This document shows positions 1 to 64,000 of a stretch of DNA of 64,000 nucleotides, in pieces (position 1 is the stretch's first letter; every line of letters starts with the position of its first letter). Source of the DNA: Desulfurivibrio dismutans (lineage in GTDB: Bacteria; Desulfobacterota; Desulfobulbia; Desulfobulbales; Desulfurivibrionaceae); contig NZ_JARGDQ010000005.1 of NCBI RefSeq assembly GCF_029210385.1, positions 1 through 64,000 on the forward strand. The letters are read 5' to 3'. The translations under genes and the position numbers were made by a program. The notes beneath the pieces were generated by a model, which saw only the letters and a program-made list of their open reading frames with translations, was not told the DNA's origin and did no database searches.

Positions 1-1
1 G

Positions 2-820
2 GAGAGTGAGCTTTTCGGGCACGAGCGGGGGGCCTTTACCCACGCGGTCCGGGCTCGTCCCGGCCGGTTTGAACTGGCCCATGGTGGCACGGTTTTTTTA
101 GACGAAATCGCGGAAATGAGCCCCATGCTGCAGGTTAAACTGCTGCGGGTTCTACAGGAGAAAAAATTTGAGCGGGTCGGGGGAACCCGCACCATCAGTT
201 CGGATTTCCGGGTGGTGGCGGCCACCAACCGGAACCTGGAGCACGAAGTCAAGGAGGGGCGTTTTCGGGAGGATCTCTATTACCGCCTCAATGTCATCCC
301 CGTTGATGCCCCCCCGCTGCGGGAGCGGGGATCCGATATCCCTTTGCTGGTGGAGTATTTTATCGCCCGCTTCAATGCCAACCGCCGTAAGAAGATCAAG
401 AAGATCCGACCCGAGGCTCTGGAATGCCTGCAGCGCTACCCATGGCCGGGCAACGTCCGGGAACTGGAAAACACCGTGGAGCGAATGGTAATTCTCGCTG
501 CCGGCCGGGAACTGGGACGGGAGGATGTGCCTGAGCGCCTGCTGGCCGGCATGGCGCCGGATCCGGCACTGGCGGCCCGGGAAAATTCTGCCAGTGCGGT
601 GTTGGTCGAACAGTCACCGGCCGGTTCGGGCCCGATTCCCCCGGCCGGCTTTGTGCTGAGCGAGGTGGTGGCCGATTTTGAAAAAAAACTGATTGTCCAA
701 GCCATGGAACAGACCGGTTGGGTCAAGAACCGGGCGGCCAAACTGCTCAATGTCAATCGTACCACCCTGCTGGAGAAGATGAAACGATATCGCCTCAACG
801 GCCCTGAAGATGCTTTATAA
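2..820 (+). CDS. Sigma-54-dependent activator, 5'-truncated by the window edge
   Basis: The visible part is the C-terminal two thirds of an NtrC-family AAA+ activator that remodels sigma-54 RNA polymerase. It enters the window in frame at base 2 with [12 protein letters not shown], shows the Walker B stretch [12 protein letters not shown], the R-finger region and [13 protein letters not shown]. It ends with a Fis-type helix-turn-helix ([20 protein letters not shown]). The sigma-54 contact loop, normally GAFTGA, reads GAFTHA at 29-46. The receiver or sensor domain and Walker A are outside the window, so the input signal is unknown. It overlaps the next gene by 11 bp, which suggests translational coupling. 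Its place beside flagellar regulators suggests a flagellar or related role (inference). Confidence 0.93.
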
Positions 821-2873
821 GTCACCTCGAGGTTGGCTGGCCGGTCGGCAAAGCCGGCTTCTGCTGGCGCCGGTTATGCTGCTGGCGCTTTGTTGCCTGG
901 GATTGATGGCTCCGGGGGCGGCGGCCCGGGCGGCCACGGTGCAGGAGCTGTGGGAGAGTGCTGTTGGCGCCGTTGAGCAGGAGGACTGGCGGCGGGCGGC
1001 CATTGACTTTGAGCGCTTGCACCGTGAGCACCCGGCTTCTCCGTTTGCCGAAGAAGCTCTCTGGCGAGCCGCCACGTCGCGTAAAAAACTGGCCGCCATC
1101 GAGCCCGATCCAGACTGGGAACGGATCAGGGATCTTTTTCGCCGTTTTACCGTGGAGTACCCCGATTCTCCGCAAGCGGAAGAGGCCTACCTGGAGATGG
1201 GAATCGCCCATTTTTACATGCGCTTCCTGCGGGAGGCGCTCACCTACTTTCGGCTCTTTGTCGAACGTTATCCTGCCTCGGAACTGGTGCCCCGGGCCCG
1301 GCACTGGCAGGCCCGCACCCTCATAGAAGTGGCCCGAGTGGATGAGGCCATCGAAATTCTCAAGGAACTGGCCGATGATCCGGATCTGGAATTCCGGCTG
1401 GAAGTCATGACCGGCCTGGCTCAGGCCTACGGTCTTCGAGGAGACTATTGGGACGCCTTGGCTACTTTCCAGGAACTGCAGCGAGTGGCGCCCGCCGATT
1501 ATCATTTGCAGAACCAGGATTTCCTGCTGCTGCTGGGTCAGGCCTATTTGCGGGTGGGCCGGGAGGAAGAGGGACGAGAACAGATTTTTGCCTTCATCAA
1601 CCTGGCGCCCGATTCACCGCAGCGGCCAGAGGCCCTTTTTGAACTGGGAGAAAGCCGGCGGCGCCAAGGTGAACACGAAACGGCACGGCGGTTGTATAAC
1701 CGGGTGCTGGATGAAGGAAGGCCGGGGGAGCGGGCCGTGCTGCTGGCTCGCTTCCGGTTGGCCGAATACCAGGATCAGGCCCGGCGGCGGCCGGATGATA
1801 CCGCCGTCCGGCGGGATGTGCCAGGGCCGGCCACCGATAATATTTTTCACCAGGTTATCGACCGGTTTGGTCACGAACCCATTGCCGGGGACGCCCGTTA
1901 CGCACTTTATCAACGTTATATGGAAAGAGACGAGATCTCCTCGGCCAGGGAAATGGCCCGCAGCTACGTGCGCCATGCCGAACCCGGTCCTGACCCCCTG
2001 ACCGGCGTCAATCGGAGCGGTGATTTGCTGGTTTTTCTGGTGGAGGCCCTGCTGGCCGAACAGGACTATCAGCGCATCTACCAGCTTTATCTCAACGAAT
2101 TTCCCCATGTCGCCGCCTATGAACCCGGGCGTCTGCGTTACCTGATCGGCCAGGCCTTTGAGGAACTGGCCCTTTATCAGCAGGCTGCGGTGGTTTATTA
2201 CCGGGCCCTGGGCGGCGAGATGAACCGGGAGGAACTGGGCGACCTTTACCATCGCCGGGCGGTGGTCTACCTCGCCATGGCGGATTATGACGCCGCCGAT
2301 CGCCTGCTGGCTCATCTGCGCCGGATTTATGACGGAAAGCCGGAAATGCCGGAGGTGTATTACCTCAGTGGCCGGTTGCGGGCCGCCGAATCCCGTTACG
2401 ATGAAGCCCTGGATTTTTATCGCCAGGCCTTTACCATGGAGCCCCCCGCCCGGGGGCGGGAGGCTCATGTCCGGGCTTACCTGACCACCCTGGAGTCCCT
2501 GGCCATGTTTGGCGAGATGAGTCTGGTGCTGGAGCGTTTCCGAGCCGAGCGGTGGCTGGAGCCAGAGGCCCTGCAGCGGTGGTTCCGCCGCACCGGTGAC
2601 GGTCTGCGCCGCCAAGAGTTTTTTGAGCTGGCCGAGGCCGCCTATCAGAACGCCCTGGAGGATGAAATGCCCACCAGTGGCACCGATTACCAGGCTGCCA
2701 GTCTTTATCTCGGCCGTCTGCTGGCCGAACGCACTGAGGCTGAAGCAGCCCGGGAGCGTTTGCAGGCGGCTGCGGCCGGTCCCGACGGCATGTATGCTGG
2801 CATGGCGCAAAATTATCTCAACCAACTGGAGATTAACTTGGCCACGGCCCGGATGCAGAGCCTTTTTGAATGA
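810..2873 (+). CDS. Exported tetratricopeptide-repeat protein
   Basis: A 687-residue protein with an N-terminal signal segment (basic start, then [20 protein letters not shown], likely cleaved near AAARA, about residue 40), so it probably acts in the periplasm. The rest is a string of TPR or TPR-like helical repeats, for example the segments around [23 protein letters not shown]-type pairs, and [21 protein letters not shown] near residue 520. Such repeats mediate protein-protein contacts; no catalytic motif is visible. It overlaps the upstream activator by 11 bp and the downstream kinase by 4 bp (ATGA), so it belongs to the same transcription unit as two regulators of flagellar type. A role in sensing or envelope assembly is possible but unproven. 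Confidence 0.85.
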
Positions 2874-3967
2874 GTCAGTTACAGTTTGATAAGGCCGACC
2901 AGTTACGGGAATTTTTCTTTGCCATGCTGGAGAGTATTCCCGGCGGCCTGCTGCTGGCCGACCGTCAGGGACGGCTTTTGGCCGCCAACCGGCAGGCCGC
3001 CGTCATGTTGGGGGTTGCCGGGGTTTCCATTGCCGGACGCTCCTGCTGGGAGTTGTTGGGACGTGCCCTGGCGCTGGAAGAGTCGGCTCTGGAGCCTTTG
3101 CGGCGGGCCGGCGGCCGGTTGCTGGCGGAACAGGAAGATGACCGGGGAAGCAGCGGGCCCCGTTACCTGCTGATTGCCCGCAATGAATTGCAGAGCCCCT
3201 TTTTTGACGTGGGTGGTTTTTTTCTCTCCCTGGAAGATGTAACCTATCCGGCCATGGTGGAGGATCACCTGCATCGTCGCAAACGGTTTGCCGCCATTAA
3301 AGATCTGGCCGTTTCTTTGAGTCAGGAACTGCGCAACCCCTTGGGCGGCCTGGAGCTGTATGCCTCCATGCTGGAGCGTGATCTGGGAGATGATCCCGAT
3401 TACCGGCGGATCACCGGGCAGATGCTGGCCGCTATCAGGACCATGAACCACCTGCTGGACAACGTCTTGACCTTTGCGGCCCAACCCCGTCCGGAAAAGA
3501 AGATCATGGCTGTCAAGCCATGGCTGGAAAAAGTTCTGGCTGCTCTGGTTCCCTTGGGTGAGACAAGCGGGGTCCGCTTTACCGCCAATTATGGCCACCG
3601 GCGGGAGGAGATCAGTGGTGATCCGGCCATGCTGGAGCAGATGATGCTCAACCTGGGGCTCAACGCCCTTGAAAGCATGCCCCGGGGTGGTGAGGTTGAA
3701 TTGGTTACCCGCAGTCTGCCCGGCAGCCGGCATAGTCCGCCGTTGCTGGAGATTCGATGGATTGATCGGGGGCGGGGGATTGCCGCCGAGGAGCGGGATA
3801 AGATCTTTGATCCCTTTTTTTCCACCAAGGATGGCGGCAAAGGTTTGGGGCTGGCCATTGTCCACCATATAGTCGAGAGCCATGAGGGCTTTATCAGGGT
3901 GGACAGCGTTCCTGGCCGCGGTTCGGTGTTTAAGGTGTTCCTGCCCGAAAATGTAACTTGGGAATAA
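2870..3967 (+). CDS. Flagellar-type sensor histidine kinase with a Gln at the phosphoacceptor position
   Basis: 365 residues without a transmembrane segment: a PAS-like domain (about 10-120), a dimerisation/H-box region (about 140-210) and a HATPase_c domain (about 235-360). The architecture and the partner gene match the FlrB/FleS family of cytosolic kinases controlling flagellar genes. The ATP site looks intact: N-box MMLNLGLNALESMP, G1 WIDRGRGI, and FSTKDGGKGLGLAIV. The H-box, usually H-E-x-R-N-P-L, reads SQELRNPLGG: codon 152 (3323-3325) is CAG for Gln. His would need CAC or CAT, a one-base change. The protein may therefore be unable to autophosphorylate. Start codon overlaps the TPR gene stop (ATGA), and the response regulator gene follows after 3 bp. 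Confidence 0.9.
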   Translation: MSQLQFDKADQLREFFFAMLESIPGGLLLADRQGRLLAANRQAAVMLGVAGVSIAGRSCWELLGRALALEESALEPLRRAGGRLLAEQEDDRGSSGPRYLLIARNELQSPFFDVGGFFLSLEDVTYPAMVEDHLHRRKRFAAIKDLAVSLSQELRNPLGGLELYASMLERDLGDDPDYRRITGQMLAAIRTMNHLLDNVLTFAAQPRPEKKIMAVKPWLEKVLAALVPLGETSGVRFTANYGHRREEISGDPAMLEQMMLNLGLNALESMPRGGEVELVTRSLPGSRHSPPLLEIRWIDRGRGIAAEERDKIFDPFFSTKDGGKGLGLAIVHHIVESHEGFIRVDSVPGRGSVFKVFLPENVTWE

Positions 3968-3970
3968 AAA

Positions 3971-5500
3971 ATGGGCGCAAAGAGCCGAAAGATCCTGGTT
4001 GTTGATGACGAACAGAATATGCGGGTCGCCCTCTATGAGGCTTTGAGCCGTGGCGGCTACGAGGTCAAGGTGGCGGAAAACGGTCGCATGGCCCTGGAGA
4101 TGGTGGCAAGCGAAGCCCCCGATCTGGTAGTGACCGATATCCGGATGCCGGAGATGGACGGCATTGAGATGCTGCAGAAGGTGCAGGCCGTCCGCCCCGG
4201 TTTGCCGGTGGTGATCATCACTGGTTACGCCACGGTGGAAACGGCGGTGGAAGCCATGAAGCAGGGAGCGGTGGACTACATTCTCAAGCCGTTTCCCGTT
4301 GAGGTGATTGAGGAGACGATTAAAAAGGTCTTCCGGGAAGGGCCGCCTTCGGCTTCGGCCACCGTCGCCGCCGGGGTCGGGCCGGCGCCGGCGGTAGACG
4401 GCCCGACCCAAGAGGGAGCCCGGACGGTGATTGGTCGTGACCGCCATTTTCTGCGGCTGCTGGAGCGCGCCCGGGCGGTGGCTTCCAGTAAGGCCACGGT
4501 GCTGGTGCTGGGGGAGTCGGGTACCGGCAAGGAGGTCTTTGCCCGGTTTATCCACCATGTTTCCGATCGCAAGGCCGGCCCCTTTGTCGCTCTTAACTGT
4601 GCCGCCTTGCCGGAAGGCTTGCTGGAAAGCGAGCTGTTCGGCCATGAAAAAGGTGCATTCACCGGGGCGGTGATGGCCAAAAAAGGTAAATTTGAGCTGG
4701 CCCACGGCGGTACCCTGCTGCTGGATGAAATCGGCGAGGTGCCCTTGCATCTGCAGGCCAAGCTGCTGCGGGTTCTGCAGGAAGAGGAAGTGGATCGGCT
4801 GGGCGGCAAGGAGCCGGTTAAGCTGGATGTGCATGTGGTGGCCACCACCAACCGGGATCTGGCCGAAGCGGTGAAAGGGGGGACTTTTCGCCAGGATCTG
4901 TATTACCGCCTCAACGTCATTCCCATTCGCTTGCCGGATTTGCGGGAACGCCCCGATGATATTTTTCTGCTGGCGGATTTTTTTATTGAAAAACACAGCC
5001 AGCGCTACGGTAAACCGTTGAAAAAGCTCTCCGCCGCCGCCCGGCAGCGTTTTCTGGAGTACGATTGGCCGGGCAATGTCCGGGAAATGGAAAACCTGCT
5101 GGAGCGGGGGGTGCTGCTCAGCACCGGTGCAGAGTTGGAACTTTGGGACTTCTGGGATGACGAATTACCGCCGGAGCCGGCAACCGCCCCGGCGGCGAAA
5201 CCGTTGGCTCCGGAGTCCGCTACCGATTTCGCTCCGGTTCCGGAACCTCCACCGGAGCCTGATCCCGCCTCTGACTCTGCCCATGATCGCGGTCGGGAGG
5301 CTGCCAACTCCTCCGCTCCGGAGCCTGACCTTGATCCCATCCTGGCCGGACGCAGCCTGCGGGACGTGGAACGGCAGATGATCCTGCAGGCTTTGCGGCA
5401 GACCGCTGACAACCGTACCCATGCCGCCAAAATGCTGGGTATCAGCGTGCGCACCCTGCGCAACAAGTTGAACGAATATCGTAACCAGGGAATGCTTTAG
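3971..5500 (+). CDS. NtrC-family response regulator, FlrC/FleR-like
   Basis: 509 residues in the order receiver, AAA+, Fis-type HTH. The receiver has the acidic pair in VVDDEQNMR, the phosphoacceptor Asp in LVVTDIRMPEMDG and Lys in YILKPFP. The AAA+ domain has Walker A GESGTGKE, a canonical GAFTGA sigma-54 loop and Walker B GGTLLLDEIGEV. The HTH is NRTHAAKMLGISVRTLRNK. The linker between AAA+ and HTH (about 400-470) is unusually long and rich in Pro, Glu, Ala and Ser. It follows the kinase gene by 3 bp and precedes a perfect sigma-54 promoter in front of flgB, which is the obvious target by analogy with FlrC. The name is by family and context, not by unique sequence signature. Confidence 0.92.
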   Translation: MGAKSRKILVVDDEQNMRVALYEALSRGGYEVKVAENGRMALEMVASEAPDLVVTDIRMPEMDGIEMLQKVQAVRPGLPVVIITGYATVETAVEAMKQGAVDYILKPFPVEVIEETIKKVFREGPPSASATVAAGVGPAPAVDGPTQEGARTVIGRDRHFLRLLERARAVASSKATVLVLGESGTGKEVFARFIHHVSDRKAGPFVALNCAALPEGLLESELFGHEKGAFTGAVMAKKGKFELAHGGTLLLDEIGEVPLHLQAKLLRVLQEEEVDRLGGKEPVKLDVHVVATTNRDLAEAVKGGTFRQDLYYRLNVIPIRLPDLRERPDDIFLLADFFIEKHSQRYGKPLKKLSAAARQRFLEYDWPGNVREMENLLERGVLLSTGAELELWDFWDDELPPEPATAPAAKPLAPESATDFAPVPEPPPEPDPASDSAHDRGREAANSSAPEPDLDPILAGRSLRDVERQMILQALRQTADNRTHAAKMLGISVRTLRNKLNEYRNQGML

Positions 5501-5541
5501 GGGGTGCCCTCGTCCCAGCACGGGGTGACTTGGCGTTACTT

Positions 5542-5557
5542 TGGCACGTTGTTTGCA
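5542..5557 (+). promoter_or_regulatory. Sigma-54 promoter upstream of flgB
   Basis: TGGCACG-TTGT-TTGCA matches the sigma-54 consensus TGGCACG-N4-TTGC[A/T] at every defined base, with correct GG/GC spacing. It lies 52 bp before the flgB start and just after the gene of an NtrC-type activator that keeps the GAFTGA loop. It should drive the flgB-to-motE operon. Confidence 0.88.
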
Positions 5558-5608
5558 AGTAGTTATGGGCAACAGTTGATCCCCGCAGCAAGCAGCAAGG
5601 AGGACGTC

Positions 5609-5995
5609 ATGCCCATCAACAAACTGTTCGGCGGTACCATTGAAGTAATGCACCATTCCCTGAACCTGCGCAACGAGCGTCAGGGGATGATTCAGTCCAA
5701 CATCGCCAACCTCGAAACCCCGGGTTACAAGGTCCAGGATTTCCCCTTTGAACGGGTGATGGAGCGGGTGGTCAGCGGCCAGGGTCAGATGGCCCGGACC
5801 AACCCTCGCCATCTCGCCGTCGATCCGGTGGAAGCAGCCCGGGCCGGGCAATTCCGGGAAGAAGAGCGGCCGGTGGACCTGGATGAAGAGATGCTGAAAC
5901 TGTCGGAAAATCAGATGATGTATCAGGTGGCGACGCAACTGATCGCCAAAAAATTTGAAGGATTGCGTCATATAATTGACGAAGGAGCGAAATAG
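5609..5995 (+). CDS. flgB: Flagellar basal-body rod protein FlgB
   Basis: 128 residues, the normal FlgB size. It forms part of the proximal rod in the periplasm. The N terminus carries the rod/hook-family motif (RQGMIQSNIANLETPGYKV), and the C-terminal helix is LSENQMMYQVATQLIAKKF. The start at 5609 is chosen because AGGAGG lies 6-10 bases upstream. An in-frame upstream start at 5504 would lie before the sigma-54 promoter and add non-homologous residues. flgC follows after 2 bp. Confidence 0.96.
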   Translation: MPINKLFGGTIEVMHHSLNLRNERQGMIQSNIANLETPGYKVQDFPFERVMERVVSGQGQMARTNPRHLAVDPVEAARAGQFREEERPVDLDEEMLKLSENQMMYQVATQLIAKKFEGLRHIIDEGAK

Positions 5996-5997
5996 CC

Positions 5998-6432
5998 ATG
6001 GATATTTTGACAGCGATGAAAATCAGCGGCTCGGCCCTGAAGGCCGAGCGGAGCCGGCTTAATATCGCCTCGATGAACCTGGCCAACGCCAATACCACCC
6101 GGACCATGGAGGGCGGTCCATACCGGGCCAAATCGGTGGTTTTCGAGGCCAAACCCCTGGACCGTGATTTCGGGGTAGCCCTGCAGGGGGCGGCTTCCCG
6201 TCTACGCAAGGTGGAGGTGGCGGAAGTGGTGGAGGATCAGGCTCCTTTCCGGGAGGTTTACGATCCCACCCATCCCGACGCCGATGAGTCCGGAATTGTC
6301 CTTTACCCCAACGTCAACGTGGCCGAGCAGATGGTGGACATGATGAATGCCCGCCGCTCCTATGAGGCCAACGTGGCCGCCCTGGATGCCGTCAAAGAAA
6401 TGGCAGCCAGAGCCATGGACATAAGCAGATAG
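5998..6432 (+). CDS. flgC: Flagellar basal-body rod protein FlgC
   Basis: 144 residues, typical FlgC length. The N-terminal rod motif is present (LNIASMNLANANTTRTMEGG). The conserved C-terminal motif is GIVLYPNVNVAEQMVDMMNA followed by RRSYEANVAALDAVKEMA, diagnostic of FlgC. With FlgB and FliE it builds the proximal rod, exported by the flagellar type III machine. It starts 2 bp after flgB, with GGAG 8-11 bases upstream inside the flgB end. Confidence 0.97.
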   Translation: MDILTAMKISGSALKAERSRLNIASMNLANANTTRTMEGGPYRAKSVVFEAKPLDRDFGVALQGAASRLRKVEVAEVVEDQAPFREVYDPTHPDADESGIVLYPNVNVAEQMVDMMNARRSYEANVAALDAVKEMAARAMDISR

Positions 6433-6466
6433 CGCTACCGTTAAATAGACAGCGAGGAAATTGACG

Positions 6467-6775
6467 ATGATTAAAGGAATGAATCTGCAGCCGATGATGC
6501 CGGTGGGGGTGGGAGAGCTTGGGACCAAGCCACAGCCGGCCGCCCGAGATGCGGTGTCCGGTTTTGGCGAGATCCTTAATAAGGCGGTTGATGTGGTCAG
6601 TGAACGGCAGGCCGAAGCCAACAGCCTTTCCGAGGGGTTGGTCAGCGGGCAGCATTCCAACATCCATGAGACCATGATCGCAGTGGAAAAGTCCAGTATC
6701 TCCATGCGCCTGATGACCAAGGTGCACCAGAAGGGGTTGGATGCCTACCAGGAAATGATGCGGATGCAGCTTTAG
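6467..6775 (+). CDS. fliE: Flagellar hook-basal body complex protein FliE
   Basis: 102 residues; FliE joins the MS ring to the rod. The family-typical C-terminal half is present (SNIHETMIAVEKSSISMRLM, then VRNK-like MTKVHQKGLDAYQEMMRMQ). ATG at 6467 is preferred over an in-frame TTG at 6461, because the GAGG at 6454-6457 is too close to the TTG. It sits in the standard flgB-flgC-fliE-fliF order. Confidence 0.95.
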   Translation: MIKGMNLQPMMPVGVGELGTKPQPAARDAVSGFGEILNKAVDVVSERQAEANSLSEGLVSGQHSNIHETMIAVEKSSISMRLMTKVHQKGLDAYQEMMRMQL

Positions 6776-6846
6776 TTTGGACCGGTGACGGGTAAAGCAT
6801 TGGTTGGACGGTTGGCTGTTGTGTTATCTGAGAGAGGATTGAAAGG

Positions 6847-8442
6847 ATGGCTGGGCCCAGGGAAATATTTGAGCAGATTGTCTCCATTTTCAATGGTTTG
6901 AGCGGTATGCAAAAAATCACCGCGGCGGTGGTGGTGGCGGTGGTTTTCGGCGGGCTGGTGGCCCTGACCACGGTGGGGACCAAGATGGATGAGCGGGTGC
7001 TTTTCTCCGGCCTTACCCAGGAAGACGCTGCCGAAGTTGTGCAGCGTTTGCGGGAGATTAATGTACCTTACCGCTTGTCGGACACCGGTGAGGCCATCTT
7101 GGTGCCCGCCGGCCAGGTTTATGAAGTACGCCTGGGGTTGGCTGGCGAAGGTTTGCCCCGGGGCGGCGGAGTGGGCTTTGAGGTCTTCGATGAAGTGGGC
7201 CTGGGTACCACCGATTTTGTCAACCGGCTGAACTTTCAGCGCGCTCTGCAGGGGGAGCTGTCCCGGACCATTCGCCAGTTCCAGCAGGTCCAGGAGGCCC
7301 GGGTGCATATTGCCACCCCCAAGGAGTCGGTCTTTATCGAGGACGAGAAACCGGTCACCGCTTCGGTCAGTGTTCGCATGCGGGGAAGGGAGCAGTTGAG
7401 CCAGCACCAGGTTCAGAGTATCGTCAACCTGGTGGCGTCGGCGGTGCCGGGTCTCAGTGATGAAAACATTACCCTGGTGGACACCGCTGGTCGTTTGCTG
7501 TATCGCAAACGCGGTGATCTTGATTCGGTGCTTTCCGGCACCCAGCTGGAATTTCAGCACAGTGTGGAGACCGCCGCCCGTCGCAAGGTTGAATCCATGC
7601 TGGAAGAGGTGGTGGGAGTCAACCGGGTACGGGCCAGTGTCACCGCCGATATCGACTTCAGTCGGGTCAACCTCACCGAAGAAATTTTTGACCCGGAAGA
7701 ACAGGTAATCCGCAGTGAGCAGATTCTCTCCGAAACCGATGAGCGTGGTGAGCGGGCCCGGGGGATTCCCGGGGTCAAGGGGGAACTGGCCACCTTTGCC
7801 GGAGAAGACGGAGCCGTTACCGGCAGCGCTTATGAACGCAGCAATGTCACCCGAAACTATGAAATCAGCCGGCAGACCCGGCAGGTTCAGGAAACCGGTG
7901 GTGGCGTCCGGCGCCTGTCGGTGGCGGTCATGGTGGATGGCACCTATGAGAGGGTGGTTGACGAAGATGGGCGAACGACTTTAGAATATCGTCCACGTTC
8001 CTCTGAAGAGATGGCGTATTTTGAACGGCTGGTGCGTAATGCCGTGGGTTATGATGAAGAACGGGGCGATCAGGTGGAAGTGGTTTCCATGGCTTTTGCC
8101 CTGTCCGCGCTGGAAGATCCGGAGGTGGACCCCATGGAGCAGTGGCGGGAATTGGCCGAGTGGCTGGCCATGCCCGTGGTTTACCTGTTGATTGCCCTGG
8201 CGGTGATTCTCTTTGTGGTTCGGCCCTTCCTGCGGTTGCTGGCCGCCAAGGACCTGGAGGCTAAACGGGCCGCCCAGATGACGGCGTCGAGGGCCGGGGG
8301 CGGGGCCGGGGAACAGGAAGAAGAGGATCTGACCCTTGGTCCTAAGGGGTTGACTGATCAGGAGCGGATCTATCGACTGGCCCAGAGTGACCCCGATCGG
8401 GCTGCCGATCTGGTGAGGCGCTGGTTGCGGGAGGAGGTTTAA
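6847..8442 (+). CDS. fliF: Flagellar MS-ring protein FliF
   Basis: 531 residues, the usual FliF length. It forms the inner-membrane MS ring. There is a transmembrane segment near residues 25-45 (KITAAVVVAVVFGGLVALTT), the YscJ/FliF ring-building domains (about 50-240, including ARVHIATPKESVF), and a second transmembrane segment around 440-460 (VVYLLIALAVILFVVRPFL). The cytosolic C terminus (about 500-531, ending DLVRRWLREEV) is the FliG-binding tail. A 71-bp gap separates it from fliE; AGAGAGGATTGAAAGG precedes the start. Confidence 0.97.
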   Translation: MAGPREIFEQIVSIFNGLSGMQKITAAVVVAVVFGGLVALTTVGTKMDERVLFSGLTQEDAAEVVQRLREINVPYRLSDTGEAILVPAGQVYEVRLGLAGEGLPRGGGVGFEVFDEVGLGTTDFVNRLNFQRALQGELSRTIRQFQQVQEARVHIATPKESVFIEDEKPVTASVSVRMRGREQLSQHQVQSIVNLVASAVPGLSDENITLVDTAGRLLYRKRGDLDSVLSGTQLEFQHSVETAARRKVESMLEEVVGVNRVRASVTADIDFSRVNLTEEIFDPEEQVIRSEQILSETDERGERARGIPGVKGELATFAGEDGAVTGSAYERSNVTRNYEISRQTRQVQETGGGVRRLSVAVMVDGTYERVVDEDGRTTLEYRPRSSEEMAYFERLVRNAVGYDEERGDQVEVVSMAFALSALEDPEVDPMEQWRELAEWLAMPVVYLLIALAVILFVVRPFLRLLAAKDLEAKRAAQMTASRAGGGAGEQEEEDLTLGPKGLTDQERIYRLAQSDPDRAADLVRRWLREEV

Positions 8443-8445
8443 GGA

Positions 8446-9480
8446 ATGGCAGTTACCAGTAAGGGCAGAAAGGACGTCGGTGGCAGCAATCTGACCGGGC
8501 CTGAGAAGGCGGCGATTTTCCTGCTTACCGTGGGCGAGGAGTTTACCTCCCAGGTGTTCAAGCGCCTGGCGCCGGAGGAGATCAAACTGGTGGGCCGGCA
8601 GATGGCCAAAGTCGACAAGATCGACAAGGAGGAGCTGGAGGCATTGCTGCAGGAGTTCAAAAGTGATGTGGGCGGTGCCGACCTTTTTCTCTCCGGCAAC
8701 GATCTGCTGGAGCATGCTTTGAGAAATGCCTTGTCCGGGGACAAGGCCAACGAGATCCTGGAAGATATCCGTTCCGACTGGAAACTGACCCTGTTTCAAA
8801 AGGCCCGTAAACTGGAGCCGAAAATCCTGGTCAACTTCCTGCGTAATGAGCATCCCCAGACCGTGGCCCTTGTGCTGTCGGTCCTGGAGCCCAATCAGGC
8901 GGCCCAGGTAGTGGCTGAGCTGCCCGAAGCCACCCAGGTGGAGGTGGTGATGCGAATGGCCGAACTGGACAAAGTCGGCCCGGAGATCCTGGTGGATGTC
9001 GACCGGGTGCTGCAGGATGAACTGCTGGCGGTGGAAGGCATGGAAGGGCAGCGCCTGGGCGGGGTGGATTCGGTGGCGGAACTGCTCAACAACGCCGAGC
9101 GGGCCATGGAGGCGGCTATTCTGGAAGGGGTCGAGGAGCAGAACGAAGCCATGGCCGAAGAAATCCGGCGCCTGATGTTCGTCTTTGAAGATCTGCTCAG
9201 CGTTGACGATCGCGGTATCCAGGCCATCCTTAAAGAAGTAAGCACCGATGATCTTAAGGTGGCCCTGAAAATCTCTTCCGATGAGCTTAAAGAGAAAATA
9301 TTCGGCAGCATGTCTTCCCGGGCGGTGGAGTTGCTCAAAGACGACATGGAAATTATGGGTCCGACCAGAATCAAGGACGTGGAAGCGGCCCAGCAGGCCG
9401 TTATCAAGGTTGCCAAACGGTTGGAACAGGAAGGCAAGGTGCAGTTGATGGTTGGTGCCGGGGAGGACGAGTTTGTCTAA
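8446..9480 (+). CDS. fliG: Flagellar motor switch protein FliG
   Basis: 344 residues, normal for FliG. The N-terminal domain binds FliF, the middle domain has the EHPQ motif (RNEHPQTVALVLS, about residue 125) for FliM contact, and the C-terminal domain carries charged residues for torque generation with the stator (LSSRAVELLKDDMEIMGP). It acts at the cytosolic face of the basal body. fliF ends 3 bp upstream and fliH overlaps the 3' end. Confidence 0.97.
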   Translation: MAVTSKGRKDVGGSNLTGPEKAAIFLLTVGEEFTSQVFKRLAPEEIKLVGRQMAKVDKIDKEELEALLQEFKSDVGGADLFLSGNDLLEHALRNALSGDKANEILEDIRSDWKLTLFQKARKLEPKILVNFLRNEHPQTVALVLSVLEPNQAAQVVAELPEATQVEVVMRMAELDKVGPEILVDVDRVLQDELLAVEGMEGQRLGGVDSVAELLNNAERAMEAAILEGVEEQNEAMAEEIRRLMFVFEDLLSVDDRGIQAILKEVSTDDLKVALKISSDELKEKIFGSMSSRAVELLKDDMEIMGPTRIKDVEAAQQAVIKVAKRLEQEGKVQLMVGAGEDEFV

Positions 9481-10540
9481 AAAGCGCAAAAATCCGGCTA
9501 CCAGCGAGTTTGTGGAACTGACTGGTGCCACGGAGCAGGCGCCGCCGCAGGCCTCCGAGTTTCTCAGTTTTGCGGAGCTGTGGCAGCGCACTCACACCAA
9601 TGCCGGCCCCAGGCGGGAGGATGGTGAGCAGAACCAGCCGGTGGAGCCGGAACCGGCAGAACCCGATCAGGTGGAGCTGGCCCGCCGGGAGGCGGCCGAG
9701 ATCCTGGCGGCGGCCAGGGAAGAGGCCGAGCGCCTGCAACAGGAGGCCCTGGCAAAAGGCCGGGCGGAAGGAGAACGTAAAGGCCGGGCGGAAGCCAAAA
9801 AAGAGTACAGTGAACGGTTGGCGGAGTTGAAAAAGCTGCTGGCCGAGATTCAACTGCAGCGCGGGGCGATCATTCAACGCTACCGCGAAGATCTGCTGGT
9901 CCTGGTGCAGGCCATGACCGATTGCCTGGTGCACCATGAGGTTACCACCAACCCCGAGGTAATTAAGTCCTGCCTGCAAAAGGCCACCGGTTTTGTGGTG
10001 GAAAACTCTTCGGTGCAGGCCTGCATTAACCCAGAGGATCTACGGGATTTGCGGGAGGCTGGTCTGCGTGATCCGACTCTGCTGGGCGGCAAAAATCGCA
10101 TCGAACTGGTGGAAGATCCCGCAGTGGCACGGGGGGGATGCTTGCTGAAAAGCGCCTTCGGCGAGGTGGACGCCACCATGGACAACAGCCGGAAAAAGCT
10201 TTATCAGGCCGTTAGTCAAGCTTTTGAGGCGGTTTTGGCGGCCCATGCCGGTGAAGATGAAGAGCCGCCCGCCGAAGCGGAACTGGCCGCCGTCTGGTCG
10301 GATCGGGCCAATGATATCGATGAAACGGCAGTGGCGGAGGAAGAAATATCGGCGCCTCCGGGATCCGAAGAAAATTATTTCCAAGAGGCGGTTTCGGCGG
10401 TGGTGACTCCAGAGGACGTGCCAAATGAGGCAGCGACCGAAGCGGAGTCGCCGCAGGAAAATCGGGGCGAGGCGGATCACAAGCAGGAAAACCCGGATCT
10501 TCCCTCCGAGAAATCGGCCCCATCTTCCGGACTTCAGTAA
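9473..10540 (+). CDS. fliH: Flagellar assembly protein FliH with a long acidic C-terminal tail
   Basis: 355 residues from the TTG at 9473, which has GGGAGG 6-11 bases upstream and overlaps fliG by 8 bp; in-frame TTG 9452 and GTG 9455 are alternatives. FliH is the peripheral stalk and regulator of the FliI ATPase in flagellar export. There is a helical Ala/Glu-rich segment (AAREEAERLQQEALAKGRAE) followed by the FliH C-terminal domain (about 120-255). Beyond it lies a tail of roughly 100 acidic, Pro- and Glu-rich residues not typical of the family. The position before fliI supports the call. The start is the least certain part. Confidence 0.9.
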   Translation: MSKKRKNPATSEFVELTGATEQAPPQASEFLSFAELWQRTHTNAGPRREDGEQNQPVEPEPAEPDQVELARREAAEILAAAREEAERLQQEALAKGRAEGERKGRAEAKKEYSERLAELKKLLAEIQLQRGAIIQRYREDLLVLVQAMTDCLVHHEVTTNPEVIKSCLQKATGFVVENSSVQACINPEDLRDLREAGLRDPTLLGGKNRIELVEDPAVARGGCLLKSAFGEVDATMDNSRKKLYQAVSQAFEAVLAAHAGEDEEPPAEAELAAVWSDRANDIDETAVAEEEISAPPGSEENYFQEAVSAVVTPEDVPNEAATEAESPQENRGEADHKQENPDLPSEKSAPSSGLQ

Positions 10541-10542
10541 AC

Positions 10543-11859
10543 ATGCCCATGGACTTCAGCCCTGTTATCGCCGCCGCCCGTGAAACTTCGCTGTTCACCG
10601 TCGGCGGCCGGGTCAGCCAGGTGATCGGGATGGTCATCGAAAGCGAAGGGCCCGGGATTCCCGTGGGCAGTATCTGCGAGATCGATGTGTTTCGCGGCCG
10701 GGCCAAAGTGCCGGCGGAGGTGGTGGGCTTTCGCGAGGGCAAGGTGCTGTTGATGCCCCTGGGTGAAATGCGTGGGGTCGAGCCCGGCGGGGCCATTCGC
10801 CTGGTGGAGGGGGCGGCCCGAGTGCCGGTTTCCCAAGGGCTGCTGGGGCGGATCATTGACGGTCTGGGGCAGCCCATGGACGGTAACGGTCCATTGCCCG
10901 CCGAGTCTTTTTATCCCCTTTATGCCGAACCATTGAACCCCATGACCCGGGAGCGGATCACCGAGCCGGTGGACGTGGGCGTGCGGGCCATCAACGGTCT
11001 GCTCACTCTGGGCAAAGGCCAGCGCATCGGGATTATGGCCGGCAGCGGGGTGGGCAAGAGCACCCTGATGGGGATGATCGCCCGCCATACCGCCGCTGAT
11101 ATCAGCGTGATTGCCCTGATCGGCGAACGGGGGCGGGAGCTCAAGGACTTCATTGAGCGCGACCTGGGGCCCGAGGGCCTGGCTCGTTCGGTGGTGGTGG
11201 TGGCCACCTCCGATCAGCCGCCGCTGGTGCGGATGCGGGGGGCCTATCTGGCCATGGCGGTGGCCGAGTATTTCCGCGATCTGGGCCGAGACGTGGTGCT
11301 GATGATGGACTCGGTGACCAGGTATGCCATGAGCGGCCGCGAAGTGGGCCTGGCCATAGGTGAGCCACCCACCAGCCGGGGTTATACCCCCTCGGTGTTC
11401 GGCCAGTTGCCCAAGCTGCTTGAGCGGGCCGGCACTTGCCAGGGCAAGGGCAGCATCACCGGCATTTTTACCGTCCTGGTGGAAGGCGACGATATGAACG
11501 AGCCCATTGCCGACGCGGTGCGATCCATCGTCGACGGCCACATCGTGCTCAGTCGCGACCTGGCCAGCCAGGGCCACTATCCGGCCATTGAGGTGATGGG
11601 CAGTGTCAGCCGCTGCATGAGCGACGTGGTTTCCGAAGAGCAGGTCAAGGCGGCCCATCGCTTCCTGGAAGTGCTGGCTCTTTACCGCCGTTCCGAGGAT
11701 CTGATCAACATCGGGGCCTATGCCAAGGGCAGTAACCCCAAAATCGACAATGCCATTGCCATGATCGACAAACTGAATGGCTACTTGCGGCAACCCGTCA
11801 ACGATCGGGTAATCTTTCAAGACAGCGCGGCGCAGTTGCAGGCCCTGTTCAAAAAATAG
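10543..11859 (+). CDS. fliI: Flagellum-specific ATP synthase FliI
   Basis: 438 residues, standard for the type III export ATPase that energises unloading of flagellar substrates. Walker A is AGSGVGKSTLMG, Walker B lies in DVVLMMDSVTRYAMS, and the F1-beta-like signature is GEPPTSRGYTPSVF. It starts 2 bp after fliH and is followed by fliJ, the normal order. Confidence 0.97.
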   Translation: MPMDFSPVIAAARETSLFTVGGRVSQVIGMVIESEGPGIPVGSICEIDVFRGRAKVPAEVVGFREGKVLLMPLGEMRGVEPGGAIRLVEGAARVPVSQGLLGRIIDGLGQPMDGNGPLPAESFYPLYAEPLNPMTRERITEPVDVGVRAINGLLTLGKGQRIGIMAGSGVGKSTLMGMIARHTAADISVIALIGERGRELKDFIERDLGPEGLARSVVVVATSDQPPLVRMRGAYLAMAVAEYFRDLGRDVVLMMDSVTRYAMSGREVGLAIGEPPTSRGYTPSVFGQLPKLLERAGTCQGKGSITGIFTVLVEGDDMNEPIADAVRSIVDGHIVLSRDLASQGHYPAIEVMGSVSRCMSDVVSEEQVKAAHRFLEVLALYRRSEDLINIGAYAKGSNPKIDNAIAMIDKLNGYLRQPVNDRVIFQDSAAQLQALFKK

Positions 11860-11871
11860 GCGGAACAAAGT

Positions 11872-12309
11872 ATGGCCTACCAGTTTCGTTTTGAGAGTGT
11901 GCTGGGGTATCGTCGCAACCTGGAAGAGCTGGCCCGCCAGAAGATGGTCCGGGCCCAGACCCAGTTGGTGCGCCAGCAGGAACGCCTGCAACAGCTGGAA
12001 CGGGAACTGGTCGAGGCCGTCAATTCCTTTGAGGAGCGCAAGCAAAAACCCATGGTCGCCCCCTTTTACAGCATGTACGTGGAGGGAATCGAGCGGCGTG
12101 AACGGGATCTGGCCAGTCAGCAACGGGCCGTGGCCACCCAGTTGGAGGTGGTGGAACAGGCCCGCCTGGAATTGCAGGGCAAAGTGCAGCAGCGCAAGGT
12201 AATGGAAAAGACCCGGGAGCGGGATTACGGAAAATATCTCCAGGAAGAGCGTCTGCGGGAGCAAAACGAGCTTGACGAGCAGATGATCCTGCGTTTTAAA
12301 CGAGCTTAG
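11872..12309 (+). CDS. fliJ: Flagellar export protein FliJ
   Basis: 145 residues, almost entirely predicted coiled coil (ARQKMVRAQTQLVRQQERLQ, QRKVMEKTRERDYGKYLQEE). It starts with YQFRFESVLGYRRNLEE, typical of the FliJ N terminus. FliJ acts as the central stalk of the FliI ring and helps chaperone export. It lies 12 bp after fliI and 10 bp before the MotE-like gene. Confidence 0.92.
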   Translation: MAYQFRFESVLGYRRNLEELARQKMVRAQTQLVRQQERLQQLERELVEAVNSFEERKQKPMVAPFYSMYVEGIERRERDLASQQRAVATQLEVVEQARLELQGKVQQRKVMEKTRERDYGKYLQEERLREQNELDEQMILRFKRA

Positions 12310-12319
12310 AGGTGAGCTT

Positions 12320-12805
12320 TTGAAGGCAAAACTGATTACCGTCATCGGGGTGCTGCTGGTCTTCGGCCTGCTGGAGACCGTCGGGGTGGAGGCCCAGACC
12401 CGCCCGGTCCGGGCCGGCCAGGAAGAACTTGCCCACTCGGTCCGCCTGCGGGATAAGGAGCGAGAGCTTGCAGCCCGGGAGGAAAAAATTGACCGCCGGG
12501 AGCAGGAACTGGCCGAGATGGAAGCGGAGGTTCGGGGTGAACTGGAAAGCCTGCTGGAGTTGCAGCAGGAGGCCCGGGCCACCCTGGACGGCCTGACCGC
12601 CGCCAAGGACCAGGCCTTCCGGGATTTGATCCGGGTTTACCGGGAGATGCGACCGGCGCGGGTGGCGGAGTTACTCGATGAAATGGATGATCGTGATTCC
12701 CTGGAGATTTTGCGGGGAATGCCCAATGACCTGGTGGCCGATATCCTGCCCCGGCTGGAACGGGCCAAGGCGGTGAGGTTGAGCCGCCAACTCGGCCTCC
12801 TTTAG
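12320..12805 (+). CDS. MotE-like flagellar protein with MgtE-N-type helical domain
   Basis: 161 residues. An N-terminal hydrophobic segment (LITVIGVLLVFGLLETVGVEA) is probably a signal peptide ending near VEAQT. Next comes a long charged coiled coil (about 40-95), then an MgtE-N-like domain (RPARVAELLDEMDDRDSLEI...GMPNDLVADILPRL). This layout matches MotE, a periplasmic partner of the stator in some proteobacteria, often encoded after fliJ. The start is TTG with AGGTGAG upstream. A palindromic repeat begins right after the stop codon. The family is fairly clear; the exact function is by analogy. Confidence 0.82.
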   Translation: MKAKLITVIGVLLVFGLLETVGVEAQTRPVRAGQEELAHSVRLRDKERELAAREEKIDRREQELAEMEAEVRGELESLLELQQEARATLDGLTAAKDQAFRDLIRVYREMRPARVAELLDEMDDRDSLEILRGMPNDLVADILPRLERAKAVRLSRQLGLL

Positions 12806-12912
12806 GAAAACGTCCAGCAGCACCGCATCTTGCGGCGATCGACCCGGCTTGCGTACCAGTGTGCGCGGCGCCGGGCCGCTTGCCGCAAGCTACGGCACTG
12901 CTGGACGTTTTC
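12806..12912. repeat. Palindromic repeat, 107 bp (copy A)
   Basis: An imperfect inverted repeat starting at the base after the motE-like stop codon. Outer arms GAAAACGTCCAGCAG and CTGCTGGACGTTTTC are perfectly complementary. Inside them one arm reads CACCGCATCTTGCGGCGATCG and the other, reverse-complemented, TGCCGTAGCTTGCGGCAAGCG. The apex is GCGTAC-CAGT-GTGCGC. It is followed by a T-rich run and could also act as a transcription terminator for the fliJ operon. Same family as the repeats at 12969, 20534, 43288 and 52913. Confidence 0.92.
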
Positions 12913-12968
12913 TTTTTTTCTCCCTCTTTTTTCCCCCTTTTTCGTAACTATCCAGCTCATTCTGGCAC

Positions 12969-13075
12969 GTAACTGTTCAGCAGTGCCCCAGGTTGCGGTA
13001 AGCCAAGTCGGCGTAGCGTACATCAGGTACTCAAGCCGACCTGATCACCGCAAGATGGGGTGCTCTGGACAGTAA
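12969..13075. repeat. Palindromic repeat, 107 bp (copy B)
   Basis: A second, more diverged copy 56 bp after copy A. Left arm GTAACTGTTCAGCAGTGCCCC and right arm (reverse complement) ATTACTGTCCAGAGCACCCC pair with a few mismatches. The inner GTTGCGGT/CTTGCGGT blocks and the CGTAC-ATCA-GGTAC apex are as in the family. It does not abut a gene. Confidence 0.82.
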
Positions 13076-13354
13076 TCTTTTTTCTTTCCTGTTTTGTTCT
13101 TTCTCTTACCCTTCCTTTTTCTATTTTTTGTTCATGGCTTTTTATCAAAGATATTAGCGGTGGCGGTTCCTTGCTGATTTCTCTCTATTTATAGGGGATT
13201 TGCGGCAGCCCGGCAAAAATGTCCTGTTTGGACCTCGTGAGGACGTCAGGGGGCCGTTTGGGGTGGGGGGCAGGGGGTGGTTGAGTTTTTTTGTTTTTAT
13301 TTTATGTCATTATTACAGGTGTTTGGTTTATGTTGATGGTTTCTGTGTTGAGGT
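13076..13354. other. Gene-free T-rich stretch before the fliK promoter
   Basis: I see no gene here. The first 60 bases are very pyrimidine-rich, with several TTTTC runs, and the base composition is markedly lower in GC than the flanking genes. Together with copies A and B it makes up the roughly 550-bp gap between the two flagellar blocks. Confidence 0.6.
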
Positions 13355-13370
13355 TGGCACGAAGGTTGCT
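13355..13370 (+). promoter_or_regulatory. Sigma-54 promoter upstream of fliK
   Basis: TGGCACG-AAGG-TTGCT is a perfect match to TGGCACG-N4-TTGC[A/T], 57 bp before the fliK start. It has the same form as the promoter before flgB, so fliK-flgD-flgE are probably co-regulated with the first flagellar block by the sigma-54 activators at the left edge. Confidence 0.87.
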
Positions 13371-13427
13371 TCTGGGGCTGTGCAAGAGTTGCAGGTTGGG
13401 CTGGCTGAGCCGGTAAAATTTTGACCA

Positions 13428-15362
13428 ATGGAGTTCAGAACTGTGAAAACCTTGATGATTCCCGTGGCCAAGGCTGAAGGAATGGAGATTGGGGGGCGTC
13501 CCCGGGGGGCGCGCTCCGCCGATGAAGCCAACTTTGCCGGCCACCTGGATCGCAAGCTGGCTGACGGCCAGCGTGACGAGCGTAATGTTTTGGGAGGCCG
13601 TCAGGCCGAGATACGGGCCGCCGAAGCCCGGCGTAACCGAGCCTCCGGGCAGGCTGCCGCAGAAGCAAGTGCCGCAAGGAAGAGAAATGACTCCCAAAAG
13701 GCTTCAGCCGACAGGAAAAATGATGCCACGACAGCCAATCAGCTCGTCGACCAAACCACCGATCATAGTCGTGAAGGGGCTCGGCTGGAACTGGTCGCCC
13801 TGCTGGGCGAGTATCTCGGCCTGATCGGTGACCAAGCCCGAGACGTGACCACCGGCCCCGGCGACTGGACTTTTGAAATTGAGGATACCGCCGAGTTAAG
13901 CCTGCTGGCCGCCTTGGCCGGCATGGACGAGAAGCAGGCCGCAGCGCTCATGGAAAAATTTGCCGCCAATGGCGGTGAGTTTGAAATCTCTGAGTTCCTG
14001 GCCGTTTTTTCCAAGCACTTCCTGAACATGGAGCAAAACCAGCCGGTGCCGGTACCGGAAACCGATCTGCCCTACCTGCAGATGCTGCTCAACCAGCTGG
14101 ACCTGGATTCCGCCACCGTGGAGCGGCTTGGTGAACAGGCGGTGCGGGGCGACAACACCCTGGACTTGGCCGCTTTCCTTAAAGGCCTGGCCGACCTGGA
14201 TCTGGATGAGCTGAATTTGAACGGTAAAATCACCTTGAAGGGCTGGGATGCCGAGCAGTTACTGGCGGTGCTGGACAACGCCGGGGTTTCCCGGGCCCTG
14301 CAGCGGGAGTTGCTGCCGGAACTGCACGCCCCCTGGGATCAGCCACAGCGCCCCAATCAGCCGCTGGAGCTTGATCTGGACCGCTTCCGGGAGCTGCTGG
14401 CCCGCGGGGTGGCGGAAATCCAGGATGCTCGGCCCCGGGCCGAAATCCCCGCCTTTCTGGCCCAGATGAAAAAGATCTTCCAGCAAGCCGGTTTCAACGA
14501 GCAGCGGCCGGGCTGGACCCCGGCGGTGCAGGCCGCCGCTGCCAAAATTTACGACAAACTGCTGGAAAGCGTGGACATGGCCACCGTCCGGCTGGAGAAG
14601 TTAACCGCCGACAAGAAACTCTCCCTCAAGGAAGAGTTTCTTGCCCTCAAGGATGAACTTAACACCGGGGCAAAAATTGCCGCCCTGAACAAAGAGGGCG
14701 CCGGCCGGGCGGAAGTGCGCCAGGCCCTGGCCGAAGCCGGCCTGCTCAACAGCAAGGACAGTGATGAGTTGATCTCCGGCCGTCTCTTCTTAAACGAAAT
14801 GAAACTCGAGGCCCGGGGCGATGAGCGCGGCGCCGAGGCCCTGGCCGGCGCTTCCGACAGCCCCGCCGACAATAACCGCCTGGAAATCCTGCGCGCCATG
14901 AACCAGGCCCCGCGCCAGCAGGCTCAACTGGAGCAGCAAGTCTTCAACCGCATTGCCTCCGGGGTGGTGGGTGGCTTGAATCGCAACGAGCACCATCTGG
15001 TGATGCATCTCTATCCCCGTGAGCTGGGCGAGGTGCGGGTGGAAATGATGATCCGCGACAACCAGGTCTCCCTTTCTTTTGGTCTGGAAAGCACCAAAGT
15101 TAAAGAAATCCTGGAAAAGAACATGGAGATGTTCAAGGACAACCTGGAACGCCGGGGCTTTGTGCTGGGCGAGTGCATGGTGTCTGTCGACCAGCAGGAG
15201 CGGGACAACTCCGGTGAGGCCTGGCAGCGTTTCACCGCCGCCTGGACCAACCACAACGGCGGCATGGTCCGCCGCGAATCCCTGGCCGAGGTGCCCGAAG
15301 AAGTGCTCTACCAGCGCCCCGCCACCACCGATCGGCCCGGTGGAATCGATCTTTTCGCCTGA
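13428..15362 (+). CDS. fliK: Flagellar hook-length control protein FliK
   Basis: 644 residues. The C-terminal Flg_hook domain (about 515-610) is recognisable: NEHHLVMHLYPRELGEVRV...KEILEKNMEMFKDNLERRGF. The long N-terminal part is Ala-, Asp- and Leu-rich and poorly conserved, as expected of a molecular ruler, and includes several leucine-rich helical stretches. FliK is secreted through the flagellar export gate and switches specificity when the hook is complete. The start is uncertain: ATG 13428 has a weak ribosome site, and in-frame ATG 13482, preceded by GAAGGA, is possible. It leads a fliK-flgD-flgE unit. Confidence 0.9.
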   Translation: MEFRTVKTLMIPVAKAEGMEIGGRPRGARSADEANFAGHLDRKLADGQRDERNVLGGRQAEIRAAEARRNRASGQAAAEASAARKRNDSQKASADRKNDATTANQLVDQTTDHSREGARLELVALLGEYLGLIGDQARDVTTGPGDWTFEIEDTAELSLLAALAGMDEKQAAALMEKFAANGGEFEISEFLAVFSKHFLNMEQNQPVPVPETDLPYLQMLLNQLDLDSATVERLGEQAVRGDNTLDLAAFLKGLADLDLDELNLNGKITLKGWDAEQLLAVLDNAGVSRALQRELLPELHAPWDQPQRPNQPLELDLDRFRELLARGVAEIQDARPRAEIPAFLAQMKKIFQQAGFNEQRPGWTPAVQAAAAKIYDKLLESVDMATVRLEKLTADKKLSLKEEFLALKDELNTGAKIAALNKEGAGRAEVRQALAEAGLLNSKDSDELISGRLFLNEMKLEARGDERGAEALAGASDSPADNNRLEILRAMNQAPRQQAQLEQQVFNRIASGVVGGLNRNEHHLVMHLYPRELGEVRVEMMIRDNQVSLSFGLESTKVKEILEKNMEMFKDNLERRGFVLGECMVSVDQQERDNSGEAWQRFTAAWTNHNGGMVRRESLAEVPEEVLYQRPATTDRPGGIDLFA

Positions 15363-15381
15363 AAACTAAGGAGACCATACC

Positions 15382-16146
15382 ATGACCATGATCAGCGCAG
15401 GATACGGCCCCGATATTCCCATGGCCGACCAGGGCAGCCACCTCAAGCCGGTGGGCAGCAGCTCCCTGGACCGCCAGGACTTCATGACCCTGTTCATCAC
15501 TCAGCTTCAGCACCAGGACCCCATGAAGCCCATGGAGAGCTACGAGATGGCCTCCCAGCTGGCGCACTTCTCCAGCATGGAAGCCACTATGAAGATGAGC
15601 GACAACATGGAAAAGATGTTGAACTACACCACCTCCCAGAACAACTTGCAACTGCTGAGCCTGATTGGCAAGACCATTGAAACGCAGGGTAACGAGATCG
15701 GTGTTACCGATGGCCAGGTGGCCAGAACCTCGTATGTGCTGGAACAGGATGCCCCCTTCTCGGTGGTTTATATCCACAATGCCGCCGGCCAGCTGGTGCG
15801 GACCATCGATAATGGTTTCCAGAGTGCCGGTCAGAACACCCTGGCCTGGGATGGGAAGGATAACAGCGGCCAGGAGGTGCCGGATGGCATGTACATCTAC
15901 AAGGTGGACGCCCTGGCCGGCGATGGCAGCAAAGTGGCGGTGGAACAGCGGGCGTCCGGCAAGGTCACCGGCCTGGAGTTTGATTCCGGCCGGGCCGCCA
16001 TCACCGTCAGCGGTTATATCCAGAAATATGTCAGCGACATCATCAATGTCCATGAAAACAGCAGCGGCTTGCCCGGTCAGGACAGTGATACCGGTCAGGA
16101 TTCCGGTGACGAGGAAGAAGATATTTTAATGGGCTTAATGGGTTAG
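15382..16146 (+). CDS. flgD: Flagellar hook capping protein FlgD
   Basis: 254 residues. The N-terminal FlgD motif is clear (LDRQDFMTLFITQLQHQDPM...SYEMASQLAHFSSME), followed by the Tudor-like and FlgD-Ig domains (NTLAWDGKDNSGQEVPDGMY, about 150-175). FlgD caps the growing hook. A good AAGGAGA ribosome site precedes the start. The extreme C terminus is acidic (DSDTGQDSGDEEEDI). It sits 20 bp after fliK and 52 bp before flgE. Confidence 0.95.
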   Translation: MTMISAGYGPDIPMADQGSHLKPVGSSSLDRQDFMTLFITQLQHQDPMKPMESYEMASQLAHFSSMEATMKMSDNMEKMLNYTTSQNNLQLLSLIGKTIETQGNEIGVTDGQVARTSYVLEQDAPFSVVYIHNAAGQLVRTIDNGFQSAGQNTLAWDGKDNSGQEVPDGMYIYKVDALAGDGSKVAVEQRASGKVTGLEFDSGRAAITVSGYIQKYVSDIINVHENSSGLPGQDSDTGQDSGDEEEDILMGLMG

Positions 16147-16198
16147 CGGTACAACAACAATCCCGTCAGGGGACAGATAAACAGCAGGAGGAACGATC

Positions 16199-18631
16199 AT
16201 GAGTCTTTCAGGTTCACTTTACGCCGGGATCAGCGGCCTTAGTACCATGGGTAACGGAATGAGCGTCTTGGGCGACAACATCGCCAACGTCAACACCGTG
16301 GCCTTCAATGCCAGCCGCTCCACCTTCCAGGATGTACTTTCCCAGTCGGTGTCCACCGCCGCCGGCACCGCCCAGGTGGGGCGCGGCGTCACCCTGACCA
16401 CGGTGGACGGGCTTTTTGCCCAGGGCTCGTTCGAGTCCACCTCGACTCCCACCGATATGGCCATCGGCGGCGAGGGCTTTTTCATGCTGCGGGGCACTGA
16501 CAGTGCCGAGTCGGACATGTTCACCCGGGCCGGGGAGTTCCGCTTCGATCAGCATGGTTTCTTGACCAGCCCCGGCGGCCACTTCGTGCAGGGCTGGGGG
16601 GTAGACAAAAATACGGGTCAGATTGAAGGTACCATCGGCGATATCAGGATGGATCGCTCCACCCCACCGGTGCGGACCGAACAGGTGGACCTGATCGTCA
16701 ACCTCGACGCCCGGGTCGACCCGGCTTCTCCCGCGCCGTTGTACGATTCCTGGAACGGCACGGCGGAAGATCCCATTGCCGCTGTCAACTATCAGTACAC
16801 CACCTCGCTCAAGGTTTATGACTCCAAAGGGGTGGCTCGTGATCTGACCATCTACTTTGATCGCACCGCCAAGGAAAACGAGTGGGATTTTCTGATTACC
16901 ACCGATCCGGCTTCTGATCGGCGGGAGTTGAGTGAGGCTGAAAAACAGACCTATGCCCCCGATGAGCAGTACAATCCCCAGAATCCGGCCCACCGGGGCG
17001 CCGGCGCCTTGATGTACGGCGTGGTGAACTTTGACAACAACGGCAACATCACCACCATCGATACCTGGGATGTGCCGGCCGACGGCCGGGTCGATCCCGA
17101 CCGCCACACCAACCGGTCCAATCGCCTGGATGACAGCGGCAATTATCCGGTTTTTGACGCCAACTTCACCGGTGACCCGCAAACCATCGCCCTGAACTTC
17201 GGGGCCCGTTTTGACGGCAGCAGTACCGAGCCCCAGATCCTGGTTTCCCGTGACGGGGCCATCGATATCACCACCGATAACCCCATCACCACCGAAAGCC
17301 GCTGGGGTGATGTACGGGACAGTGAAGGGCGCCGGGTGATCCCCGAGGGTTATGACCCTGTTTTAACTGACCCCAACGATCAACATGTGACCATTGCCGT
17401 GGAGGGTTTTGATCATGAAGGGCGGCCGGCAAGCTTTTCCTATGTGATTCCGCACAGCACCACCAGGCTGGGGGCCGATGGCGGTTTTCTGGACCAGCTT
17501 GCCGGTGCGTTCGGGGCGGTATCGGCCGGGGTCGACGCCGATGGCCGTTTAACCCTGCGGGCTCCCGGCGGATACTCCAAGATGTCCATAACCAATATTG
17601 GCGTTACCGATGCGGTCGCGGATTTTGCCACAGTTAATCCCTTTGGTGATGGCGCCATCAACGTCAGTACCACCAAACGGGAGGTGGTGGCTCCGGCCCA
17701 GGCCTACAGCGCTCCCTATGATACGGACACCGATACTGACCCGCCATCGGTGATCAGCGCCGCGACCCGCTGGGATGCGGTGTATGTTGATGGAGTTGCT
17801 ACTCCCGCCATCAACGATTTTGCCACTGCGGAAATAACCTATGAAATTATGCTCCGTGACGGCACGGCGATTGAGGGCACTTACGATAATTTTGAGGAGA
17901 GCCCGGACAGCACGGTGCAGGGTTTCCTTAACCATCTTTCCGATGAGTATGACGTGGATGCCTACATCGATTCCACGGGTCGGCTGGTGATCAGAGACCG
18001 GGTGGCCGACCCCGGGGGCGATGAGGCCAGTCAGCTTAATTTCAGAATTGTTGATTACAATGGTATGGTCGGAGATGATACAACGCCAGGAATTTTTGGT
18101 CCGACCTCGGCGGATTTTGACGAATTTCATGTGATTTCCGGCAGCCCCGAGCGTAACGGCAGCCAGATGGGCACCGTGGTCAACAACCGTTTCGGCGATA
18201 CCGAGGCGATGTTCACCACCCAGTACGCCAACAGTTCCACCACCATTTATCAGGACCAGAACGGCTTTGCCGCCGGCTTCCTGCAGTCGGTGTCGGTGGA
18301 TACCGCCGGCATTATCACCGGCAATTTCTCCAACGGTCAGGTGCTGATGCAGGCCAAGGTGGCCCTGGCGGATTTTGCCAACCTGCAGGGACTGCATAAG
18401 GTGGGCGGCAATATCTTCCGGGCCACCACCCAGTCCGGGGCACCGGTAACCGGTGAACCCGGCACCAACGGCCTGGGCGAAATTGCCCCCAACTCCCTGG
18501 AGATGTCCAACGTCGACCTGGGTAACGAGTTTGTCAAGATGATCACCACCCAACGCGGTTTTCAGGCCAACTCCAAGATGATCACCACCACCGACGAGAT
18601 GCTTAGCGAGTTGATCAACATCAAGCGGTAG
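16199..18631 (+). CDS. flgE: Flagellar hook protein FlgE, unusually long
   Basis: 810 residues, about twice the enterobacterial FlgE. The N terminus has the rod/hook family motif (SVLGDNIANVNTVAFNASRS), and the C terminus the matching D0 helix (NVDLGNEFVKMITTQRGFQA). The extra length is in the central, outward-facing part (about 270-640), which is rich in Asp, Thr and Gly and probably forms extra beta domains on the hook surface. AGGAGGAAC lies upstream of the ATG. It is the last gene of the flagellar block. Confidence 0.94.
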   Translation: MSLSGSLYAGISGLSTMGNGMSVLGDNIANVNTVAFNASRSTFQDVLSQSVSTAAGTAQVGRGVTLTTVDGLFAQGSFESTSTPTDMAIGGEGFFMLRGTDSAESDMFTRAGEFRFDQHGFLTSPGGHFVQGWGVDKNTGQIEGTIGDIRMDRSTPPVRTEQVDLIVNLDARVDPASPAPLYDSWNGTAEDPIAAVNYQYTTSLKVYDSKGVARDLTIYFDRTAKENEWDFLITTDPASDRRELSEAEKQTYAPDEQYNPQNPAHRGAGALMYGVVNFDNNGNITTIDTWDVPADGRVDPDRHTNRSNRLDDSGNYPVFDANFTGDPQTIALNFGARFDGSSTEPQILVSRDGAIDITTDNPITTESRWGDVRDSEGRRVIPEGYDPVLTDPNDQHVTIAVEGFDHEGRPASFSYVIPHSTTRLGADGGFLDQLAGAFGAVSAGVDADGRLTLRAPGGYSKMSITNIGVTDAVADFATVNPFGDGAINVSTTKREVVAPAQAYSAPYDTDTDTDPPSVISAATRWDAVYVDGVATPAINDFATAEITYEIMLRDGTAIEGTYDNFEESPDSTVQGFLNHLSDEYDVDAYIDSTGRLVIRDRVADPGGDEASQLNFRIVDYNGMVGDDTTPGIFGPTSADFDEFHVISGSPERNGSQMGTVVNNRFGDTEAMFTTQYANSSTTIYQDQNGFAAGFLQSVSVDTAGIITGNFSNGQVLMQAKVALADFANLQGLHKVGGNIFRATTQSGAPVTGEPGTNGLGEIAPNSLEMSNVDLGNEFVKMITTQRGFQANSKMITTTDEMLSELINIKR

Positions 18632-18640
18632 GCTAAGCCC

Positions 18641-18664
18641 GGGGACAGGTTTGAAGTCTGTCCC
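18641..18664. repeat. Short palindrome, GGGACAG-type
   Basis: GGGGACAGG-TTTGAA-GTCTGTCCC: a near-perfect inverted repeat 10 bp after the flgE stop. A closely related palindrome occurs inside ileS at 20493, next to a 109-bp family repeat. It may serve as a terminator hairpin for flgE, but there is no T-run directly after it. Confidence 0.7.
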
Positions 18665-18783
18665 AGGCTATCCGTCCCCGATTACGAAACAATCAGGTCC
18701 GGCCGGGAAGCATCCCGTCGGGCCTGGTTTGTTTGTTGGGGTGATTTTTACAATTTTTGCTGTATTAGTCGTCATCATTGAAT

Positions 18784-18831
18784 GCGCCGCCGGCTGGGCG
18801 CGCTTGATCGTTGCCTGTTTTCGTTGTTCAA
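18784..18831. repeat. Dispersed fragment similar to 38504-38548
   Basis: GCGCCGCCGGCTGGGCGCGC followed by TGATCGTTGCCTGTTTTCG resembles the intergenic stretch before rng (GCGCCGCCGACTGGGCACGC, then ...TACTTGTTTTCG). Both copies lie between genes, and neither codes in a convincing frame. Confidence 0.5.
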
Positions 18832-18838
18832 TTTTGCT

Positions 18839-19597
18839 TCAAGGCAGAATCCGGCTGAAAATCTCTCGGGCGGCGGGCAGCACCGGCTCGCCGGCCGGCA
18901 GTTCCAGGTAGGAGCGGCCGGCCAGTTCCCAGGCTGCTAAAGTTTCGCTTTGGGGCAGCAGGCCGGCCAGTTCCAGGCCGCTGCTTTGGGTGGTTTCTTC
19001 GATTTTGGCGGTCAGGGCCGCATCGGGGGCGGCCGGGGCGCGGTTGATGAGCAGGCATTTTTTGCCCGGTGCTATTCCCAGCGGCTCGGTGAGGCCGGCG
19101 ATCCGACCGGCGGTCATGATCCCCCGGGCCGAGGGGTCGGAGACCACCAGCAGCAGGTCGATGACCCGCAGGTTCATGCGACTCAGGTGTTCCATCCCCG
19201 CCTCGTTGTCCACCAGGATGTATTCATAGTTGCCGGCCAGGTGATCCATGGTCATGGCCAGGAACTGGTTGGCCGAGCAATAACAGCCGGGGCCGTCGGG
19301 CTGGCCCATGCTCAGCAGGTCGAAGCCGGGGGCCTCCACCAGGGCCTGGTGGACCTTCATCTCCATGTACTGGTCACGGGTGATATGGGGCGGCAAATCA
19401 CCCTTCATCTCCTTGCGCACCTGGCCGATGGTCAGGCCCACTTCAAGGGCCAACAGTTCGTTGAGGTTGGCGTTGGCATCGGCGTCCACCGCCAGCACCG
19501 GGGTTTTTTTCTCGGCCAGCAGGTAGTTGAGCAGCAGGGCGGTGACGGTGGTCTTGCCCACTCCCCCCTTGCCGGCCATGGCGATTATTTTCGGCAT
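18839..19597 (-). CDS. cooC: CooC-type nickel-insertion ATPase for CO dehydrogenase
   Basis: 252 residues, a SIMIBI P-loop ATPase of the CooC/AcsF family. CooC proteins dimerise on ATP binding and help insert nickel into CO dehydrogenase. It has a deviant Walker A (AGKGGVGKTT, residues 8-17), the switch Asp in AVDADANANL, Walker B-like YILVDNEAGMEHLS, and the CxC pair in GPGCYCSAN (Cys105 and Cys107), the nickel-binding signature of CooC. No CO dehydrogenase or acetyl-CoA synthase gene lies in the window, so this copy is separated from its client here. It runs opposite to its neighbours and ends downstream of flgE. Confidence 0.88.
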   Translation of the reverse strand: MPKIIAMAGKGGVGKTTVTALLLNYLLAEKKTPVLAVDADANANLNELLALEVGLTIGQVRKEMKGDLPPHITRDQYMEMKVHQALVEAPGFDLLSMGQPDGPGCYCSANQFLAMTMDHLAGNYEYILVDNEAGMEHLSRMNLRVIDLLLVVSDPSARGIMTAGRIAGLTEPLGIAPGKKCLLINRAPAAPDAALTAKIEETTQSSGLELAGLLPQSETLAAWELAGRSYLELPAGEPVLPAAREIFSRILP

Positions 19598-19777
19598 TTT
19601 TCCCTCCGTTAACCGGTTTTACCGGTGGTTCTTTCCCTTGCAAACTTGGGGCAAGGTGGTATTTTACCTGATTCTTTGCCGTGCATCATGGTTAATTTCC
19701 ATCCCGGCCTGTTGATGACATTAATTCGGCCGGCAACATAATCGTTTATCAAGATCAAATTATCAAGGCTGATCGAT

Positions 19778-22765
19778 ATGGATTACCGTTCCACCCTCAA
19801 CCTGCCGCAGACCGATTTTCCCATGAAGGCCAACCTGGCCCGGCGTGAGCCGGAGATGCTGAAAAAATGGGCAGAGGAGGGGCTGTATGAAAACCTCTGC
19901 CGGGCCACCGCCGATCGCCCCCTTTATGTGCTGCACGACGGCCCCCCCTATGCCAACGGTCACCTGCACATGGGCCATGCCCTGAACAAGATTTTGAAGG
20001 ACATCATCCTCAAGTCCAAGCGCATGAGCGGCTACCACTGCCCCTACGTGCCGGGCTGGGACTGCCACGGCCTGCCCATCGAACTTAACGTGGACAAGGA
20101 ACTGGGGGAGCAGAAGGCCGAAATCGACAAGCTTGATTTCCGGGAAAAATGCCGCCGCTACGCCGATAAATGGATCGCCGTGCAAAGCGCCGAGTTCCAG
20201 CGCCTGGGGGTGCTGGGCGACTGGCAACAGCCCTATCTCACCATCGACTACCGCTACGAGGCGGCAATCGCCCGGGAGTTCAACAATTTTCTCTTGAATG
20301 GCCTGGTCAGCCGCAGCCGCAAGCCCGTGCACTGGTGCGCCTCCTGCCGCACCGCCCTGGCCGAGGCCGAGGTGGAGTACGCCGACCAGACCTCCCCATC
20401 GATTTATGTGAAATTTCCCCTGCAACCGGCAGCGGCCACGGCCCTGGCGGAACGCTATCCCGAGCTTCTGGCGACCCAAGACGAACTTGATCGGGGACAG
20501 ATTTCAAATCTGTCCTCTGGGGCTAACCAAGACGGAAAAGGTTCGTCAGTGCCGCAGGTTGCGGCAAGCGGGCCGGCGCCGCGTACCCCAGTACGCAAGC
20601 CGGACCGATCGCCGCAAGATGCGGGGCTGCCGAACCTTTTCCTGGTGATCTGGACGACTACCCCCTGGACCCTGCCGGCCAACGTGGCGGTGGCCCTGCA
20701 CCCGGACTTCACCTATGCCGCCGTCGAAGTGAACGGCGAGATCCTGATCATGGCCGAGGAACTGGTGGAACAGGTGGCCACTACCTGCGAATTGACCGAC
20801 CTCCGGGTGCTGACCACCCTGGCTGCCGCCGACCTGCTGGGGCAAAGCTGCCTGCACCCCTTCATGGGGCGCGACTCCCTAATCATCGGCGCCGATTACG
20901 TCACCCTGGAAACCGGCACCGGCTGCGTGCACACCGCTCCGGGCCACGGCCGCGAGGACTACCTGAGCGGGCTCAAGCACGACCTGCCGGTGCTTTCGCC
21001 GGTGGATGACAAGGGGCACTTCACCGCCGAGGGCGGCCCCTACGCCGGCATGTTCATCCTCAAGGGCAACAAGCAGATTATCGCCGATTTGCGGCAGAGC
21101 GGCGCCCTGCTGGGGGAGCAGAAAATTTCCCACAGTTACCCCCACTGCTGGCGCTGCAAAAAACCGGTGATCTTCCGGGCCACCGAGCAGTGGTTCATCG
21201 GCATGGATATCCCGGCCAATATCGCCGGCGAGCAGACCACCCTGCGGGAAAAGGCGCTTAGCGCCATCAACGGCGCCGACTGGATTCCCCGCTGGGGCCG
21301 GGAGCGCATCCACGGCATGGTGGCCGGCCGGCCGGACTGGTGTCTCTCTCGCCAGCGGGCCTGGGGCGTGCCGATCACCGCCGTCTGGTGCCGGGACTGC
21401 GGTAAGGTGCTCAACGATGAAAAGATTGCCGCCAAAATCACCGAGTTTTTTACCAAGGAAGGCGCCGATGCCTGGTTTGCCCGGCCGCTTGCTGACTTTA
21501 TCGGCCCGGATGCCCGCTGCGCCTGCGGCTCCACCAACCTCACCAAGGAAGAGGACATCCTGGATGTCTGGTTCGACTCCGGGGTGAGCTACGCCGCCGT
21601 GCTGGAGCAGCGCGATGAGCTGCAAAGCCCCGCCGATCTGTATCTTGAGGGCAGCGACCAGCACCGGGGCTGGTTCCAAAGCGCCCTGCTGGCGGCGGTC
21701 GGCACCCGGGGCGCGGCCCCGTACAAGGCGGTGCTCACCCACGGCTTCGTGGTGGACGGCAAGGGCAAGAAGATGTCCAAGAGCATCGGCAACGTCATCG
21801 CCCCGAGCCAGATCATTGACCAGCACGGGGCGGAAATCCTGCGCCTGTGGACCGCCTCCGAGGATTACCGGGACGACATCCGGATTTCGGACAACATCCT
21901 CAAGCAACTGGCCGACGCCTACCGCAAGATCCGCAACACCGTCCGCTTTTTATTGGGCAACCTGCACGACTTCGACCCCGCCGCCCCCGGCTCCCCACCG
22001 GAGGCCGAGATGGACGAACTGGACCGCTGGATCCTGGCCCGCTTCGAGCGGCTCAAGGAAAAGACCGTAACCGGTTACGAAAAATTCGAGTTTCACCAAG
22101 TCTACCACGGCCTCTACAACTTCTGCACCGTCAGCCTCAGCGCCCTCTACCTGGACATCGTCAAGGACCGGCTCTACACCATGCCCGCCGACCACCCCCA
22201 GCGCCGGGCGGCCCAGGCGGTGATGTACGAGATCGCCGACGGCCTGCTGCGCCTGATGGCCCCCATCCTCTCCTTCCTGGCCGCCGAGGCCTGGGAGTAC
22301 CTGCCCGCCGATGAGCGCCGGGAGACATCGGTCTTCCTGGCCGCCTTCCCGGCGGCCCGGCCCCAACGCCTGGCCGACCAGGAACTGCTGACCAAGTGGG
22401 ACAAGATTCTCACCCTGCGCTCCGAGCTTACCCGGGCCCTGGAGATCGCCCGCCGGGACAAGGTAATCGGCCACTCCCTGGACGCCGAGGTGGTGGTGGC
22501 CGCCGATGGCCAGTGGGCCGAGTTTGTTAATGCCAACTGGGACACCCTGCAACTGGTGACCATCGTTTCGGTCATGCGCCGGGAGGAAACGCTGCCGGCC
22601 GAGGCCGCAAACATCTTCCACAGCGAAGAGATCCCCGGCCTGCAGGTCCTGGTCCGCCCGGCCCCGGGCGATAAATGCCAACGCTGCTGGATGCGGGTGG
22701 AAAGCGTGGGCGAGGACCAGGAACATCCAGCCATCTGCCACCGCTGCCGGGGGGCCATCGGGTGA
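19778..22765 (+). CDS. ileS: Isoleucyl-tRNA synthetase with an in-frame palindrome-encoded insertion
   Basis: 995 residues, longer than typical bacterial IleS (about 930-940). Class I signatures are HMGH (residues 64-67) and KMSKS (about 665). The editing domain begins with LVIWTTTPWTLPAN (about 289-302), and the C terminus has a zinc-binding CQRCW...CHRC region. Directly before the editing-domain strand, residues about 239-288 are encoded by a GGACAG palindrome plus a 109-bp family palindrome. They read as Ser-, Gly-, Pro- and Arg-rich low complexity. The frame stays open and all catalytic motifs are kept, so the enzyme is probably functional with an extra surface loop. lspA overlaps the stop by 4 bp. 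Confidence 0.96.
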   Translation: MDYRSTLNLPQTDFPMKANLARREPEMLKKWAEEGLYENLCRATADRPLYVLHDGPPYANGHLHMGHALNKILKDIILKSKRMSGYHCPYVPGWDCHGLPIELNVDKELGEQKAEIDKLDFREKCRRYADKWIAVQSAEFQRLGVLGDWQQPYLTIDYRYEAAIAREFNNFLLNGLVSRSRKPVHWCASCRTALAEAEVEYADQTSPSIYVKFPLQPAAATALAERYPELLATQDELDRGQISNLSSGANQDGKGSSVPQVAASGPAPRTPVRKPDRSPQDAGLPNLFLVIWTTTPWTLPANVAVALHPDFTYAAVEVNGEILIMAEELVEQVATTCELTDLRVLTTLAAADLLGQSCLHPFMGRDSLIIGADYVTLETGTGCVHTAPGHGREDYLSGLKHDLPVLSPVDDKGHFTAEGGPYAGMFILKGNKQIIADLRQSGALLGEQKISHSYPHCWRCKKPVIFRATEQWFIGMDIPANIAGEQTTLREKALSAINGADWIPRWGRERIHGMVAGRPDWCLSRQRAWGVPITAVWCRDCGKVLNDEKIAAKITEFFTKEGADAWFARPLADFIGPDARCACGSTNLTKEEDILDVWFDSGVSYAAVLEQRDELQSPADLYLEGSDQHRGWFQSALLAAVGTRGAAPYKAVLTHGFVVDGKGKKMSKSIGNVIAPSQIIDQHGAEILRLWTASEDYRDDIRISDNILKQLADAYRKIRNTVRFLLGNLHDFDPAAPGSPPEAEMDELDRWILARFERLKEKTVTGYEKFEFHQVYHGLYNFCTVSLSALYLDIVKDRLYTMPADHPQRRAAQAVMYEIADGLLRLMAPILSFLAAEAWEYLPADERRETSVFLAAFPAARPQRLADQELLTKWDKILTLRSELTRALEIARRDKVIGHSLDAEVVVAADGQWAEFVNANWDTLQLVTIVSVMRREETLPAEAANIFHSEEIPGLQVLVRPAPGDKCQRCWMRVESVGEDQEHPAICHRCRGAIG
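20493..20516. repeat. Short palindrome inside ileS
   Basis: GGACAGATTT-C-AAATCTGTCC is a perfect inverted repeat with 10-bp arms and a one-base centre. It closely resembles the palindrome at 18641. It is translated in the ileS frame as RGQISNLSS and lies 17 bp before the larger family repeat. Confidence 0.85.
20534..20642. repeat. Palindromic repeat, 109 bp (copy C), inside the ileS reading frame
   Basis: Outer arms GGAAAAGGTTCG and CGAACCTTTTCC are perfectly complementary. Inner blocks CCGCAGGTTGCGGCAAGCGG and, reverse-complemented from the other arm, CCGCATCTTGCGGCGATCGG match the family. The apex is GCGTAC-CCCA-GTACGC. Translated in frame it gives a stretch rich in Ser, Ala, Pro and Arg just before the editing-domain strand of IleS. 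The outer arm differs from those of copies A and E but stays self-complementary. Confidence 0.93.
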
Positions 22766-23271
22766 GAAGCTGGCAGGATCATGTCGGTCCGCTGGCCGTG
22801 CTGGTGGTGTTGCTGGTCGCCGACCAGGTCAGCAAATGGTGGATCAGGGCCGAGCTGGCCCTTTATGAAAGCCGGGAGATTATTCCCGGTTTGTTCGACC
22901 TGGTGCATTACACCAACCCCGGTATCGCCTTCGGGTTGCTGGCTGACGGCACTCCGGCCTGGCGGCGCTTTTTCTTCATCGGTGCCACCGTTTTGGCTCT
23001 GATTCTGCTGGTCGTGCTTTATCGTCAGGTGCGTTATCACGGTCGGCTCTACCTCTATGCCCTGGCCCTGATCACCGCCGGGGCCATCGGCAATCTGCTG
23101 GATCGCGTCCGGCTGGGCGAGGTCACCGATTTTCTCGATTTTTACTGGCGGGAATACCACTGGCCTGCCTTCAACATCGCCGACAGCGCCATCACCATCG
23201 GGGTGCTGTTTTTTCTGATTGCCGCCTGGCGTCAGCCGCCGGAGGAGCATCAGGTGGACAAGGTGGTTTAG
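22762..23271 (+). CDS. lspA: Lipoprotein signal peptidase LspA
   Basis: 169 residues, an inner-membrane aspartic protease that cleaves prolipoproteins. Four transmembrane segments are visible, and the catalytic Asp residues sit in GNLLDRVRLGEVTDF and FNIADSAITIG; the motifs DQVSKWW and NPGIAFGLL are also present. The start is a GTG overlapping the ileS stop (GTGA); a longer in-frame start inside ileS would add unrelated residues. ileS-lspA is a common bacterial pair. The window also encodes three likely lipoprotein substrates. Confidence 0.96.
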   Translation: MRSWQDHVGPLAVLVVLLVADQVSKWWIRAELALYESREIIPGLFDLVHYTNPGIAFGLLADGTPAWRRFFFIGATVLALILLVVLYRQVRYHGRLYLYALALITAGAIGNLLDRVRLGEVTDFLDFYWREYHWPAFNIADSAITIGVLFFLIAAWRQPPEEHQVDKVV

Positions 23272-23286
23272 TTAAGGAGAGTTGCA

Positions 23287-24225
23287 ATGAGTAGTAAAAT
23301 TGCCATTATGTTTCCCGGTCAGGGCTCCCAGTACATCGGCATGGGACGGGAGTTTCTCGAGGCTGACTCCGGGGCCGGCAAGCTGCTGGCGCAGGCGGAA
23401 GAAATCAGCGGGTTGCCGTTGAAAAAGCTCTGCCTGGAAGGGCCGGAGGAAGAGCTGACTCGCACCCTGCATTTGCAGCCGGCCATGACCGCCGTCAATC
23501 TGGTCTGCTGGCAGGCCCTGGCCGCCAAAGGGGTTAGGGCGGATTATTTTGTCGGCCACAGCCTGGGGGAATACGCCGCGTTACAGGCTGCCGGGGTGTT
23601 GAGCCTGGCCGATACCATCAAGCTGGTCACCCATCGCGGACGACTGATGGAGCGGGAAGCGGCGGCCAATCCTGGTGGCATGGCGGCGGTGGTTAAGCTG
23701 GAGATCGAGGTGGTGCAAGAGATCGTTGCCGAAGCCCGCGCCCACGGGCGGCTGGCGGTGGCCAACCACAACTCTGCCGCCCAGGTGGTGATCTCCGGTG
23801 ACACCGCGGCCCTGGCGGCGGCGGCTGAACTGGTCAAGGAAAAGGGCGGCAAGTCAATTCCGCTTAAGGTCAGCGGCGCCTGGCACAGCGAATTGATCGC
23901 CGGGGCGGTGGATGATTTTCGCAACCTGCTGGCCGACTTGCCGGTCAAGGCGCCGCAGACTCCGGTGCTTTTCAACGTTACCGCCGCCCCGGAGACTGGT
24001 GCGGCTGAGATTCGGGCCACCATGGCCCGCCAGATTGCCGCCTCCGTCCGCTGGTATGAGATTGTGCAGCGGCTGCTGTCTGAACAGGTACGCTGTTTTA
24101 TCGAAGTGGGCCCCAAGAATGTCTTGAGCGGCCTGGTCAAAAAAATCGTGCCCGCCGATGTTGGGTGCACCATTATGCAGGTCGATACACCGACCGGGGT
24201 GGAAGAGGTGCTGCGCAATCTGTAG
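23287..24225 (+). CDS. fabD: Malonyl-CoA:ACP transacylase FabD
   Basis: 312 residues. It loads malonyl groups onto acyl carrier protein for fatty acid synthesis. Visible are the N-terminal FPGQGSQYIGM, the nucleophile elbow GHSLGEYAA (about residue 90), and the downstream active-site segment VSGAWHSELI (His near 201). AAGGAGAG precedes the start, 15 bp after lspA. It could also feed the ACP-based cluster at the right end, but nothing here shows that. It ends 26 bp from a convergent gene. Confidence 0.96.
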   Translation: MSSKIAIMFPGQGSQYIGMGREFLEADSGAGKLLAQAEEISGLPLKKLCLEGPEEELTRTLHLQPAMTAVNLVCWQALAAKGVRADYFVGHSLGEYAALQAAGVLSLADTIKLVTHRGRLMEREAAANPGGMAAVVKLEIEVVQEIVAEARAHGRLAVANHNSAAQVVISGDTAALAAAAELVKEKGGKSIPLKVSGAWHSELIAGAVDDFRNLLADLPVKAPQTPVLFNVTAAPETGAAEIRATMARQIAASVRWYEIVQRLLSEQVRCFIEVGPKNVLSGLVKKIVPADVGCTIMQVDTPTGVEEVLRNL

Positions 24226-24251
24226 TTTGCCCGGCCGCCGACGGTTGACGT

Positions 24252-25499
24252 TTACGGCGTATAAAGCTCCACCGGGTGAGGATCAGGATTCTGCGGTAGC
24301 GGTCTTTCCTGGCCGAACTCGGGGCAGGGATCGGGGTCCAGCATCACCGCTCGGTCAATGATACTGCAGTGAAATTCGGCCAGGAAATGGTGCTGCCGGA
24401 TGCCTCGATAGGCATAATCTGCCGGGGTCAGAGGGGTGGCCGACAGGCTGGGGGTGGCCCGTACGGCGGCGCTCTGGAAGGCGTAATGGTTGACAGCGTG
24501 GGCCGTCGGATCGCGGGGGTTGTCGTAGGAGATCACGGTCACCCAGCTGGTTTGTGGGTCCGGCTGGTCGGTGAGAATGATCAGGCGGCTGTGCCTGGCC
24601 GGCGGCAGGTTGTTGATGGCGGCGGCCCGATACCAGGGGGCACCGGTTTTCTTTGGATCCCGGGCGGTAAAGTTCACCTTAAAACTCACCGGATAAGGGG
24701 CGATGTACGGTTCCCCTTCTTCATTGAGGATGCCGTTGTTGTTGAAGTCGACATAGTTGAAAAGTTCGGGATCACTTATGATCTGCTCTGCGGCATAGAG
24801 TTTCTGGTCGATTACGACCTGGTCCGATGAGTTCCAGAAAACATGGTGGTCCGGCTCGCTCAAATCCTGCATGCCAACCGCCAGCACGCTCTCCCGCCCA
24901 TGTTCCGCCGGGACCAGGAAGACCACCATGAGGGTCAGGTCACTGATGCCGACGGGAATCGGTTCGGCGGCGAAATCAAACAAAAATTCCTTGGTCTTGG
25001 TATGGCTTAAGCCGGTGACCAGGCCGCCTTCGGCAAAGGAATAAGAGTAATTGTCGGCGATATCCGTCACCGTCGGCGGGTAGGTGGACAAATCGGCCCG
25101 GTGGTTGTTAATCAGCCGGTAACGGGCCACGGCAAACAGTTCGCCGTCGATGGCGCCAAGGTTGGGAAGCTGGTGGTTGATCGTGGCGGTTATGGTCGCA
25201 AAAGCCTGCTGGCGACGCTCTTCGCCGTTTTCGTCCCGGTAGCGGTATGGCATGGCGGCGCCGTCGGTAATGGCATAAACAAACCGATCAGGCGCGCTGA
25301 TGGTCAGTTCACCGTGTCCTTCTGCGGCGAGCAGGGCGGGCAGTTCGGCGGGCTGAACGGTAAGGGCCTGTCGGGCCAGGGCGGCGTCCGGCGGCGCCAT
25401 TGCCGTAAGTAGAGGATGCTGCAGCCGCCCGCCCCAGGCTGAAGGGGGCAGTAGAAACAAGGGCAACAGTGCCAGCAGGCAGATCAATGTTCTGGGCAT
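24252..25499 (-). CDS. Secreted protein of unknown function with an EF-hand-like loop
   Basis: 415 residues with a clear signal peptide (LICLLALLPLFLLPPSAWGG). I do not recognise the family. One segment (DFNNNGILNEEGE, about residue 250) resembles a calcium-binding EF-hand or dockerin loop. The body is rich in beta-type sequence with many Tyr, Asp and Pro residues, and three Cys are all near the C terminus or in the signal. It lies alone on the minus strand between fabD and ffh, with its start facing the ffh promoter region. Periplasmic or extracellular location is inferred from the signal peptide only. Confidence 0.75.
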   Translation of the reverse strand: MPRTLICLLALLPLFLLPPSAWGGRLQHPLLTAMAPPDAALARQALTVQPAELPALLAAEGHGELTISAPDRFVYAITDGAAMPYRYRDENGEERRQQAFATITATINHQLPNLGAIDGELFAVARYRLINNHRADLSTYPPTVTDIADNYSYSFAEGGLVTGLSHTKTKEFLFDFAAEPIPVGISDLTLMVVFLVPAEHGRESVLAVGMQDLSEPDHHVFWNSSDQVVIDQKLYAAEQIISDPELFNYVDFNNNGILNEEGEPYIAPYPVSFKVNFTARDPKKTGAPWYRAAAINNLPPARHSRLIILTDQPDPQTSWVTVISYDNPRDPTAHAVNHYAFQSAAVRATPSLSATPLTPADYAYRGIRQHHFLAEFHCSIIDRAVMLDPDPCPEFGQERPLPQNPDPHPVELYTP

Positions 25500-25590
25500 G
25501 ATTTCACCTCGGTTGCAAATTTATCGGCGTCGCAAATCGTTTACATAATTACATAACGGCCGGCGCCGGACAAGCAGGGTTTCTTGTTTC

Positions 25591-25619
25591 TTGACATTGT
25601 CCTTGCTTCCAAGTATGTT
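25591..25619 (+). promoter_or_regulatory. Sigma-70-type promoter upstream of ffh
   Basis: TTGACA and TATGTT separated by 17 bp, about 70 bp before the ffh start, in the gap between divergent genes. The upstream part of the same gap (25515-25536) carries GCAAATTTATCGGCGTCGCA, which recurs with one change at 38477. Confidence 0.6.
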
Positions 25620-25691
25620 TGCCCGTTTCCTGGCAGTGTATCCGCTGTGGGGTACTGCCGGTTTTAACTCCAGGAGTTGATGGCTTAAACC

Positions 25692-27059
25692 ATGTTTGAC
25701 ACTCTTTCCCAGCGTCTGCAGGACGTTTTCAAGAATCTGCGCGGCCACGGTACCCTCACCGAAGAAAATATTCGGGAGGCCATGCGGGAGGTGCGCCTGG
25801 CCCTGCTGGAGGCCGATGTCAACTTCCGGGTGGTCAAGGATTTTATCGCCACGGTCACCGAGAAGGCGGTGGGACGTGAGGTGCTTAAAAGCCTGGCCCC
25901 GGGCCAGCAGGTAATCAAGATCGTCCACCAGGAACTGGTGGAACTGCTTGGCGGCAGCAGCGTTGACCTGGATCTGGGGGGGCGCAAGCCGGTGGTGATC
26001 ATGATGGTCGGCCTGCAGGGTTCCGGCAAGACCACCACTTCGGGTAAGCTGGCCCGGCGTCTGAAGAGTGAGGGTAAAAAACCCTACCTGGTTCCCGCCG
26101 ACGTTTACCGGCCCGCCGCCATTGATCAGTTGACGGTGCTGGCCGGGGAACTGGCCGTGCCGGTACATCCGTCCCGCTCCGATCAGGATCCGGTGGATAT
26201 CTGCCGCCAGGCGGTGGCCAGAGCCGGTGAACAGGGTTGCGATATCCTGCTGGTTGATACCGCCGGCCGGCTCCATGTGGACCAGGAGCTGATGGATGAG
26301 CTGGGCCGGATCAAGACCGCGCTGCAGCCGGCCGAGATTCTCCTGGTCGCCGACGCCATGACCGGCCAGGACGCGGTGGCGGTGGCCGACAAGTTCCACC
26401 AGGATCTTTCTCTGACCGGGGTGGTGCTGACCAAGCTCGACGGTGATGCCCGCGGCGGGGCGGCTCTGTCCATCAAGAAGGCCACCGGCCGGCCCATCAA
26501 GTTCGTGGGTATGGGTGAGGGACTGGATGCCCTGGAGGTTTTTCATCCCGATCGGATGGCTTCCCGGATCCTGGGCAAGGGTGATGTCCTTTCCCTGATT
26601 GAAAAGGCCGAAGCCACCATCGACCAGGAGAAGGCCGAGGAGCTGAACCGTAAGCTCCGCCAGGACGGTTTCACCCTGGAGGATTTTCTTGATCAGATCA
26701 AGCAGGTTCGCAAAATGGGCAGCCTGGAACAGATCATGGGCATGATCCCCGGCATGGGGCGGCTCAAGCAGTTGCAGAACATGCCCAAGCCCGATGAGCG
26801 GGAGCTGACCAAGGTGGAGGCGGTGATTAACTCCATGACCAAGAAGGAAAGGAGCAACCACGCCATCATCAACGCCTCCCGCCGGGCCCGGATCGCTAAA
26901 GGCAGCGGTACCCAGGTGCAGGATGTCAACAAGGTGATCAAGAGTTACACCGAAATGCTTAAAATGATGAAGAAAATGCGTGGCAAGCCCGGCGGCTTGG
27001 GTGGTATGATGGGTGGGGCCAAAAAGAAACGCAAGCGGCCCAAAGGGCTGGCGCGCTAA
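25692..27059 (+). CDS. ffh: Signal recognition particle protein Ffh
   Basis: 455 residues, the normal size. It binds 4.5S RNA and signal sequences and targets proteins to the inner membrane with FtsY. NG domain: GLQGSGKTTTSGKLA (G1), LVDTAGRLHVD (G3) and TKLDGDARGG. The M domain (about 300-440) is Met-rich, with GMIPGMGRLKQLQNMP and an SRP-RNA-binding helix near RRARIAKGSGT. The C terminus is strongly basic (KKKRKRPKGLAR). It precedes rpsP, a common arrangement. Confidence 0.97.
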   Translation: MFDTLSQRLQDVFKNLRGHGTLTEENIREAMREVRLALLEADVNFRVVKDFIATVTEKAVGREVLKSLAPGQQVIKIVHQELVELLGGSSVDLDLGGRKPVVIMMVGLQGSGKTTTSGKLARRLKSEGKKPYLVPADVYRPAAIDQLTVLAGELAVPVHPSRSDQDPVDICRQAVARAGEQGCDILLVDTAGRLHVDQELMDELGRIKTALQPAEILLVADAMTGQDAVAVADKFHQDLSLTGVVLTKLDGDARGGAALSIKKATGRPIKFVGMGEGLDALEVFHPDRMASRILGKGDVLSLIEKAEATIDQEKAEELNRKLRQDGFTLEDFLDQIKQVRKMGSLEQIMGMIPGMGRLKQLQNMPKPDERELTKVEAVINSMTKKERSNHAIINASRRARIAKGSGTQVQDVNKVIKSYTEMLKMMKKMRGKPGGLGGMMGGAKKKRKRPKGLAR

Positions 27060-27098
27060 CCGCGCAACGGTGCGACAATAATCGGCAATCATTCAGTT

Positions 27099-27127
27099 TT
27101 GTTGAAGTTTGCACAACGAAATATAAA
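27099..27127 (+). promoter_or_regulatory. Probable sigma-70 promoter for the rpsP operon
   Basis: TTGTTG and TATAAA with a 17-bp spacer, about 45 bp before rpsP, in an AT-rich gap. A second TATAAA follows at about 27131, so the exact -10 box is uncertain. Confidence 0.5.
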
Positions 27128-27179
27128 GGCTATAAAAAGCTTAAACGTTCAGCAGTAACAATCAAGTGGAGGAAACAAC

Positions 27180-27443
27180 ATGGCAGTGCGTATCCGTCTG
27201 ACCCGCATGGGCAGGAAGAAGAAACCCTTTTACCGGATCGTAGTGGCGGATTCAGAAGCCAAGCGTGACGGTCGTTTTCTGGAAGTGATTGGCACCTACG
27301 ATCCCATGCAGAAGCCGGCTGCCGTGCAGATTAAGCAGGACCGGGTAGAGGACTGGCTGTCCCGGGGGGCCAAACCCACTGATACCGTGCGCAGCCTGCT
27401 CAAGGGTGCCCAGGCCCAGCAGCCGGCCGCGGCCGCGGAATAA
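27180..27443 (+). CDS. rpsP: 30S ribosomal protein S16
   Basis: 87 residues. The start [20 protein letters not shown] is diagnostic of S16; the middle has [20 protein letters not shown] lies upstream. It is the first gene of rpsP-khpA-rimM-trmD-methyltransferase, a conserved bacterial operon for ribosome and tRNA maturation. Confidence 0.98.
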
Positions 27444-27450
27444 GCCGGCC

Positions 27451-27678
27451 ATGCGGGAGTTGGTCGGTTTTGTCGCCCGGGCGCTGGTGGACAACCCCGA
27501 GGCGGTTACGGTCGACGAGACCGAGCAGGAAGAAACCCTGTTGCTGGAGTTGCGTGTTGCCCAGCCGGATTTGGGCAAGGTCATCGGTCGCCAGGGCCGC
27601 ACGGCCCGGGCCATCCGGACCCTGCTGACGGCGGTGGCCGACCAGGAGCGCAAGGTCCGCCTGGAAATCGTGGAGTAA
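27451..27678 (+). CDS. khpA: KH-domain RNA-binding protein KhpA
   Basis: 75 residues from ATG 27451; an upstream in-frame start at 27406 would overlap rpsP and add unrelated residues. It consists almost entirely of one KH domain with the GxxG-type loop VIGRQGRTARAIRTLL. KhpA proteins bind RNA and usually sit between rpsP and rimM, as here (gaps of 7 and 3 bp). Confidence 0.92.
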   Translation: MRELVGFVARALVDNPEAVTVDETEQEETLLLELRVAQPDLGKVIGRQGRTARAIRTLLTAVADQERKVRLEIVE

Positions 27679-27681
27679 GCC

Positions 27682-28251
27682 TTGCGCATTGTTTTTACCG
27701 GCATCCAGCGGGGTGAACTGGTGGAAATCGGTCGGGTGGTCAAACCCCAAGGGATTAAGGGTGAGCTGAAGGTGCTGCCCTTTGCAGGCTTGCCTCTGGA
27801 CTTTTCCGACCTGGACGAACTGTTTCTGCTGACTGCCGAGAGCGACGGCCCGCCCCGGGCTTATACTTTGCTGGCGGTCCGCGAGCAGGGCGGGGCTTTA
27901 ATGATTCGCCTGGCCGGCGTGAACGATCGGGACCAGGCGGAAGCGTTGCGGGACCGAGTGGTGGCCCTGACCGCCGGGGAGCTGCCGGCCCTGGCGGCGG
28001 ATGAAATTTACTGGCACCAGTTGGTGGGGCTGGCGGCTCACACCGAGGATGACCGCCTGGTCGGTCTGGTGACGGATTTTATGCTGACCGCCGCCCACCC
28101 TTTGCTGGTCATTGTCGACGAGCAGCAAAGGGAGTATCTGGTGCCGGCTCATCCGGAGTTTATGGCGGTCCGTTATGATGAAAGCGGTGAGCCGACCGGG
28201 TTGCTGCTGACGCCCCCCCCCGGCTTGTTGGAAGATGGCCGTGCGCTTTGA
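27682..28251 (+). CDS. rimM: Ribosome maturation factor RimM
   Basis: 189 residues if it starts at TTG 27682. The family core starts at LVEIGRVVKPQGIKGELKVLPF, so GTG 27721 is a plausible shorter start. The N-terminal RimM beta-barrel is followed by a PRC-barrel domain (LVGLVTDFMLTAAHPLLVI...VPAHPEFM). RimM assists 30S assembly through S19. The 3' end overlaps trmD by 17 bp. Confidence 0.93.
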   Translation: MRIVFTGIQRGELVEIGRVVKPQGIKGELKVLPFAGLPLDFSDLDELFLLTAESDGPPRAYTLLAVREQGGALMIRLAGVNDRDQAEALRDRVVALTAGELPALAADEIYWHQLVGLAAHTEDDRLVGLVTDFMLTAAHPLLVIVDEQQREYLVPAHPEFMAVRYDESGEPTGLLLTPPPGLLEDGRAL

Positions 28252-28984
28252 TATTTTGACCATTTTCCCGGAGTTTTTTGACTCGCCACTGGCTTGTGGG
28301 ATGTTGCGCCGGGCCATCCAGGACGGCCTGGTCAGAGTGGGGCGGCATGATATCCGGGAATTTACCGTCGATAAACATGCCATGACCGATGATCGCCCTT
28401 TCGGCGGTGGCGAAGGGATGGTGATGAAGCCTGAACCGCTGGCCGCGGCGGTGCACCACGTGCGCGGGGAGTCTGGCGCGGCGAAAGTGGTGTTGCTCAG
28501 CCCCCAGGGGCGGACTCTGAACCAGGAACTGGCCACCGAACTGGCCGGGGAAGAACAGTTGATTCTGGTCTGCGGCCGCTATGAAGGAGTGGATGAGCGT
28601 TTTCGGCTGGCCTATGTGGATTGCGAAGTGTCGGTGGGCGACTATATCCTCACTGGCGGTGAACCGGCGGCCCTGGCGTTGTTGGATTGTGTCGTGCGGC
28701 TGCTGCCCGGCGTGCTGGGCTGCGGTGATTCGGCGGCCAACGATACCTTCAGCCTGGGCAGTCGTGGCGGCCTGAAGTATCCCCAGTATACTCGGCCGCG
28801 CAATTTTGAAGGCATGGAGGTTCCCGAAGTGCTGCTTTCCGGGGACCACGCCACCATTGCCCGCTGGCGTTTGGTGGAAGCGGTACGCCGCACCCGGCAG
28901 CGGCGGCCGGATTTGTTGAAAGCCGCCGATTTTACCCCGGCTGAGCGCCGGCTGTTGGCTAAAGAAGGGATTGATCTGGCCTGA
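28235..28984 (+). CDS. trmD: tRNA (guanine-37-N1)-methyltransferase TrmD
   Basis: 249 residues, the usual length. TrmD methylates G37 next to the anticodon with S-adenosylmethionine through a trefoil-knot SPOUT fold. Seen: FDILTIFPEFFDSPL at the N terminus, LVCGRYEGVDERF, and GDYILTGGEPAAL (knot and SAM site, about 125-145). The start ATG lies inside rimM. Followed by a second SPOUT-type methyltransferase gene. Confidence 0.97.
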   Translation: MAVRFDILTIFPEFFDSPLACGMLRRAIQDGLVRVGRHDIREFTVDKHAMTDDRPFGGGEGMVMKPEPLAAAVHHVRGESGAAKVVLLSPQGRTLNQELATELAGEEQLILVCGRYEGVDERFRLAYVDCEVSVGDYILTGGEPAALALLDCVVRLLPGVLGCGDSAANDTFSLGSRGGLKYPQYTRPRNFEGMEVPEVLLSGDHATIARWRLVEAVRRTRQRRPDLLKAADFTPAERRLLAKEGIDLA

Positions 28985-29029
28985 GCGCTTGTAAATGCGG
29001 TCCTGTTGAACGATTACGGGGGAAAAACG

Positions 29030-29602
29030 GTGGTCGAGACACAGCCGGGGGCGCTGCTGGATATTGCGCTGGTTCACTATCCGGTGTTCAACCGCCGCCG
29101 GGAGGTGATCGGCTCGGCGGTGACCAACCTGGATATCCATGATATCGCCAGAACCGCCAGGACATATGGGGTAAGAAGATATTATCTGGTTACCCCATAT
29201 GATGACCAGCAGACCCTGGTGGCGGAACTGCTGGCCCACTGGCTGGAAGGGCGGGGCGGGCAGTTGAACCCGGCTCGCAAAGAGGCTTTGGAGCTGGTAA
29301 GGGTGGTGCCGGACCTGGCGGCCCTTTACGATCGGGTGCGGACAGCCCGCCAGCAACGTCCTTTGGTGTTGGCCACCAGCGCCAGGAAGCAGCCGCTGAC
29401 CAAGGATTTTGGGGTGGTGCGGCAGGGGTTGGCCGGCGGGCAGCCGGCTTTGATTCTGCTGGGCACGGCCTGGGGGCTGGCCCCCGAGGCCTTGGCCGAG
29501 GTGGATGCTTTTCTGCCGCCCATTGAATTGGGTGGCGATTACAACCACCTGCCGGTGCGGGCGGCGGCGGCTATCATCCTCGACCGCCTGTTGGCCCGGT
29601 AA
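29030..29602 (+). CDS. Putative SPOUT RNA methyltransferase (Methyltrn_RNA_4 family)
   Basis: 190 residues from GTG 29030, chosen because GGGGGA lies 7-12 bases upstream; TTG 29006 is an in-frame alternative. The sequence (LDIALVHYPVFNRRREVIGS, AVTNLDIHDIARTARTYGV) and the C-terminal knot-like LILLGTAWGLAPE...PIELGGDYNHLPVR fit the family of Thermotoga TM1570, a SAM-binding SPOUT protein with unknown RNA target. The stop codon TAA is the first part of a palindromic repeat. It closes the rpsP operon. Confidence 0.82.
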   Translation: MVETQPGALLDIALVHYPVFNRRREVIGSAVTNLDIHDIARTARTYGVRRYYLVTPYDDQQTLVAELLAHWLEGRGGQLNPARKEALELVRVVPDLAALYDRVRTARQQRPLVLATSARKQPLTKDFGVVRQGLAGGQPALILLGTAWGLAPEALAEVDAFLPPIELGGDYNHLPVRAAAAIILDRLLAR

Positions 29603-29643
29603 ACGTCCAGCAGTGCCGCACCTTGCGGCACTGCTGGACGTTT
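29601..29643. repeat. Short perfect palindrome (copy D, core-deleted family member)
   Basis: Two perfect 20-bp arms (AAACGTCCAGCAGTGCCGCA and its complement) around a 3-bp centre. The outer 15 bases match copy A, but the inner 65 or so bases of the full element are missing. It overlaps the last two bases of the methyltransferase stop codon. It would form a very stable hairpin and could end transcription of the rpsP operon. The remaining 250 bp to rplS show no gene. Confidence 0.93.
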
Positions 29644-29896
29644 ACCTGAGTTGGTCCGGTTTTTTTGTATATGCCTGCCGGGGGGTGCTTTTAAAAAAAT
29701 CTTTGCGCCACCTGCCAAGCAGGTTGGCCGTTGACGCGTGATTAAGCAGTTACTAATCGTGTCTGGTCGGCGTGCCGCTTATTACGGCGCCGATAAAAAT
29801 AAATAGGTTGTTGTTTGGTGATATTAATATGTTAACCCTGGCCGCACCGGCGGTGTTTGTTTGGGGTTACAGTAACCGTAGCAAAAGGAAAAAGTA

Positions 29897-30244
29897 ATGA
29901 ACGCGATTGCCCAGATTGAACAGGAACAGCTGCGCCACGACCATCCGGACTTTCGGCCCGGTGATACCATCAAGGTCCACTTTCGGATCGTTGAGGGCAC
30001 CAAGGAACGGGTTCAGGTTTTCCAGGGGGTGGTTATCCGCCGCCGCCGTGGCAACATCGGCGCCAGTGTCACCGTGCGCAAGGTGTCCCACGGGGTCGGA
30101 GTGGAGAAGACCTTTCCTCTGCATACCCCCCAAGTGGAGAAGGTCGAGGTGGTCAGCCACGGCCGGGTTCGTCGCTCGCGCCTCTATTATCTTCGCAACC
30201 TGCGCGGCAAGGCGGCCCGTATTCGCGAACGCGACATTCGCTGA
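29897..30244 (+). CDS. rplS: 50S ribosomal protein L19
   Basis: 115 residues. L19 family motifs: [40 protein letters not shown], and [20 protein letters not shown]. It lies at the 30S/50S interface. It is separated from the trmD unit by about 290 bp containing copy D, so it probably has its own promoter. rnhB follows after 9 bp. Confidence 0.98.
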
Positions 30245-30253
30245 TTTCTCTGC

Positions 30254-30916
30254 ATGGCGGCGCCACGAGTTCTTTGGTCCAGGGAGTCGGAGGAGATCGA
30301 CTCTCTGGCCTTTGAGCGTTCCCTCAAGGCCCATGGGTACCGGCTGGTGGCCGGAACCGATGAAGCCGGGCGCGGCCCCCTGGCCGGTCCGGTGGTGGCC
30401 GCCTGTGTGGTGTTGCCGGAGGGTTGCCAGGCAAGCCGCTTCCGTGACTCCAAACAGCTTAAACCTGAATTGCGTTGTGAGCTGGCGGCGGAAATTGTTG
30501 CTCTTCCCGGGGTTTACTGGGGAGTCGGAGTGGTTGTCGCCGCTGACATTGATCGCTTGAATATTCTGCAGGCCTCGTTGCTGGCCATGCAACATGCGGT
30601 GGCTGATCTGGCCATCAGGCCCGACTTCCTGCTGATTGACGGAAAACACCAGCTTCCCCTGGCTCTGCCCCAGCAGGCCTTGGTCCAGGGGGACTCCCGC
30701 AGTGCTTCCATCGCCGCCGCCTCCATTATCGCCAAGGTTCGGCGGGACGAGATCATGGCCGAATACCATCTCCGCTATCCCCAGTACAACTTTCACCGGC
30801 ATAAGGGCTACGGCACCGCCGATCACTTGCGTCTGCTGCGTCAGCACGGCCCCTGTCCCATTCACCGCCGGAGCTTTAAACCGGTGGGAAACTGCCTGCG
30901 GGGCGATCATGACTAA
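30254..30916 (+). CDS. rnhB: Ribonuclease HII
   Basis: 220 residues. It cleaves RNA in RNA/DNA hybrids at single ribonucleotides. The catalytic signature AGTDEAGRGPLAGPV is at about 34-48; further acidic positions lie in FLLIDGKHQLPL and the downstream SIAAASIIAKVRRD motif. The C terminus has HKGYGTADHLRLLRQHGPCP, typical of RNase HII. It overlaps yraN by 8 bp. Confidence 0.97.
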   Translation: MAAPRVLWSRESEEIDSLAFERSLKAHGYRLVAGTDEAGRGPLAGPVVAACVVLPEGCQASRFRDSKQLKPELRCELAAEIVALPGVYWGVGVVVAADIDRLNILQASLLAMQHAVADLAIRPDFLLIDGKHQLPLALPQQALVQGDSRSASIAAASIIAKVRRDEIMAEYHLRYPQYNFHRHKGYGTADHLRLLRQHGPCPIHRRSFKPVGNCLRGDHD

Positions 30917-31271
30917 GCAGCGGCAAGGGCTTGGACGCCGGGGTGAAGCACTGGCCGCCGCCTATCTGGAAAAGGCTGGTTACCGGATTTTGGCCCGTAA
31001 TTATCGGACCAAAGGGGCGGAGTTGGATATCATCGCCCGCCGACGCGAGGAACTGGTCTTTGTCGAGGTCAAGAGCCGCAACAACTCGGCCTTCGGCTCC
31101 CCTTTCGAGGCGGTCACCGCCGCCAAGCAGCGCAAGATCGCCCAGGCCGCCCAGGAGTACCTGGTGAGGGAAAAGCTTGCCGGCCAGGCGGCCCGCTTTG
31201 ATGTGGTGGCGGTATCCTTCGTCGGCGGCAATCCGGAAATCGAACACCTGCCCAATGCTTTTGAACTCTGA
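30909..31271 (+). CDS. yraN: YraN family protein (UPF0102, nuclease-fold)
   Basis: 120 residues from ATG 30909, which overlaps the rnhB stop region; a longer in-frame start inside rnhB is rejected. It has the restriction-endonuclease-like core GAELDIIARRREELVFVEVK (the D and E-x-K pattern) and the N-terminal GRRGEALAAAYLEKAGYRIL. The function is not established. The rplS-rnhB-yraN order is widespread. Confidence 0.93.
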   Translation: MTKQRQGLGRRGEALAAAYLEKAGYRILARNYRTKGAELDIIARRREELVFVEVKSRNNSAFGSPFEAVTAAKQRKIAQAAQEYLVREKLAGQAARFDVVAVSFVGGNPEIEHLPNAFEL

Positions 31272-31301
31272 ATAACCGATTGCTATGACTTACAGCCCGC
31301 C

Positions 31302-32396
31302 ATGAACAGCCCGCCACACCATGATCAACCTCAAAAACCTCTGCTGATCGGGATTACCATGGGTTGTCCCGCCGGGATCGGCCCGGAGATTATTCTGCGC
31401 CTGCACCTGGAACGGGAGCTGGCTCGGCCGGCCGTTGGGAGCGAGGTGACCGCCGAAACCGGATCGGGGCCGGAGACGGCAGTGGTGGTGCTGGGGGATC
31501 CGACGGTGCTGGCTCAATGTGCCCGACGGTTGGATCTGGCGGTGAAAATCAGCTCTTGGCAGCCGGGGCAGCCGCCCCGAGCGGGGGCGCTGAATGTGTT
31601 GCCGGTTTCCGCCCTTGATCCGGTGCCGCTGCCGGGCCGGCCCACGGTGGAGTCCGGCCGGGCCATGGGAGAATATATCACCAAGGCCGTCGCCCTGGTG
31701 CAAAGCGGTGAGCTGGCCGCCATGAGCACCTGTCCCATCGGCAAGGATATGCTCAACGCCGGCGGCTACCACTACCCGGGCCACACCGAAATGCTTGCCG
31801 CCTTGTGCAACTGCTCGGAATATGCCATGATGATGGCCGGCGCGCGGCTGCGGGTCAGCCTGGTCAGTATTCACCGCTCCCTGGCCCTGGTGCCGGAAGC
31901 GGTCTGTGAAGAGGCGGTGGTCCGACTGCTGCGACTGACTGCCCGTGCTCTGCAGCGTGATTTTGCCATTCCGCGGCCACGTCTGGCCGTGGCTGCCCTC
32001 AACCCTCATGCCGGAGAAGGAGGGATGTTTGGCGACGAGGAACGGCGGATCATCGTGCCGGCGATGACCAAGGCGGCGGCGTTGCTGGGCGACGGGGTGT
32101 CGCTTACCGGCCCCCGACCGCCGGACACGGTTTTTTATCAGGCCAGCCGTGGAGATTTTGACGCGGTGGTGGCCATGTACCATGATCAGGGTTTGATCCC
32201 GTTCAAGCTGCTGCACTTTCAGGATGGCGTCAATGTTACCATCGGTCTGCCCATTATCCGTACCTCGGTTGATCACGGTACCGCTTACGATATTGCCGGT
32301 CGCGGGGTGGCCGATCCTGCCAGCTTGCGGGCCGCTTGCCTCATGGCGGCTGAAATTGCGGCCAACAGATCTGCAAGATGCCGGGACCAGGCTTGA
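31302..32396 (+). CDS. pdxA: 4-hydroxythreonine-4-phosphate dehydrogenase PdxA
   Basis: 364 residues, slightly long. PdxA makes the amino-ketone precursor of pyridoxal phosphate using NAD and a divalent metal. Seen: ITMGCPAGIGPEIILR at the N terminus, GHTEMLAALC, ALNPHAGEGGMFGDEE, and AMYHDQGLIPFKLLHF with metal-ligand His residues. The C-terminal end is RTSVDHGTAYDIAGRG. tmk follows after about 15 bp. Confidence 0.95.
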   Translation: MNSPPHHDQPQKPLLIGITMGCPAGIGPEIILRLHLERELARPAVGSEVTAETGSGPETAVVVLGDPTVLAQCARRLDLAVKISSWQPGQPPRAGALNVLPVSALDPVPLPGRPTVESGRAMGEYITKAVALVQSGELAAMSTCPIGKDMLNAGGYHYPGHTEMLAALCNCSEYAMMMAGARLRVSLVSIHRSLALVPEAVCEEAVVRLLRLTARALQRDFAIPRPRLAVAALNPHAGEGGMFGDEERRIIVPAMTKAAALLGDGVSLTGPRPPDTVFYQASRGDFDAVVAMYHDQGLIPFKLLHFQDGVNVTIGLPIIRTSVDHGTAYDIAGRGVADPASLRAACLMAAEIAANRSARCRDQA

Positions 32397-32411
32397 TATC
32401 TGGGGGGGGTG

Positions 32412-33083
32412 ATGATGAAAATAGACAGGCAACCCCGGCCGCCGGGTTACCCGGGAATCCTGATTGCCATTGAGGGGATTGACGGCACCGGCAAATCCAC
32501 CCAGCAGCAACTGCTGGCCCGCCATCTGCGCGAACTGGGGCTGGCGGTGGTGGAAACTCGGGAGCCCACCGACGGCCCTTACGGCCGCCGCCTGCGCGAT
32601 CTTTTCCTTAACCGCGCGTCCCTGTCGCCGGCAGAGGAACTGCGGCTTTTTGTCGAAGACCGGCGGCAGCATGTTGCCCGCCTGATCGTTCCGTCTCTGC
32701 AGGCCGGTAGGGTGGTGGTCACCGACCGTTATTATTACTCCACTGCTGCTTACCAGGGGGCCAACGGCCATGATCCGGCGGCGGTTATGGCTATGAACGA
32801 GAGTTTTGCCCCCCGCCCCGACCTGGTGCTGCTGCTGGAGGCGCCACCGGCCGTGGGGGTGAGTCGAGTGCGAGAAGGGCGGGGGGAGTGCCTCAACGAT
32901 TTTGAACAGGAAGATTACCTGCGGCGGGTGGCCGCTATTTTTGCCGATTTTACCGGGCCTAACCTGGTGCGGATTGATGCGTCCGGGGAAGTGGCGAGGG
33001 TGCAGGGGGAGATCTGGCAGGCGGTGGAGGCGTTGTTGGTGAAGAGAAAAAAGATCACCGGGGAAAGTCATGGGCGTAACTAA
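32412..33083 (+). CDS. tmk: Thymidylate kinase
   Basis: 223 residues from ATG 32412 (a GTG at 32409 directly precedes it). It phosphorylates dTMP to dTDP. P-loop IEGIDGTGKST (about 20-30), the substrate-binding TREPTDGPYGRRLRD and DRYYYSTAAYQGANG. It has about 14 extra residues before the usual start. A run of G just upstream can serve as ribosome site. The 3' end overlaps the next gene by 14 bp. Confidence 0.95.
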   Translation: MMKIDRQPRPPGYPGILIAIEGIDGTGKSTQQQLLARHLRELGLAVVETREPTDGPYGRRLRDLFLNRASLSPAEELRLFVEDRRQHVARLIVPSLQAGRVVVTDRYYYSTAAYQGANGHDPAAVMAMNESFAPRPDLVLLLEAPPAVGVSRVREGRGECLNDFEQEDYLRRVAAIFADFTGPNLVRIDASGEVARVQGEIWQAVEALLVKRKKITGESHGRN

Positions 33084-34851
33084 AAGGTTATTGCTGGCTG
33101 CTTTACTGGCGGTGTTTTTACTGACCTTCGGCGGCTGTGCATCGCGAGCGGTGGCGCCGAAAGAACCGGCGCCGTCCCCGGCGCCCGCCACCGGCCCCCG
33201 TTACGCTGCGGAATTGGAGCCTTATGAAGAGGCGGTGGACCCGGCCTGCGCCTATTTTCAGTTTGCCTGGGGTAAAAGCGCCGAACTGGGCGGTCGTTTG
33301 GATGAGGCCCGTTATGCCTACCAGCAGGCGCTGTTGTGCGACCGGAAGGCGGTTTATGTGATGCGCCGGCTGGCATTGCTGCTGCTTCAGCAACAGGAGC
33401 GGGAAGAGGCCATTTACTGGGTGCGCCGGATTATTGCTATTGATCCGGCTGACCTTGCCGCCCGTTCTCTGCTGGCCAAACTTTACACCGCCCTTGACGA
33501 TCCCGACCGAGCCGCTGTCGTCTACCGGGAGATCCTCTCGCTGGACCCTGGCAACGCCAACGCCATGCTGATGTTGGGGGTGATTTACGGCAGCAGTGAT
33601 CGCCGTCAGGAGGCTCACGAGATTCTGGAGCAGTTGGTGACCCAGCGGCCGGATTATTTTCTGGGGCACTATTACCTGGCCCGGCTGTACCACGATCTGG
33701 GGCTGCTGGAGCAGGCGCTGGCCGCCTATGAACGGGCGCTGGCACTCAATTGGTCCGCCGCTCTGGCCCAGGAGTTGGCGGCGGTCTATCAGGCGGCCGG
33801 TCTTTACGAGGAGAGCCTGGCGCTTTATCGCCGGATGGTGGCGAAAGATCCTGCCGATGAGCGGGCTCGCTCCCTGTTGGCCGACCTTTACCTGCGACTG
33901 GAGCGGGTGGAGGAGGCCCTGGATGAACTGGCCGCCTTGCGTTCCTACAGCCGGGATGTGGATCGGGTCGACCTGACCATGGCCAGAATTTTGCTGGACG
34001 AACAGCGTTATGAGGAGGCGGTGAGCCTGCTCCGGGGAATCCTGGCCGATGAGCCGCGGTTGGATGCGGTCCGTTCGCTGCTGGTGCTGGCTTATTACCG
34101 GCTGGGTAAAATCGAGGCGGCCCGTAGCCTGCTGGAGGAAATTCGCCCCGGCGATTACGGTTACGAAGAGGCGGTACTGATGCTGGCCCGGATTTATCAC
34201 GGCAGCGATCAGCCGGCCGCGGCCCAGGCGGCGCTGGAGCGAGCCATGGCCGACCCCGACCATCGTTATCTGAGCTTTTATGTCACCCTGGCCCTGTTGC
34301 ATGTCGAATGGCATGATGCCGGGCAGGGACTGGCGGTTTTTCAGCGCGCCCTGAGCGAGCTGGGGCCGGAGCCGGAAGTCTATTTTGAATATGCCGTTTA
34401 CCTTGACCGCATTGGGGATAAAGCGGGGGCCATGGCCAAAATGCAGCGGGTGATCGCCCTGGACCCCCATGATCCCCATGCCCTTAATTATGTGGGATAT
34501 ACATGGGCCGACCAGGGGGATAACCTGGAGCAGGCCCGGGAGTATATCGAGGAAGCGGTCCGGCTCAAACCCCAGAATGGTGCCATCCGGGACAGCCTGG
34601 GCTGGGTTTATTACCGCCTAGGTAAATACCACCGGGCTCTGGAAGAGCTTGAGCTGGCGGTACAACTGCTGGATGATGACCCGGTGATCCACGATCATCT
34701 GGGTGATGCCTATCGCCAGCTGGGGCATGTCGATGAGGCCCAGGCCGCCTACCGGCGGGCATTGGAACTGCTGGGCCCGGAAGGAGATCCGGAGCTACGG
34801 CACCTGATTGAAAGCAAGCTTGAAAAGCTGGTGGTAGACTGGGGCCGGTGA
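33070..34851 (+). CDS. TPR-repeat lipoprotein
   Basis: 593 residues. The lipoprotein signal peptide ends in the lipobox LTFGGC (Cys23), followed by a Pro/Ala-rich linker. The remainder is about 14 TPR units (for example LGHYYLARLYHDLGLLEQAL, DSLGWVYYRLGKYHRALEEL near 510). It should be attached to a membrane facing the periplasm and act as a protein-interaction scaffold. It overlaps tmk by 14 bp and the next lipoprotein gene by 1 bp, so the two lipoproteins are likely co-expressed. Confidence 0.9.
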   Translation: MGVTKRLLLAALLAVFLLTFGGCASRAVAPKEPAPSPAPATGPRYAAELEPYEEAVDPACAYFQFAWGKSAELGGRLDEARYAYQQALLCDRKAVYVMRRLALLLLQQQEREEAIYWVRRIIAIDPADLAARSLLAKLYTALDDPDRAAVVYREILSLDPGNANAMLMLGVIYGSSDRRQEAHEILEQLVTQRPDYFLGHYYLARLYHDLGLLEQALAAYERALALNWSAALAQELAAVYQAAGLYEESLALYRRMVAKDPADERARSLLADLYLRLERVEEALDELAALRSYSRDVDRVDLTMARILLDEQRYEEAVSLLRGILADEPRLDAVRSLLVLAYYRLGKIEAARSLLEEIRPGDYGYEEAVLMLARIYHGSDQPAAAQAALERAMADPDHRYLSFYVTLALLHVEWHDAGQGLAVFQRALSELGPEPEVYFEYAVYLDRIGDKAGAMAKMQRVIALDPHDPHALNYVGYTWADQGDNLEQAREYIEEAVRLKPQNGAIRDSLGWVYYRLGKYHRALEELELAVQLLDDDPVIHDHLGDAYRQLGHVDEAQAAYRRALELLGPEGDPELRHLIESKLEKLVVDWGR

Positions 34852-35825
34852 TGTTGAGAGGTAAAAAGGTAAGTGATCACAGGGGCCACAAGGTAAGCGG
34901 TCACGTGGTGCCGCGATATGCGGTGCCCCGTGACCGCTTACACAAAAAAACTTTGTCATCCCTCAGGGCTGCCGGTGGCGGGTGCCGGCCGCGGTGGCGG
35001 CCGGCGCTGCTGTTATTTTTGTGTTGGTTGTTGTTGTCCGGTTGTGCCGCCCGGGTACCGATGGGGGAGGAGTTGACCGGAAGGGAGCGGCACGTGGTTG
35101 AAGAGCTGTTCCTGGCCGCCATGGAGAAGCACCGGCACCAGGCCCAATGCCTGGATGCTGAAGCTGAAATCAAATGGCGCAGCTGGCTGCGCTCCGGCGT
35201 GCTGCCCGGTTACCTCCAGGCCATGGCGCCCAACCGGATGAAATTCGTCGGCCTTGATCCCCTGGGCCGTCCGGTCCTGGCCCTGAGCACCGACGGTGAG
35301 AGTTTCCGGCTGATCCTGGTACCCCAGGCCGTTGTCTACCATGGGCCCACCACCGCCGAGGCCTTCAGCCGACACTTGCCCGAGGGGCTGGCGGCGGAAA
35401 GGCTGCCGGAATCCCTGTCCGCCTGGCTGCTTGGCGGCATGCCCCTGGAGCCGGAGATCGTGGCGGTGTACCGGGAACCGGCAGGGCGGGGCTATTGGTT
35501 GGAGGTGGCCGAGCCGCCCCGGGCGCGCCTGCTTTTTGAACCGCTTCCTGATCCGGTAGGCGCTGGTGTGGTGCGCCGGATTCAGCTTTTCGAGCCGGAC
35601 CAGCGGCGTCCCACGGAGATCATTTATGATGACTACCGCCCGGTGCCCGGCGATACTGATGGCCCCGGCTGGTTGTTGCCCCACCGGATTGAACTGGATT
35701 CCCGCCGTCACCAGGGACTGAGCCTTAGCGTGGTGCTGTCCGATCTGCTGGCCGATTGTGCCCTGGGTTATGAGGATTTTCAACTGCCGATGCCGGCCGG
35801 ATACACCCTGGAAACGGTGGAGTAG
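34851..35825 (+). CDS. LolB-like/DUF4292-type lipoprotein
   Basis: 324 residues from ATG 34851. The lipoprotein signal core LLLFLCWLLLSGC is preceded by an n-region of about 50 residues, far longer than normal, and that stretch is encoded by a palindromic repeat (34893-34941). The true start may instead be the in-frame TTG 34953 after the repeat, although no good ribosome site is visible there. The mature part (ECLDAEAEIKWRSWLRSGVL, NRMKFVGLDPLGRPVLALST) resembles LolB/DUF4292 lipid-binding lipoproteins. It follows a TPR lipoprotein; a role in envelope lipoprotein or lipid handling is inference. Confidence 0.78.
   Translation: MLRGKKVSDHRGHKVSGHVVPRYAVPRDRLHKKTLSSLRAAGGGCRPRWRPALLLFLCWLLLSGCAARVPMGEELTGRERHVVEELFLAAMEKHRHQAQCLDAEAEIKWRSWLRSGVLPGYLQAMAPNRMKFVGLDPLGRPVLALSTDGESFRLILVPQAVVYHGPTTAEAFSRHLPEGLAAERLPESLSAWLLGGMPLEPEIVAVYREPAGRGYWLEVAEPPRARLLFEPLPDPVGAGVVRRIQLFEPDQRRPTEIIYDDYRPVPGDTDGPGWLLPHRIELDSRRHQGLSLSVVLSDLLADCALGYEDFQLPMPAGYTLETVE
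34893..34941. repeat. Short palindrome at the start of the lipoprotein gene
   Basis: Outer arms GTAAGCGGTCACG and CGTGACCGCTTAC are perfect. Inside, one arm has GGTGCCGC and the other, reverse-complemented, GGCACCGC: the same TG/CA asymmetry seen in the 108-bp family. It appears to be a shortened family member with the outer arm type of copy F. The 24 bp before it (GTAAGTGATCACAGGGGCCA) also recur before copy F. Confidence 0.78.
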
Positions 35826-35877
35826 TGAAATCGCCGACTTTTTGCGACTTCATCAAATTTGAGGTTTTTGGAATTTC

Positions 35878-38469
35878 ATGGAAATAGACGCCCTGTTGTC
35901 CCGGGTCAATCGCCCCGGACGTTATTGTGCCAACGAATTCAACGTGGTCAGGAAGGACTGGCAACAGGCCCGCCTGCGCCTGGCCCTGGCCTTTCCCGAT
36001 CTTTACGAAATCGGCATGTCCCACCAGGGGCTGCAGATTCTCTATCACCTGGTTAACGCCCGCCCGGAATGGCTGGCGGAAAGAGTTTATGCCCCGGATA
36101 TTGACCTGGAGCAGGCCTTGCGGGAGACCGGGATGCCCCTGTTCTCCCTGGAGTCCCGCCGTCCCCTGGCTGAGTTTGATGTGCTGGGGATCAGCCTGCC
36201 CTACGAACTATGTTACACCAATATCCTGACCATCCTCGATCTGGCCGGTCTGCCCCTGCTGGCGAAAGACCGCCGGGAAGACCAGCCGCTGGTGCTCGGC
36301 GGCGGTCCCTGCGCCTTTCATCCCGAACCGGTAGCGGACTTTTTTGATGCCATCCTGCTGGGGGATGGTGAGGAGGCGCTGCCCGAGATGCTGACGGTGA
36401 TCCAGCAGGGGCGGGAGCAACAGCTGGCCCGCGGGCAGATCCTGGCCGCCCTGGCGGCGGTGCCGGGGGTTTATGTGCCGGCCTTTTTTGCCCCCCGTTA
36501 TGATGCGGCCGGTAAGTTTCTCGGCACTGAAGCCCTGCGCCCCGATCTGCCGCCGGTTCGTCGGCGGGTGCTGGCCGATCTGGAACAGGTTGACCACACC
36601 GCGCCGCCCCTGGTGCCGGCCACCCGGGTGGTGCATGACCGCCTAGGGGTTGAGATCGCCCGAGGATGCACCCGTGGTTGTCGTTTCTGTCAGGCCGGGA
36701 TCATCTATCGTCCGGTGCGGGAGCGGGAGCCGGCGGCGGTGTTGCAGGAGATTTTAAGCAAGCTGGAACAGAGCGGTTTTGAAGAGGTGGCGTTGCTTTC
36801 CTTGAGCAGCGGAGATTATGCCTGCATCAACGAACTGCTGGGGCAGTTGATGGATGCCCTGGAGTCCCGCCGGGTGTCCGTTTCCCTCCCGTCCATGCGA
36901 GTGGGATCCTTGACCCCGGCGATGATGGAGCAGATCAAAAGGGTTCGCAAAACCGGGTTCACCCTGGCGCCGGAGGCGGGCAGCGACCGGCTGCGCCGGG
37001 TGATCAACAAGGGGATCACCGAAGAAGACCTGCTGGCCGCCGGTCGCAGCGCCTTCGGTTTGGGTTGGAAGCTGATCAAGCTGTACTTTATGTTTGGTCT
37101 GCCCACCGAAACCGAAGAAGACCTGGCCGCCATCGTCGAGCTGGCCCACAAGGTATTAAAAACCGGCCCCGCCGGCCGTTGCCAGGTGACGGTGAGCAGT
37201 GCTGTCTTTGTCCCCAAACCCCACACTCCTTTCGAGCGGGAGCCTCAGTTGTCGGTGGCCGAGGGCTTTGAACGGATCGATTTTTTAAAACAGCAATTGC
37301 GGCACAAAAAATTCAAGCTCAAATGGCACGACCCGCGCCAAAGCTACCTGGAAGGGGTCTTCTGCCGGGGTGATCGGCGCCTCTCCGCCCTGGTGGAGCA
37401 GGCCTGGCGGGACGGAGCCCGACTGGACGCCTGGTCCGATCACTTTGCCCTGGAGCGCTGGCAGACCGCTGCCGCCGGCCTCAACCTGGACCTTGACCAC
37501 TATCTGCGGCGCCGGGAGGCATCGGAACCTTTGCCCTGGGATCATCTTGATGCGGGGGTCAGCCGGGATTTCCTGGCGGCGGAATATCAGCGGGCCATCA
37601 GTGAGGATTACACCCCTGATTGCCGGGTGCACGGCTGCAGCAAGTGCGGGTTGTGCGATTTTAAAACCGTCAAACCGGTGGTTTTTCGCCGGCCCGCTGC
37701 CGACAGTGGTGCCGTAACAGATCACCGGGCTCAACCCGGGGTGCCGGAATTGCTGTCTGGTCCCAATTACGACAATTCCGATGCAGTACCTGCTTCCCGT
37801 TCCGCCCCCAGCTTGCCCCAGCCGGAGCGGGGAACGGGCTATCGCCTGAGTTATTCCCGGCTGGATGAGGCCCGTTTTATGGGGCACCTGGAGGTGCTGC
37901 AGGTTTTTTTCCGGGCCCTGCGCCGGGTGGGTTGGCCGCTGGCCTTCAGCCGAGGCTTCAATCCCTCGCCCAAAGTTTCCTTCGGACCAGCTTTGCCCTT
38001 GGGAACTGAAAGTCGGGACGAATTTCTCTGGCTGGAATTGACCGCCCCGTTAGGCGACCTGGAAGAGGCCCGCTCGGCTTTGAGCCAGCAGTTGCCCGCC
38101 GGCCTGACCGTGCTCTCTCTGGAACCCGGCGGTCGGCAACAGCCGCCAAGCCTGCTCAGTGCGTACCGCATCAGGCTGCCCGGGCTGTCCGAGATGATTG
38201 ACCCGCAAACTCCGCCGGCCTTGCTGGCGGCCAAGGAATTTGTTATGACGGTGCGTCGTAAAGGGGCAGACCGCACCCTGGATATCCGGCCGGCGGTTAA
38301 GGATTTTACCCTGCAGGCATCCGGGGATTTGGAACTGGTGCTGGTCCAGGAAGCCGGCCGGCCGACGGTTAAGCCGTTGGAGGTGGTGGCCGCCGCTTGT
38401 GCGCTGGCACCCGAACAACTGGCTGACGCCCGGCTAATGAAATTATGGACTCGCCCCGCTCAGGGGTGA
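35878..38469 (+). CDS. TIGR03960-type radical SAM protein fused to a DUF2344 domain
   Basis: 863 residues. An N-terminal B12-binding-like region (about 30-200) is followed by a radical SAM domain with the cluster motif GCTRGCRFC (Cys264, 268, 271). The C-terminal part (about 660-840) is a DUF2344/TIGR03936 domain (YRLSYSRLDEARFMGHLEVL, FSRGFNPSPKVSFGPALPLG). In many bacteria these are two adjacent genes before rng; here they are one polypeptide. A Cys cluster (CRVHGCSKCGLCDF, about 580-595) marks the junction. The reaction is unknown; the link to RNase G and L21/L27 genes suggests RNA or ribosome modification (inference). Confidence 0.9.
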   Translation: MEIDALLSRVNRPGRYCANEFNVVRKDWQQARLRLALAFPDLYEIGMSHQGLQILYHLVNARPEWLAERVYAPDIDLEQALRETGMPLFSLESRRPLAEFDVLGISLPYELCYTNILTILDLAGLPLLAKDRREDQPLVLGGGPCAFHPEPVADFFDAILLGDGEEALPEMLTVIQQGREQQLARGQILAALAAVPGVYVPAFFAPRYDAAGKFLGTEALRPDLPPVRRRVLADLEQVDHTAPPLVPATRVVHDRLGVEIARGCTRGCRFCQAGIIYRPVREREPAAVLQEILSKLEQSGFEEVALLSLSSGDYACINELLGQLMDALESRRVSVSLPSMRVGSLTPAMMEQIKRVRKTGFTLAPEAGSDRLRRVINKGITEEDLLAAGRSAFGLGWKLIKLYFMFGLPTETEEDLAAIVELAHKVLKTGPAGRCQVTVSSAVFVPKPHTPFEREPQLSVAEGFERIDFLKQQLRHKKFKLKWHDPRQSYLEGVFCRGDRRLSALVEQAWRDGARLDAWSDHFALERWQTAAAGLNLDLDHYLRRREASEPLPWDHLDAGVSRDFLAAEYQRAISEDYTPDCRVHGCSKCGLCDFKTVKPVVFRRPAADSGAVTDHRAQPGVPELLSGPNYDNSDAVPASRSAPSLPQPERGTGYRLSYSRLDEARFMGHLEVLQVFFRALRRVGWPLAFSRGFNPSPKVSFGPALPLGTESRDEFLWLELTAPLGDLEEARSALSQQLPAGLTVLSLEPGGRQQPPSLLSAYRIRLPGLSEMIDPQTPPALLAAKEFVMTVRRKGADRTLDIRPAVKDFTLQASGDLELVLVQEAGRPTVKPLEVVAAACALAPEQLADARLMKLWTRPAQG

Positions 38470-38472
38470 TGG

Positions 38473-38594
38473 TCCGGCAAATTTGTCGGCGTCGCAAAAA
38501 GCCGCGCCGCCGACTGGGCACGCTTTGTAACTACTTGTTTTCGCATTGCCGACCAATAAGTCTGAGGGGGGTTTGCGAGCCCATCAAATTTACT
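38473..38594. repeat. Intergenic stretch built of dispersed repeat fragments
   Basis: The gap before rng contains GCAAATTTGTCGGCGTCGCA (38477, also at 25515 with one change), then GCGCCGCCGACTGGGCACGC (38504, similar to 18784), then CCCATCAAATTTAC. The gap at 35826-35860 carries related words in reverse (GCCGACTTTTTGCGAC, CATCAAATTTGAG). No gene is visible. Confidence 0.55.
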
Positions 38595-38607
38595 GAGGAA
38601 TCATGTT

Positions 38608-40143
38608 TTGTCAACGCAACTGCTGATCAACGCCACCCCTTACGAAATCCGTATCGCCCTGCTGGAGCACGGCAATCTGGCCGAATTTTACCTTGAGCAC
38701 CCCGCGGAAAAGGGGCTGGTGGGCAATATCTACCGGGGCCGGGTGGTGCGGGTGCTGCCCGGTATGCAGGCCGCCTTTGTTGACGTCGGCCTGGAGCGCA
38801 CCGGTTTTCTTTATGTCGATGACGTGCTGGTGACCTCCAACGAGGTGGAAAAACGGTTGGCCCGCTGCGATCGCGGCGATGGTACCGGTGGAGAAACCTG
38901 CTGCGGGCACGATACCGACCCCCTTTGTCGGCGTCATCCGGGCCAGAACATCGAGGATCTGCTCAGTGAAGGACAGGACATTATGGTCCAGGTCTGCAAG
39001 GAGCCCCTGGGCAGCAAGGGAGCCCGGCTGACCTGTCATATCACCCTGCCTTGCCGCAATCTGGTTTTCATGCCGCGGACCGACCATATCGGGATTTCCC
39101 GTAAAATCGAAGACGAGGATGTCAGGCTGATGCTGCGGCGGGATATCGAGGCCCTGCGGCCCGCCGGCACCGGCTTTATCGTGCGCACGGTGGCGGAAAC
39201 GGCCACCAATGAAGAGCTGGAAGCGGATATGGAGTTTCTGCTGCACACCTGGGAAGAGGTCCAGGCCCGGGCGGTCACGGCGCCGGTGCCGGGACTGATC
39301 TACCAGGATCTGGACATCACCCTGCGGGTGGTGCGCGATGTGTTTTCACCGGAGGTGGACCAGGTGGTGGTGGATGAGCCGGAGACCTACCAGCGGGTTC
39401 TGCAGTTCGTTGAAACCTTTGCCCCGCACCTCAAGGGGCGGGTTGAACTGGGACCGGAAGACCCGCCCATTTTCGACGCCTACGGGGTTGAACTGGAGGT
39501 TAACCGGGCCCTGGAGCGGAAAATCTGGTTGCGCTGCGGTGGCTATATCATCATCGAACCCACCGAGGCCCTTACCGTGATCGATGTCAATACCGGTCGT
39601 TATGTGGGCAAAAACGGTCTGGAAGAGACGATTTTCAAGGCCAACATGGAAGCGGCCAAGGAAATTGCCTACCAGTTGCGGTTGCGCAATATCGGCGGCA
39701 TCATCATCGTCGATTTCATCGATATGGAAGACGAGGAACACCGTGAAGCGGTGTTCACCGCCCTTAAGGAGGCGGCCAAGAAGGACAAGAGTCGCCTTAA
39801 TATCCTGCGGGTTTCCGAGTTCGGTCTGGTGCAGATGACCCGTAAGCGCAACCGCGAGGATCTGGAGCATCTGATGTGTGAACCTTGTGACTGCTGCCAC
39901 GGCACCGGGGTGATTCGGGCCAGCCGCAGCTTATGTTACGACATTTTTCGCCAGATTGAGCGGGAGGCCTGCCGCCGGCAGGCCGAGACGGTGATCGTGC
40001 GGGTGCATCCCCGGGTGGCCGAACTTCTCCTCCGGGAGGAGGCCCACACCGTTGATTATCTGGAAAAAAAATGCGGCAAACGGATCCAGATCATGCCCAT
40101 CAAGGGTTTGCACCCCGAGAAATATGAGTTCAGTTGGCAGTAA
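38608..40143 (+). CDS. rng: Ribonuclease G/E family endoribonuclease (RNase G-like)
   Basis: 511 residues, close to RNase G and lacking the long RNase E scaffold domain. The S1 domain is near the N terminus (GNIYRGRVVRVLPGMQAAFV), and the catalytic core shows VIDVNTGRYVGK and IIIVDFIDMEDEEH with the metal-binding Asp residues. The zinc-link is LMCEPCDCCHGTG. It processes rRNA and degrades mRNA in the cytosol. A Cys-rich insertion in the S1 domain (about residues 87-112, four Cys) is unusual. Start TTG 38608 has GAGGA 9-13 bases upstream. Next to rplU-rpmA, as in many bacteria. Confidence 0.93.
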   Translation: MSTQLLINATPYEIRIALLEHGNLAEFYLEHPAEKGLVGNIYRGRVVRVLPGMQAAFVDVGLERTGFLYVDDVLVTSNEVEKRLARCDRGDGTGGETCCGHDTDPLCRRHPGQNIEDLLSEGQDIMVQVCKEPLGSKGARLTCHITLPCRNLVFMPRTDHIGISRKIEDEDVRLMLRRDIEALRPAGTGFIVRTVAETATNEELEADMEFLLHTWEEVQARAVTAPVPGLIYQDLDITLRVVRDVFSPEVDQVVVDEPETYQRVLQFVETFAPHLKGRVELGPEDPPIFDAYGVELEVNRALERKIWLRCGGYIIIEPTEALTVIDVNTGRYVGKNGLEETIFKANMEAAKEIAYQLRLRNIGGIIIVDFIDMEDEEHREAVFTALKEAAKKDKSRLNILRVSEFGLVQMTRKRNREDLEHLMCEPCDCCHGTGVIRASRSLCYDIFRQIEREACRRQAETVIVRVHPRVAELLLREEAHTVDYLEKKCGKRIQIMPIKGLHPEKYEFSWQ

Positions 40144-40222
40144 GACTTGACAAAGAAGCCAGGTAGGGCTATAAATGGCGGTTTCTTTTTGCAATCTATT
40201 CTACCAGGCATGGGAGGAAGTT

Positions 40223-40531
40223 ATGTACGCAATAGTTCGCACCGGCGGCAAACAGTATCAGGTGGCCGCAGGCTCCCGCCTGCGGGTGGAAAAGCTCGCC
40301 GGCGAAGTTGGAGATACGGTGGAGTTGGCAGATGTACTGCTGGTTGCCGACGGCGATGAGGTCAAGGTCGGCCGGCCGGTGGTGGAGGGCGCCCGGGTAA
40401 CCGCCCGGATCGTCGAGCAGGATAAAGCCAAGAAAGTATTGGTCTTCAAGAAAAAAAGGCGCAAGGGTTACCGCCTGAAGAAGGGGCATCGGCAGCCTTA
40501 TACCGCTCTTGAGATCAAAGAAATTCTGTAG
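40223..40531 (+). CDS. rplU: 50S ribosomal protein L21
   Basis: 102 residues from ATG 40223, preceded by GGGAGGAAG; a longer in-frame start at 40175 is rejected. [20 protein letters not shown] and the C-terminal [18 protein letters not shown] are diagnostic of L21. It forms the usual rplU-rpmA pair. Confidence 0.98.
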
Positions 40532-40551
40532 ATACTGCGAGGATTTGAGTC

Positions 40552-40815
40552 ATGGCACATAAAAAAGCGGGCGGCAGCTCGAAAAACGGTCGCGACAGTA
40601 ATTCCCAGCGCCGCGGCGTCAAGCGCTTCGGCGGCCAGGTGGTCAAGGCCGGCAATATCCTGGTCCGTCAGCTCGGTACCAAAATTCATCCCGGCAGCAA
40701 CGTTGGCGTGGGTCGGGATTACACCCTGTTTGCCAAGGTCGACGGGGTGGTGACCTTTGAAGACTTCCGCCGCAATGGCCGCAGTCGCAAAAGGGTCAGC
40801 ATTTATCCCGCCTGA
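40552..40815 (+). CDS. rpmA: 50S ribosomal protein L27
   Basis: 87 residues. The start [20 protein letters not shown] and [20 protein letters not shown] are diagnostic. The N terminus reaches into the peptidyl transferase centre. The protein starts directly with MAHKKAGGS, without the Firmicutes-type cleaved leader. A terminator hairpin follows. Confidence 0.98.
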
Positions 40816-40858
40816 AGGTAACGTAAAATTGTGTAGCAGCACGACTGAGAGTTTACGG

Positions 40859-40909
40859 ACCGCTAATCAGCAGGCAACTGGCGCTGCTGATTAGCGGTTA
40901 GGTTTTTTA
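40859..40909 (+). terminator. Intrinsic terminator after rpmA
   Basis: Perfect 14-bp arms ACCGCTAATCAGCA (40859-40872) and its complement (40885-40898) with a 12-base loop, followed closely by a T6 run. It separates rplU-rpmA from obgE, though read-through is possible. Confidence 0.85.
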
Positions 40910-40938
40910 TATCAACCGGTTGTTGTCGGGCCCCCACC

Positions 40939-42120
40939 ATGTCTTTTATAGATGAGGCGAAATTTTTGGTTCGGGCCGGCAACGGCGGCAATGGCTGTGT
41001 CAGCTTCCGGCGGGAGAAGTTTGTCCCCAAAGGAGGTCCCGACGGCGGCGACGGCGGCCGTGGCGGCGATGTCATCCTGGAAGCTTCCGGTCGTCTGGAT
41101 TCCCTGCTCGATTTCAAGTACCGTTCCCACTTTATCGCCCCAAATGGTGCCCATGGCCGGGGCAAAAAGATGCATGGCCGCGGCGGAGCCGATTGCCGGG
41201 TGAAAGTGCCGGTGGGTTCGGTCATCCGCGACGCGGAAAGCGGTGAGGTGCTGGCCGATCTGGTGAGAGAAGGCCAGCAGATGCTGGTCGCTCACGGCGG
41301 CCATGGCGGTCGGGGCAATGTTCATTTTGCTTCGGCCACCAACCGGGCGCCGCGGACGGCCACCAAGGGCACTCCGGGTGAGGAGCGCTGGCTGCGGATT
41401 GAGTTGAAGCTGCTGGCCGATGTCGGTCTGATCGGCTTGCCCAATGCCGGTAAATCCACCTTGCTGGCCCGACTGACCGCCGCCACGCCCAAGATCGCCG
41501 ATTATCCCTTTACCACCCTGTCTCCCCAGTTGGGGGTGCTGCTGTTGCCCGGTCAGCGCCCCTGTACTCTGGCCGATATTCCCGGTTTGATCGAAGATGC
41601 TCACCAGGGCGCCGGCCTGGGGCATACCTTTCTGCGCCATATTGAGCGCACCCGCATGCTGCTGCAGGTGATAGCCGCCGCGCCACCGGGCGGAACGGCG
41701 GCCGGCGATACAGCTGGTGACCCTGCCGACGATCCTCTGGAACAGTACCATCTGTTGAATCGTGAGTTGGAACTGTATCAGCAGGATTTATCGCAGCGTC
41801 CGCGACTGGTGGTCTTGAACAAGGTCGATCTGTTGAGCTCCGGGGAAGACGACCAAGCCGGGAGGAATGAGAAGCTGGCTCAACTGATTCAACGTTTTGC
41901 CGCAGAAAATATCCGGATCCTGCCGGTTTCCGCCCTTGCCGGAGAGGGACTGGAGGAGTTGATAAAGGCCATTGATTACGGGTTGTCGGCGGTGGCCGAT
42001 GATGAAACAACGGCCTCATTGACGGAATCGCGGGCACCGAAGCAGGAAGGCGGGGACGGCGTGCCGGCAGGGCAAAAAGAACAAAAAGAACAGGAAGAGC
42101 AGGGGGGGCAGGATCAGTGA
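40939..42120 (+). CDS. obgE: Obg family GTPase
   Basis: 393 residues. It has the Gly-rich Obg fold (RAGNGGNGCVSFRREKFVPK, GGDGGRGGDVIL) and a G domain with GLPNAGKST (G1), DIPGLIEDAHQGAGLG (G3) and LNKVDLL (G4). Obg monitors 50S assembly and stress. The C terminus ends in a Gln/Glu/Gly-rich tail after the G domain. Follows rpmA, the typical neighbour, and precedes proB. Confidence 0.96.
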   Translation: MSFIDEAKFLVRAGNGGNGCVSFRREKFVPKGGPDGGDGGRGGDVILEASGRLDSLLDFKYRSHFIAPNGAHGRGKKMHGRGGADCRVKVPVGSVIRDAESGEVLADLVREGQQMLVAHGGHGGRGNVHFASATNRAPRTATKGTPGEERWLRIELKLLADVGLIGLPNAGKSTLLARLTAATPKIADYPFTTLSPQLGVLLLPGQRPCTLADIPGLIEDAHQGAGLGHTFLRHIERTRMLLQVIAAAPPGGTAAGDTAGDPADDPLEQYHLLNRELELYQQDLSQRPRLVVLNKVDLLSSGEDDQAGRNEKLAQLIQRFAAENIRILPVSALAGEGLEELIKAIDYGLSAVADDETTASLTESRAPKQEGGDGVPAGQKEQKEQEEQGGQDQ

Positions 42121-42136
42121 TGGAGTTCCCGCCAAG

Positions 42137-43291
42137 ATGAGTCGGCAGACGGCAAGTGGGGCAGAGCTGCAGCAGCGGCGCTGTTATCTGGATAAGGCCC
42201 GGCGGGTGGTGGTTAAGGTCGGGTCGGCGGTGTTGACCACTGGTGAGGGGCTCAACTACGCGGTGCTGGATAATCTGGCCGCCCAGATCGAGCAGTTGCG
42301 GCGGGGTGGCCGGGAGTTCATTCTGGTCAGTTCCGGGGCGGTGGCCGCCGGCCGGCGCAAGCTGGGACTTGGTAACCGCGCTTTAAGCCTGCGCGAGAAG
42401 CAGGCCGCCGCCGCCGTGGGCCAAAGCAGCCTGATGCGGGCTTACGAAAAAATCTTTGAGCAACTGGGCGCCAAGGTGGCCCAGGTGCTGCTCACCCACG
42501 ATGCCTTTTCCCGCCGCGACCGCTATCTTAACGCCCGTAATACCATCTTTACCCTGCTGCAGTGGAACCTGGTGCCGGTAATCAACGAAAACGACACCGT
42601 GTCGGTGGAGGAGTTGCGGTTCGGCGATAACGACACCCTGGGGGCCATGGTGACCAACCTGCTGGAGGCTGATCTCTTTATCTGCCTCACCGACGTGGAT
42701 GCCCTTTACAGTGCCGACCCCGGCTGCAATTCCGGCGCTTGCCCCCTGCGGATCGTGCCGGCCATCACCCCTGAGATCGAAGGGATGGCTGGCGGCGGAG
42801 GCAGCGCGGTGGGGACCGGCGGCATGCTGAGCAAGGTCAAGGCGGCCCGGATGGTGGTTTCCCACGGCGGTTCGGCCGTCATCGGTCCCGGCCGGGAGCC
42901 CGACGTGCTGCTGCGGCTCTTTGCCGGCGAGGAACTGGGCAGTTTTTTTCTGCCTGCTCCCCAGAAAATCCCTTCCCGTAAACACTGGATAGCTTATACC
43001 TTGCGCCCCAAAGGTTACCTGGTGCTGGATGACGGGGCCTGCCGGGCCATCTTGGGCGGCGGCAAAAGCCTGCTGCCCTCGGGCATCATCGAGGTGCGGG
43101 GTGAATTCGGGCTGGGCGATCCGGTGCATTGCCTGGACCGGTCCGGCAAACCCCTGGCCGCCGGCCTCGTTTCTTATGATGCCGCCGCCATCCGGCGCAT
43201 TATGGGGGTGAAAACCACGGCCATCGCCGATATTCTCGGCTACAAAGACAGTGACGAGGTCATCCACCGCGACAACCTGGTGATCTTGTAA
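42137..43291 (+). CDS. proB: Glutamate 5-kinase
   Basis: 384 residues: an amino acid kinase domain (VVKVGSAVLT, LVSSGAVAAGRRKLGL, NENDTVSVEELRFGDNDTLG) followed by a PUA domain (about 295-375). It catalyses the first, feedback-controlled step of proline synthesis. The TAA stop is embedded in the left arm of palindromic repeat E, which separates it from proA. Confidence 0.96.
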   Translation: MSRQTASGAELQQRRCYLDKARRVVVKVGSAVLTTGEGLNYAVLDNLAAQIEQLRRGGREFILVSSGAVAAGRRKLGLGNRALSLREKQAAAAVGQSSLMRAYEKIFEQLGAKVAQVLLTHDAFSRRDRYLNARNTIFTLLQWNLVPVINENDTVSVEELRFGDNDTLGAMVTNLLEADLFICLTDVDALYSADPGCNSGACPLRIVPAITPEIEGMAGGGGSAVGTGGMLSKVKAARMVVSHGGSAVIGPGREPDVLLRLFAGEELGSFFLPAPQKIPSRKHWIAYTLRPKGYLVLDDGACRAILGGGKSLLPSGIIEVRGEFGLGDPVHCLDRSGKPLAAGLVSYDAAAIRRIMGVKTTAIADILGYKDSDEVIHRDNLVIL

Positions 43292-43395
43292 TCGTCCAGT
43301 AGCACCGCACTTTCAGGCGATCGGTCCGGCTTGCGTACCTGGGGTACGCGGCGCCGAACCGCTTGCCTGAATCTGCGGCACTGCTGAACGATTAC
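43288..43395. repeat. Palindromic repeat, 108 bp (copy E)
   Basis: Starts with GTAATCGTCCAGTAG, whose TAA is the proB stop codon, and ends with CTGCTGAACGATTAC. Inner blocks CACCGCACTTTCAGGCGATCGG and (reverse complement of the other arm) TGCCGCAGATTCAGGCAAGCGG: the usual TTGCGG block reads TTCAGG or ATTCAGG here on both arms. Apex GCGTAC-CTGG-GGTACGC. A compensated change of this sort argues that the pairing is maintained. Confidence 0.93.
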
Positions 43396-43461
43396 AGTGC
43401 GGGGACGATCTAAATAACCAGCGACGATTGAACAACATTTAAGAGCGACAGGAGGAGAGTT

Positions 43462-44718
43462 ATGACCCTGGAGGATACCATTGCCACCCTGGCCGGGGAG
43501 ACCAGGCGGGCCGCCCGGCAGGTAGCGAATCTTTCCACCACGGTGAAAAACCGGGTGCTGCTGGCCATGGCCGACGAGCTGCTGGCCCGCAAGGCCTATA
43601 TTCAGCAGGAAAACGAGAAAGACCTGGCCGCCGGCCGGGAAAAGGGGCTGTCGGCAGCCATGCTGGACCGCCTGGCCTTGAGCGATAAGGTGATCGACGC
43701 CATGGTGACCGGGCTTAAGGAGGTGGCGGCACTGCCGGACCCGGTGGGGGAGATCTCCGACATGCAGCGGCGGCCCAGCGGTATTATGGTGGGCCGGATG
43801 CGGATCCCCCTGGGAGTCATCGGCATGATCTACGAATCACGCCCCAACGTTACCGTCGATGCCGCCTCCCTGTGTCTTAAGGCCGGCAACGGGGTGCTGC
43901 TGCGGGGTGGCTCCGAAGCGCTTCATTCCAACCTGGCCCTGGCCAGGGTGCTGCAGGATTGTCTGGCGGCGGAGCATATCGATGCAGCCGCCGTGCAAGT
44001 GATTCCGGTCACTGATCGCGAGGCGGTGACCTGTATGTTGCAGCGGGAGGAGGAGATCGATCTGATCATCCCCCGAGGTGGTGAGGGGCTTATCCGCTTT
44101 GTCGCCCAGAACTCCCGAATTCCAGTACTAAAGCACTACAAGGGAGTCTGTCACGCCTTTGTTGATGCCGGTGCCGATCAGGAGATGGCCGCCCGCATTG
44201 TCATCAACGGCAAGACCCAGCGGCCGGGGGTTTGTAACGCCTTGGAAACCCTTTTGGTTCATCAAGCGGCGGCGGCAACCTTTCTGCCCGCCGTGGGGGC
44301 GCAGTTGGCCGCTGCCGGGGTGGAAATCCGCGGCTGCCCGCAGACCCAGGCCCTGCTGCCGGCGGCCAAGGCCGCCACGGCGGACGATTGGGGTATGGAG
44401 TTTCTCGACCTGATCCTGGCGGTCAGGGTGGTGGCCGACCTGGACGAGGCCATGGCCCATATTGAGCAGTACGGTTCCCAGCATACCGAAACCATCATTA
44501 CCGACCGTTACGACCATGCCCAGCGCTTCCTGCGCGAAGTGGACGCTTCCTCGGTGATGGTCAACGCCTCCACCCGTTTCAGCGACGGCGGCCAGTACGG
44601 TTTGGGGGCCGAGATCGGCATCAGCACCACCAAGCTTCATGCGTACGGTCCCATGGGCCTGCGGGAGTTGACCACCTGCAAGTTTATTGTTTACGGGGAT
44701 GGCGAGATTCGGGAGTAG
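43462..44718 (+). CDS. proA: Gamma-glutamyl phosphate reductase
   Basis: 418 residues, the standard length. It reduces glutamyl-5-phosphate with NADPH, the second proline step. The active-site Cys is in KTQRPGVCNALETLLV (about residue 256); MGVIGMIYESRPNVTVDAAS-type cofactor region is also present. GACAGGAGGAG lies upstream. It works with ProB encoded 170 bp upstream. Confidence 0.96.
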   Translation: MTLEDTIATLAGETRRAARQVANLSTTVKNRVLLAMADELLARKAYIQQENEKDLAAGREKGLSAAMLDRLALSDKVIDAMVTGLKEVAALPDPVGEISDMQRRPSGIMVGRMRIPLGVIGMIYESRPNVTVDAASLCLKAGNGVLLRGGSEALHSNLALARVLQDCLAAEHIDAAAVQVIPVTDREAVTCMLQREEEIDLIIPRGGEGLIRFVAQNSRIPVLKHYKGVCHAFVDAGADQEMAARIVINGKTQRPGVCNALETLLVHQAAAATFLPAVGAQLAAAGVEIRGCPQTQALLPAAKAATADDWGMEFLDLILAVRVVADLDEAMAHIEQYGSQHTETIITDRYDHAQRFLREVDASSVMVNASTRFSDGGQYGLGAEIGISTTKLHAYGPMGLRELTTCKFIVYGDGEIRE

Positions 44719-44747
44719 GAGAAACTGTGCCGGGAGGAGGGCAGGCC

Positions 44748-45404
44748 ATGACTGAGCGCCTCCGGCGGATCGGGGTGCTGGGCGGCACCTTCGACCCGGT
44801 CCACAACGGGCATCTGGTGCTGGCCGAAGCGGCCTGGCAGGAGTTCGCCCTGGACCGGGTGTGGTTCATTCCCGCCGCCCAACCGCCCCATAAGCTGGGC
44901 GAACCGGTTACCCCCTTTGCCCATCGGGCCGCCATGCTGGAACTGGCCCTGGCCGATCAGCCGGCTTTTATGGTCAACCGCATGGAGGAACAGCGCCCCG
45001 GCCCTTCCTACAGCGTCGATACCCTGCGGGAGCTGCGCCGGCAGCTGGACCGCGACTGTGCCCTCTACTTCATCATCGGCTCCGACGCCTTTGTCGAGCT
45101 GGCCACCTGGAAAAACTTTTCCGATCTCTTTCGTTACGCCGATTTTCTGGTGGCCGAGCGCCCCGACAGCGCCCCCGGCCAGCTCAACGAGCTGATCACC
45201 CGCCTGCCGGGTGGTTTCCAGTATGAGCCGGCTCATAACCGCTGGACCCACCCCCACGGCGCCTGTCTCTACCCGCTGCCGGTCAACGCCTTTCTGGTTT
45301 CTTCCACCACCATCCGCTGCAAGGTCAAGACCGGCGAAGACATCTCCGCCCTGGTCCCGCCGCCGGTGGCCGCTTATATCGATCGGCATCAACTCTACGC
45401 CTGA
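44748..45404 (+). CDS. nadD: Nicotinate-nucleotide adenylyltransferase
   Basis: 218 residues from ATG 44748 (GGGAGGAGGG upstream); an in-frame GTG 44727 is less likely. GVLGGTFDPVHNGHLVLAE contains the nucleotidyltransferase motif and VSSTTIRCKVKTGEDISALV the C-terminal ATP motif. It adenylates nicotinate mononucleotide on the way to NAD. The proA-nadD order is common. Confidence 0.96.
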   Translation: MTERLRRIGVLGGTFDPVHNGHLVLAEAAWQEFALDRVWFIPAAQPPHKLGEPVTPFAHRAAMLELALADQPAFMVNRMEEQRPGPSYSVDTLRELRRQLDRDCALYFIIGSDAFVELATWKNFSDLFRYADFLVAERPDSAPGQLNELITRLPGGFQYEPAHNRWTHPHGACLYPLPVNAFLVSSTTIRCKVKTGEDISALVPPPVAAYIDRHQLYA

Positions 45405-45459
45405 GTCGCCGGGAACCGTTTTTGCCGCCCCGGTATGCGGTATGCAGTGTGATATGGTC

Positions 45460-45489
45460 TTGACTTTCAGCCTCGTTCGGCGCTATAAG
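45460..45489 (+). promoter_or_regulatory. Sigma-70-type promoter for the lipoprotein gene
   Basis: TTGACT and TATAAG with an 18-bp spacer, about 80 bp before the lipoprotein start at 45570, in the gap after nadD. Confidence 0.5.
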
Positions 45490-45569
45490 TTGATTATGAT
45501 TTGCAGTCGTTAAGCTGGTTTGGTGTCGGTTGACTGTTTTTTGTAATTGTGAACGGGAAGGAGGAGCCT

Positions 45570-46454
45570 ATGTATGTCGACAAATTATTGCCCCACAAGT
45601 TTCTGATGACCCTGGTCAGCGCTGCGCTGATGGTGGCTCTGGCGGCTTGCAGCAGCAGTAGCAGCAGCAGTAAAAAAGATGGTGACGATAACGGAACCGG
45701 TGATACGGCTTACGACAATCTCACCGACGCTGAAATGAAGGCGGTGCGGCTAGCGGAGGATTTTTTCTGGATTGCCGAGCAGATGGATGCGGTGCCCGGT
45801 GGGATTGCCGCCATTGTCGGCGGGGTGATGGAGAATGAGGAGGTTACGGCAACGCCACAAACTTTCAGCGAAGGTGGACTGTCAGTTACCATCAGCCAGG
45901 TCGAAGGGGTGATTGACGCCTATTTGTCATTTAATAATTTTGCTGCGGATGATGGGGTGACCGTGGTTTCGGGGTCGGTTGACGTGGTGGCTGAAGTTGA
46001 CGGTACCTTTGGAGATGACCCCAAAGAAATCGAATTTACTTTCAGTCAGGTGCGGCTGGATTTTGACGATGGTGATTCCTTTACCGTGACCTTAAACGGT
46101 ACGGTAGATCATGTGCGTGAAAGTGACACAAAATTCAGCAATACCGTCGATATCACGGTTGGCTACGCCGGGGACGACTATCATACCAACACAACTGTTG
46201 CCGTTGAAGATCTGGGTAACAATGTTGAAGCCAAGACGGTCAGTGGCACCTATAATGATCCGGTTAACTTTGGCGCGGTTACGGTCTCCACCCCGCAGGC
46301 TATCCACGATGGGCCTGGCGGGGCCGAGCAGGGGATGATTCGCTTTGTCTTTAGCGGTGGTTACATTGAGGCAACTTTTGCCAACGCGGACTTAACCCTG
46401 TCCGGCTCCTATGACAACGTTTCCGGGCATATTGTCACCATTGAAGACTATTGA
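45570..46454 (+). CDS. Orphan lipoprotein with a poly-Ser linker
   Basis: 294 residues from ATG 45570, which has AAGGAGGAG upstream; GTG 45549 is less likely. Lipobox VALAAC (Cys27) followed by seven Ser and an acidic linker (KKDGDDNGTGD). The rest is beta-rich with alternating hydrophobic and Asp/Thr residues (FTFSQVRLDFDDGDSFTVTL, VNTVDITVGY-like). I do not recognise the family. It has its own promoter and a strong terminator, so it is a single-gene unit. Confidence 0.8.
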   Translation: MYVDKLLPHKFLMTLVSAALMVALAACSSSSSSSKKDGDDNGTGDTAYDNLTDAEMKAVRLAEDFFWIAEQMDAVPGGIAAIVGGVMENEEVTATPQTFSEGGLSVTISQVEGVIDAYLSFNNFAADDGVTVVSGSVDVVAEVDGTFGDDPKEIEFTFSQVRLDFDDGDSFTVTLNGTVDHVRESDTKFSNTVDITVGYAGDDYHTNTTVAVEDLGNNVEAKTVSGTYNDPVNFGAVTVSTPQAIHDGPGGAEQGMIRFVFSGGYIEATFANADLTLSGSYDNVSGHIVTIEDY

Positions 46455-46542
46455 GGGAAAAACCCCACCCCTTACCCCGGATGGTTGCCCGGGGTTGACA
46501 TAACCCTTCAACCATGGGGTGTTGACGCCCGGTCAAATAACG

Positions 46543-46574
46543 AAGGGGTCGGCAGCAAGCCGACCCCTTTTTTA
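46543..46574 (+). terminator. Intrinsic terminator after the lipoprotein gene
   Basis: Perfect 11-bp arms AAGGGGTCGGC/GCCGACCCCTT around AGCAA, followed by TTTTAT after the arm's own TT. It ends the lipoprotein unit. The following 280 bp up to the minus-strand YfaZ-like gene hold no gene, only a possible repeat remnant. Confidence 0.9.
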
Positions 46575-46637
46575 TCTCCACCCACCCGGGAGCGAGGCAT
46601 TGCTTAATTCGATGGCACTCCCCTTTGGTGCCGCGGC

Positions 46638-46700
46638 GTAACTGATCACGGGGTGCCCCGCGATCGCCTGCGCCGCCGCTATTATGATGTGGACGGCGCC
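46638..46700. repeat. Possible decayed half copy of the palindromic family
   Basis: GTAACTGATCACGGGGTGCC followed by GCGATCGCCTGCGCCGCC and an ATGATGTGGACGGCGCC end resembles, in reverse orientation, the right half of copy F (GTGATCGCTTAC, GATCGCCGG, ACATCA). The pairing partner arm is not recognisable. Confidence 0.4.
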
Positions 46701-46851
46701 GGAAGTCCGTAACGTGCCCAGGACGGACGCGCAAGCAACAGTTTGCCTTGCAGGTTGTTGATTTGCAGGGCAGGCGGCAGCCGCGTTTGCGCATGCCGGA
46801 GAGCAACAAATCCCTGGGCGGGCTTGTTGCGAGTTTACATATGGACGGTCA

Positions 46852-47433
46852 TCAAAACCGGGCCTTGAAGCCCACCCGGACATTGTCGTCGATTGTCCGG
46901 CTGTTAAGGTCGTCGAAGTTGGCCCGGATGTGCTGATATTCGATGTAGATCTGCACTGCCGGGCTGATGGCATAGCCGGCCCGCACTCTTCGTTCCAGCA
47001 TCCGGTCCAGATCGGCGAAGGAGAGCAGCTTGGGGGTATAGAAAACTTTGCCCTGGAACTCCAGGTTCTCCGCTCCGGCCGGCTGAAAGTACAGGCGCAG
47101 CCCCACCGGGACGCCGAAGATATCCTGGTTGGCCCGGGAGCTCTTCTTGCGGCCGCCCACCACCCCGACCCCCAGGCCGAGGCCGAACCCCGGCACGTTC
47201 TCGATCATCGCCTGGAACTCCAGGTCGGCGGAGGTCATGGTCAAGCTTTTCTTTTCATTGTAGAGAAAGCGCAGGTGCATTAAGGAATCACCGTGGGCGC
47301 CGCTGCTTACCGGGCCGGCCAGTTTGGCCTGGAGGGAGTAATCATTCAGATTCAGGTCAAAGGAGGCGGCCTGGGCCGACTGGGCGCCGGTCAAGGCCAG
47401 GGCGGCCAGGGCGGCGGTAATTAATTTTCTCAT
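46852..47433 (-). CDS. YfaZ-like outer membrane protein
   Basis: 193 residues with a signal peptide (KLITAALAALALTGAQSAQA). The remainder shows alternating beta strands (DLNLNDYSLQAKLAG, GLGLGVGVVGG, PVGLRLYFQPAG) and ends in an aromatic residue after NVRVGFKARF, as expected of a small outer-membrane barrel. The pattern fits the YfaZ family; the function is unknown. It lies 23 bp downstream of dnaB on the same strand. Confidence 0.75.
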   Translation of the reverse strand: MRKLITAALAALALTGAQSAQAASFDLNLNDYSLQAKLAGPVSSGAHGDSLMHLRFLYNEKKSLTMTSADLEFQAMIENVPGFGLGLGVGVVGGRKKSSRANQDIFGVPVGLRLYFQPAGAENLEFQGKVFYTPKLLSFADLDRMLERRVRAGYAISPAVQIYIEYQHIRANFDDLNSRTIDDNVRVGFKARF

Positions 47434-47456
47434 CTCGTGCTCCTTGGGCTCGTTGT

Positions 47457-48818
47457 TTACTGGGTGGCGTAATCGTGGCGGGCCAGGTTTTCAAAGGTGG
47501 TGTACTGATCCAGGAAGGCCAGTTCCACCATACCGGTGGGGCCGTTACGCTGCTTGCCGATGATCAGTTCGGCCAGTCCCTTTTTGGGGTTGTCTTCGGC
47601 CTTGTTGTACACCTCGTCGCGATAGATAAAGCAGATCACGTCGGCGTCCTGTTCGATGGCGCCGGATTCGCGCAGATCCGAGAGCTGGGGGCGCTTGTTG
47701 GGGCGGCTCTCCAGGCTCCGGTTGAGCTGGCTCAAGGCCATCACCGGCACTTGCAACTCCTTGGCCATGGCCTTGAGAGAACGGGAAATTTCGCTGATCT
47801 CCTGCTCCCGGGACTGGACATTGCTGCGGCCCCGCATCAGTTGCAGGTAATCGACCACGATCAGGCCGATGTCGTGTTCGGTCTTGAGCCGCCTGGCCTT
47901 GGCCCGCATCTCCAGCACCGAAATGGCCGGGGTGTCGTCGATGTAAACCGGGGCGTCCAGCAGCATGTTGTAAGCCCGGGTCAGTTTTGGCCAGTCCTGA
48001 TCTCTTAAAAAACCGGTCCGCAGCCGCTGGGCGTCCACCCGGCTAACCGAGCAGAGCATCCGCATGCCCAACTGTTCCTTGGACATCTCCAGACTGAAGA
48101 CCCCCACCGGGGTTTTATTGACCAGGGCGATGTGCTGCACCATGTTCATGGCCAGGGCGGTTTTCCCCATGCTGGGCCGGGCCGCCAGGATGATCAGGTC
48201 AGACGGCTGCAGCCCGGCGGTCATTTTGTCGAAGTCGTGATAATCGGTGGGCAGACCGGTGATGTGTTCCTTGCGCTCATAGAGGGACTCCACCATCTTG
48301 AAAGTCTCGTTGATCACCGTCTTCATGGGCCAGTAGGACTGGCCGCTTTTGGAGCGGGAGATTTCAAAGACGGTCTGTTCTACCTCGTCCAGCAGGGCGT
48401 CAATATCGTCCTGCTCTTCATAACAGCGGCCGGCGATTTCGCTGCTGGTTTGAATCAGGCGGCGCAGGATGGCCTTGTCCCGGACGATGCGGGCATAAAA
48501 GGTGATGTTGGCCGCCATGGGCACCTGGTCGGTGAGCGAGGCGAGATAGGCCGGCCCGCCGATCTGGTCCAAATGACGACTATCTTTGAGGAAACTGGTG
48601 ACGGTGATCAGGTCCAGGGGCTCGCTTTTTTCAAAGAGAGCCACCATGGCGGTAAAGATGTGGCGGTGCCCTTCCCGGTAAAAATCCTCCGGGGTAAGCA
48701 CCTCCACTGCTTTGGACATGGCCCCTTCCTGCAGCAGGACAGAGCCCAGCACACACTGCTCCGCCTCGACGTTTTGAGGTGGCAGACGGTGGATGGCGGA
48801 GCCGGGGGCGTGGTCCAT
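47457..48818 (-). CDS. dnaB: Replicative DNA helicase DnaB
   Basis: 453 residues. The N-terminal helical domain (LPPQNVEAEQCVLGSVLLQE) is followed by a RecA-type helicase domain with Walker A AARPSMGKTALAMN, Walker B LIVVDYLQLM and the C-terminal ALSQLNRSLESRPNKRPQLS. The hexamer unwinds DNA at the replication fork. rplI-dnaB adjacency is widespread. No intein is present. Confidence 0.97.
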   Translation of the reverse strand: MDHAPGSAIHRLPPQNVEAEQCVLGSVLLQEGAMSKAVEVLTPEDFYREGHRHIFTAMVALFEKSEPLDLITVTSFLKDSRHLDQIGGPAYLASLTDQVPMAANITFYARIVRDKAILRRLIQTSSEIAGRCYEEQDDIDALLDEVEQTVFEISRSKSGQSYWPMKTVINETFKMVESLYERKEHITGLPTDYHDFDKMTAGLQPSDLIILAARPSMGKTALAMNMVQHIALVNKTPVGVFSLEMSKEQLGMRMLCSVSRVDAQRLRTGFLRDQDWPKLTRAYNMLLDAPVYIDDTPAISVLEMRAKARRLKTEHDIGLIVVDYLQLMRGRSNVQSREQEISEISRSLKAMAKELQVPVMALSQLNRSLESRPNKRPQLSDLRESGAIEQDADVICFIYRDEVYNKAEDNPKKGLAELIIGKQRNGPTGMVELAFLDQYTTFENLARHDYATQ

Positions 48819-48839
48819 GTTAAATGGAATTCCGCTCTG

Positions 48840-49295
48840 TTACTGGCCGCTTTCCTCGGGGACCACTTCCACCTTGATCTCGGCAGTTACCTGGTAACCG
48901 GCTTTGTAGGGGATGGTGTGGGTGCCCAGGGTCTTGATGGGGTCTTCCAGCATGATTTTTTTCTTGTCTACTTCAATCCCTTGGGCGGCCAGGGCAGACG
49001 CAATATCACCGCTGGTAACCGAACCGTAGAGCTTGTTATCTTCCCCGGTGCGCTGGGCAATGGTAATAGTGGCAGCACCGATGCCGGCGGCCAGTTTTTC
49101 CGCCACCGCCCGGTATTCGGCCTTGCGGGCGGCAATGGCCGCCTGCTGTTTGGCCAGCACGGCCAGGTTGCCTTTGCTGGCCAGCATTGCTTTGCCCTGA
49201 GGAATCAGGTAATTGCGGCCATAACCGGGCTTGATTTTAACCACATCGCCGATCTCGCCCAGGGTATCGATGGTTTCCTTGAGAATTACTTCCAT
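48840..49295 (-). CDS. rplI: 50S ribosomal protein L9
   Basis: 151 residues. The N-terminal domain MEVILKETIDTLGEIGDVVK...GYGRNYLIPQGKA is diagnostic; a long helix (about 40-75) leads to the C-terminal domain. It lies between the DUF2232 membrane protein and dnaB in the conserved rpsF-rpsR-rplI-dnaB order. Confidence 0.97.
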   Translation of the reverse strand: MEVILKETIDTLGEIGDVVKIKPGYGRNYLIPQGKAMLASKGNLAVLAKQQAAIAARKAEYRAVAEKLAAGIGAATITIAQRTGEDNKLYGSVTSGDIASALAAQGIEVDKKKIMLEDPIKTLGTHTIPYKAGYQVTAEIKVEVVPEESGQ

Positions 49296-49353
49296 TTTTC
49301 ACGTCTCCATACTAGGTTGCGATCCGGTTGGCGCCAACGCACAACCGGTGGAT

Positions 49354-50283
49354 TTAAGCAGTGTTATCGGTATAACGGCGGCGCAAGTCCAAGTGGACAT
49401 CGGCCAGCCCCAAAACGGCCAGCAGTACTGGGCCGTATAATTGCAACAGGACCAGAGCGTAGCAGATGCCCCGCAACAGCGGCGGCAACTGCCAGCGGGC
49501 CAGCATGTAGCTCATGATCCCCAGGCCCTGCATGAAATAAAGCATGCCCAGAATGATCGTCATATTGAGCCCGATGGAGGCCACAGGTTCAAGACGGCTC
49601 AACCACAACAACAGCCCCAGGGCGGCCACCAGGACTAACTGGTCCGGCAATCGCCAGTGTTTGAACTCCGGCCAGGGGCTCAAGGCCGGATCTTTGCGGC
49701 GCAGTAGCCAGTGACTGGCCATCAGGTTCAGCCAGACCAGGCTGAGCAGCGAGATGGTGAACAGCGCCGGCCAAGTGCGATCAAACACCCGTCGCAGGCT
49801 CTCCATGGCCACGGCGGCGGCCTCTTCCTCTTCCACCACCGCCGCCAAGGTATGATCAATACTCTCCTGGATCACCCGAACCGGGCCGGGGCTGCCGGTG
49901 ATCCCGGCAAAACTGCCCAGCAGCAGCCAAAAACAGATCAGGTAAATCAGCCCTTTGGTCCCGGTCCAGTTGGGGGGCTCACCCAGGGCGATGCCCCGAG
50001 CCAGAATGTACCCCAGCGGTATCATGCTCACTCCGAAAAACAGAACCAGCAGGCTGCCGCTGAACAGGGCCACCACCCCCGCCACCAGCATGGCCATGAT
50101 CACCACCGCTCGGCCCTGCTGGTATCCCATGGTTACCATCTGGAAAGCGGTCACCATGGGGATCAGGCTGTGCAGCCAGATAAGCCCGGGGCTCAGCAGG
50201 GGCAGCACCAGTGGGGCGGCGGTAACCGCCAAGGCCGGTAGCTGTCCGGCAGGGAAAGCCGGTCTGCCGCTGTTGTTGCTCAA
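49354..50283 (-). CDS. DUF2232-type polytopic membrane protein
   Basis: 309 residues with about eight transmembrane segments (for example LVLPLLSPGLIWLHSLIPMV, VVALFSGSLLVLFFGVSMIP, LMYFMQGL-type segment). DUF2232 proteins are often encoded between rpsR and rplI; their function is not established, and some resemble ECF transporter S components. The start faces rpsR 18 bp away. Location in the inner membrane is clear; the role is not. Confidence 0.85.
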   Translation of the reverse strand: MSNNSGRPAFPAGQLPALAVTAAPLVLPLLSPGLIWLHSLIPMVTAFQMVTMGYQQGRAVVIMAMLVAGVVALFSGSLLVLFFGVSMIPLGYILARGIALGEPPNWTGTKGLIYLICFWLLLGSFAGITGSPGPVRVIQESIDHTLAAVVEEEEAAAVAMESLRRVFDRTWPALFTISLLSLVWLNLMASHWLLRRKDPALSPWPEFKHWRLPDQLVLVAALGLLLWLSRLEPVASIGLNMTIILGMLYFMQGLGIMSYMLARWQLPPLLRGICYALVLLQLYGPVLLAVLGLADVHLDLRRRYTDNTA

Positions 50284-50301
50284 ACCGGGCTCCCAGCCGT
50301 G

Positions 50302-50541
50302 CTAAAGATACGGGTTGCCGCTGTATGGCAGCAGGGCGATCTGGCGGGCCCGCTTGATTGCTTCCGACAACTGGCGCTGATGTTTGGCGCAATTACCGTA
50401 AATCCGCCGGGGAATAATCTTGCCCCGTTCAGTGAGGAACCCGCGCAGGGTTTTAATGTCCTTGTAATCAATGACCAGGCTTTTCTCGCTGCAGAAACGG
50501 CAGACCTTGCGGCGTCCGAAATATTTTTTACGCTTAATCAT
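50302..50541 (-). CDS. rpsR: 30S ribosomal protein S18 (Cys-containing form)
   Basis: 79 residues. [24 protein letters not shown] and [20 protein letters not shown] identify S18. Three Cys (KVCRFC and GNC) plus a His keep the zinc-ribbon-like version of the protein. It heterodimerises with S6 on 16S rRNA. Downstream of rpsF by 38 bp. Confidence 0.97.
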
Positions 50542-50579
50542 CTTGCAATATCCTCAGGGTTAAAGGGGAAAAAGACCGA

Positions 50580-50975
50580 TCAAGCGTCTTTTTCGCCGTT
50601 ATCATTGTCATTGTTCTGCTCTTCGTTGTCGGCCGTTTCATGATCGTCGCCCTCTTCGTCGTCCGAGGGGGTGAATGGGGCTTCGGCGCCGGTGAGCTTG
50701 ACCGTAAGGAATTTGAGGATCCGGTCGTCGATGCGCAGCAGACGTTCCAATTCTTTGACCCCATCGGGAGACATGGTGAAGCGGAACAGGAGGTAGACCC
50801 CCTGGGTCTCCTTGCTGATGGGGTAGGCGAGCTTTTTTAACCCCCAGCGGTCAATGCCGCCGATTTCCCCCTCGTGGGCAGTGATGACCCCGGAGTACTT
50901 GTCGATGACTCCGGTCAGCTCGGCTTCGGAGCCGGCGCTGGGCCTGACAATAATGACACTCTCGTAATTACGCAC
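50580..50975 (-). CDS. rpsF: 30S ribosomal protein S6
   Basis: 131 residues from GTG at 50975-50973, chosen because AAAGGAGG lies just upstream; longer in-frame starts would swallow that ribosome site. S6 signatures: RNYESVIIVRPSAG, IDRWGLKKLAYPISKETQGV and YLLFRF. The C-terminal tail is highly acidic (EEGDDHETADNEEQNNDND), a common feature of S6. Confidence 0.96.
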   Translation of the reverse strand: MRNYESVIIVRPSAGSEAELTGVIDKYSGVITAHEGEIGGIDRWGLKKLAYPISKETQGVYLLFRFTMSPDGVKELERLLRIDDRILKFLTVKLTGAEAPFTPSDDEEGDDHETADNEEQNNDNDNGEKDA

Positions 50976-51094
50976 GTGGTTCCTCCTTTTGGGCATGCGG
51001 CCCTGTTTAGCCAGGGCAAAGAGGTGATCTTGTGCGGCCGCTGACGGCCGCTGTTCAAAAAGAAGAACCACTTACCATGAAGATGGCCGTAATG

Positions 51095-51532
51095 TCAAGT
51101 AGTCAGTGGGCCCTTGTCTTTTTTCTCGGTTTCCTTGATTGCTTCCCACTGGCGGCGCAGCTCATCCTCCGAAGCCACTTGTCGGTCCCCGAAAACGTGG
51201 GGGTGGCGGCGAACCATTTTGCCGATAATGCCGTTGATCACCTCGCTTAAGGTGAAGGCGCCCTGTTCTCGGTACATTTCGGCAATAAACAGAACCTGAA
51301 AAAGCAGGTCGCCCAACTCCTCGCAAATATGCTCAAGGTCGTCGCCGTCCAGTGACTCGTGCAGTTCGTGGGCCTCTTCCAGCAGGTAGCGTTTGAAGCT
51401 TGCTGGGGTTTGTTTGCGGTCCCACGGGCAGCCCTGTGGGCTTCTGAGGCGGGCGATCAGGCCGGTCAATTGCAGCAGGGCCTCCTCGGGAGGCTGTAGG
51501 TCGGATAACGGGATGTTCTGGTGGGTGGACAT
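51095..51532 (-). CDS. mazG: MazG-type nucleoside triphosphate pyrophosphohydrolase
   Basis: 145 residues, a single MazG domain (about half of E. coli MazG). Metal-binding motifs are EEAHELHESLDGDD and ICEELGDLLFQVLF; the start of the domain is LRSPQGCPWDRKQTPASFKR. It hydrolyses NTPs to NMP and pyrophosphate for pool cleansing. A 119-bp gap separates it from rpsF on the same strand; a promoter lies just upstream. Confidence 0.93.
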   Translation of the reverse strand: MSTHQNIPLSDLQPPEEALLQLTGLIARLRSPQGCPWDRKQTPASFKRYLLEEAHELHESLDGDDLEHICEELGDLLFQVLFIAEMYREQGAFTLSEVINGIIGKMVRRHPHVFGDRQVASEDELRRQWEAIKETEKKDKGPLTT

Positions 51533-51570
51533 GGGCTTGCTTGGGGCTCTGTTTGATGTTCAAAACCGAG

Positions 51571-51599
51571 ATAGTACTACCTCGAATAAAGAGAAGCAA
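51571..51599 (-). promoter_or_regulatory. Sigma-70-type promoter for mazG
   Basis: On the minus strand TTGCTT and TACTAT lie 17 bp apart, with the -10 box about 40 bp before the mazG start. The region also has an inverted repeat, GGCTTGCTT (51534) and AAGCAAGCC (51594), bracketing the -35 box and start, which could be an operator. Confidence 0.5.
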
Positions 51600-51700
51600 G
51601 CCTTGTCCATGGGATACCGCCGGGATTCGTTAACGTCACTGTTCTCGGGGCCACTTTACATGGGTAGGATGACTTTGCCGTTACTTGGCCGGCACCACAT

Positions 51701-51772
51701 GGTGCGACAAGATGTCGCACCTGACGCACCGCCGATGTCGCGCGACACGCGACATCGGCGGTGCGTCAGGTG
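51701..51772. repeat. Two overlapping strong hairpins
   Basis: Hairpin 1: GGTGCGACA-AGA-TGTCGCACC (51701-51721), 9-bp perfect arms. Hairpin 2: 25-bp perfect arms (51718-51742 and 51748-51772) around a 5-base loop. They share 51718-51721, so the full forms of both cannot exist together. The gap between mazG and the AP2 gene (51533-51989) holds no gene otherwise. Confidence 0.88.
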
Positions 51773-51989
51773 GTCCCGGCAGCTATTGGCCAGGCATATG
51801 TTTTTTTGTTAATGTTGTAATTTCAAAGAGTTGATGGTTTTTTGCAGGGGATGCGCGGCTTTGGTCTGGTAATTGCAGTGATCTCTGGGTGAAGCACTTG
51901 GTGCTGCAATGTTCTGTCAGATTACGATGTTTGGAAAAGGGGCCGTTGTGGTCCGATATCATTACCAGTATTGAGAGGAAAAACTGTTT

Positions 51990-52607
51990 ATGGTAGCCAA
52001 AAAGATGCTTGAAAAACACAAAGATGTCGCCAGGATTGACCAGGATAGCAAACGGACCCATGGCTGGTACGTGCGGGTGCGTTTTATGGGCAAGACCCAT
52101 TCAAAATTCTTTTCCGATGGCAAATACGGCGGACGTTATTCCAGTCTGCTGGCGGCTCTGGCCTGGCGGGATCAAACTGAGATCAGCCTGGGTAAGGTCC
52201 GGACCGATCGGCACATTGTTACCGTGAGTAACACCCAAAGCGGTGTGGTGGGGGTGCGGCTCAATGAGAAGCTGAATCGTTACGAGGTCAGTTGGGTTAA
52301 TCCCGAGGGTCGGCAGGGTAAAACCTCTGTTTCCATCCGTAAGCATGGCAAAGAGAAGGCCTTTGAGCTGGCCTGTCAGGTCAGGCAACAGAAGGAGGCT
52401 GAGCGCCTGGGGTTGAAGAAGCCATCGCCGCTACGGGGCAAAAGCAAGGAGGCCGGCAAAAAAGCCGCAATGAAGCCGGCCGTTGCCAGAGTCAAAGCCG
52501 GCAACGTTAAAGGTAAAGCCTCCAAAAACAAAACCGGAGTCCGGACGGCGGTGCGTAAGTCGACTGTCAAAAAAGCTTCTGCTCGGAATGCCGCGGCCCG
52601 GGCTTAA
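51990..52607 (+). CDS. Double AP2-domain DNA-binding protein with histone H1-like tail
   Basis: 205 residues. Two AP2/ERF-like beta-sheet units: residues about 13-65 (HGWYVRVRFMGKTHSKFFSD...YSSLLAALAWRD) and about 83-130 (SGVVGVRLNEKLNRYEVSWV...KAFELACQVRQQKEAE). The last 65 residues are almost only Lys, Ala, Ser, Val, Arg and Gly, like bacterial histone H1 tails. A DNA-binding, possibly nucleoid-associated, role is inferred; AP2 domains in bacteria also occur in homing endonucleases, but no nuclease domain is seen here. It is a single-gene unit with a terminator after it. Confidence 0.8.
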   Translation: MVAKKMLEKHKDVARIDQDSKRTHGWYVRVRFMGKTHSKFFSDGKYGGRYSSLLAALAWRDQTEISLGKVRTDRHIVTVSNTQSGVVGVRLNEKLNRYEVSWVNPEGRQGKTSVSIRKHGKEKAFELACQVRQQKEAERLGLKKPSPLRGKSKEAGKKAAMKPAVARVKAGNVKGKASKNKTGVRTAVRKSTVKKASARNAAARA

Positions 52608-52674
52608 GGCGGGTTTATTTTTTTAAAACATCTGTTAGCATAAGTCTGCTTTTTGCTGCGGCCGGGCCGTACTG

Positions 52675-52745
52675 ACGGGCGGGTGATGGTCGTGCATGCT
52701 TGGTAAAAGCATGGCGCGGCGGTCACCCGCCCGTTTGTTTTTTGC
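52675..52745 (+). terminator. Hairpin terminator after the AP2 gene
   Basis: Arms ACGGGCGGGTGA (52675-52686) and TCACCCGCCCGT (52723-52734) are perfect, with a smaller inner GCATGCT/AGCATG stem, followed by a T-rich stretch (TTGTTTTTT). Confidence 0.8.
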
Positions 52746-52912
52746 AATGGTCCTTGAGGGGGCTGCGCCCTTGTCTTGACGATGGTTTTCGGCTATCTTG
52801 GGGCTGCTTTTGTGCTCTGATCTGGTTATGTAGTTGTTTTTTCGTGATGTCTTACTGGTTGTGGCCACCGGTCACTAAAGCGGGGTCAGGTGATCACAGG
52901 GGCCATCATGGA

Positions 52913-53022
52913 GTAATCGGTAACTGGGTGCCGCAGGTTGCGGCTGCTGGGACGGCGCGGTGCGTACATCAGTACTTGTGCCGCCTTGATCGCCGGCAAA
53001 TGCGGTGCCCGTGATCGCTTAC
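52913..53022. repeat. Palindromic repeat, 110 bp (copy F)
   Basis: Left arm GTAATCGGTAACTGGGTGCC pairs with the right arm (reverse complement GTAAGCGATCACGGGCACC) with a few changes. Inner blocks GCAGGTTGCGG and GCATTTGCCGG and the apex GCGTAC-ATCA-GTACTT place it in the family. It ends 21 bp before the start of the HTH-like gene that opens the accessory cluster. Except for the terminator hairpin, 52608-53043 has no gene. Confidence 0.85.
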
Positions 53023-53043
53023 AAGCGAGGCGATGGTTAGCTG

Positions 53044-53526
53044 ATGGTGCAGGATAATAATCGGCCTTCCGGTGTTACCGGCGGTTTACCTTTGGTGCAA
53101 TACGCCAGGAAGGAGGATGGTGGGTGTTGTCGTATCAGCAGTGCCGACACCGCCATCGTTGATGTGGTTAATCAGCAGGCCTGGCAGGCCCTGGCAGTGG
53201 AGATCAGTGCTGCCCGCCGGCGGGTTGAGGCCGGCAAAGCCAGTCCTATCTATTACTATATGGTGGTTAACCAGATGGATCCTGCTCTGCTGGGAAAATA
53301 TATGGGTATTGCGGTTTGGCGGGTCAGGTGGCATTTACGCCCCATGGGATTCCGGCGATTGCAGTCGGCCATGCTGCGGCGTTATGCCGGGCTTTTCCGG
53401 GTGACGGAGCATGATCTGCGTCGGGGGGTGCTGTGGGCCGCAGTTTACGATAACCAGCAGCAGCGGGAAGCTGAAGCGGCCTATGAACAGCAGGGTGGGA
53501 AGGGTGCAGGTGAATCGGGAGCTTGA
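53044..53526 (+). CDS. Small HTH-like protein opening the accessory cluster
   Basis: 160 residues. I do not recognise a named family. Residues about 75-115 (PALLGKYMGIAVWRVRWHLR, PMGFRRL) have the spacing of a helix-turn-helix followed by a basic helix, so a regulatory role is plausible. The C terminus is Gln/Glu/Gly-rich. Its 3' end overlaps the BtrH-type gene, so it is part of that operon. The N-terminal 35 residues look poorly structured and the start could be further downstream. Confidence 0.6.
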   Translation: MVQDNNRPSGVTGGLPLVQYARKEDGGCCRISSADTAIVDVVNQQAWQALAVEISAARRRVEAGKASPIYYYMVVNQMDPALLGKYMGIAVWRVRWHLRPMGFRRLQSAMLRRYAGLFRVTEHDLRRGVLWAAVYDNQQQREAEAAYEQQGGKGAGESGA

Positions 53527-54523
53527 TTTTCAGCATCGACAGGCGGCGCACTGCGAAAGCGGGGTGGCAGCCAGTTTGGTCAGTCACATTGGGATTCCCC
53601 TTTCCGAGCCCATGGCCTTCGGCATTGGCGGCGGTCTTTTTTTTGGCTACTTCCCTTTCATCAGGCTTAACGGGCTGCCGCTGGTTACCTACCGGGTGGC
53701 CGTCGGCCGGATCATTAAGCGTCTTACCCAGAACCTGGGCCTCGGAACATGGCAGCGGACCTTCCGCCACCCCGCGCAGGCGATGGCGGCCCTGGACGAC
53801 CTGTTGGCCCAGGGGGTGCCGGTTGGTCTGCAGACCGGGGTGTTCTGGCTGCCCTATTTTCCCAAGGCCTACCGCTTTCATTTCAACGGTCACAACCTGG
53901 TGGTTTACGGCAAACGAGGCGATGATTACCTGATCAGCGACCCGGTGTTTCCCGGCCCGGTTACCTGTCCTGCTGAAGATTTGCAGCGGGCCCGCTTCGC
54001 CGCCGGCGCTTTGGCGCCCAAGGGCCGGATGTATGGACTTAATCCCCTGGCGGCAAAACCCGATTTCCGGACCGGCATCAAGGCTGGGTTGCAGGTGGTG
54101 GTGCGCGGCATGCTGCAGCCCTTCCCCCTGACCGGGGTTCGTGGCATCCGTTTCCTGGCCCGGCGGCTTAAGCGCTGGCCCCAGCGGTTGGGGCCGGCCA
54201 AAGCTGAACTGCACTTGGGGCACGTGGTGCGAATGCAGGAGGAGATCGGCACCGGCGGCGGCGGTTTTCGTTTTCTTTATGCCGATTTTCTGCGGGAGGC
54301 AGGGGAGCTGTTACGCCACGACCCCCTGGCGGCGGTTGGTCGGGATTTAACCGTTGCCGGTGACCGGTGGCGTGATTTTGCCGTGATGGCAGCCCGTATT
54401 TGTAAAGGCCGCCCCGCTGCCGGGGATGACTACCAGGCGCTGGCCGACGGGCTTGAGCAGTGTGCCGCCCTGGAGGAGCAGTTTTTTCGCCGCCTTCGAA
54501 CCCTGCTGGGAACCCTGCCATGA
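53483..54523 (+). CDS. BtrH-type acyltransferase (BtrH_N domain)
   Basis: 346 residues from ATG 53483; GTG 53510 with GGGAAGGG upstream is an alternative. The BtrH_N fold is recognised by DFQHRQAAHCESGVAASLVS, with a probable nucleophile Cys24, then PMAFGIGGGLFFGYFPF and VNGHNLVVYG-type strands (FHFNGHNLVVYGKRGDDYLI). BtrH moves an acyl chain from an acyl carrier protein to an amine in butirosin synthesis, so this enzyme could unload the product of the ACP encoded at 56727 (inference). It overlaps its upstream neighbour by 44 bp and the ABC gene by 4 bp. Confidence 0.82.
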   Translation: MNSRVGRVQVNRELDFQHRQAAHCESGVAASLVSHIGIPLSEPMAFGIGGGLFFGYFPFIRLNGLPLVTYRVAVGRIIKRLTQNLGLGTWQRTFRHPAQAMAALDDLLAQGVPVGLQTGVFWLPYFPKAYRFHFNGHNLVVYGKRGDDYLISDPVFPGPVTCPAEDLQRARFAAGALAPKGRMYGLNPLAAKPDFRTGIKAGLQVVVRGMLQPFPLTGVRGIRFLARRLKRWPQRLGPAKAELHLGHVVRMQEEIGTGGGGFRFLYADFLREAGELLRHDPLAAVGRDLTVAGDRWRDFAVMAARICKGRPAAGDDYQALADGLEQCAALEEQFFRRLRTLLGTLP

Positions 54524-55305
54524 GCCGGAGGAAAGTACCGCCAGCGGCCCCGGCTGCCGCCCTGCCGGCCGCCATTGAACTGGTGGAATTGCGTAAAAGT
54601 TATCCCGGCCAGCGGCGGCCCGCTGTCGATCAACTTAGCCTGCGTATTCCCCGGGGACTGCTGTTCGGGCTGCTGGGGCCCAACGGCGCCGGTAAATCCA
54701 CCACTATCGCCTTGCTTTGCGGGCTGCTCAGGCCCGACGGCGGCACCATCTCCTTCCCGGGGCTTGCCCCCGGCCCGGGCTCGTTACCTCCCAAGCAGAT
54801 CCTGGGCTTTGTTCCCCAGGATCTGGCCCTTTATGATCATTTAAGCGGCCGGGAAAATCTGATTTTTTTCGGCCGCCTGTACGGTCTGCGGGGAGCGCGC
54901 CTGCAGGAGCGGGTGGCCTACGGCCTGCAACTGGCTGGTCTTGAAGTCAGGGCGCAACAGCGGGTGGCCACCTATTCCGGAGGCATGAAGCGGCGGTTGA
55001 ACCTGGCAGCGGGGCTGTTGCATGAGCCGCAGATTCTTTGTCTGGATGAACCCACGGTGGGAATCGATGCCCAGTCTCGGCAACTGATTCACGAACAACT
55101 TGTCGCCCTGGCCGCCCAAGGGATGACCATTATTTACACCACCCATTACCTGGAAGAGGCGGAGCGGCTCTGCCGGCAGGTGGCGATCATCGACGAAGGG
55201 CGGATTATGGCCTGCGGCAGCCCCCGGGAGTTGCTGCGGGAAGGTGGCTACAGCAGTCTGGGTGAACTTTTTTTCGCCCTTACCGGCAAGGAACTGAGGG
55301 ACTGA
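54520..55305 (+). CDS. ABC transporter ATP-binding protein
   Basis: 261 residues from ATG 54520, overlapping the BtrH gene stop (ATGA). Walker A GLLGPNGAGKST, Q-loop FVPQDLALY, signature YSGGMKRRLNLA, Walker B LCLDEPTVGID and switch His in YTTHYLEEAE. This is the DrrA/CcmA-type ATPase that partners with ABC-2 permeases for export of lipids, polysaccharides or antibiotics. The permease gene follows after 3 bp. Confidence 0.95.
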   Translation: MSRRKVPPAAPAAALPAAIELVELRKSYPGQRRPAVDQLSLRIPRGLLFGLLGPNGAGKSTTIALLCGLLRPDGGTISFPGLAPGPGSLPPKQILGFVPQDLALYDHLSGRENLIFFGRLYGLRGARLQERVAYGLQLAGLEVRAQQRVATYSGGMKRRLNLAAGLLHEPQILCLDEPTVGIDAQSRQLIHEQLVALAAQGMTIIYTTHYLEEAERLCRQVAIIDEGRIMACGSPRELLREGGYSSLGELFFALTGKELRD

Positions 55306-55308
55306 GGC

Positions 55309-56604
55309 ATGGGCCGGACGCTGGCGGTGGTGTGGAAAGAACTGTTGCTGCTCTCCCGGGATCATGCCGGGCTGTTAAGCCTTTTCTTGTTGCCGGCGGC
55401 CCTGGTGCTGGTGATCACCCTGGTGCAGCAGAATGTCATGGAGCTTACCGGGGAGCGAACCGGGAGCATGCTTTTTATTGACCAGGATCAAGGAGAGCTG
55501 GGGCCGGAGTTGCAGGCCCTGCTGCGGCAGCATCGGGGGATCGAGCTGCTGGTCTGGCCAGCGGAGCGGGCGGCCGAGGCCCGGTCCGCCGTGGTCGCCG
55601 GCAAGCACAGCGGTCTGCTGATCCTGCCCGCCGGTACCGGCGAGGCTTTGTGGGCCCGGCTGGAGCGCCTGGCTGCGGTGGCCGCCGACCAGGAAGCTGA
55701 CGGCCAGACGGTTAACCAGGAGGAGCGCGCCGGAGCCCTGCCGGAGTTGCAACTCTATTTTGATCCGACCCTGTTGCCGGGGTTTCGCCAGGAGATAGGC
55801 GCCCTGGTGCGCCTGGCCATGGCCCGGGTGGAACTGGATTGGAAGCTGGAATTGCTGGTCGGCACCATTCGCAGCCGGCTGGAGCAGTTGGGGATTCCCG
55901 GGGAGTTCCTGCGGCACGAGACCTTTGGGATCGAGACCCTGGATGAGGAGTTGCTCCGGCTCCGGGAGTGGGCGGAAGGGGCGGGAAAACAGCAGCCCGG
56001 AGTGGTGCAGCAAAATGTTCCGGCCTGGGCCCTGTTCGGCATGTTTTTTACCGTGCTGCCGCTTGGGGGGGGGCTGCTCTGGGAGCGGCGCGCGGGGGTC
56101 TGGCTCCGTTTTCGCAGTATGCCTTTGGCCATTGGCAGCCTTTTGGGAGGCAAGATGCTGGCCTATATGCTGGTCGGCCTGTTCCAGTTTGCCTTGATTT
56201 ACCTGATTGGTAACCGTCTTTTTCCCCTGCTGGACCTGCCGGCTTTCACCATTGCGGGGGTGTTTTTTGAGATCGGCCTGATCGTGCTGGTGGTCAGCCT
56301 GGCCGCCTGCGGTTACGGCTTGATGTTGGGCAGCGTCTGCAGCAGCTATGAGCAGGTTACCATGTTCGGTGCCATCTCCATTGTCCTGGCCGCTGCTGTG
56401 GGCGGGATCATGGTGCCGGTGTACGCCATGCCCGAGTTTATGCAGCAGCTTGCGGTGGTGTCGCCCCTCAACTGGGGTCTGACCGCCTTTCATGAGGTTC
56501 TGGTCCGGGGCCATGGCCTGGCCGAGGCCGCCAGTCAGCTGGTGGGGCTGCTGCTTTTCGGCTTAGGCAACCTCTTGCTGGCCTGGCGTCTGACCACGTC
56601 GTAA
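55309..56604 (+). CDS. ABC-2-type transporter permease
   Basis: 431 residues: one N-terminal transmembrane segment (LLSLFLLPAALVLVITLV), a large periplasmic loop (about 45-240), then five transmembrane segments (FGMFFTVLPLGGGLLW, MLAYMLVGLFQFALIYLIG, IGLIVLVVSLAACGYGLMLG, FGAISIVLAAAVGGIMVPVY, LVGLLLFGLGNLLLAW). This is the YhgE/DrrB-like ABC-2 architecture. With the ATPase upstream it should export or flip the product of the surrounding lipid-type pathway (inference). Confidence 0.92.
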   Translation: MGRTLAVVWKELLLLSRDHAGLLSLFLLPAALVLVITLVQQNVMELTGERTGSMLFIDQDQGELGPELQALLRQHRGIELLVWPAERAAEARSAVVAGKHSGLLILPAGTGEALWARLERLAAVAADQEADGQTVNQEERAGALPELQLYFDPTLLPGFRQEIGALVRLAMARVELDWKLELLVGTIRSRLEQLGIPGEFLRHETFGIETLDEELLRLREWAEGAGKQQPGVVQQNVPAWALFGMFFTVLPLGGGLLWERRAGVWLRFRSMPLAIGSLLGGKMLAYMLVGLFQFALIYLIGNRLFPLLDLPAFTIAGVFFEIGLIVLVVSLAACGYGLMLGSVCSSYEQVTMFGAISIVLAAAVGGIMVPVYAMPEFMQQLAVVSPLNWGLTAFHEVLVRGHGLAEAASQLVGLLLFGLGNLLLAWRLTTS

Positions 56605-56726
56605 GGCTTGGCCGGCCCGGCGGTCCCGCTGAATGGATATAGTCCGTTAAGTCCGCAGGTTGGCTGGCCGGATGAGCGGTTACTTAGATATTTTTTAACA
56701 AGAGCGTTTTTGCGGGAGAAGGGGTT

Positions 56727-57005
56727 ATGGAAAGTCAGGATAGGGCGCTGGCGGAGGAACTGCTGCCCCTTATTGTCGAGACCTGCCGGTTGCCGGCCAG
56801 GGAACTGCAGGTGGCGGAAATTATGAATCGGTCCCTGGTCGGTCCGGACTCGCCACTGGGAATTGATTCCCTGGATGCAGTGGAGATTGTGGTGGCGGTC
56901 CAGAACCGTTACGGGGTGCGGATCGAGTCGGTGGAAAGCGGTCAGCGGATCATGGCCTCGCTGGCTTCCCTGGCGGAGTTTATCCGTCGGCACCGGACTG
57001 TTTAA
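56727..57005 (+). CDS. Acyl carrier protein
   Basis: 92 residues. The phosphopantetheine attachment motif is [12 protein letters not shown] with Ser48, preceded by GPDSPLG; the end is [14 protein letters not shown]. This is a stand-alone ACP of the type used in specialised fatty acid or polyketide pathways. AGAAGGGG precedes the ATG. It lies 122 bp after the exporter genes and is convergent with the KAS III-like gene, only 12 bp apart. Confidence 0.94.
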
Positions 57006-57017
57006 CAAAGCAGTTGG

Positions 57018-58172
57018 TCAAACCACCGTCAGCAGGATGTAGCCCACGGCAAAACGGCCGCTTTCCGGGATGAAACAGAAGATCTTTTCCCCCGTCCTTA
57101 AACGACCGGAAGCAAACAGTTCCTGCAGCATGATGTAAAATGAGGCCGCCCCGGTGTTGCCCCTGGTGGCCAGGTTGGTGAACCATTTTTCGTAGGGCAG
57201 CGGGAAATCGATGGCCGCCAGTTGATCGTGCAGTGGCGCCCGGAAGTACTCTGAGGAGTAATGGGGCAGAAACCAGTCGATCTCCTCCGCTTTAAGGCCA
57301 TGTCTGGCCAGCAGTGGAGGGAGGCTGTCGCCCACCAGGGTCTTGATCACCTCCCGGTTGAGCAGTCGGGCGTCCTGCTTGACGGCAAACGCTCCTTGGG
57401 CCAGGGCCTTTTCAATGTTACCGTACTGCCGCCATCCTCTGACGGCGCCGTTTTCTTCCTTTACTCCCCCGGCGTACATGCAGGTTTCCTGGCGGTGGGC
57501 CTGGGAGATAATTTCCAGCCAGTCAATGCGCAGGCTGATCCCGTCGGCGGTCGGCTGTTTTTCCAGCAGCATGGCGCCGGCGCCGTCGGAGAGCATCCAG
57601 CGCAGAAAATCAGCCTCAAAGGAGAAGGCCGGGTGACGCTTATTATCGCTCTCCACCTCCCGGCTTGGCGGTGGCTTAAGGAACGAAGGGCGGAGAAAGC
57701 TGGAAGAGAGATCCGAGCCGGTGGCCACCGCGTTGTCGGCCAGGCCCATGGCCACCGCCATGGCGCCGTATTTCATGGCCATGATGCCGGAAAGGCAGAT
57801 CCCGCTGGCGGTGTTGATCTCGCAGGGTGCCGCCCCTAACTCGCCGTGGACCATGGAAGCGTGGCCCGGCATCAGCTGGTCCGGGGAAGCGGTGCCGCAG
57901 GAAAGACAGGCAATCTGCTCCAGGCTGCATCTGCCTTGGGCGCAAAGAGCGCGGACGGCCTCGGCGGTCAGTTCCCGATTGCTGTGGGTTAGCCGTCCGG
58001 TGCCCGGTTCCAGGGCGTAATGTCGGGTAGTGATCCCGTTGTTCTGCAGAATGATCTTCCTGGTTTTGGCCGAAATTCGGTCGGCGCCGATAAGGTAGGC
58101 GTCAAGCTCCTGGTTGCTGATTGGCGGTCCGGGAAGAAACGCGGCAAGGTCGGTGATAAAGACGTTCATCAT
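57018..58172 (-). CDS. KAS III-like 3-oxoacyl-ACP synthase
   Basis: 384 residues from ATG 58172-58170 (a second ATG follows immediately). The thiolase-fold triad of KAS III is visible: Cys126 in TASGICLSGI, His in WFLPHYSSEYFR and Asn in ATRGNTGAASFY. The sequence is more divergent than housekeeping FabH, closer to the wider beta-ketoacyl synthase III family used for starter units or head-to-head condensations. It lies directly after the radical SAM gene (1-bp spacing), so the two form a minus-strand operon facing the ACP gene. Confidence 0.9.
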   Translation of the reverse strand: MMNVFITDLAAFLPGPPISNQELDAYLIGADRISAKTRKIILQNNGITTRHYALEPGTGRLTHSNRELTAEAVRALCAQGRCSLEQIACLSCGTASPDQLMPGHASMVHGELGAAPCEINTASGICLSGIMAMKYGAMAVAMGLADNAVATGSDLSSSFLRPSFLKPPPSREVESDNKRHPAFSFEADFLRWMLSDGAGAMLLEKQPTADGISLRIDWLEIISQAHRQETCMYAGGVKEENGAVRGWRQYGNIEKALAQGAFAVKQDARLLNREVIKTLVGDSLPPLLARHGLKAEEIDWFLPHYSSEYFRAPLHDQLAAIDFPLPYEKWFTNLATRGNTGAASFYIMLQELFASGRLRTGEKIFCFIPESGRFAVGYILLTVV

Positions 58173-58173
58173 T

Positions 58174-59469
58174 TCACAGTTTGGCCTGTTGATGGCTGGT
58201 GCGGACCAACTCCGCATATAGCCGGTAAAATTCTTCTTCCGCCAGCCGGGTGGGGGTGACGGCATTGGTTAAGGTGTAATAATCCAGATCATGGTTGATG
58301 ATCTCCTGCCGTTGCCGACGGTGGTACTCGGTGCCGGGCAGGGGGGTAAGTACGGTGATGATGGGCAGATCGATCCGGCTGGCGGCCAGATAGTCGCTCA
58401 AGCGCCGGAAGTCTTCCTCCTCGTAGCTGGGGGCCACGATGAAGTCCCCGACAATGGTGATCCCCATCTCCTGCAGGATCCCCACCGCCTCCCGGTTGAC
58501 ATCCGCCCGGTTGGCCTTGTTCATGGCCGCCAGTCTTTGGTCGTCCAGCTCTTCAAAACCGATGATCACCGCCCTTAAGCCGGCTTCCCGCCACAGCCGC
58601 ATCAGCTCGGGGTGATTGACCACCGTGTCGGAGCGCACGTCGGCCAGAAATTGTTTGTTAAGCCCGGCGGCTTTGATCGCCTCTCCCAGTTGCCGGGCCT
58701 GTTCGAGATTGCCGAAGGTGTTGGCGTCAATCAGCCGGATCACCGGAATGTCCGCCAGCAGTTCGATGTCCCGGATTACCTGGTCCGGGGGGCGGGTCAG
58801 GTAACGGCCGTCGCTTTGACCTTTGATGCAACAAAACGAGCAGCGGTGAGGGCAGCCGGCGGCGGAAGCGACAAAGCCCATGCTGACCTTGAGCCTTTCC
58901 AGTCGGTAGTGCTCCCGGTAATGGGCGACCAGTTGATAGGCCGGCGGGTGATGGGAAACCAGGTCGGCCTCCCGGTAATCCCGGTTAAGCCATTGCAGCC
59001 GGTTTCCCGGCGAAGTTTTGGCCATGCCGGGGAGATCCGCCGGCTGCCGGCCCTGTTCCAAAGCCTCAACCAGTTCCCGGAAGGAAAGTTTACCCAGGCC
59101 GATACAGATATAGTCAACTTCTTCATGATTGAAAAAGGCCGGGTCGTTGCTGGCGTGGATGCCTCCCACCACCACGCTCTTCACCCCCGCCGCCTTCACC
59201 TCCCGGGCCAGGCGCCGCACGGTGTTGGCCTCGCAGGTTACCCCGGTAAGCCCCACCAGGTCCGGCAAGGCTTCGCTCAGGGCCCGGCTTAGGCCGCCAG
59301 GCTCGGCTTTCAAATCCAGGATTCGCACTTCGTGGTCGGGCAGGTTGCCGGCCAGTTCTTCCAGCGCCAGGGGTTCACCCCGGAAAATCTGCCTGACGGA
59401 AGTGATTCCGTAGCGTTCTTCGGGAATACTGCGCCCGCAATTGGGAGGATTGATCAACAGAATTTGCAT
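58174..59469 (-). CDS. B12-binding-type radical SAM protein (1)
   Basis: 431 residues. An N-terminal cobalamin-binding-like Rossmann region (about 1-145; ILLINPPNCG, VVVGGIHASNDP) is followed by a radical SAM domain with AAGCPHRCSFCCIKG (Cys206, 210, 213). No DxHxxG motif is visible, so a base-off cobalamin ligand is not evident. Members of this superfamily methylate unreactive carbons or cyclise substrates. Its operon partner is the KAS III-like gene. Confidence 0.92.
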   Translation of the reverse strand: MQILLINPPNCGRSIPEERYGITSVRQIFRGEPLALEELAGNLPDHEVRILDLKAEPGGLSRALSEALPDLVGLTGVTCEANTVRRLAREVKAAGVKSVVVGGIHASNDPAFFNHEEVDYICIGLGKLSFRELVEALEQGRQPADLPGMAKTSPGNRLQWLNRDYREADLVSHHPPAYQLVAHYREHYRLERLKVSMGFVASAAGCPHRCSFCCIKGQSDGRYLTRPPDQVIRDIELLADIPVIRLIDANTFGNLEQARQLGEAIKAAGLNKQFLADVRSDTVVNHPELMRLWREAGLRAVIIGFEELDDQRLAAMNKANRADVNREAVGILQEMGITIVGDFIVAPSYEEEDFRRLSDYLAASRIDLPIITVLTPLPGTEYHRRQRQEIINHDLDYYTLTNAVTPTRLAEEEFYRLYAELVRTSHQQAKL

Positions 59470-59552
59470 AACGGCGTTTCCCCGGATCTGAGCCGGATTA
59501 TGGTGTGCTTGTAGCCGGCGGTTGGTTGAACTGCCGGTAAAACCATAACTCC

Positions 59553-59600
59553 GCCGCCGGTTAACGATTTTACCGGCGGCTGGCGGCGGCCATTATAACA
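59553..59600 (-). promoter_or_regulatory. Extended -10 promoter and leader hairpin of the minus-strand operon
   Basis: On the minus strand TGTTATAAT (59600-59592) is an extended -10 box. Just downstream of it a hairpin with perfect 9-bp arms (GCCGCCGGT at 59553-59561, its complement at 59572-59580) would lie in the leader of the radical SAM/KAS III mRNA. The divergent gap 59470-59846 also carries TTACCAAA twice (59637, 59742). Confidence 0.45.
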
Positions 59601-59846
59601 CAAGAGACCGGTTGGTCACGGCAAATTTAACAAAGGTTACCAAAACCCCGGCGGCACCGACCCGAATTAAGGTAAGTTTTCAATATTATGGAAACTTCTA
59701 ACCCCGTCTCCGGTGAAGATGTGAGAAAAACTTAATAAACCTTACCAAAGTCTTGTGCGGAAGTAATGGATATGCTAGTTTTGCCGATCTTGCCCCATGG
59801 TTCCCTGTTTTGTTGCCGTAATCCTTATTTGGTTGGGAAGGCAGTG

Positions 59847-61274
59847 ATGGCCAAGCACATTCTCCTGATTCACCCCCTGGGCTACACCGCCGAGGGGAAG
59901 AAAACCGATATCGCCCGGTTGGCCAATCTGATGCCGCCCTTGGGATTGTGCAGCATTGCCGCCTATCTCGACCGGCAGGGCTGCCGGACGGCCATTATCG
60001 ACTGTTTTGCCCACCTGGATTCCGATGCCCGGATCATGGAGTATCTTGAAGAACAACGGCCGGACTGGATCGGCTTGACCTGCACCACCAACGGTTTTCT
60101 CGATGCGGTGCGAATCGTGCGCATGGTGAAACAGGCCCGGCCGGAAATTAAGGCCGTGCTTGGAGGGGTTCATGTTTCCGCCTGCAAGGAAAAAATCCTG
60201 GCCGAGTATCCGGAGGTGGATTGTGCGGTGGTGGGGGAGGGTGAGTTGCCGTTGACCCAACTGCTGCAGGGGGCACCCTTGGCGAACATTGCCGGCCTGG
60301 TTTATCGGGATGACGCTGGGGTGCGTTTTACCGGTTTGCAGGGGCGTGGGGTGGAACTGGACGACTTGCCCTTCCCGGCCTACGAAAAGCTGCGCGGTTA
60401 CCCCGAGGTCTACCAGTTACCGATCTTCAACTATCCCCGTCATCCCAACGCCAGCTGCCTTTCCAGCCGGGGCTGTCCATACTCCTGCAGCTACTGCGAC
60501 CGCTCGGTCTTCCGGCGCAGCTTCAAGTACAATTCCGCCGATTATGTTTACCGGCACATGCAGTACCTGCGGCAGCGCTGGGGGATTCGCCATCTAAACT
60601 TCTATGACGATCAATTCACTTTCCACCGGGACCGGGTGGTGGAACTTTGCCGACGGCTGATTGAGCACCCCCTTGCTATGACCTTCAACTGCGCGGTGCG
60701 GGCCGAGCACGTGGACCCGGAACTGCTGGCCCTGATGAAAAAAGCCGGTTGCTGGATGATCAGCCTGGGCATTGAAACCGGAGATCCGGACCTGTTGGCC
60801 CAGCACCGGCAAAACGCTGATCTCGACATGCTGGCTCGGGTGATTCATGATATCCACCGGGCCGGGATCAGGGTCAAAGGATTGCTGATGCTGGGGCTGC
60901 CGGGAGAAACCGAGGAGAGTGTGCAGCGCAGCATGCGCTACGTCTTTTCCTTGCCCATCGATGATTTCAATCTGGCCAAGTTTACCCCTTTTCCCGGTTC
61001 GCCCATCTATCAGAAAATCCATGAATTGGGCGAGTTCGAGGAAGATTACCGGAAGATGGACTGCATGAATTTTGTTTTTGTCACCAAAGGGATGACCAGG
61101 GAAAGACTGGAAGAGCTCTTTCTGGAGTTTTACCGCCGCCATTTCATGCGACCGCGGGTATTACTGGGCTATCTGGCCATGCTCTGGCAATCACCCCACA
61201 GCTGGTGGCGGTTTTTGGGCAATCTCTCCAGCTTTTTGCGTTTTGCCCGTTCCAATAAGCGGATTGAGGGTTAA
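59847..61274 (+). CDS. B12-binding-type radical SAM protein (2)
   Basis: 475 residues from ATG 59847 (GGGAAGG upstream); an in-frame start at 59766 would add 27 residues without homology signs. B12-binding-like domain (HILLIHPLGY, AVLGGVHVSACKEK, CAVVGEGE), then radical SAM motif SSRGCPYSCSYCDRS (Cys210, 214, 217). The domain continues with GLLMLGLPGETEES. No DxHxxG motif. The gene is divergent from the first radical SAM gene and overlaps the KAS II-like gene by 1 bp. Confidence 0.92.
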   Translation: MAKHILLIHPLGYTAEGKKTDIARLANLMPPLGLCSIAAYLDRQGCRTAIIDCFAHLDSDARIMEYLEEQRPDWIGLTCTTNGFLDAVRIVRMVKQARPEIKAVLGGVHVSACKEKILAEYPEVDCAVVGEGELPLTQLLQGAPLANIAGLVYRDDAGVRFTGLQGRGVELDDLPFPAYEKLRGYPEVYQLPIFNYPRHPNASCLSSRGCPYSCSYCDRSVFRRSFKYNSADYVYRHMQYLRQRWGIRHLNFYDDQFTFHRDRVVELCRRLIEHPLAMTFNCAVRAEHVDPELLALMKKAGCWMISLGIETGDPDLLAQHRQNADLDMLARVIHDIHRAGIRVKGLLMLGLPGETEESVQRSMRYVFSLPIDDFNLAKFTPFPGSPIYQKIHELGEFEEDYRKMDCMNFVFVTKGMTRERLEELFLEFYRRHFMRPRVLLGYLAMLWQSPHSWWRFLGNLSSFLRFARSNKRIEG

Positions 61275-62533
61275 TGAACAGCCGGTTGGATAAGCAGCGC
61301 CGGGTGGTGGTGACCGGCATGGGGATTGTCTCCTGCCTGGGGTTGTCGCGCCGGGAGGTGCGGGCGTCCCTTTATGACGGGACACCCGGGATTGCGCTGC
61401 TGTCGGAGCGCAAGGAACTGGGCTTTCAAAGCGGTTTGAGCGGGGTGATCAAAGGTTTTACCCCAACCCCGGGCTATCCGCTGGATCGTAAATACCGCAG
61501 CAAATTGCCGGAGTTCGGCTGGTGGGCCTGGGATGCCCTCTGCCAGGCCCTGGAGCAGGCCAGGGTGGAGCCGGCCGACTTGGCAGAAGATGTCCGGACC
61601 GGCTTTCTCTTCGGTAACGACTCGTCGGTGGTAACCGGAGTCGAGCAGTGTGAGATGCTGCGGGCGGCGGGGGAGACCCGGGGGATCGGCAGCGGCCATA
61701 TCTTTCGGCTGCTCACCAGCACCGTAACCCTGAACCTGTGTACCAAGCTGCAGTTGCGGGGTGCCTCCTGGACGGTGAGCGGCGCCTGTGCCAGCGGCGC
61801 CATGGCCATTGGCCAGGCCGCCGAGCTGATCGCCCGGGGGCGGCAGGACCGCATGCTTTGCGGCGGTGGGCAGGAGATTTCCTGGCAGTCCATGTGCAGT
61901 TTTGATGCCGTGGGCGCTTTTGCCCGGCGGGAAGAGGCGCCGTCGGAAGCCTCACGCCCTTTTGACCAGGGCCGTGATGGCCTGGTGCCCGGCGGCGGGG
62001 CGGCGGTGCTGCTGCTGGAGGCCGAAGAGAAGGCCCGAGAGCGGGGAGCGGAGATCCTGGCTGAAATTTGCGGTTATGATTTTGCCGCCGATGGCTATCA
62101 TATTTCCGTGCCCAGCGGCGAAGGGCTGGAACGGGCCATGGCCGGAGCCATTGCCGATGCCGGGTTGGAGCCCGGGCAGATTGATCTGGTGATGGCCCAT
62201 GCCACCTCCACCCCGGTGGGGGATGAAAAAGAGGCCCAGGCGCTGAGCCGGCTTTTCGGGTTGGCGCGGGGTAACCAGGGGCCGCTGGTGGCGGCGACCA
62301 AGGCCCTCACCGGGCACGAATTCTGGATGGCCGGGGCTTCCCAGGTGATTTATGCCCTGCTGATGAGCCGGGCGGGTTTTGTCGGCCCTCATCCCAATCT
62401 GACCGAACCGGCGCCGGCGGCGGCGGGCCTGCGGATTCCCACGGCCGCCATAACCGTCGCCCCCCGCCATATTTTGTGCAACGCGGCGGGTTTCGGCGGA
62501 GTTAACGCCAGCCTGGTGGTGCAGGCCTTATGA
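61274..62533 (+). CDS. KAS II/FabF-like 3-oxoacyl-ACP synthase
   Basis: 419 residues with the Cys-His-His triad of elongating ketosynthases: Cys172 in SGACASGAMAIG, His309 in MAHATSTPVGD and His348 in TKALTGHEFWMAGA. The C terminus has the Gly-rich CNAAGFGGVNASLV. It probably elongates chains on the ACP encoded at 56727. It follows the second radical SAM gene with a 1-bp overlap, and the FAD oxidoreductase starts about 25 bp downstream. Confidence 0.94.
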   Translation: MNSRLDKQRRVVVTGMGIVSCLGLSRREVRASLYDGTPGIALLSERKELGFQSGLSGVIKGFTPTPGYPLDRKYRSKLPEFGWWAWDALCQALEQARVEPADLAEDVRTGFLFGNDSSVVTGVEQCEMLRAAGETRGIGSGHIFRLLTSTVTLNLCTKLQLRGASWTVSGACASGAMAIGQAAELIARGRQDRMLCGGGQEISWQSMCSFDAVGAFARREEAPSEASRPFDQGRDGLVPGGGAAVLLLEAEEKARERGAEILAEICGYDFAADGYHISVPSGEGLERAMAGAIADAGLEPGQIDLVMAHATSTPVGDEKEAQALSRLFGLARGNQGPLVAATKALTGHEFWMAGASQVIYALLMSRAGFVGPHPNLTEPAPAAAGLRIPTAAITVAPRHILCNAAGFGGVNASLVVQAL

Positions 62534-62558
62534 ACTCCGCGGCGCAAGGGTTTTGACT

Positions 62559-64000
62559 TTGGTAAACGGTGATTTGAAAACGGATGTGGTGGTGATCGGC
62601 AGCGGCATCAGCGGCTTGACCGCCGCCGCCCTGCTGGCCCGTAAGGGCCGGGAGGTGATGCTCATTGAGCGCACCGCCCGGCCCGGCGGCGCCCTCAAGC
62701 GCTTCAAGCGGCAGGGGATTTCTTTTGACGTCGGCTTTCATTATTCCGGTTGTCTGGGTGACGGGGAAATTCTGGCGGTACTGTGGGATTACCTGGGGGT
62801 GCGGGACCGGCTTGAAATCCGGCAATTTCCCCCGGAAGGATACGATGAACTGAACATCAGTGGTTGTGCTCAGCCGGTTCGAGCCTATTTTAATTATGTG
62901 CAACTGGCCGAGGAACTGCAGCGGATTTTCCCCGTTGAGCGGGCGGCGATTGGCGCCTATCTGGACAAAGTAAGGGATATCTGCCAGGAGATTCCTTTTT
63001 ACAACCTGGACCTGCCGTTATCGCCGTTTTTGCGGGGCATTAAAGAGCGGCCGCCGTCCCTGGCGGAATACTTGCGATCGATTACCGCCAATCCGCAACT
63101 GCAGGCGGCCCTGGCCGCTCCGGCCTTTCTTTACGGGGTGCTGCCGGAGGCTGCCGCCTTGCCGGTCCACGCCTCCGTGGCCCATGGTTTTTACCAGGGG
63201 GCCTACACCATCGATGGCGGTGGCCAGGCGGTGGTGGATGCCTATCTGCAGGTGCTGGCCCGGGCCGGCGCCCGGGTGCTGACCGGTAACCGGGTGACAA
63301 AAGTGCTGGCGGCACAGGGTCGGGTGGCCGGCGTGGTTACCGAGCGGGAAGAGGTTATTGCCTGTCGTGAGGTCATTTACACCGGCCATCCGGCGGCGGT
63401 GCCGGCCATGGTGCCGGCCTCTTTGTTCCGGCCGATTTACCTCAAAAGATTGCAGGAGTTGCAGAACACCTGCTCCATGTATGCCGTTTTCGCGGTGCCG
63501 GAGGGAGACAAGGTGCCGTCGCCGGACTGGGTTAACTATTATCAGCTGCCCGCCGGCCTGGATCTTGTCGCCCGGCACCGTGAGGGCTCTTTGGCCCGGC
63601 GGAGTTTGATGATGACCAGCCCGGAAAGGCGGGATACGGGAAGCTTGCGGGAACCCAACCGGGGGATTATATTGCTCAGCCCCGCCTTTTGGAGCGAAGG
63701 TGAACGGTTTTGGGACAGCACCCCCCGGAATCGTCCGCCCGCATATAAGGCCTGGAAGGAGGAGGTGGCCGGAGAGATGCTGGCCGCCGCCCGGCGGCAA
63801 TGGGGCGCCCGATACGGCGCCCTCCGGCCGCTGGCGGTGGGCACACCGCTGACTTTCCGGGATGAACTGGCGGCGCCCGAGGGGGCAGCCTACGGCGCTC
63901 AGCACTCTCTTTTACAGCACAACCCGACGGCCCGTACCCGGTTGCCGGGCTTCTGGCTGAGCGGCCAGAGCACCCTGATGACCGGGGTGGTCGGGGCGGC
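62559..64000 (+). CDS. Phytoene desaturase (CrtI)-like FAD oxidoreductase, 3'-truncated by the window edge
   Basis: About 480 residues are visible, open to the last base. The start is probably TTG 62559 (AAGGG upstream); no in-frame ATG precedes the FAD motif. The dinucleotide-binding motif is VVVIGSGISGLTAAALLARK followed by RPGGALKRF, then FDVGFHYSG; near the end SGQSTLMTGVVGA matches the C-terminal FAD motif of the CrtI/retinol saturase superfamily. These enzymes desaturate, saturate or isomerise polyenes. Placed after two ketosynthases, an ACP and two radical SAM enzymes, it likely acts on an acyl or polyene chain (inference). Confidence 0.9.
   Translation, partial: MVNGDLKTDVVVIGSGISGLTAAALLARKGREVMLIERTARPGGALKRFKRQGISFDVGFHYSGCLGDGEILAVLWDYLGVRDRLEIRQFPPEGYDELNISGCAQPVRAYFNYVQLAEELQRIFPVERAAIGAYLDKVRDICQEIPFYNLDLPLSPFLRGIKERPPSLAEYLRSITANPQLQAALAAPAFLYGVLPEAAALPVHASVAHGFYQGAYTIDGGGQAVVDAYLQVLARAGARVLTGNRVTKVLAAQGRVAGVVTEREEVIACREVIYTGHPAAVPAMVPASLFRPIYLKRLQELQNTCSMYAVFAVPEGDKVPSPDWVNYYQLPAGLDLVARHREGSLARRSLMMTSPERRDTGSLREPNRGIILLSPAFWSEGERFWDSTPRNRPPAYKAWKEEVAGEMLAAARRQWGARYGALRPLAVGTPLTFRDELAAPEGAAYGAQHSLLQHNPTARTRLPGFWLSGQSTLMTGVVGA

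Follow-up and report, generated by a model that had tools for sequence, protein, structure and literature searches.

The locus described here raises the question of how palindromic DNA came to lie within the reading frame of an essential enzyme, isoleucyl-tRNA synthetase (IleRS), and what became of the protein that the gene encodes. The window analysed is a stretch of 64,000 nucleotides (positions 1 to 64,000 of contig NZ_JARGDQ010000005.1) from Desulfurivibrio dismutans, whose genome is referred to below as G000. The following features of the gene are those on which the argument depends, G002 being the genome of the nearest relative:

19778–22765, plus strand: ileS, isoleucyl-tRNA synthetase, 995 aa, intact (open reading frame, domains and genome search).
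20468–20629, plus strand: extra coding sequence, approximate extent (residues ~231–284; private run 231–281).
20495–20515, no strand: palindrome of 21 bp without mismatch, GGACAGATTTCAAATCTGTCC, inside ileS and belonging to a second dispersed repeat.
20534–20642, plus strand: long-hairpin repeat in ileS, the family model being oriented as the ileS sense strand.
20630–20642, plus strand: CCGAACCTTTTCC, right foot of the ileS hairpin, which pairs in the alignment with CCGAATCTTTTCC of the empty site in G002.

The gene was identified as ileS from its tRNA-synt_1, anticodon-binding and zinc-finger domains, and a search of its own genome gave it as the sole match for IleRS at E ≤ 1e-50. The original prediction had held that the reading frame was intact, that about 50 residues (239–288) had been added just before a strand of the editing domain and that the protein was some 55 residues longer than usual, and these points were borne out, the last of them roughly. 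The frame runs for 995 codons without interruption; the extra segment spans residues ~231–284 (positions 20490–20642 correspond to residues ~238–289) and is followed by a beta strand at 286–293; and the protein exceeds that of G002 (946 aa) by 49 aa, that of the relative G001 by 52 and the 929–930 aa typical of complete IleS by 65.

A match to IleS was found in 54 of 58 genomes (own included), and 30 of the 53 relatives concerned were aligned with the window protein, three rows being broken by contig ends yet spanning the site and two carrying untrimmed upstream residues. Complete proteins in this alignment were mostly of 926–933 aa, and none of the 30 relatives had the extra residues. A run of 51 residues (~231–281) was private to G000, the borders of the extra segment shifting with the alignment used. 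The IleS of G004 also has private runs; these were considered as further cases of the same element and were ruled out by the covariance model described below. The comparison was extended to 80 distant IleS loci, where a similar length without palindromic DNA would have spoken against an insertion; in the 64 that were measurable (16 being left out as the motif was unmatched) the interval spanning the site was 42–69 residues, compared with 108 in G000. As the insertion is absent from the 30 aligned relatives and the 64 distant loci, it is confined to G000 among the genomes examined, a lineage restriction for which a test had been proposed at the outset. At the level of sequence comparison, ileS is thus confirmed to contain a dispersed palindromic repeat inserted in frame and private to this genome.

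G002 and G000 group together in the IleS tree with a support of 0.997. The DNA flanking the insertion site is 87–89% identical on both sides, synteny of the window with G002 extends to both sides of ileS, and the net gain in G000 is 147 bp. At the G002 site a short loop, of the same length as that of G003, runs straight into the LVIWTTTPWT strand, and the insertion is likewise absent from G001, G003 and G004. G002 likely represents the state before insertion. This comparison also bears on the possibility that the arrangement arose when a high-copy repeat was misassembled or misjoined. Copies of the repeat are numerous, and in G003 several contigs start or end at copies with equal scores; a misjoin, however, would connect unrelated loci, whereas the flanks here are the two halves of ileS, ordered, in frame and syntenic with G002. 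The best-scoring other copy is only 92% identical over 111 bp, shorter stretches of others reaching 95%, so that the ileS copy is no collapsed duplicate, and we regard an artefact as very improbable.

The inserted DNA was found to consist of two distinct repeats. The larger is a hairpin with arms of 44 nt (20534–20577 and 20599–20642) that are 82% complementary. Folding of the RNA from 20485 to 20650 gave −98.4 kcal/mol compared with −61 ± 4.55 for dinucleotide shuffles (z −8.2), and none of 200 shuffles folded as well. The hairpin shares 84% identity across 109 nt with another copy in the window and matches many further copies in the genome, so that a 109-bp family copy accompanied by a palindrome does lie inside ileS, as first proposed. 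The smaller repeat, the GGACAG palindrome, is also present, although the 24 bp originally assigned to it did not hold: it is a perfect 21-mer and a separate repeat with copies of its own. It has two matches in the window at up to three mismatches (mean of 0.00 in shuffles), and its exact pattern occurs at nine places in G000, 14 in G002, one in G003 and none in G001 or G004. Palindromes associated with TIRYT transposases are reported to carry GGGGWSAS (PMC3733652), which the GGGGACAG motif of the small palindrome fits. Matches to Y1_Tnp, the domain of the REP-linked RAYT association, were found in all five genomes of the genus, the GGGGACAG motif alone being sought around them. GGGGACAG/CTGTCCCC was absent from the flanks of up to 1.5 kb scanned around nine of the ten matches, and carriage of the palindrome by a tyrosine transposase was not supported by these nine.

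A DNA search of the 2.84-Mb G000 genome, in which 40 of 200 candidates were scored, returned at least 47 matches to the long hairpin, and 30 family copies could be aligned end to end. RNAalifold placed 43 pairs on these 30 copies, 18 of them with compensated changes; both sides had changed in 85 cells compared with 16.5 in shuffles, and the covariation score of 0.232 fell to at most 0.039 when the partner was slid by one to three columns. The family consensus begins with GGTAAACG and ends with CGTTTACC (GTAA...TTAC). The covariance model R1 matched ileS at 20531–20645 with 127.9 bits, a score to be read with the ileS copy itself being among the 30 copies from which R1 was built. With R1, G000, G001 and G002 each gave at least 64 matches, G003 gave 58 and G004 seven; a match at E ≤ 0.001 was obtained in 48 of the 58 genomes (own included). 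The window contained no Rfam match at gathering score; three matches within 20400–20720 (two microRNA families and VA RNA) fell far below it and were dismissed as chance likeness of long hairpins. No account of this hairpin family in Desulfurivibrio or Desulfobulbaceae was found among the open-licence papers listed by the searches. The other copies and derivatives in the window are as follows:

12802–12916, minus strand: family copy common to G002 (1399705) at the same gene end, with the stop codon TAG at its foot.
12965–13080, plus strand: decayed family copy (72.4 bits).
29595–29649, no strand: short hairpin derivative without the middle of the element (R1 scan and G002 comparison).
34890–34944, plus strand: short hairpin derivative (29 bits).
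43284–43399, minus strand: family copy; the gene upstream has its stop codon in the terminal TAA of this copy, and a collapsed short form is present in G002.
52910–53025, plus strand: weak family copy (43.6 bits).

The remainder of the family in the window had been described as intergenic. None of the four other full-length copies (12802, 12965, 43284 and 52910) lies in an open coding frame, but "intergenic" understates their position, since the copies at 12802 and 43284 sit on stop codons. The 12802 copy is identical to its G002 counterpart at 104 of 115 positions and has the same stop codon, and the intergenic DNA downstream is hard to align. This placement was then found to be general. Using a coding potential score trained on the codon usage of 33 long ORFs in the window, 61 copies of G000 (high scorers plus their neighbours rather than a census) were inspected, and in 46 of them a coding frame ends between −11 and +13 nt from the first base of the element. 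The strand of these abutting frames is the reverse complement of the model, with 0/61 on the opposite strand, and in 21 of the 46 the frame ends exactly at +2, where the end GGTAAACG contains TAA. The same was observed for 44 of 61 copies of G002 (11/20 and 33/41, with 0/20 and 2/41 on the other strand), while only 62 of 4000 random window positions (1.6%) met the same definition. The best copies of 28 other genomes lay on stop codons in 13 cases at a looser threshold, and in none on the other strand. In both species, therefore, most of the copies examined sit at stop codons and share a preferred orientation. Classic intrinsic terminators were considered as an identity for these copies and set aside: T is only mildly enriched in the 40 nt that follow the 46 copies at stop codons (46% at 15–19 nt, 21–34% elsewhere), and inspection by eye revealed no regular run of T.

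Against this background the ileS copy stands apart. It alone has an open, coding-like frame on both sides (1/61 in G000 and 0/41 in G002, i.e., 1/102 tested, this test covering 41 of the 61 G002 copies), and its orientation relative to its gene is opposite to that usual for the family. In an earlier version of the coding test, in which ileS itself fell below threshold on its left side, the copies L016, L191, L193 and L196 appeared coding-like in one frame on both sides with a stop codon inside the element; these may be neighbouring genes or one cut gene. The scarcity of copies within ORFs bears on the parallel drawn by the original prediction with Rickettsia palindromic elements (RPEs), palindromic repeats of ~150 bp that are found in frame within protein genes, nearly half of them in ORFs according to the account of PMC10969869. 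The likeness holds for the ileS hairpin, which is palindromic, 109 bp long and inserted in frame at a site where 30 aligned orthologues lack it; it does not hold for frequency, in-ORF copies being rare here, in a comparison made by description. The ileS case thus works like an RPE insertion, but the family is not one of RPEs on the one distributional feature tested.

Members of the IS66 family produce 8-bp target duplications. Their ends are reported to begin with GTAAGCG or GTAACCG (PMC12888890), and the hairpin family resembles them in its GTAA ends and in the duplications seen in G002. In that genome, 8-bp direct repeats (7 or 8 of 8 positions) flank ten of 20 copies around GTAA...TTAC units, with a mean of 0 in shuffled pairings; the units with duplications are mostly ~151 bp, and some were found to be clean insertions on filled/empty comparison with the window. 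Read by eye, six of the ten duplicated copies lie against a stop codon with the usual orientation, and in four copies the duplication includes the stop codon. The evidence for mobility comes from G002 because only two of the 61 G000 copies have an 8-bp duplication, one of them A-rich; both tetramers, GTAA and TTAC, were present in the search range for 19/20 copies of G002 and 41/61 of G000. One IS66 transposase match occurs in each of G000 and G002 with GTAAGCGCTCA... ends nearby, of which the family ends share only GTAANCGNTCA. The family departs from what is expected of IS66 in that neither the IS66 copies, on reading of their flanks in both genomes, nor the ileS copy has a clear 8-bp duplication. 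The ends of the latter are GGAAAAGG...CCTTTTCC, and among 1,738 end pairs tested (79 x 22) the best pair of 8-mers agreed at 7/8 positions, which is about chance. Because of the GTAA ends, the duplications in G002 and the presence of IS66 matches, we class the family as putative IS66-like MITEs. We infer that the ileS copy arrived by transposition.

The point at which the hairpin meets the host gene allows the age of the insertion to be considered. Family copies terminate in CTGAACGTTTTCC, similar to the right foot CCGAACCTTTTCC in ileS, and this foot aligns codon for codon with CCGAATCTTTTCC of G002, which encodes Pro-Asn-Leu-Phe. It may thus be host sequence that resembles the element end. 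Alternatively, the element could have entered ileS in the common ancestor of G000 and G002 and have been deleted later in G002 except for its foot (CTTTTCC repeats). The G002 site does read CCGGACCTTTTCC and then CGAATCTTTTCC, close to the element terminus with three mismatches in 13, a degree of resemblance found at 81 places in 239,974 positions (120 kb, both strands, element copies counted), and the collapse of a copy in G002 has a precedent at window position 43284. This older insertion, however, needs two events and not one, the G002 loop equals that of G003 in length, G001, G003 and G004 lack the insertion, and the stretch shows third-position codon differences between G000 and G002 of the kind usual in coding sequence. 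We consider it unlikely, and insertion at a host stretch resembling the element end is favoured over a scar of a lost copy in G002. The insertion is found in one genome only.

The consequence for the protein was examined by structure prediction, modelling of the loop having been suggested at the outset. An AlphaFold model built on an alignment of the window IleS with 39 IleS from named records had a mean pLDDT of 90.7 and a pTM of 0.86. Its best structural matches were IleRS structures aligned over nearly the full length of the model (1qu3, Z 41.1, 872 residues aligned; 1qu2, Z 40.4, 906 residues aligned), and isolated editing-domain structures align across the insertion (1wk8, model residues 205–450). 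The sole stretch of three or more residues with pLDDT <50 is that of residues 240–280, the remainder having the form of an ordinary IleRS, and the insertion falls between beta strands 199–215 and 286–293. As the model is confident outside 240–280 and the insert lies in the editing domain, the ~50 extra residues, which are rich in Ser, Pro and Gly together with charged or polar residues, are predicted to form a disordered loop in that domain, and one that is probably tolerated. The extra peptide is presumably made and retained in the protein, and IleRS function would be unimpaired by the loop. That the frame was kept is no great coincidence, because, across 61 G000 copies, 92 of the 183 model-strand frames contain no stop.

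A different possibility is that the insertion is not neutral, and that the mRNA hairpin, or a basic/polar loop by the editing site, tunes the synthesis or the editing of IleRS. The hairpin has kept its near-perfect pairing and high stability although coding needs no pairing, and the loop does sit in the editing domain; a young insertion, however, would be equally near-perfect, and the insertion has no conservation across species that could reveal selection. We consider a tuning role unlikely. The explanation that we prefer overall, and in which we have considerable confidence, is that a MITE-like hairpin and a small palindrome were inserted in ileS in frame and tolerated. A hairpin repeat with IS66-like ends, mobile now or formerly, and a second small palindromic repeat would have entered the gene in the G000 lineage after its split from G002. 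The site would have been a loop joining two beta strands where the editing (CP1) domain begins, a loop already variable in length. With the frame kept and the ~50 residues disordered by prediction, the enzyme would fold and work much as before.

Other known repeats resemble the family in part. The GTAG- and CGTC-tagged REPs (Di Nocera et al., 2013) are described as 20–40 bp long and mostly just 3' of genes, with GTAG termini that often provide a TAG stop codon, and some are reported to lie within ORFs, among them those of tRNA synthetases in X. oryzae, E. lithoralis and S. alaskensis (PMC3733652). The hairpin family is REP-like in lying at gene ends with its own end supplying the stop codon, and unlike these REPs in its length (~110 bp), its GTAA...TTAC ends and its preferred orientation relative to the stop codon. 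ERIC and enterobacterial RU elements are repeats of 103–168 bp joined in frame with ORFs (PMC2759123); the cases described there are end fusions and short or hypothetical ORFs, whereas the ileS insertion is internal to a large essential enzyme. One way in which copies might have reached gene ends is stem-loop-replacing transposition of the type reported for IS1272 (PMC5678879). In E. coli, REPs within 15 nt of stop codons are reported to stall ribosomes (PMC12306157, citing Liang et al., 2015).

A broader proposal can be made only tentatively, and we would not yet expect it to hold in full. The family would be a mobile element that homes to stop codons and inserts at the ends of genes with a single orientation; the stop codon would either fall within the duplicated target or come from the element's GTAA end. 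Copies so placed would be retained throughout a bacterial order as RNA hairpins that act on the termination of translation or on the 3' end of the mRNA. On this proposal, the ileS copy would be an exceptional insertion at the wrong kind of site and with reversed orientation; a host stretch similar to the element end would have guided it, and the open frame through the hairpin would have rescued it.

In-frame palindromic repeats in Rickettsia, ERIC-type elements and REPs, including those in tRNA synthetase genes, were already known from the reports cited above. To these the present analysis adds a family of MITE-like hairpins that strongly favours stop codons and that, through one of its copies, has become part of the predicted protein sequence of an essential enzyme. 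The ileS locus provides a clean filled/empty-site case, outside Rickettsia, of a non-coding palindromic repeat turned into protein sequence in such an enzyme. The more surprising part is the stop-codon hairpin family with its orientation preference. The family makes two ideas testable, namely that a mobile element aims at gene ends and that translation is affected by a hairpin placed at the stop codon, as is reported for E. coli REPs (PMC12306157).

The stop codon was found to be the usual site of the hairpin, the dispersed palindromic repeat of about 110 bp, which lies there in one orientation in 46 of the 61 copies from the genome of the window, these being the high-scoring copies and their neighbours and not a census. 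Stop codons are likewise occupied in one orientation by 44 of 61 copies in the sister genome (G002), and the random-position control gave 62 of 4000. Examples of hairpin copies from the genome of the window are as follows:

Window 12802-12916: hairpin copy
Window 43284-43399: hairpin copy

The orthologue of the second copy in G002 is a short remnant hairpin from which the element middle is gone. Short hairpins of this kind, lacking the middle, are collapsed family copies; the stretches concerned are window 43284-43399, where the short form is the one in G002, window 29595-29649, and G002 1369136-1369455.

At L016, L191, L193 and L196, a hairpin copy containing a stop codon is flanked on both sides by coding-like sequence in one frame, representing either adjacent genes or one gene cut by the element. 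Neighbouring copies are paired in opposite orientation at L184, L192 and L197, and three follow in a row in one orientation at L017.

The family also nests with the smaller GGGGACAG palindrome, which is held in the apical loop of some hairpin copies:

G002:C1:1379663: hairpin copy with nested GGGGACAG palindrome
G000:C1:19088 (L220:1534-1669), own genome of the window: hairpin copy with nested GGGGACAG palindrome

Four stretches of 14-27 residues, in part proline-rich and of low complexity, are private to the IleS of G004, another genome of the genus, and the hairpin repeat was absent from these stretches in the gene (L064). In G003, also of this genus, several contigs start or end at equal-scoring hairpin copies (e.g., C183:19, C176:20, C155:20), which suggests that a recent burst of the hairpin broke the assembly.
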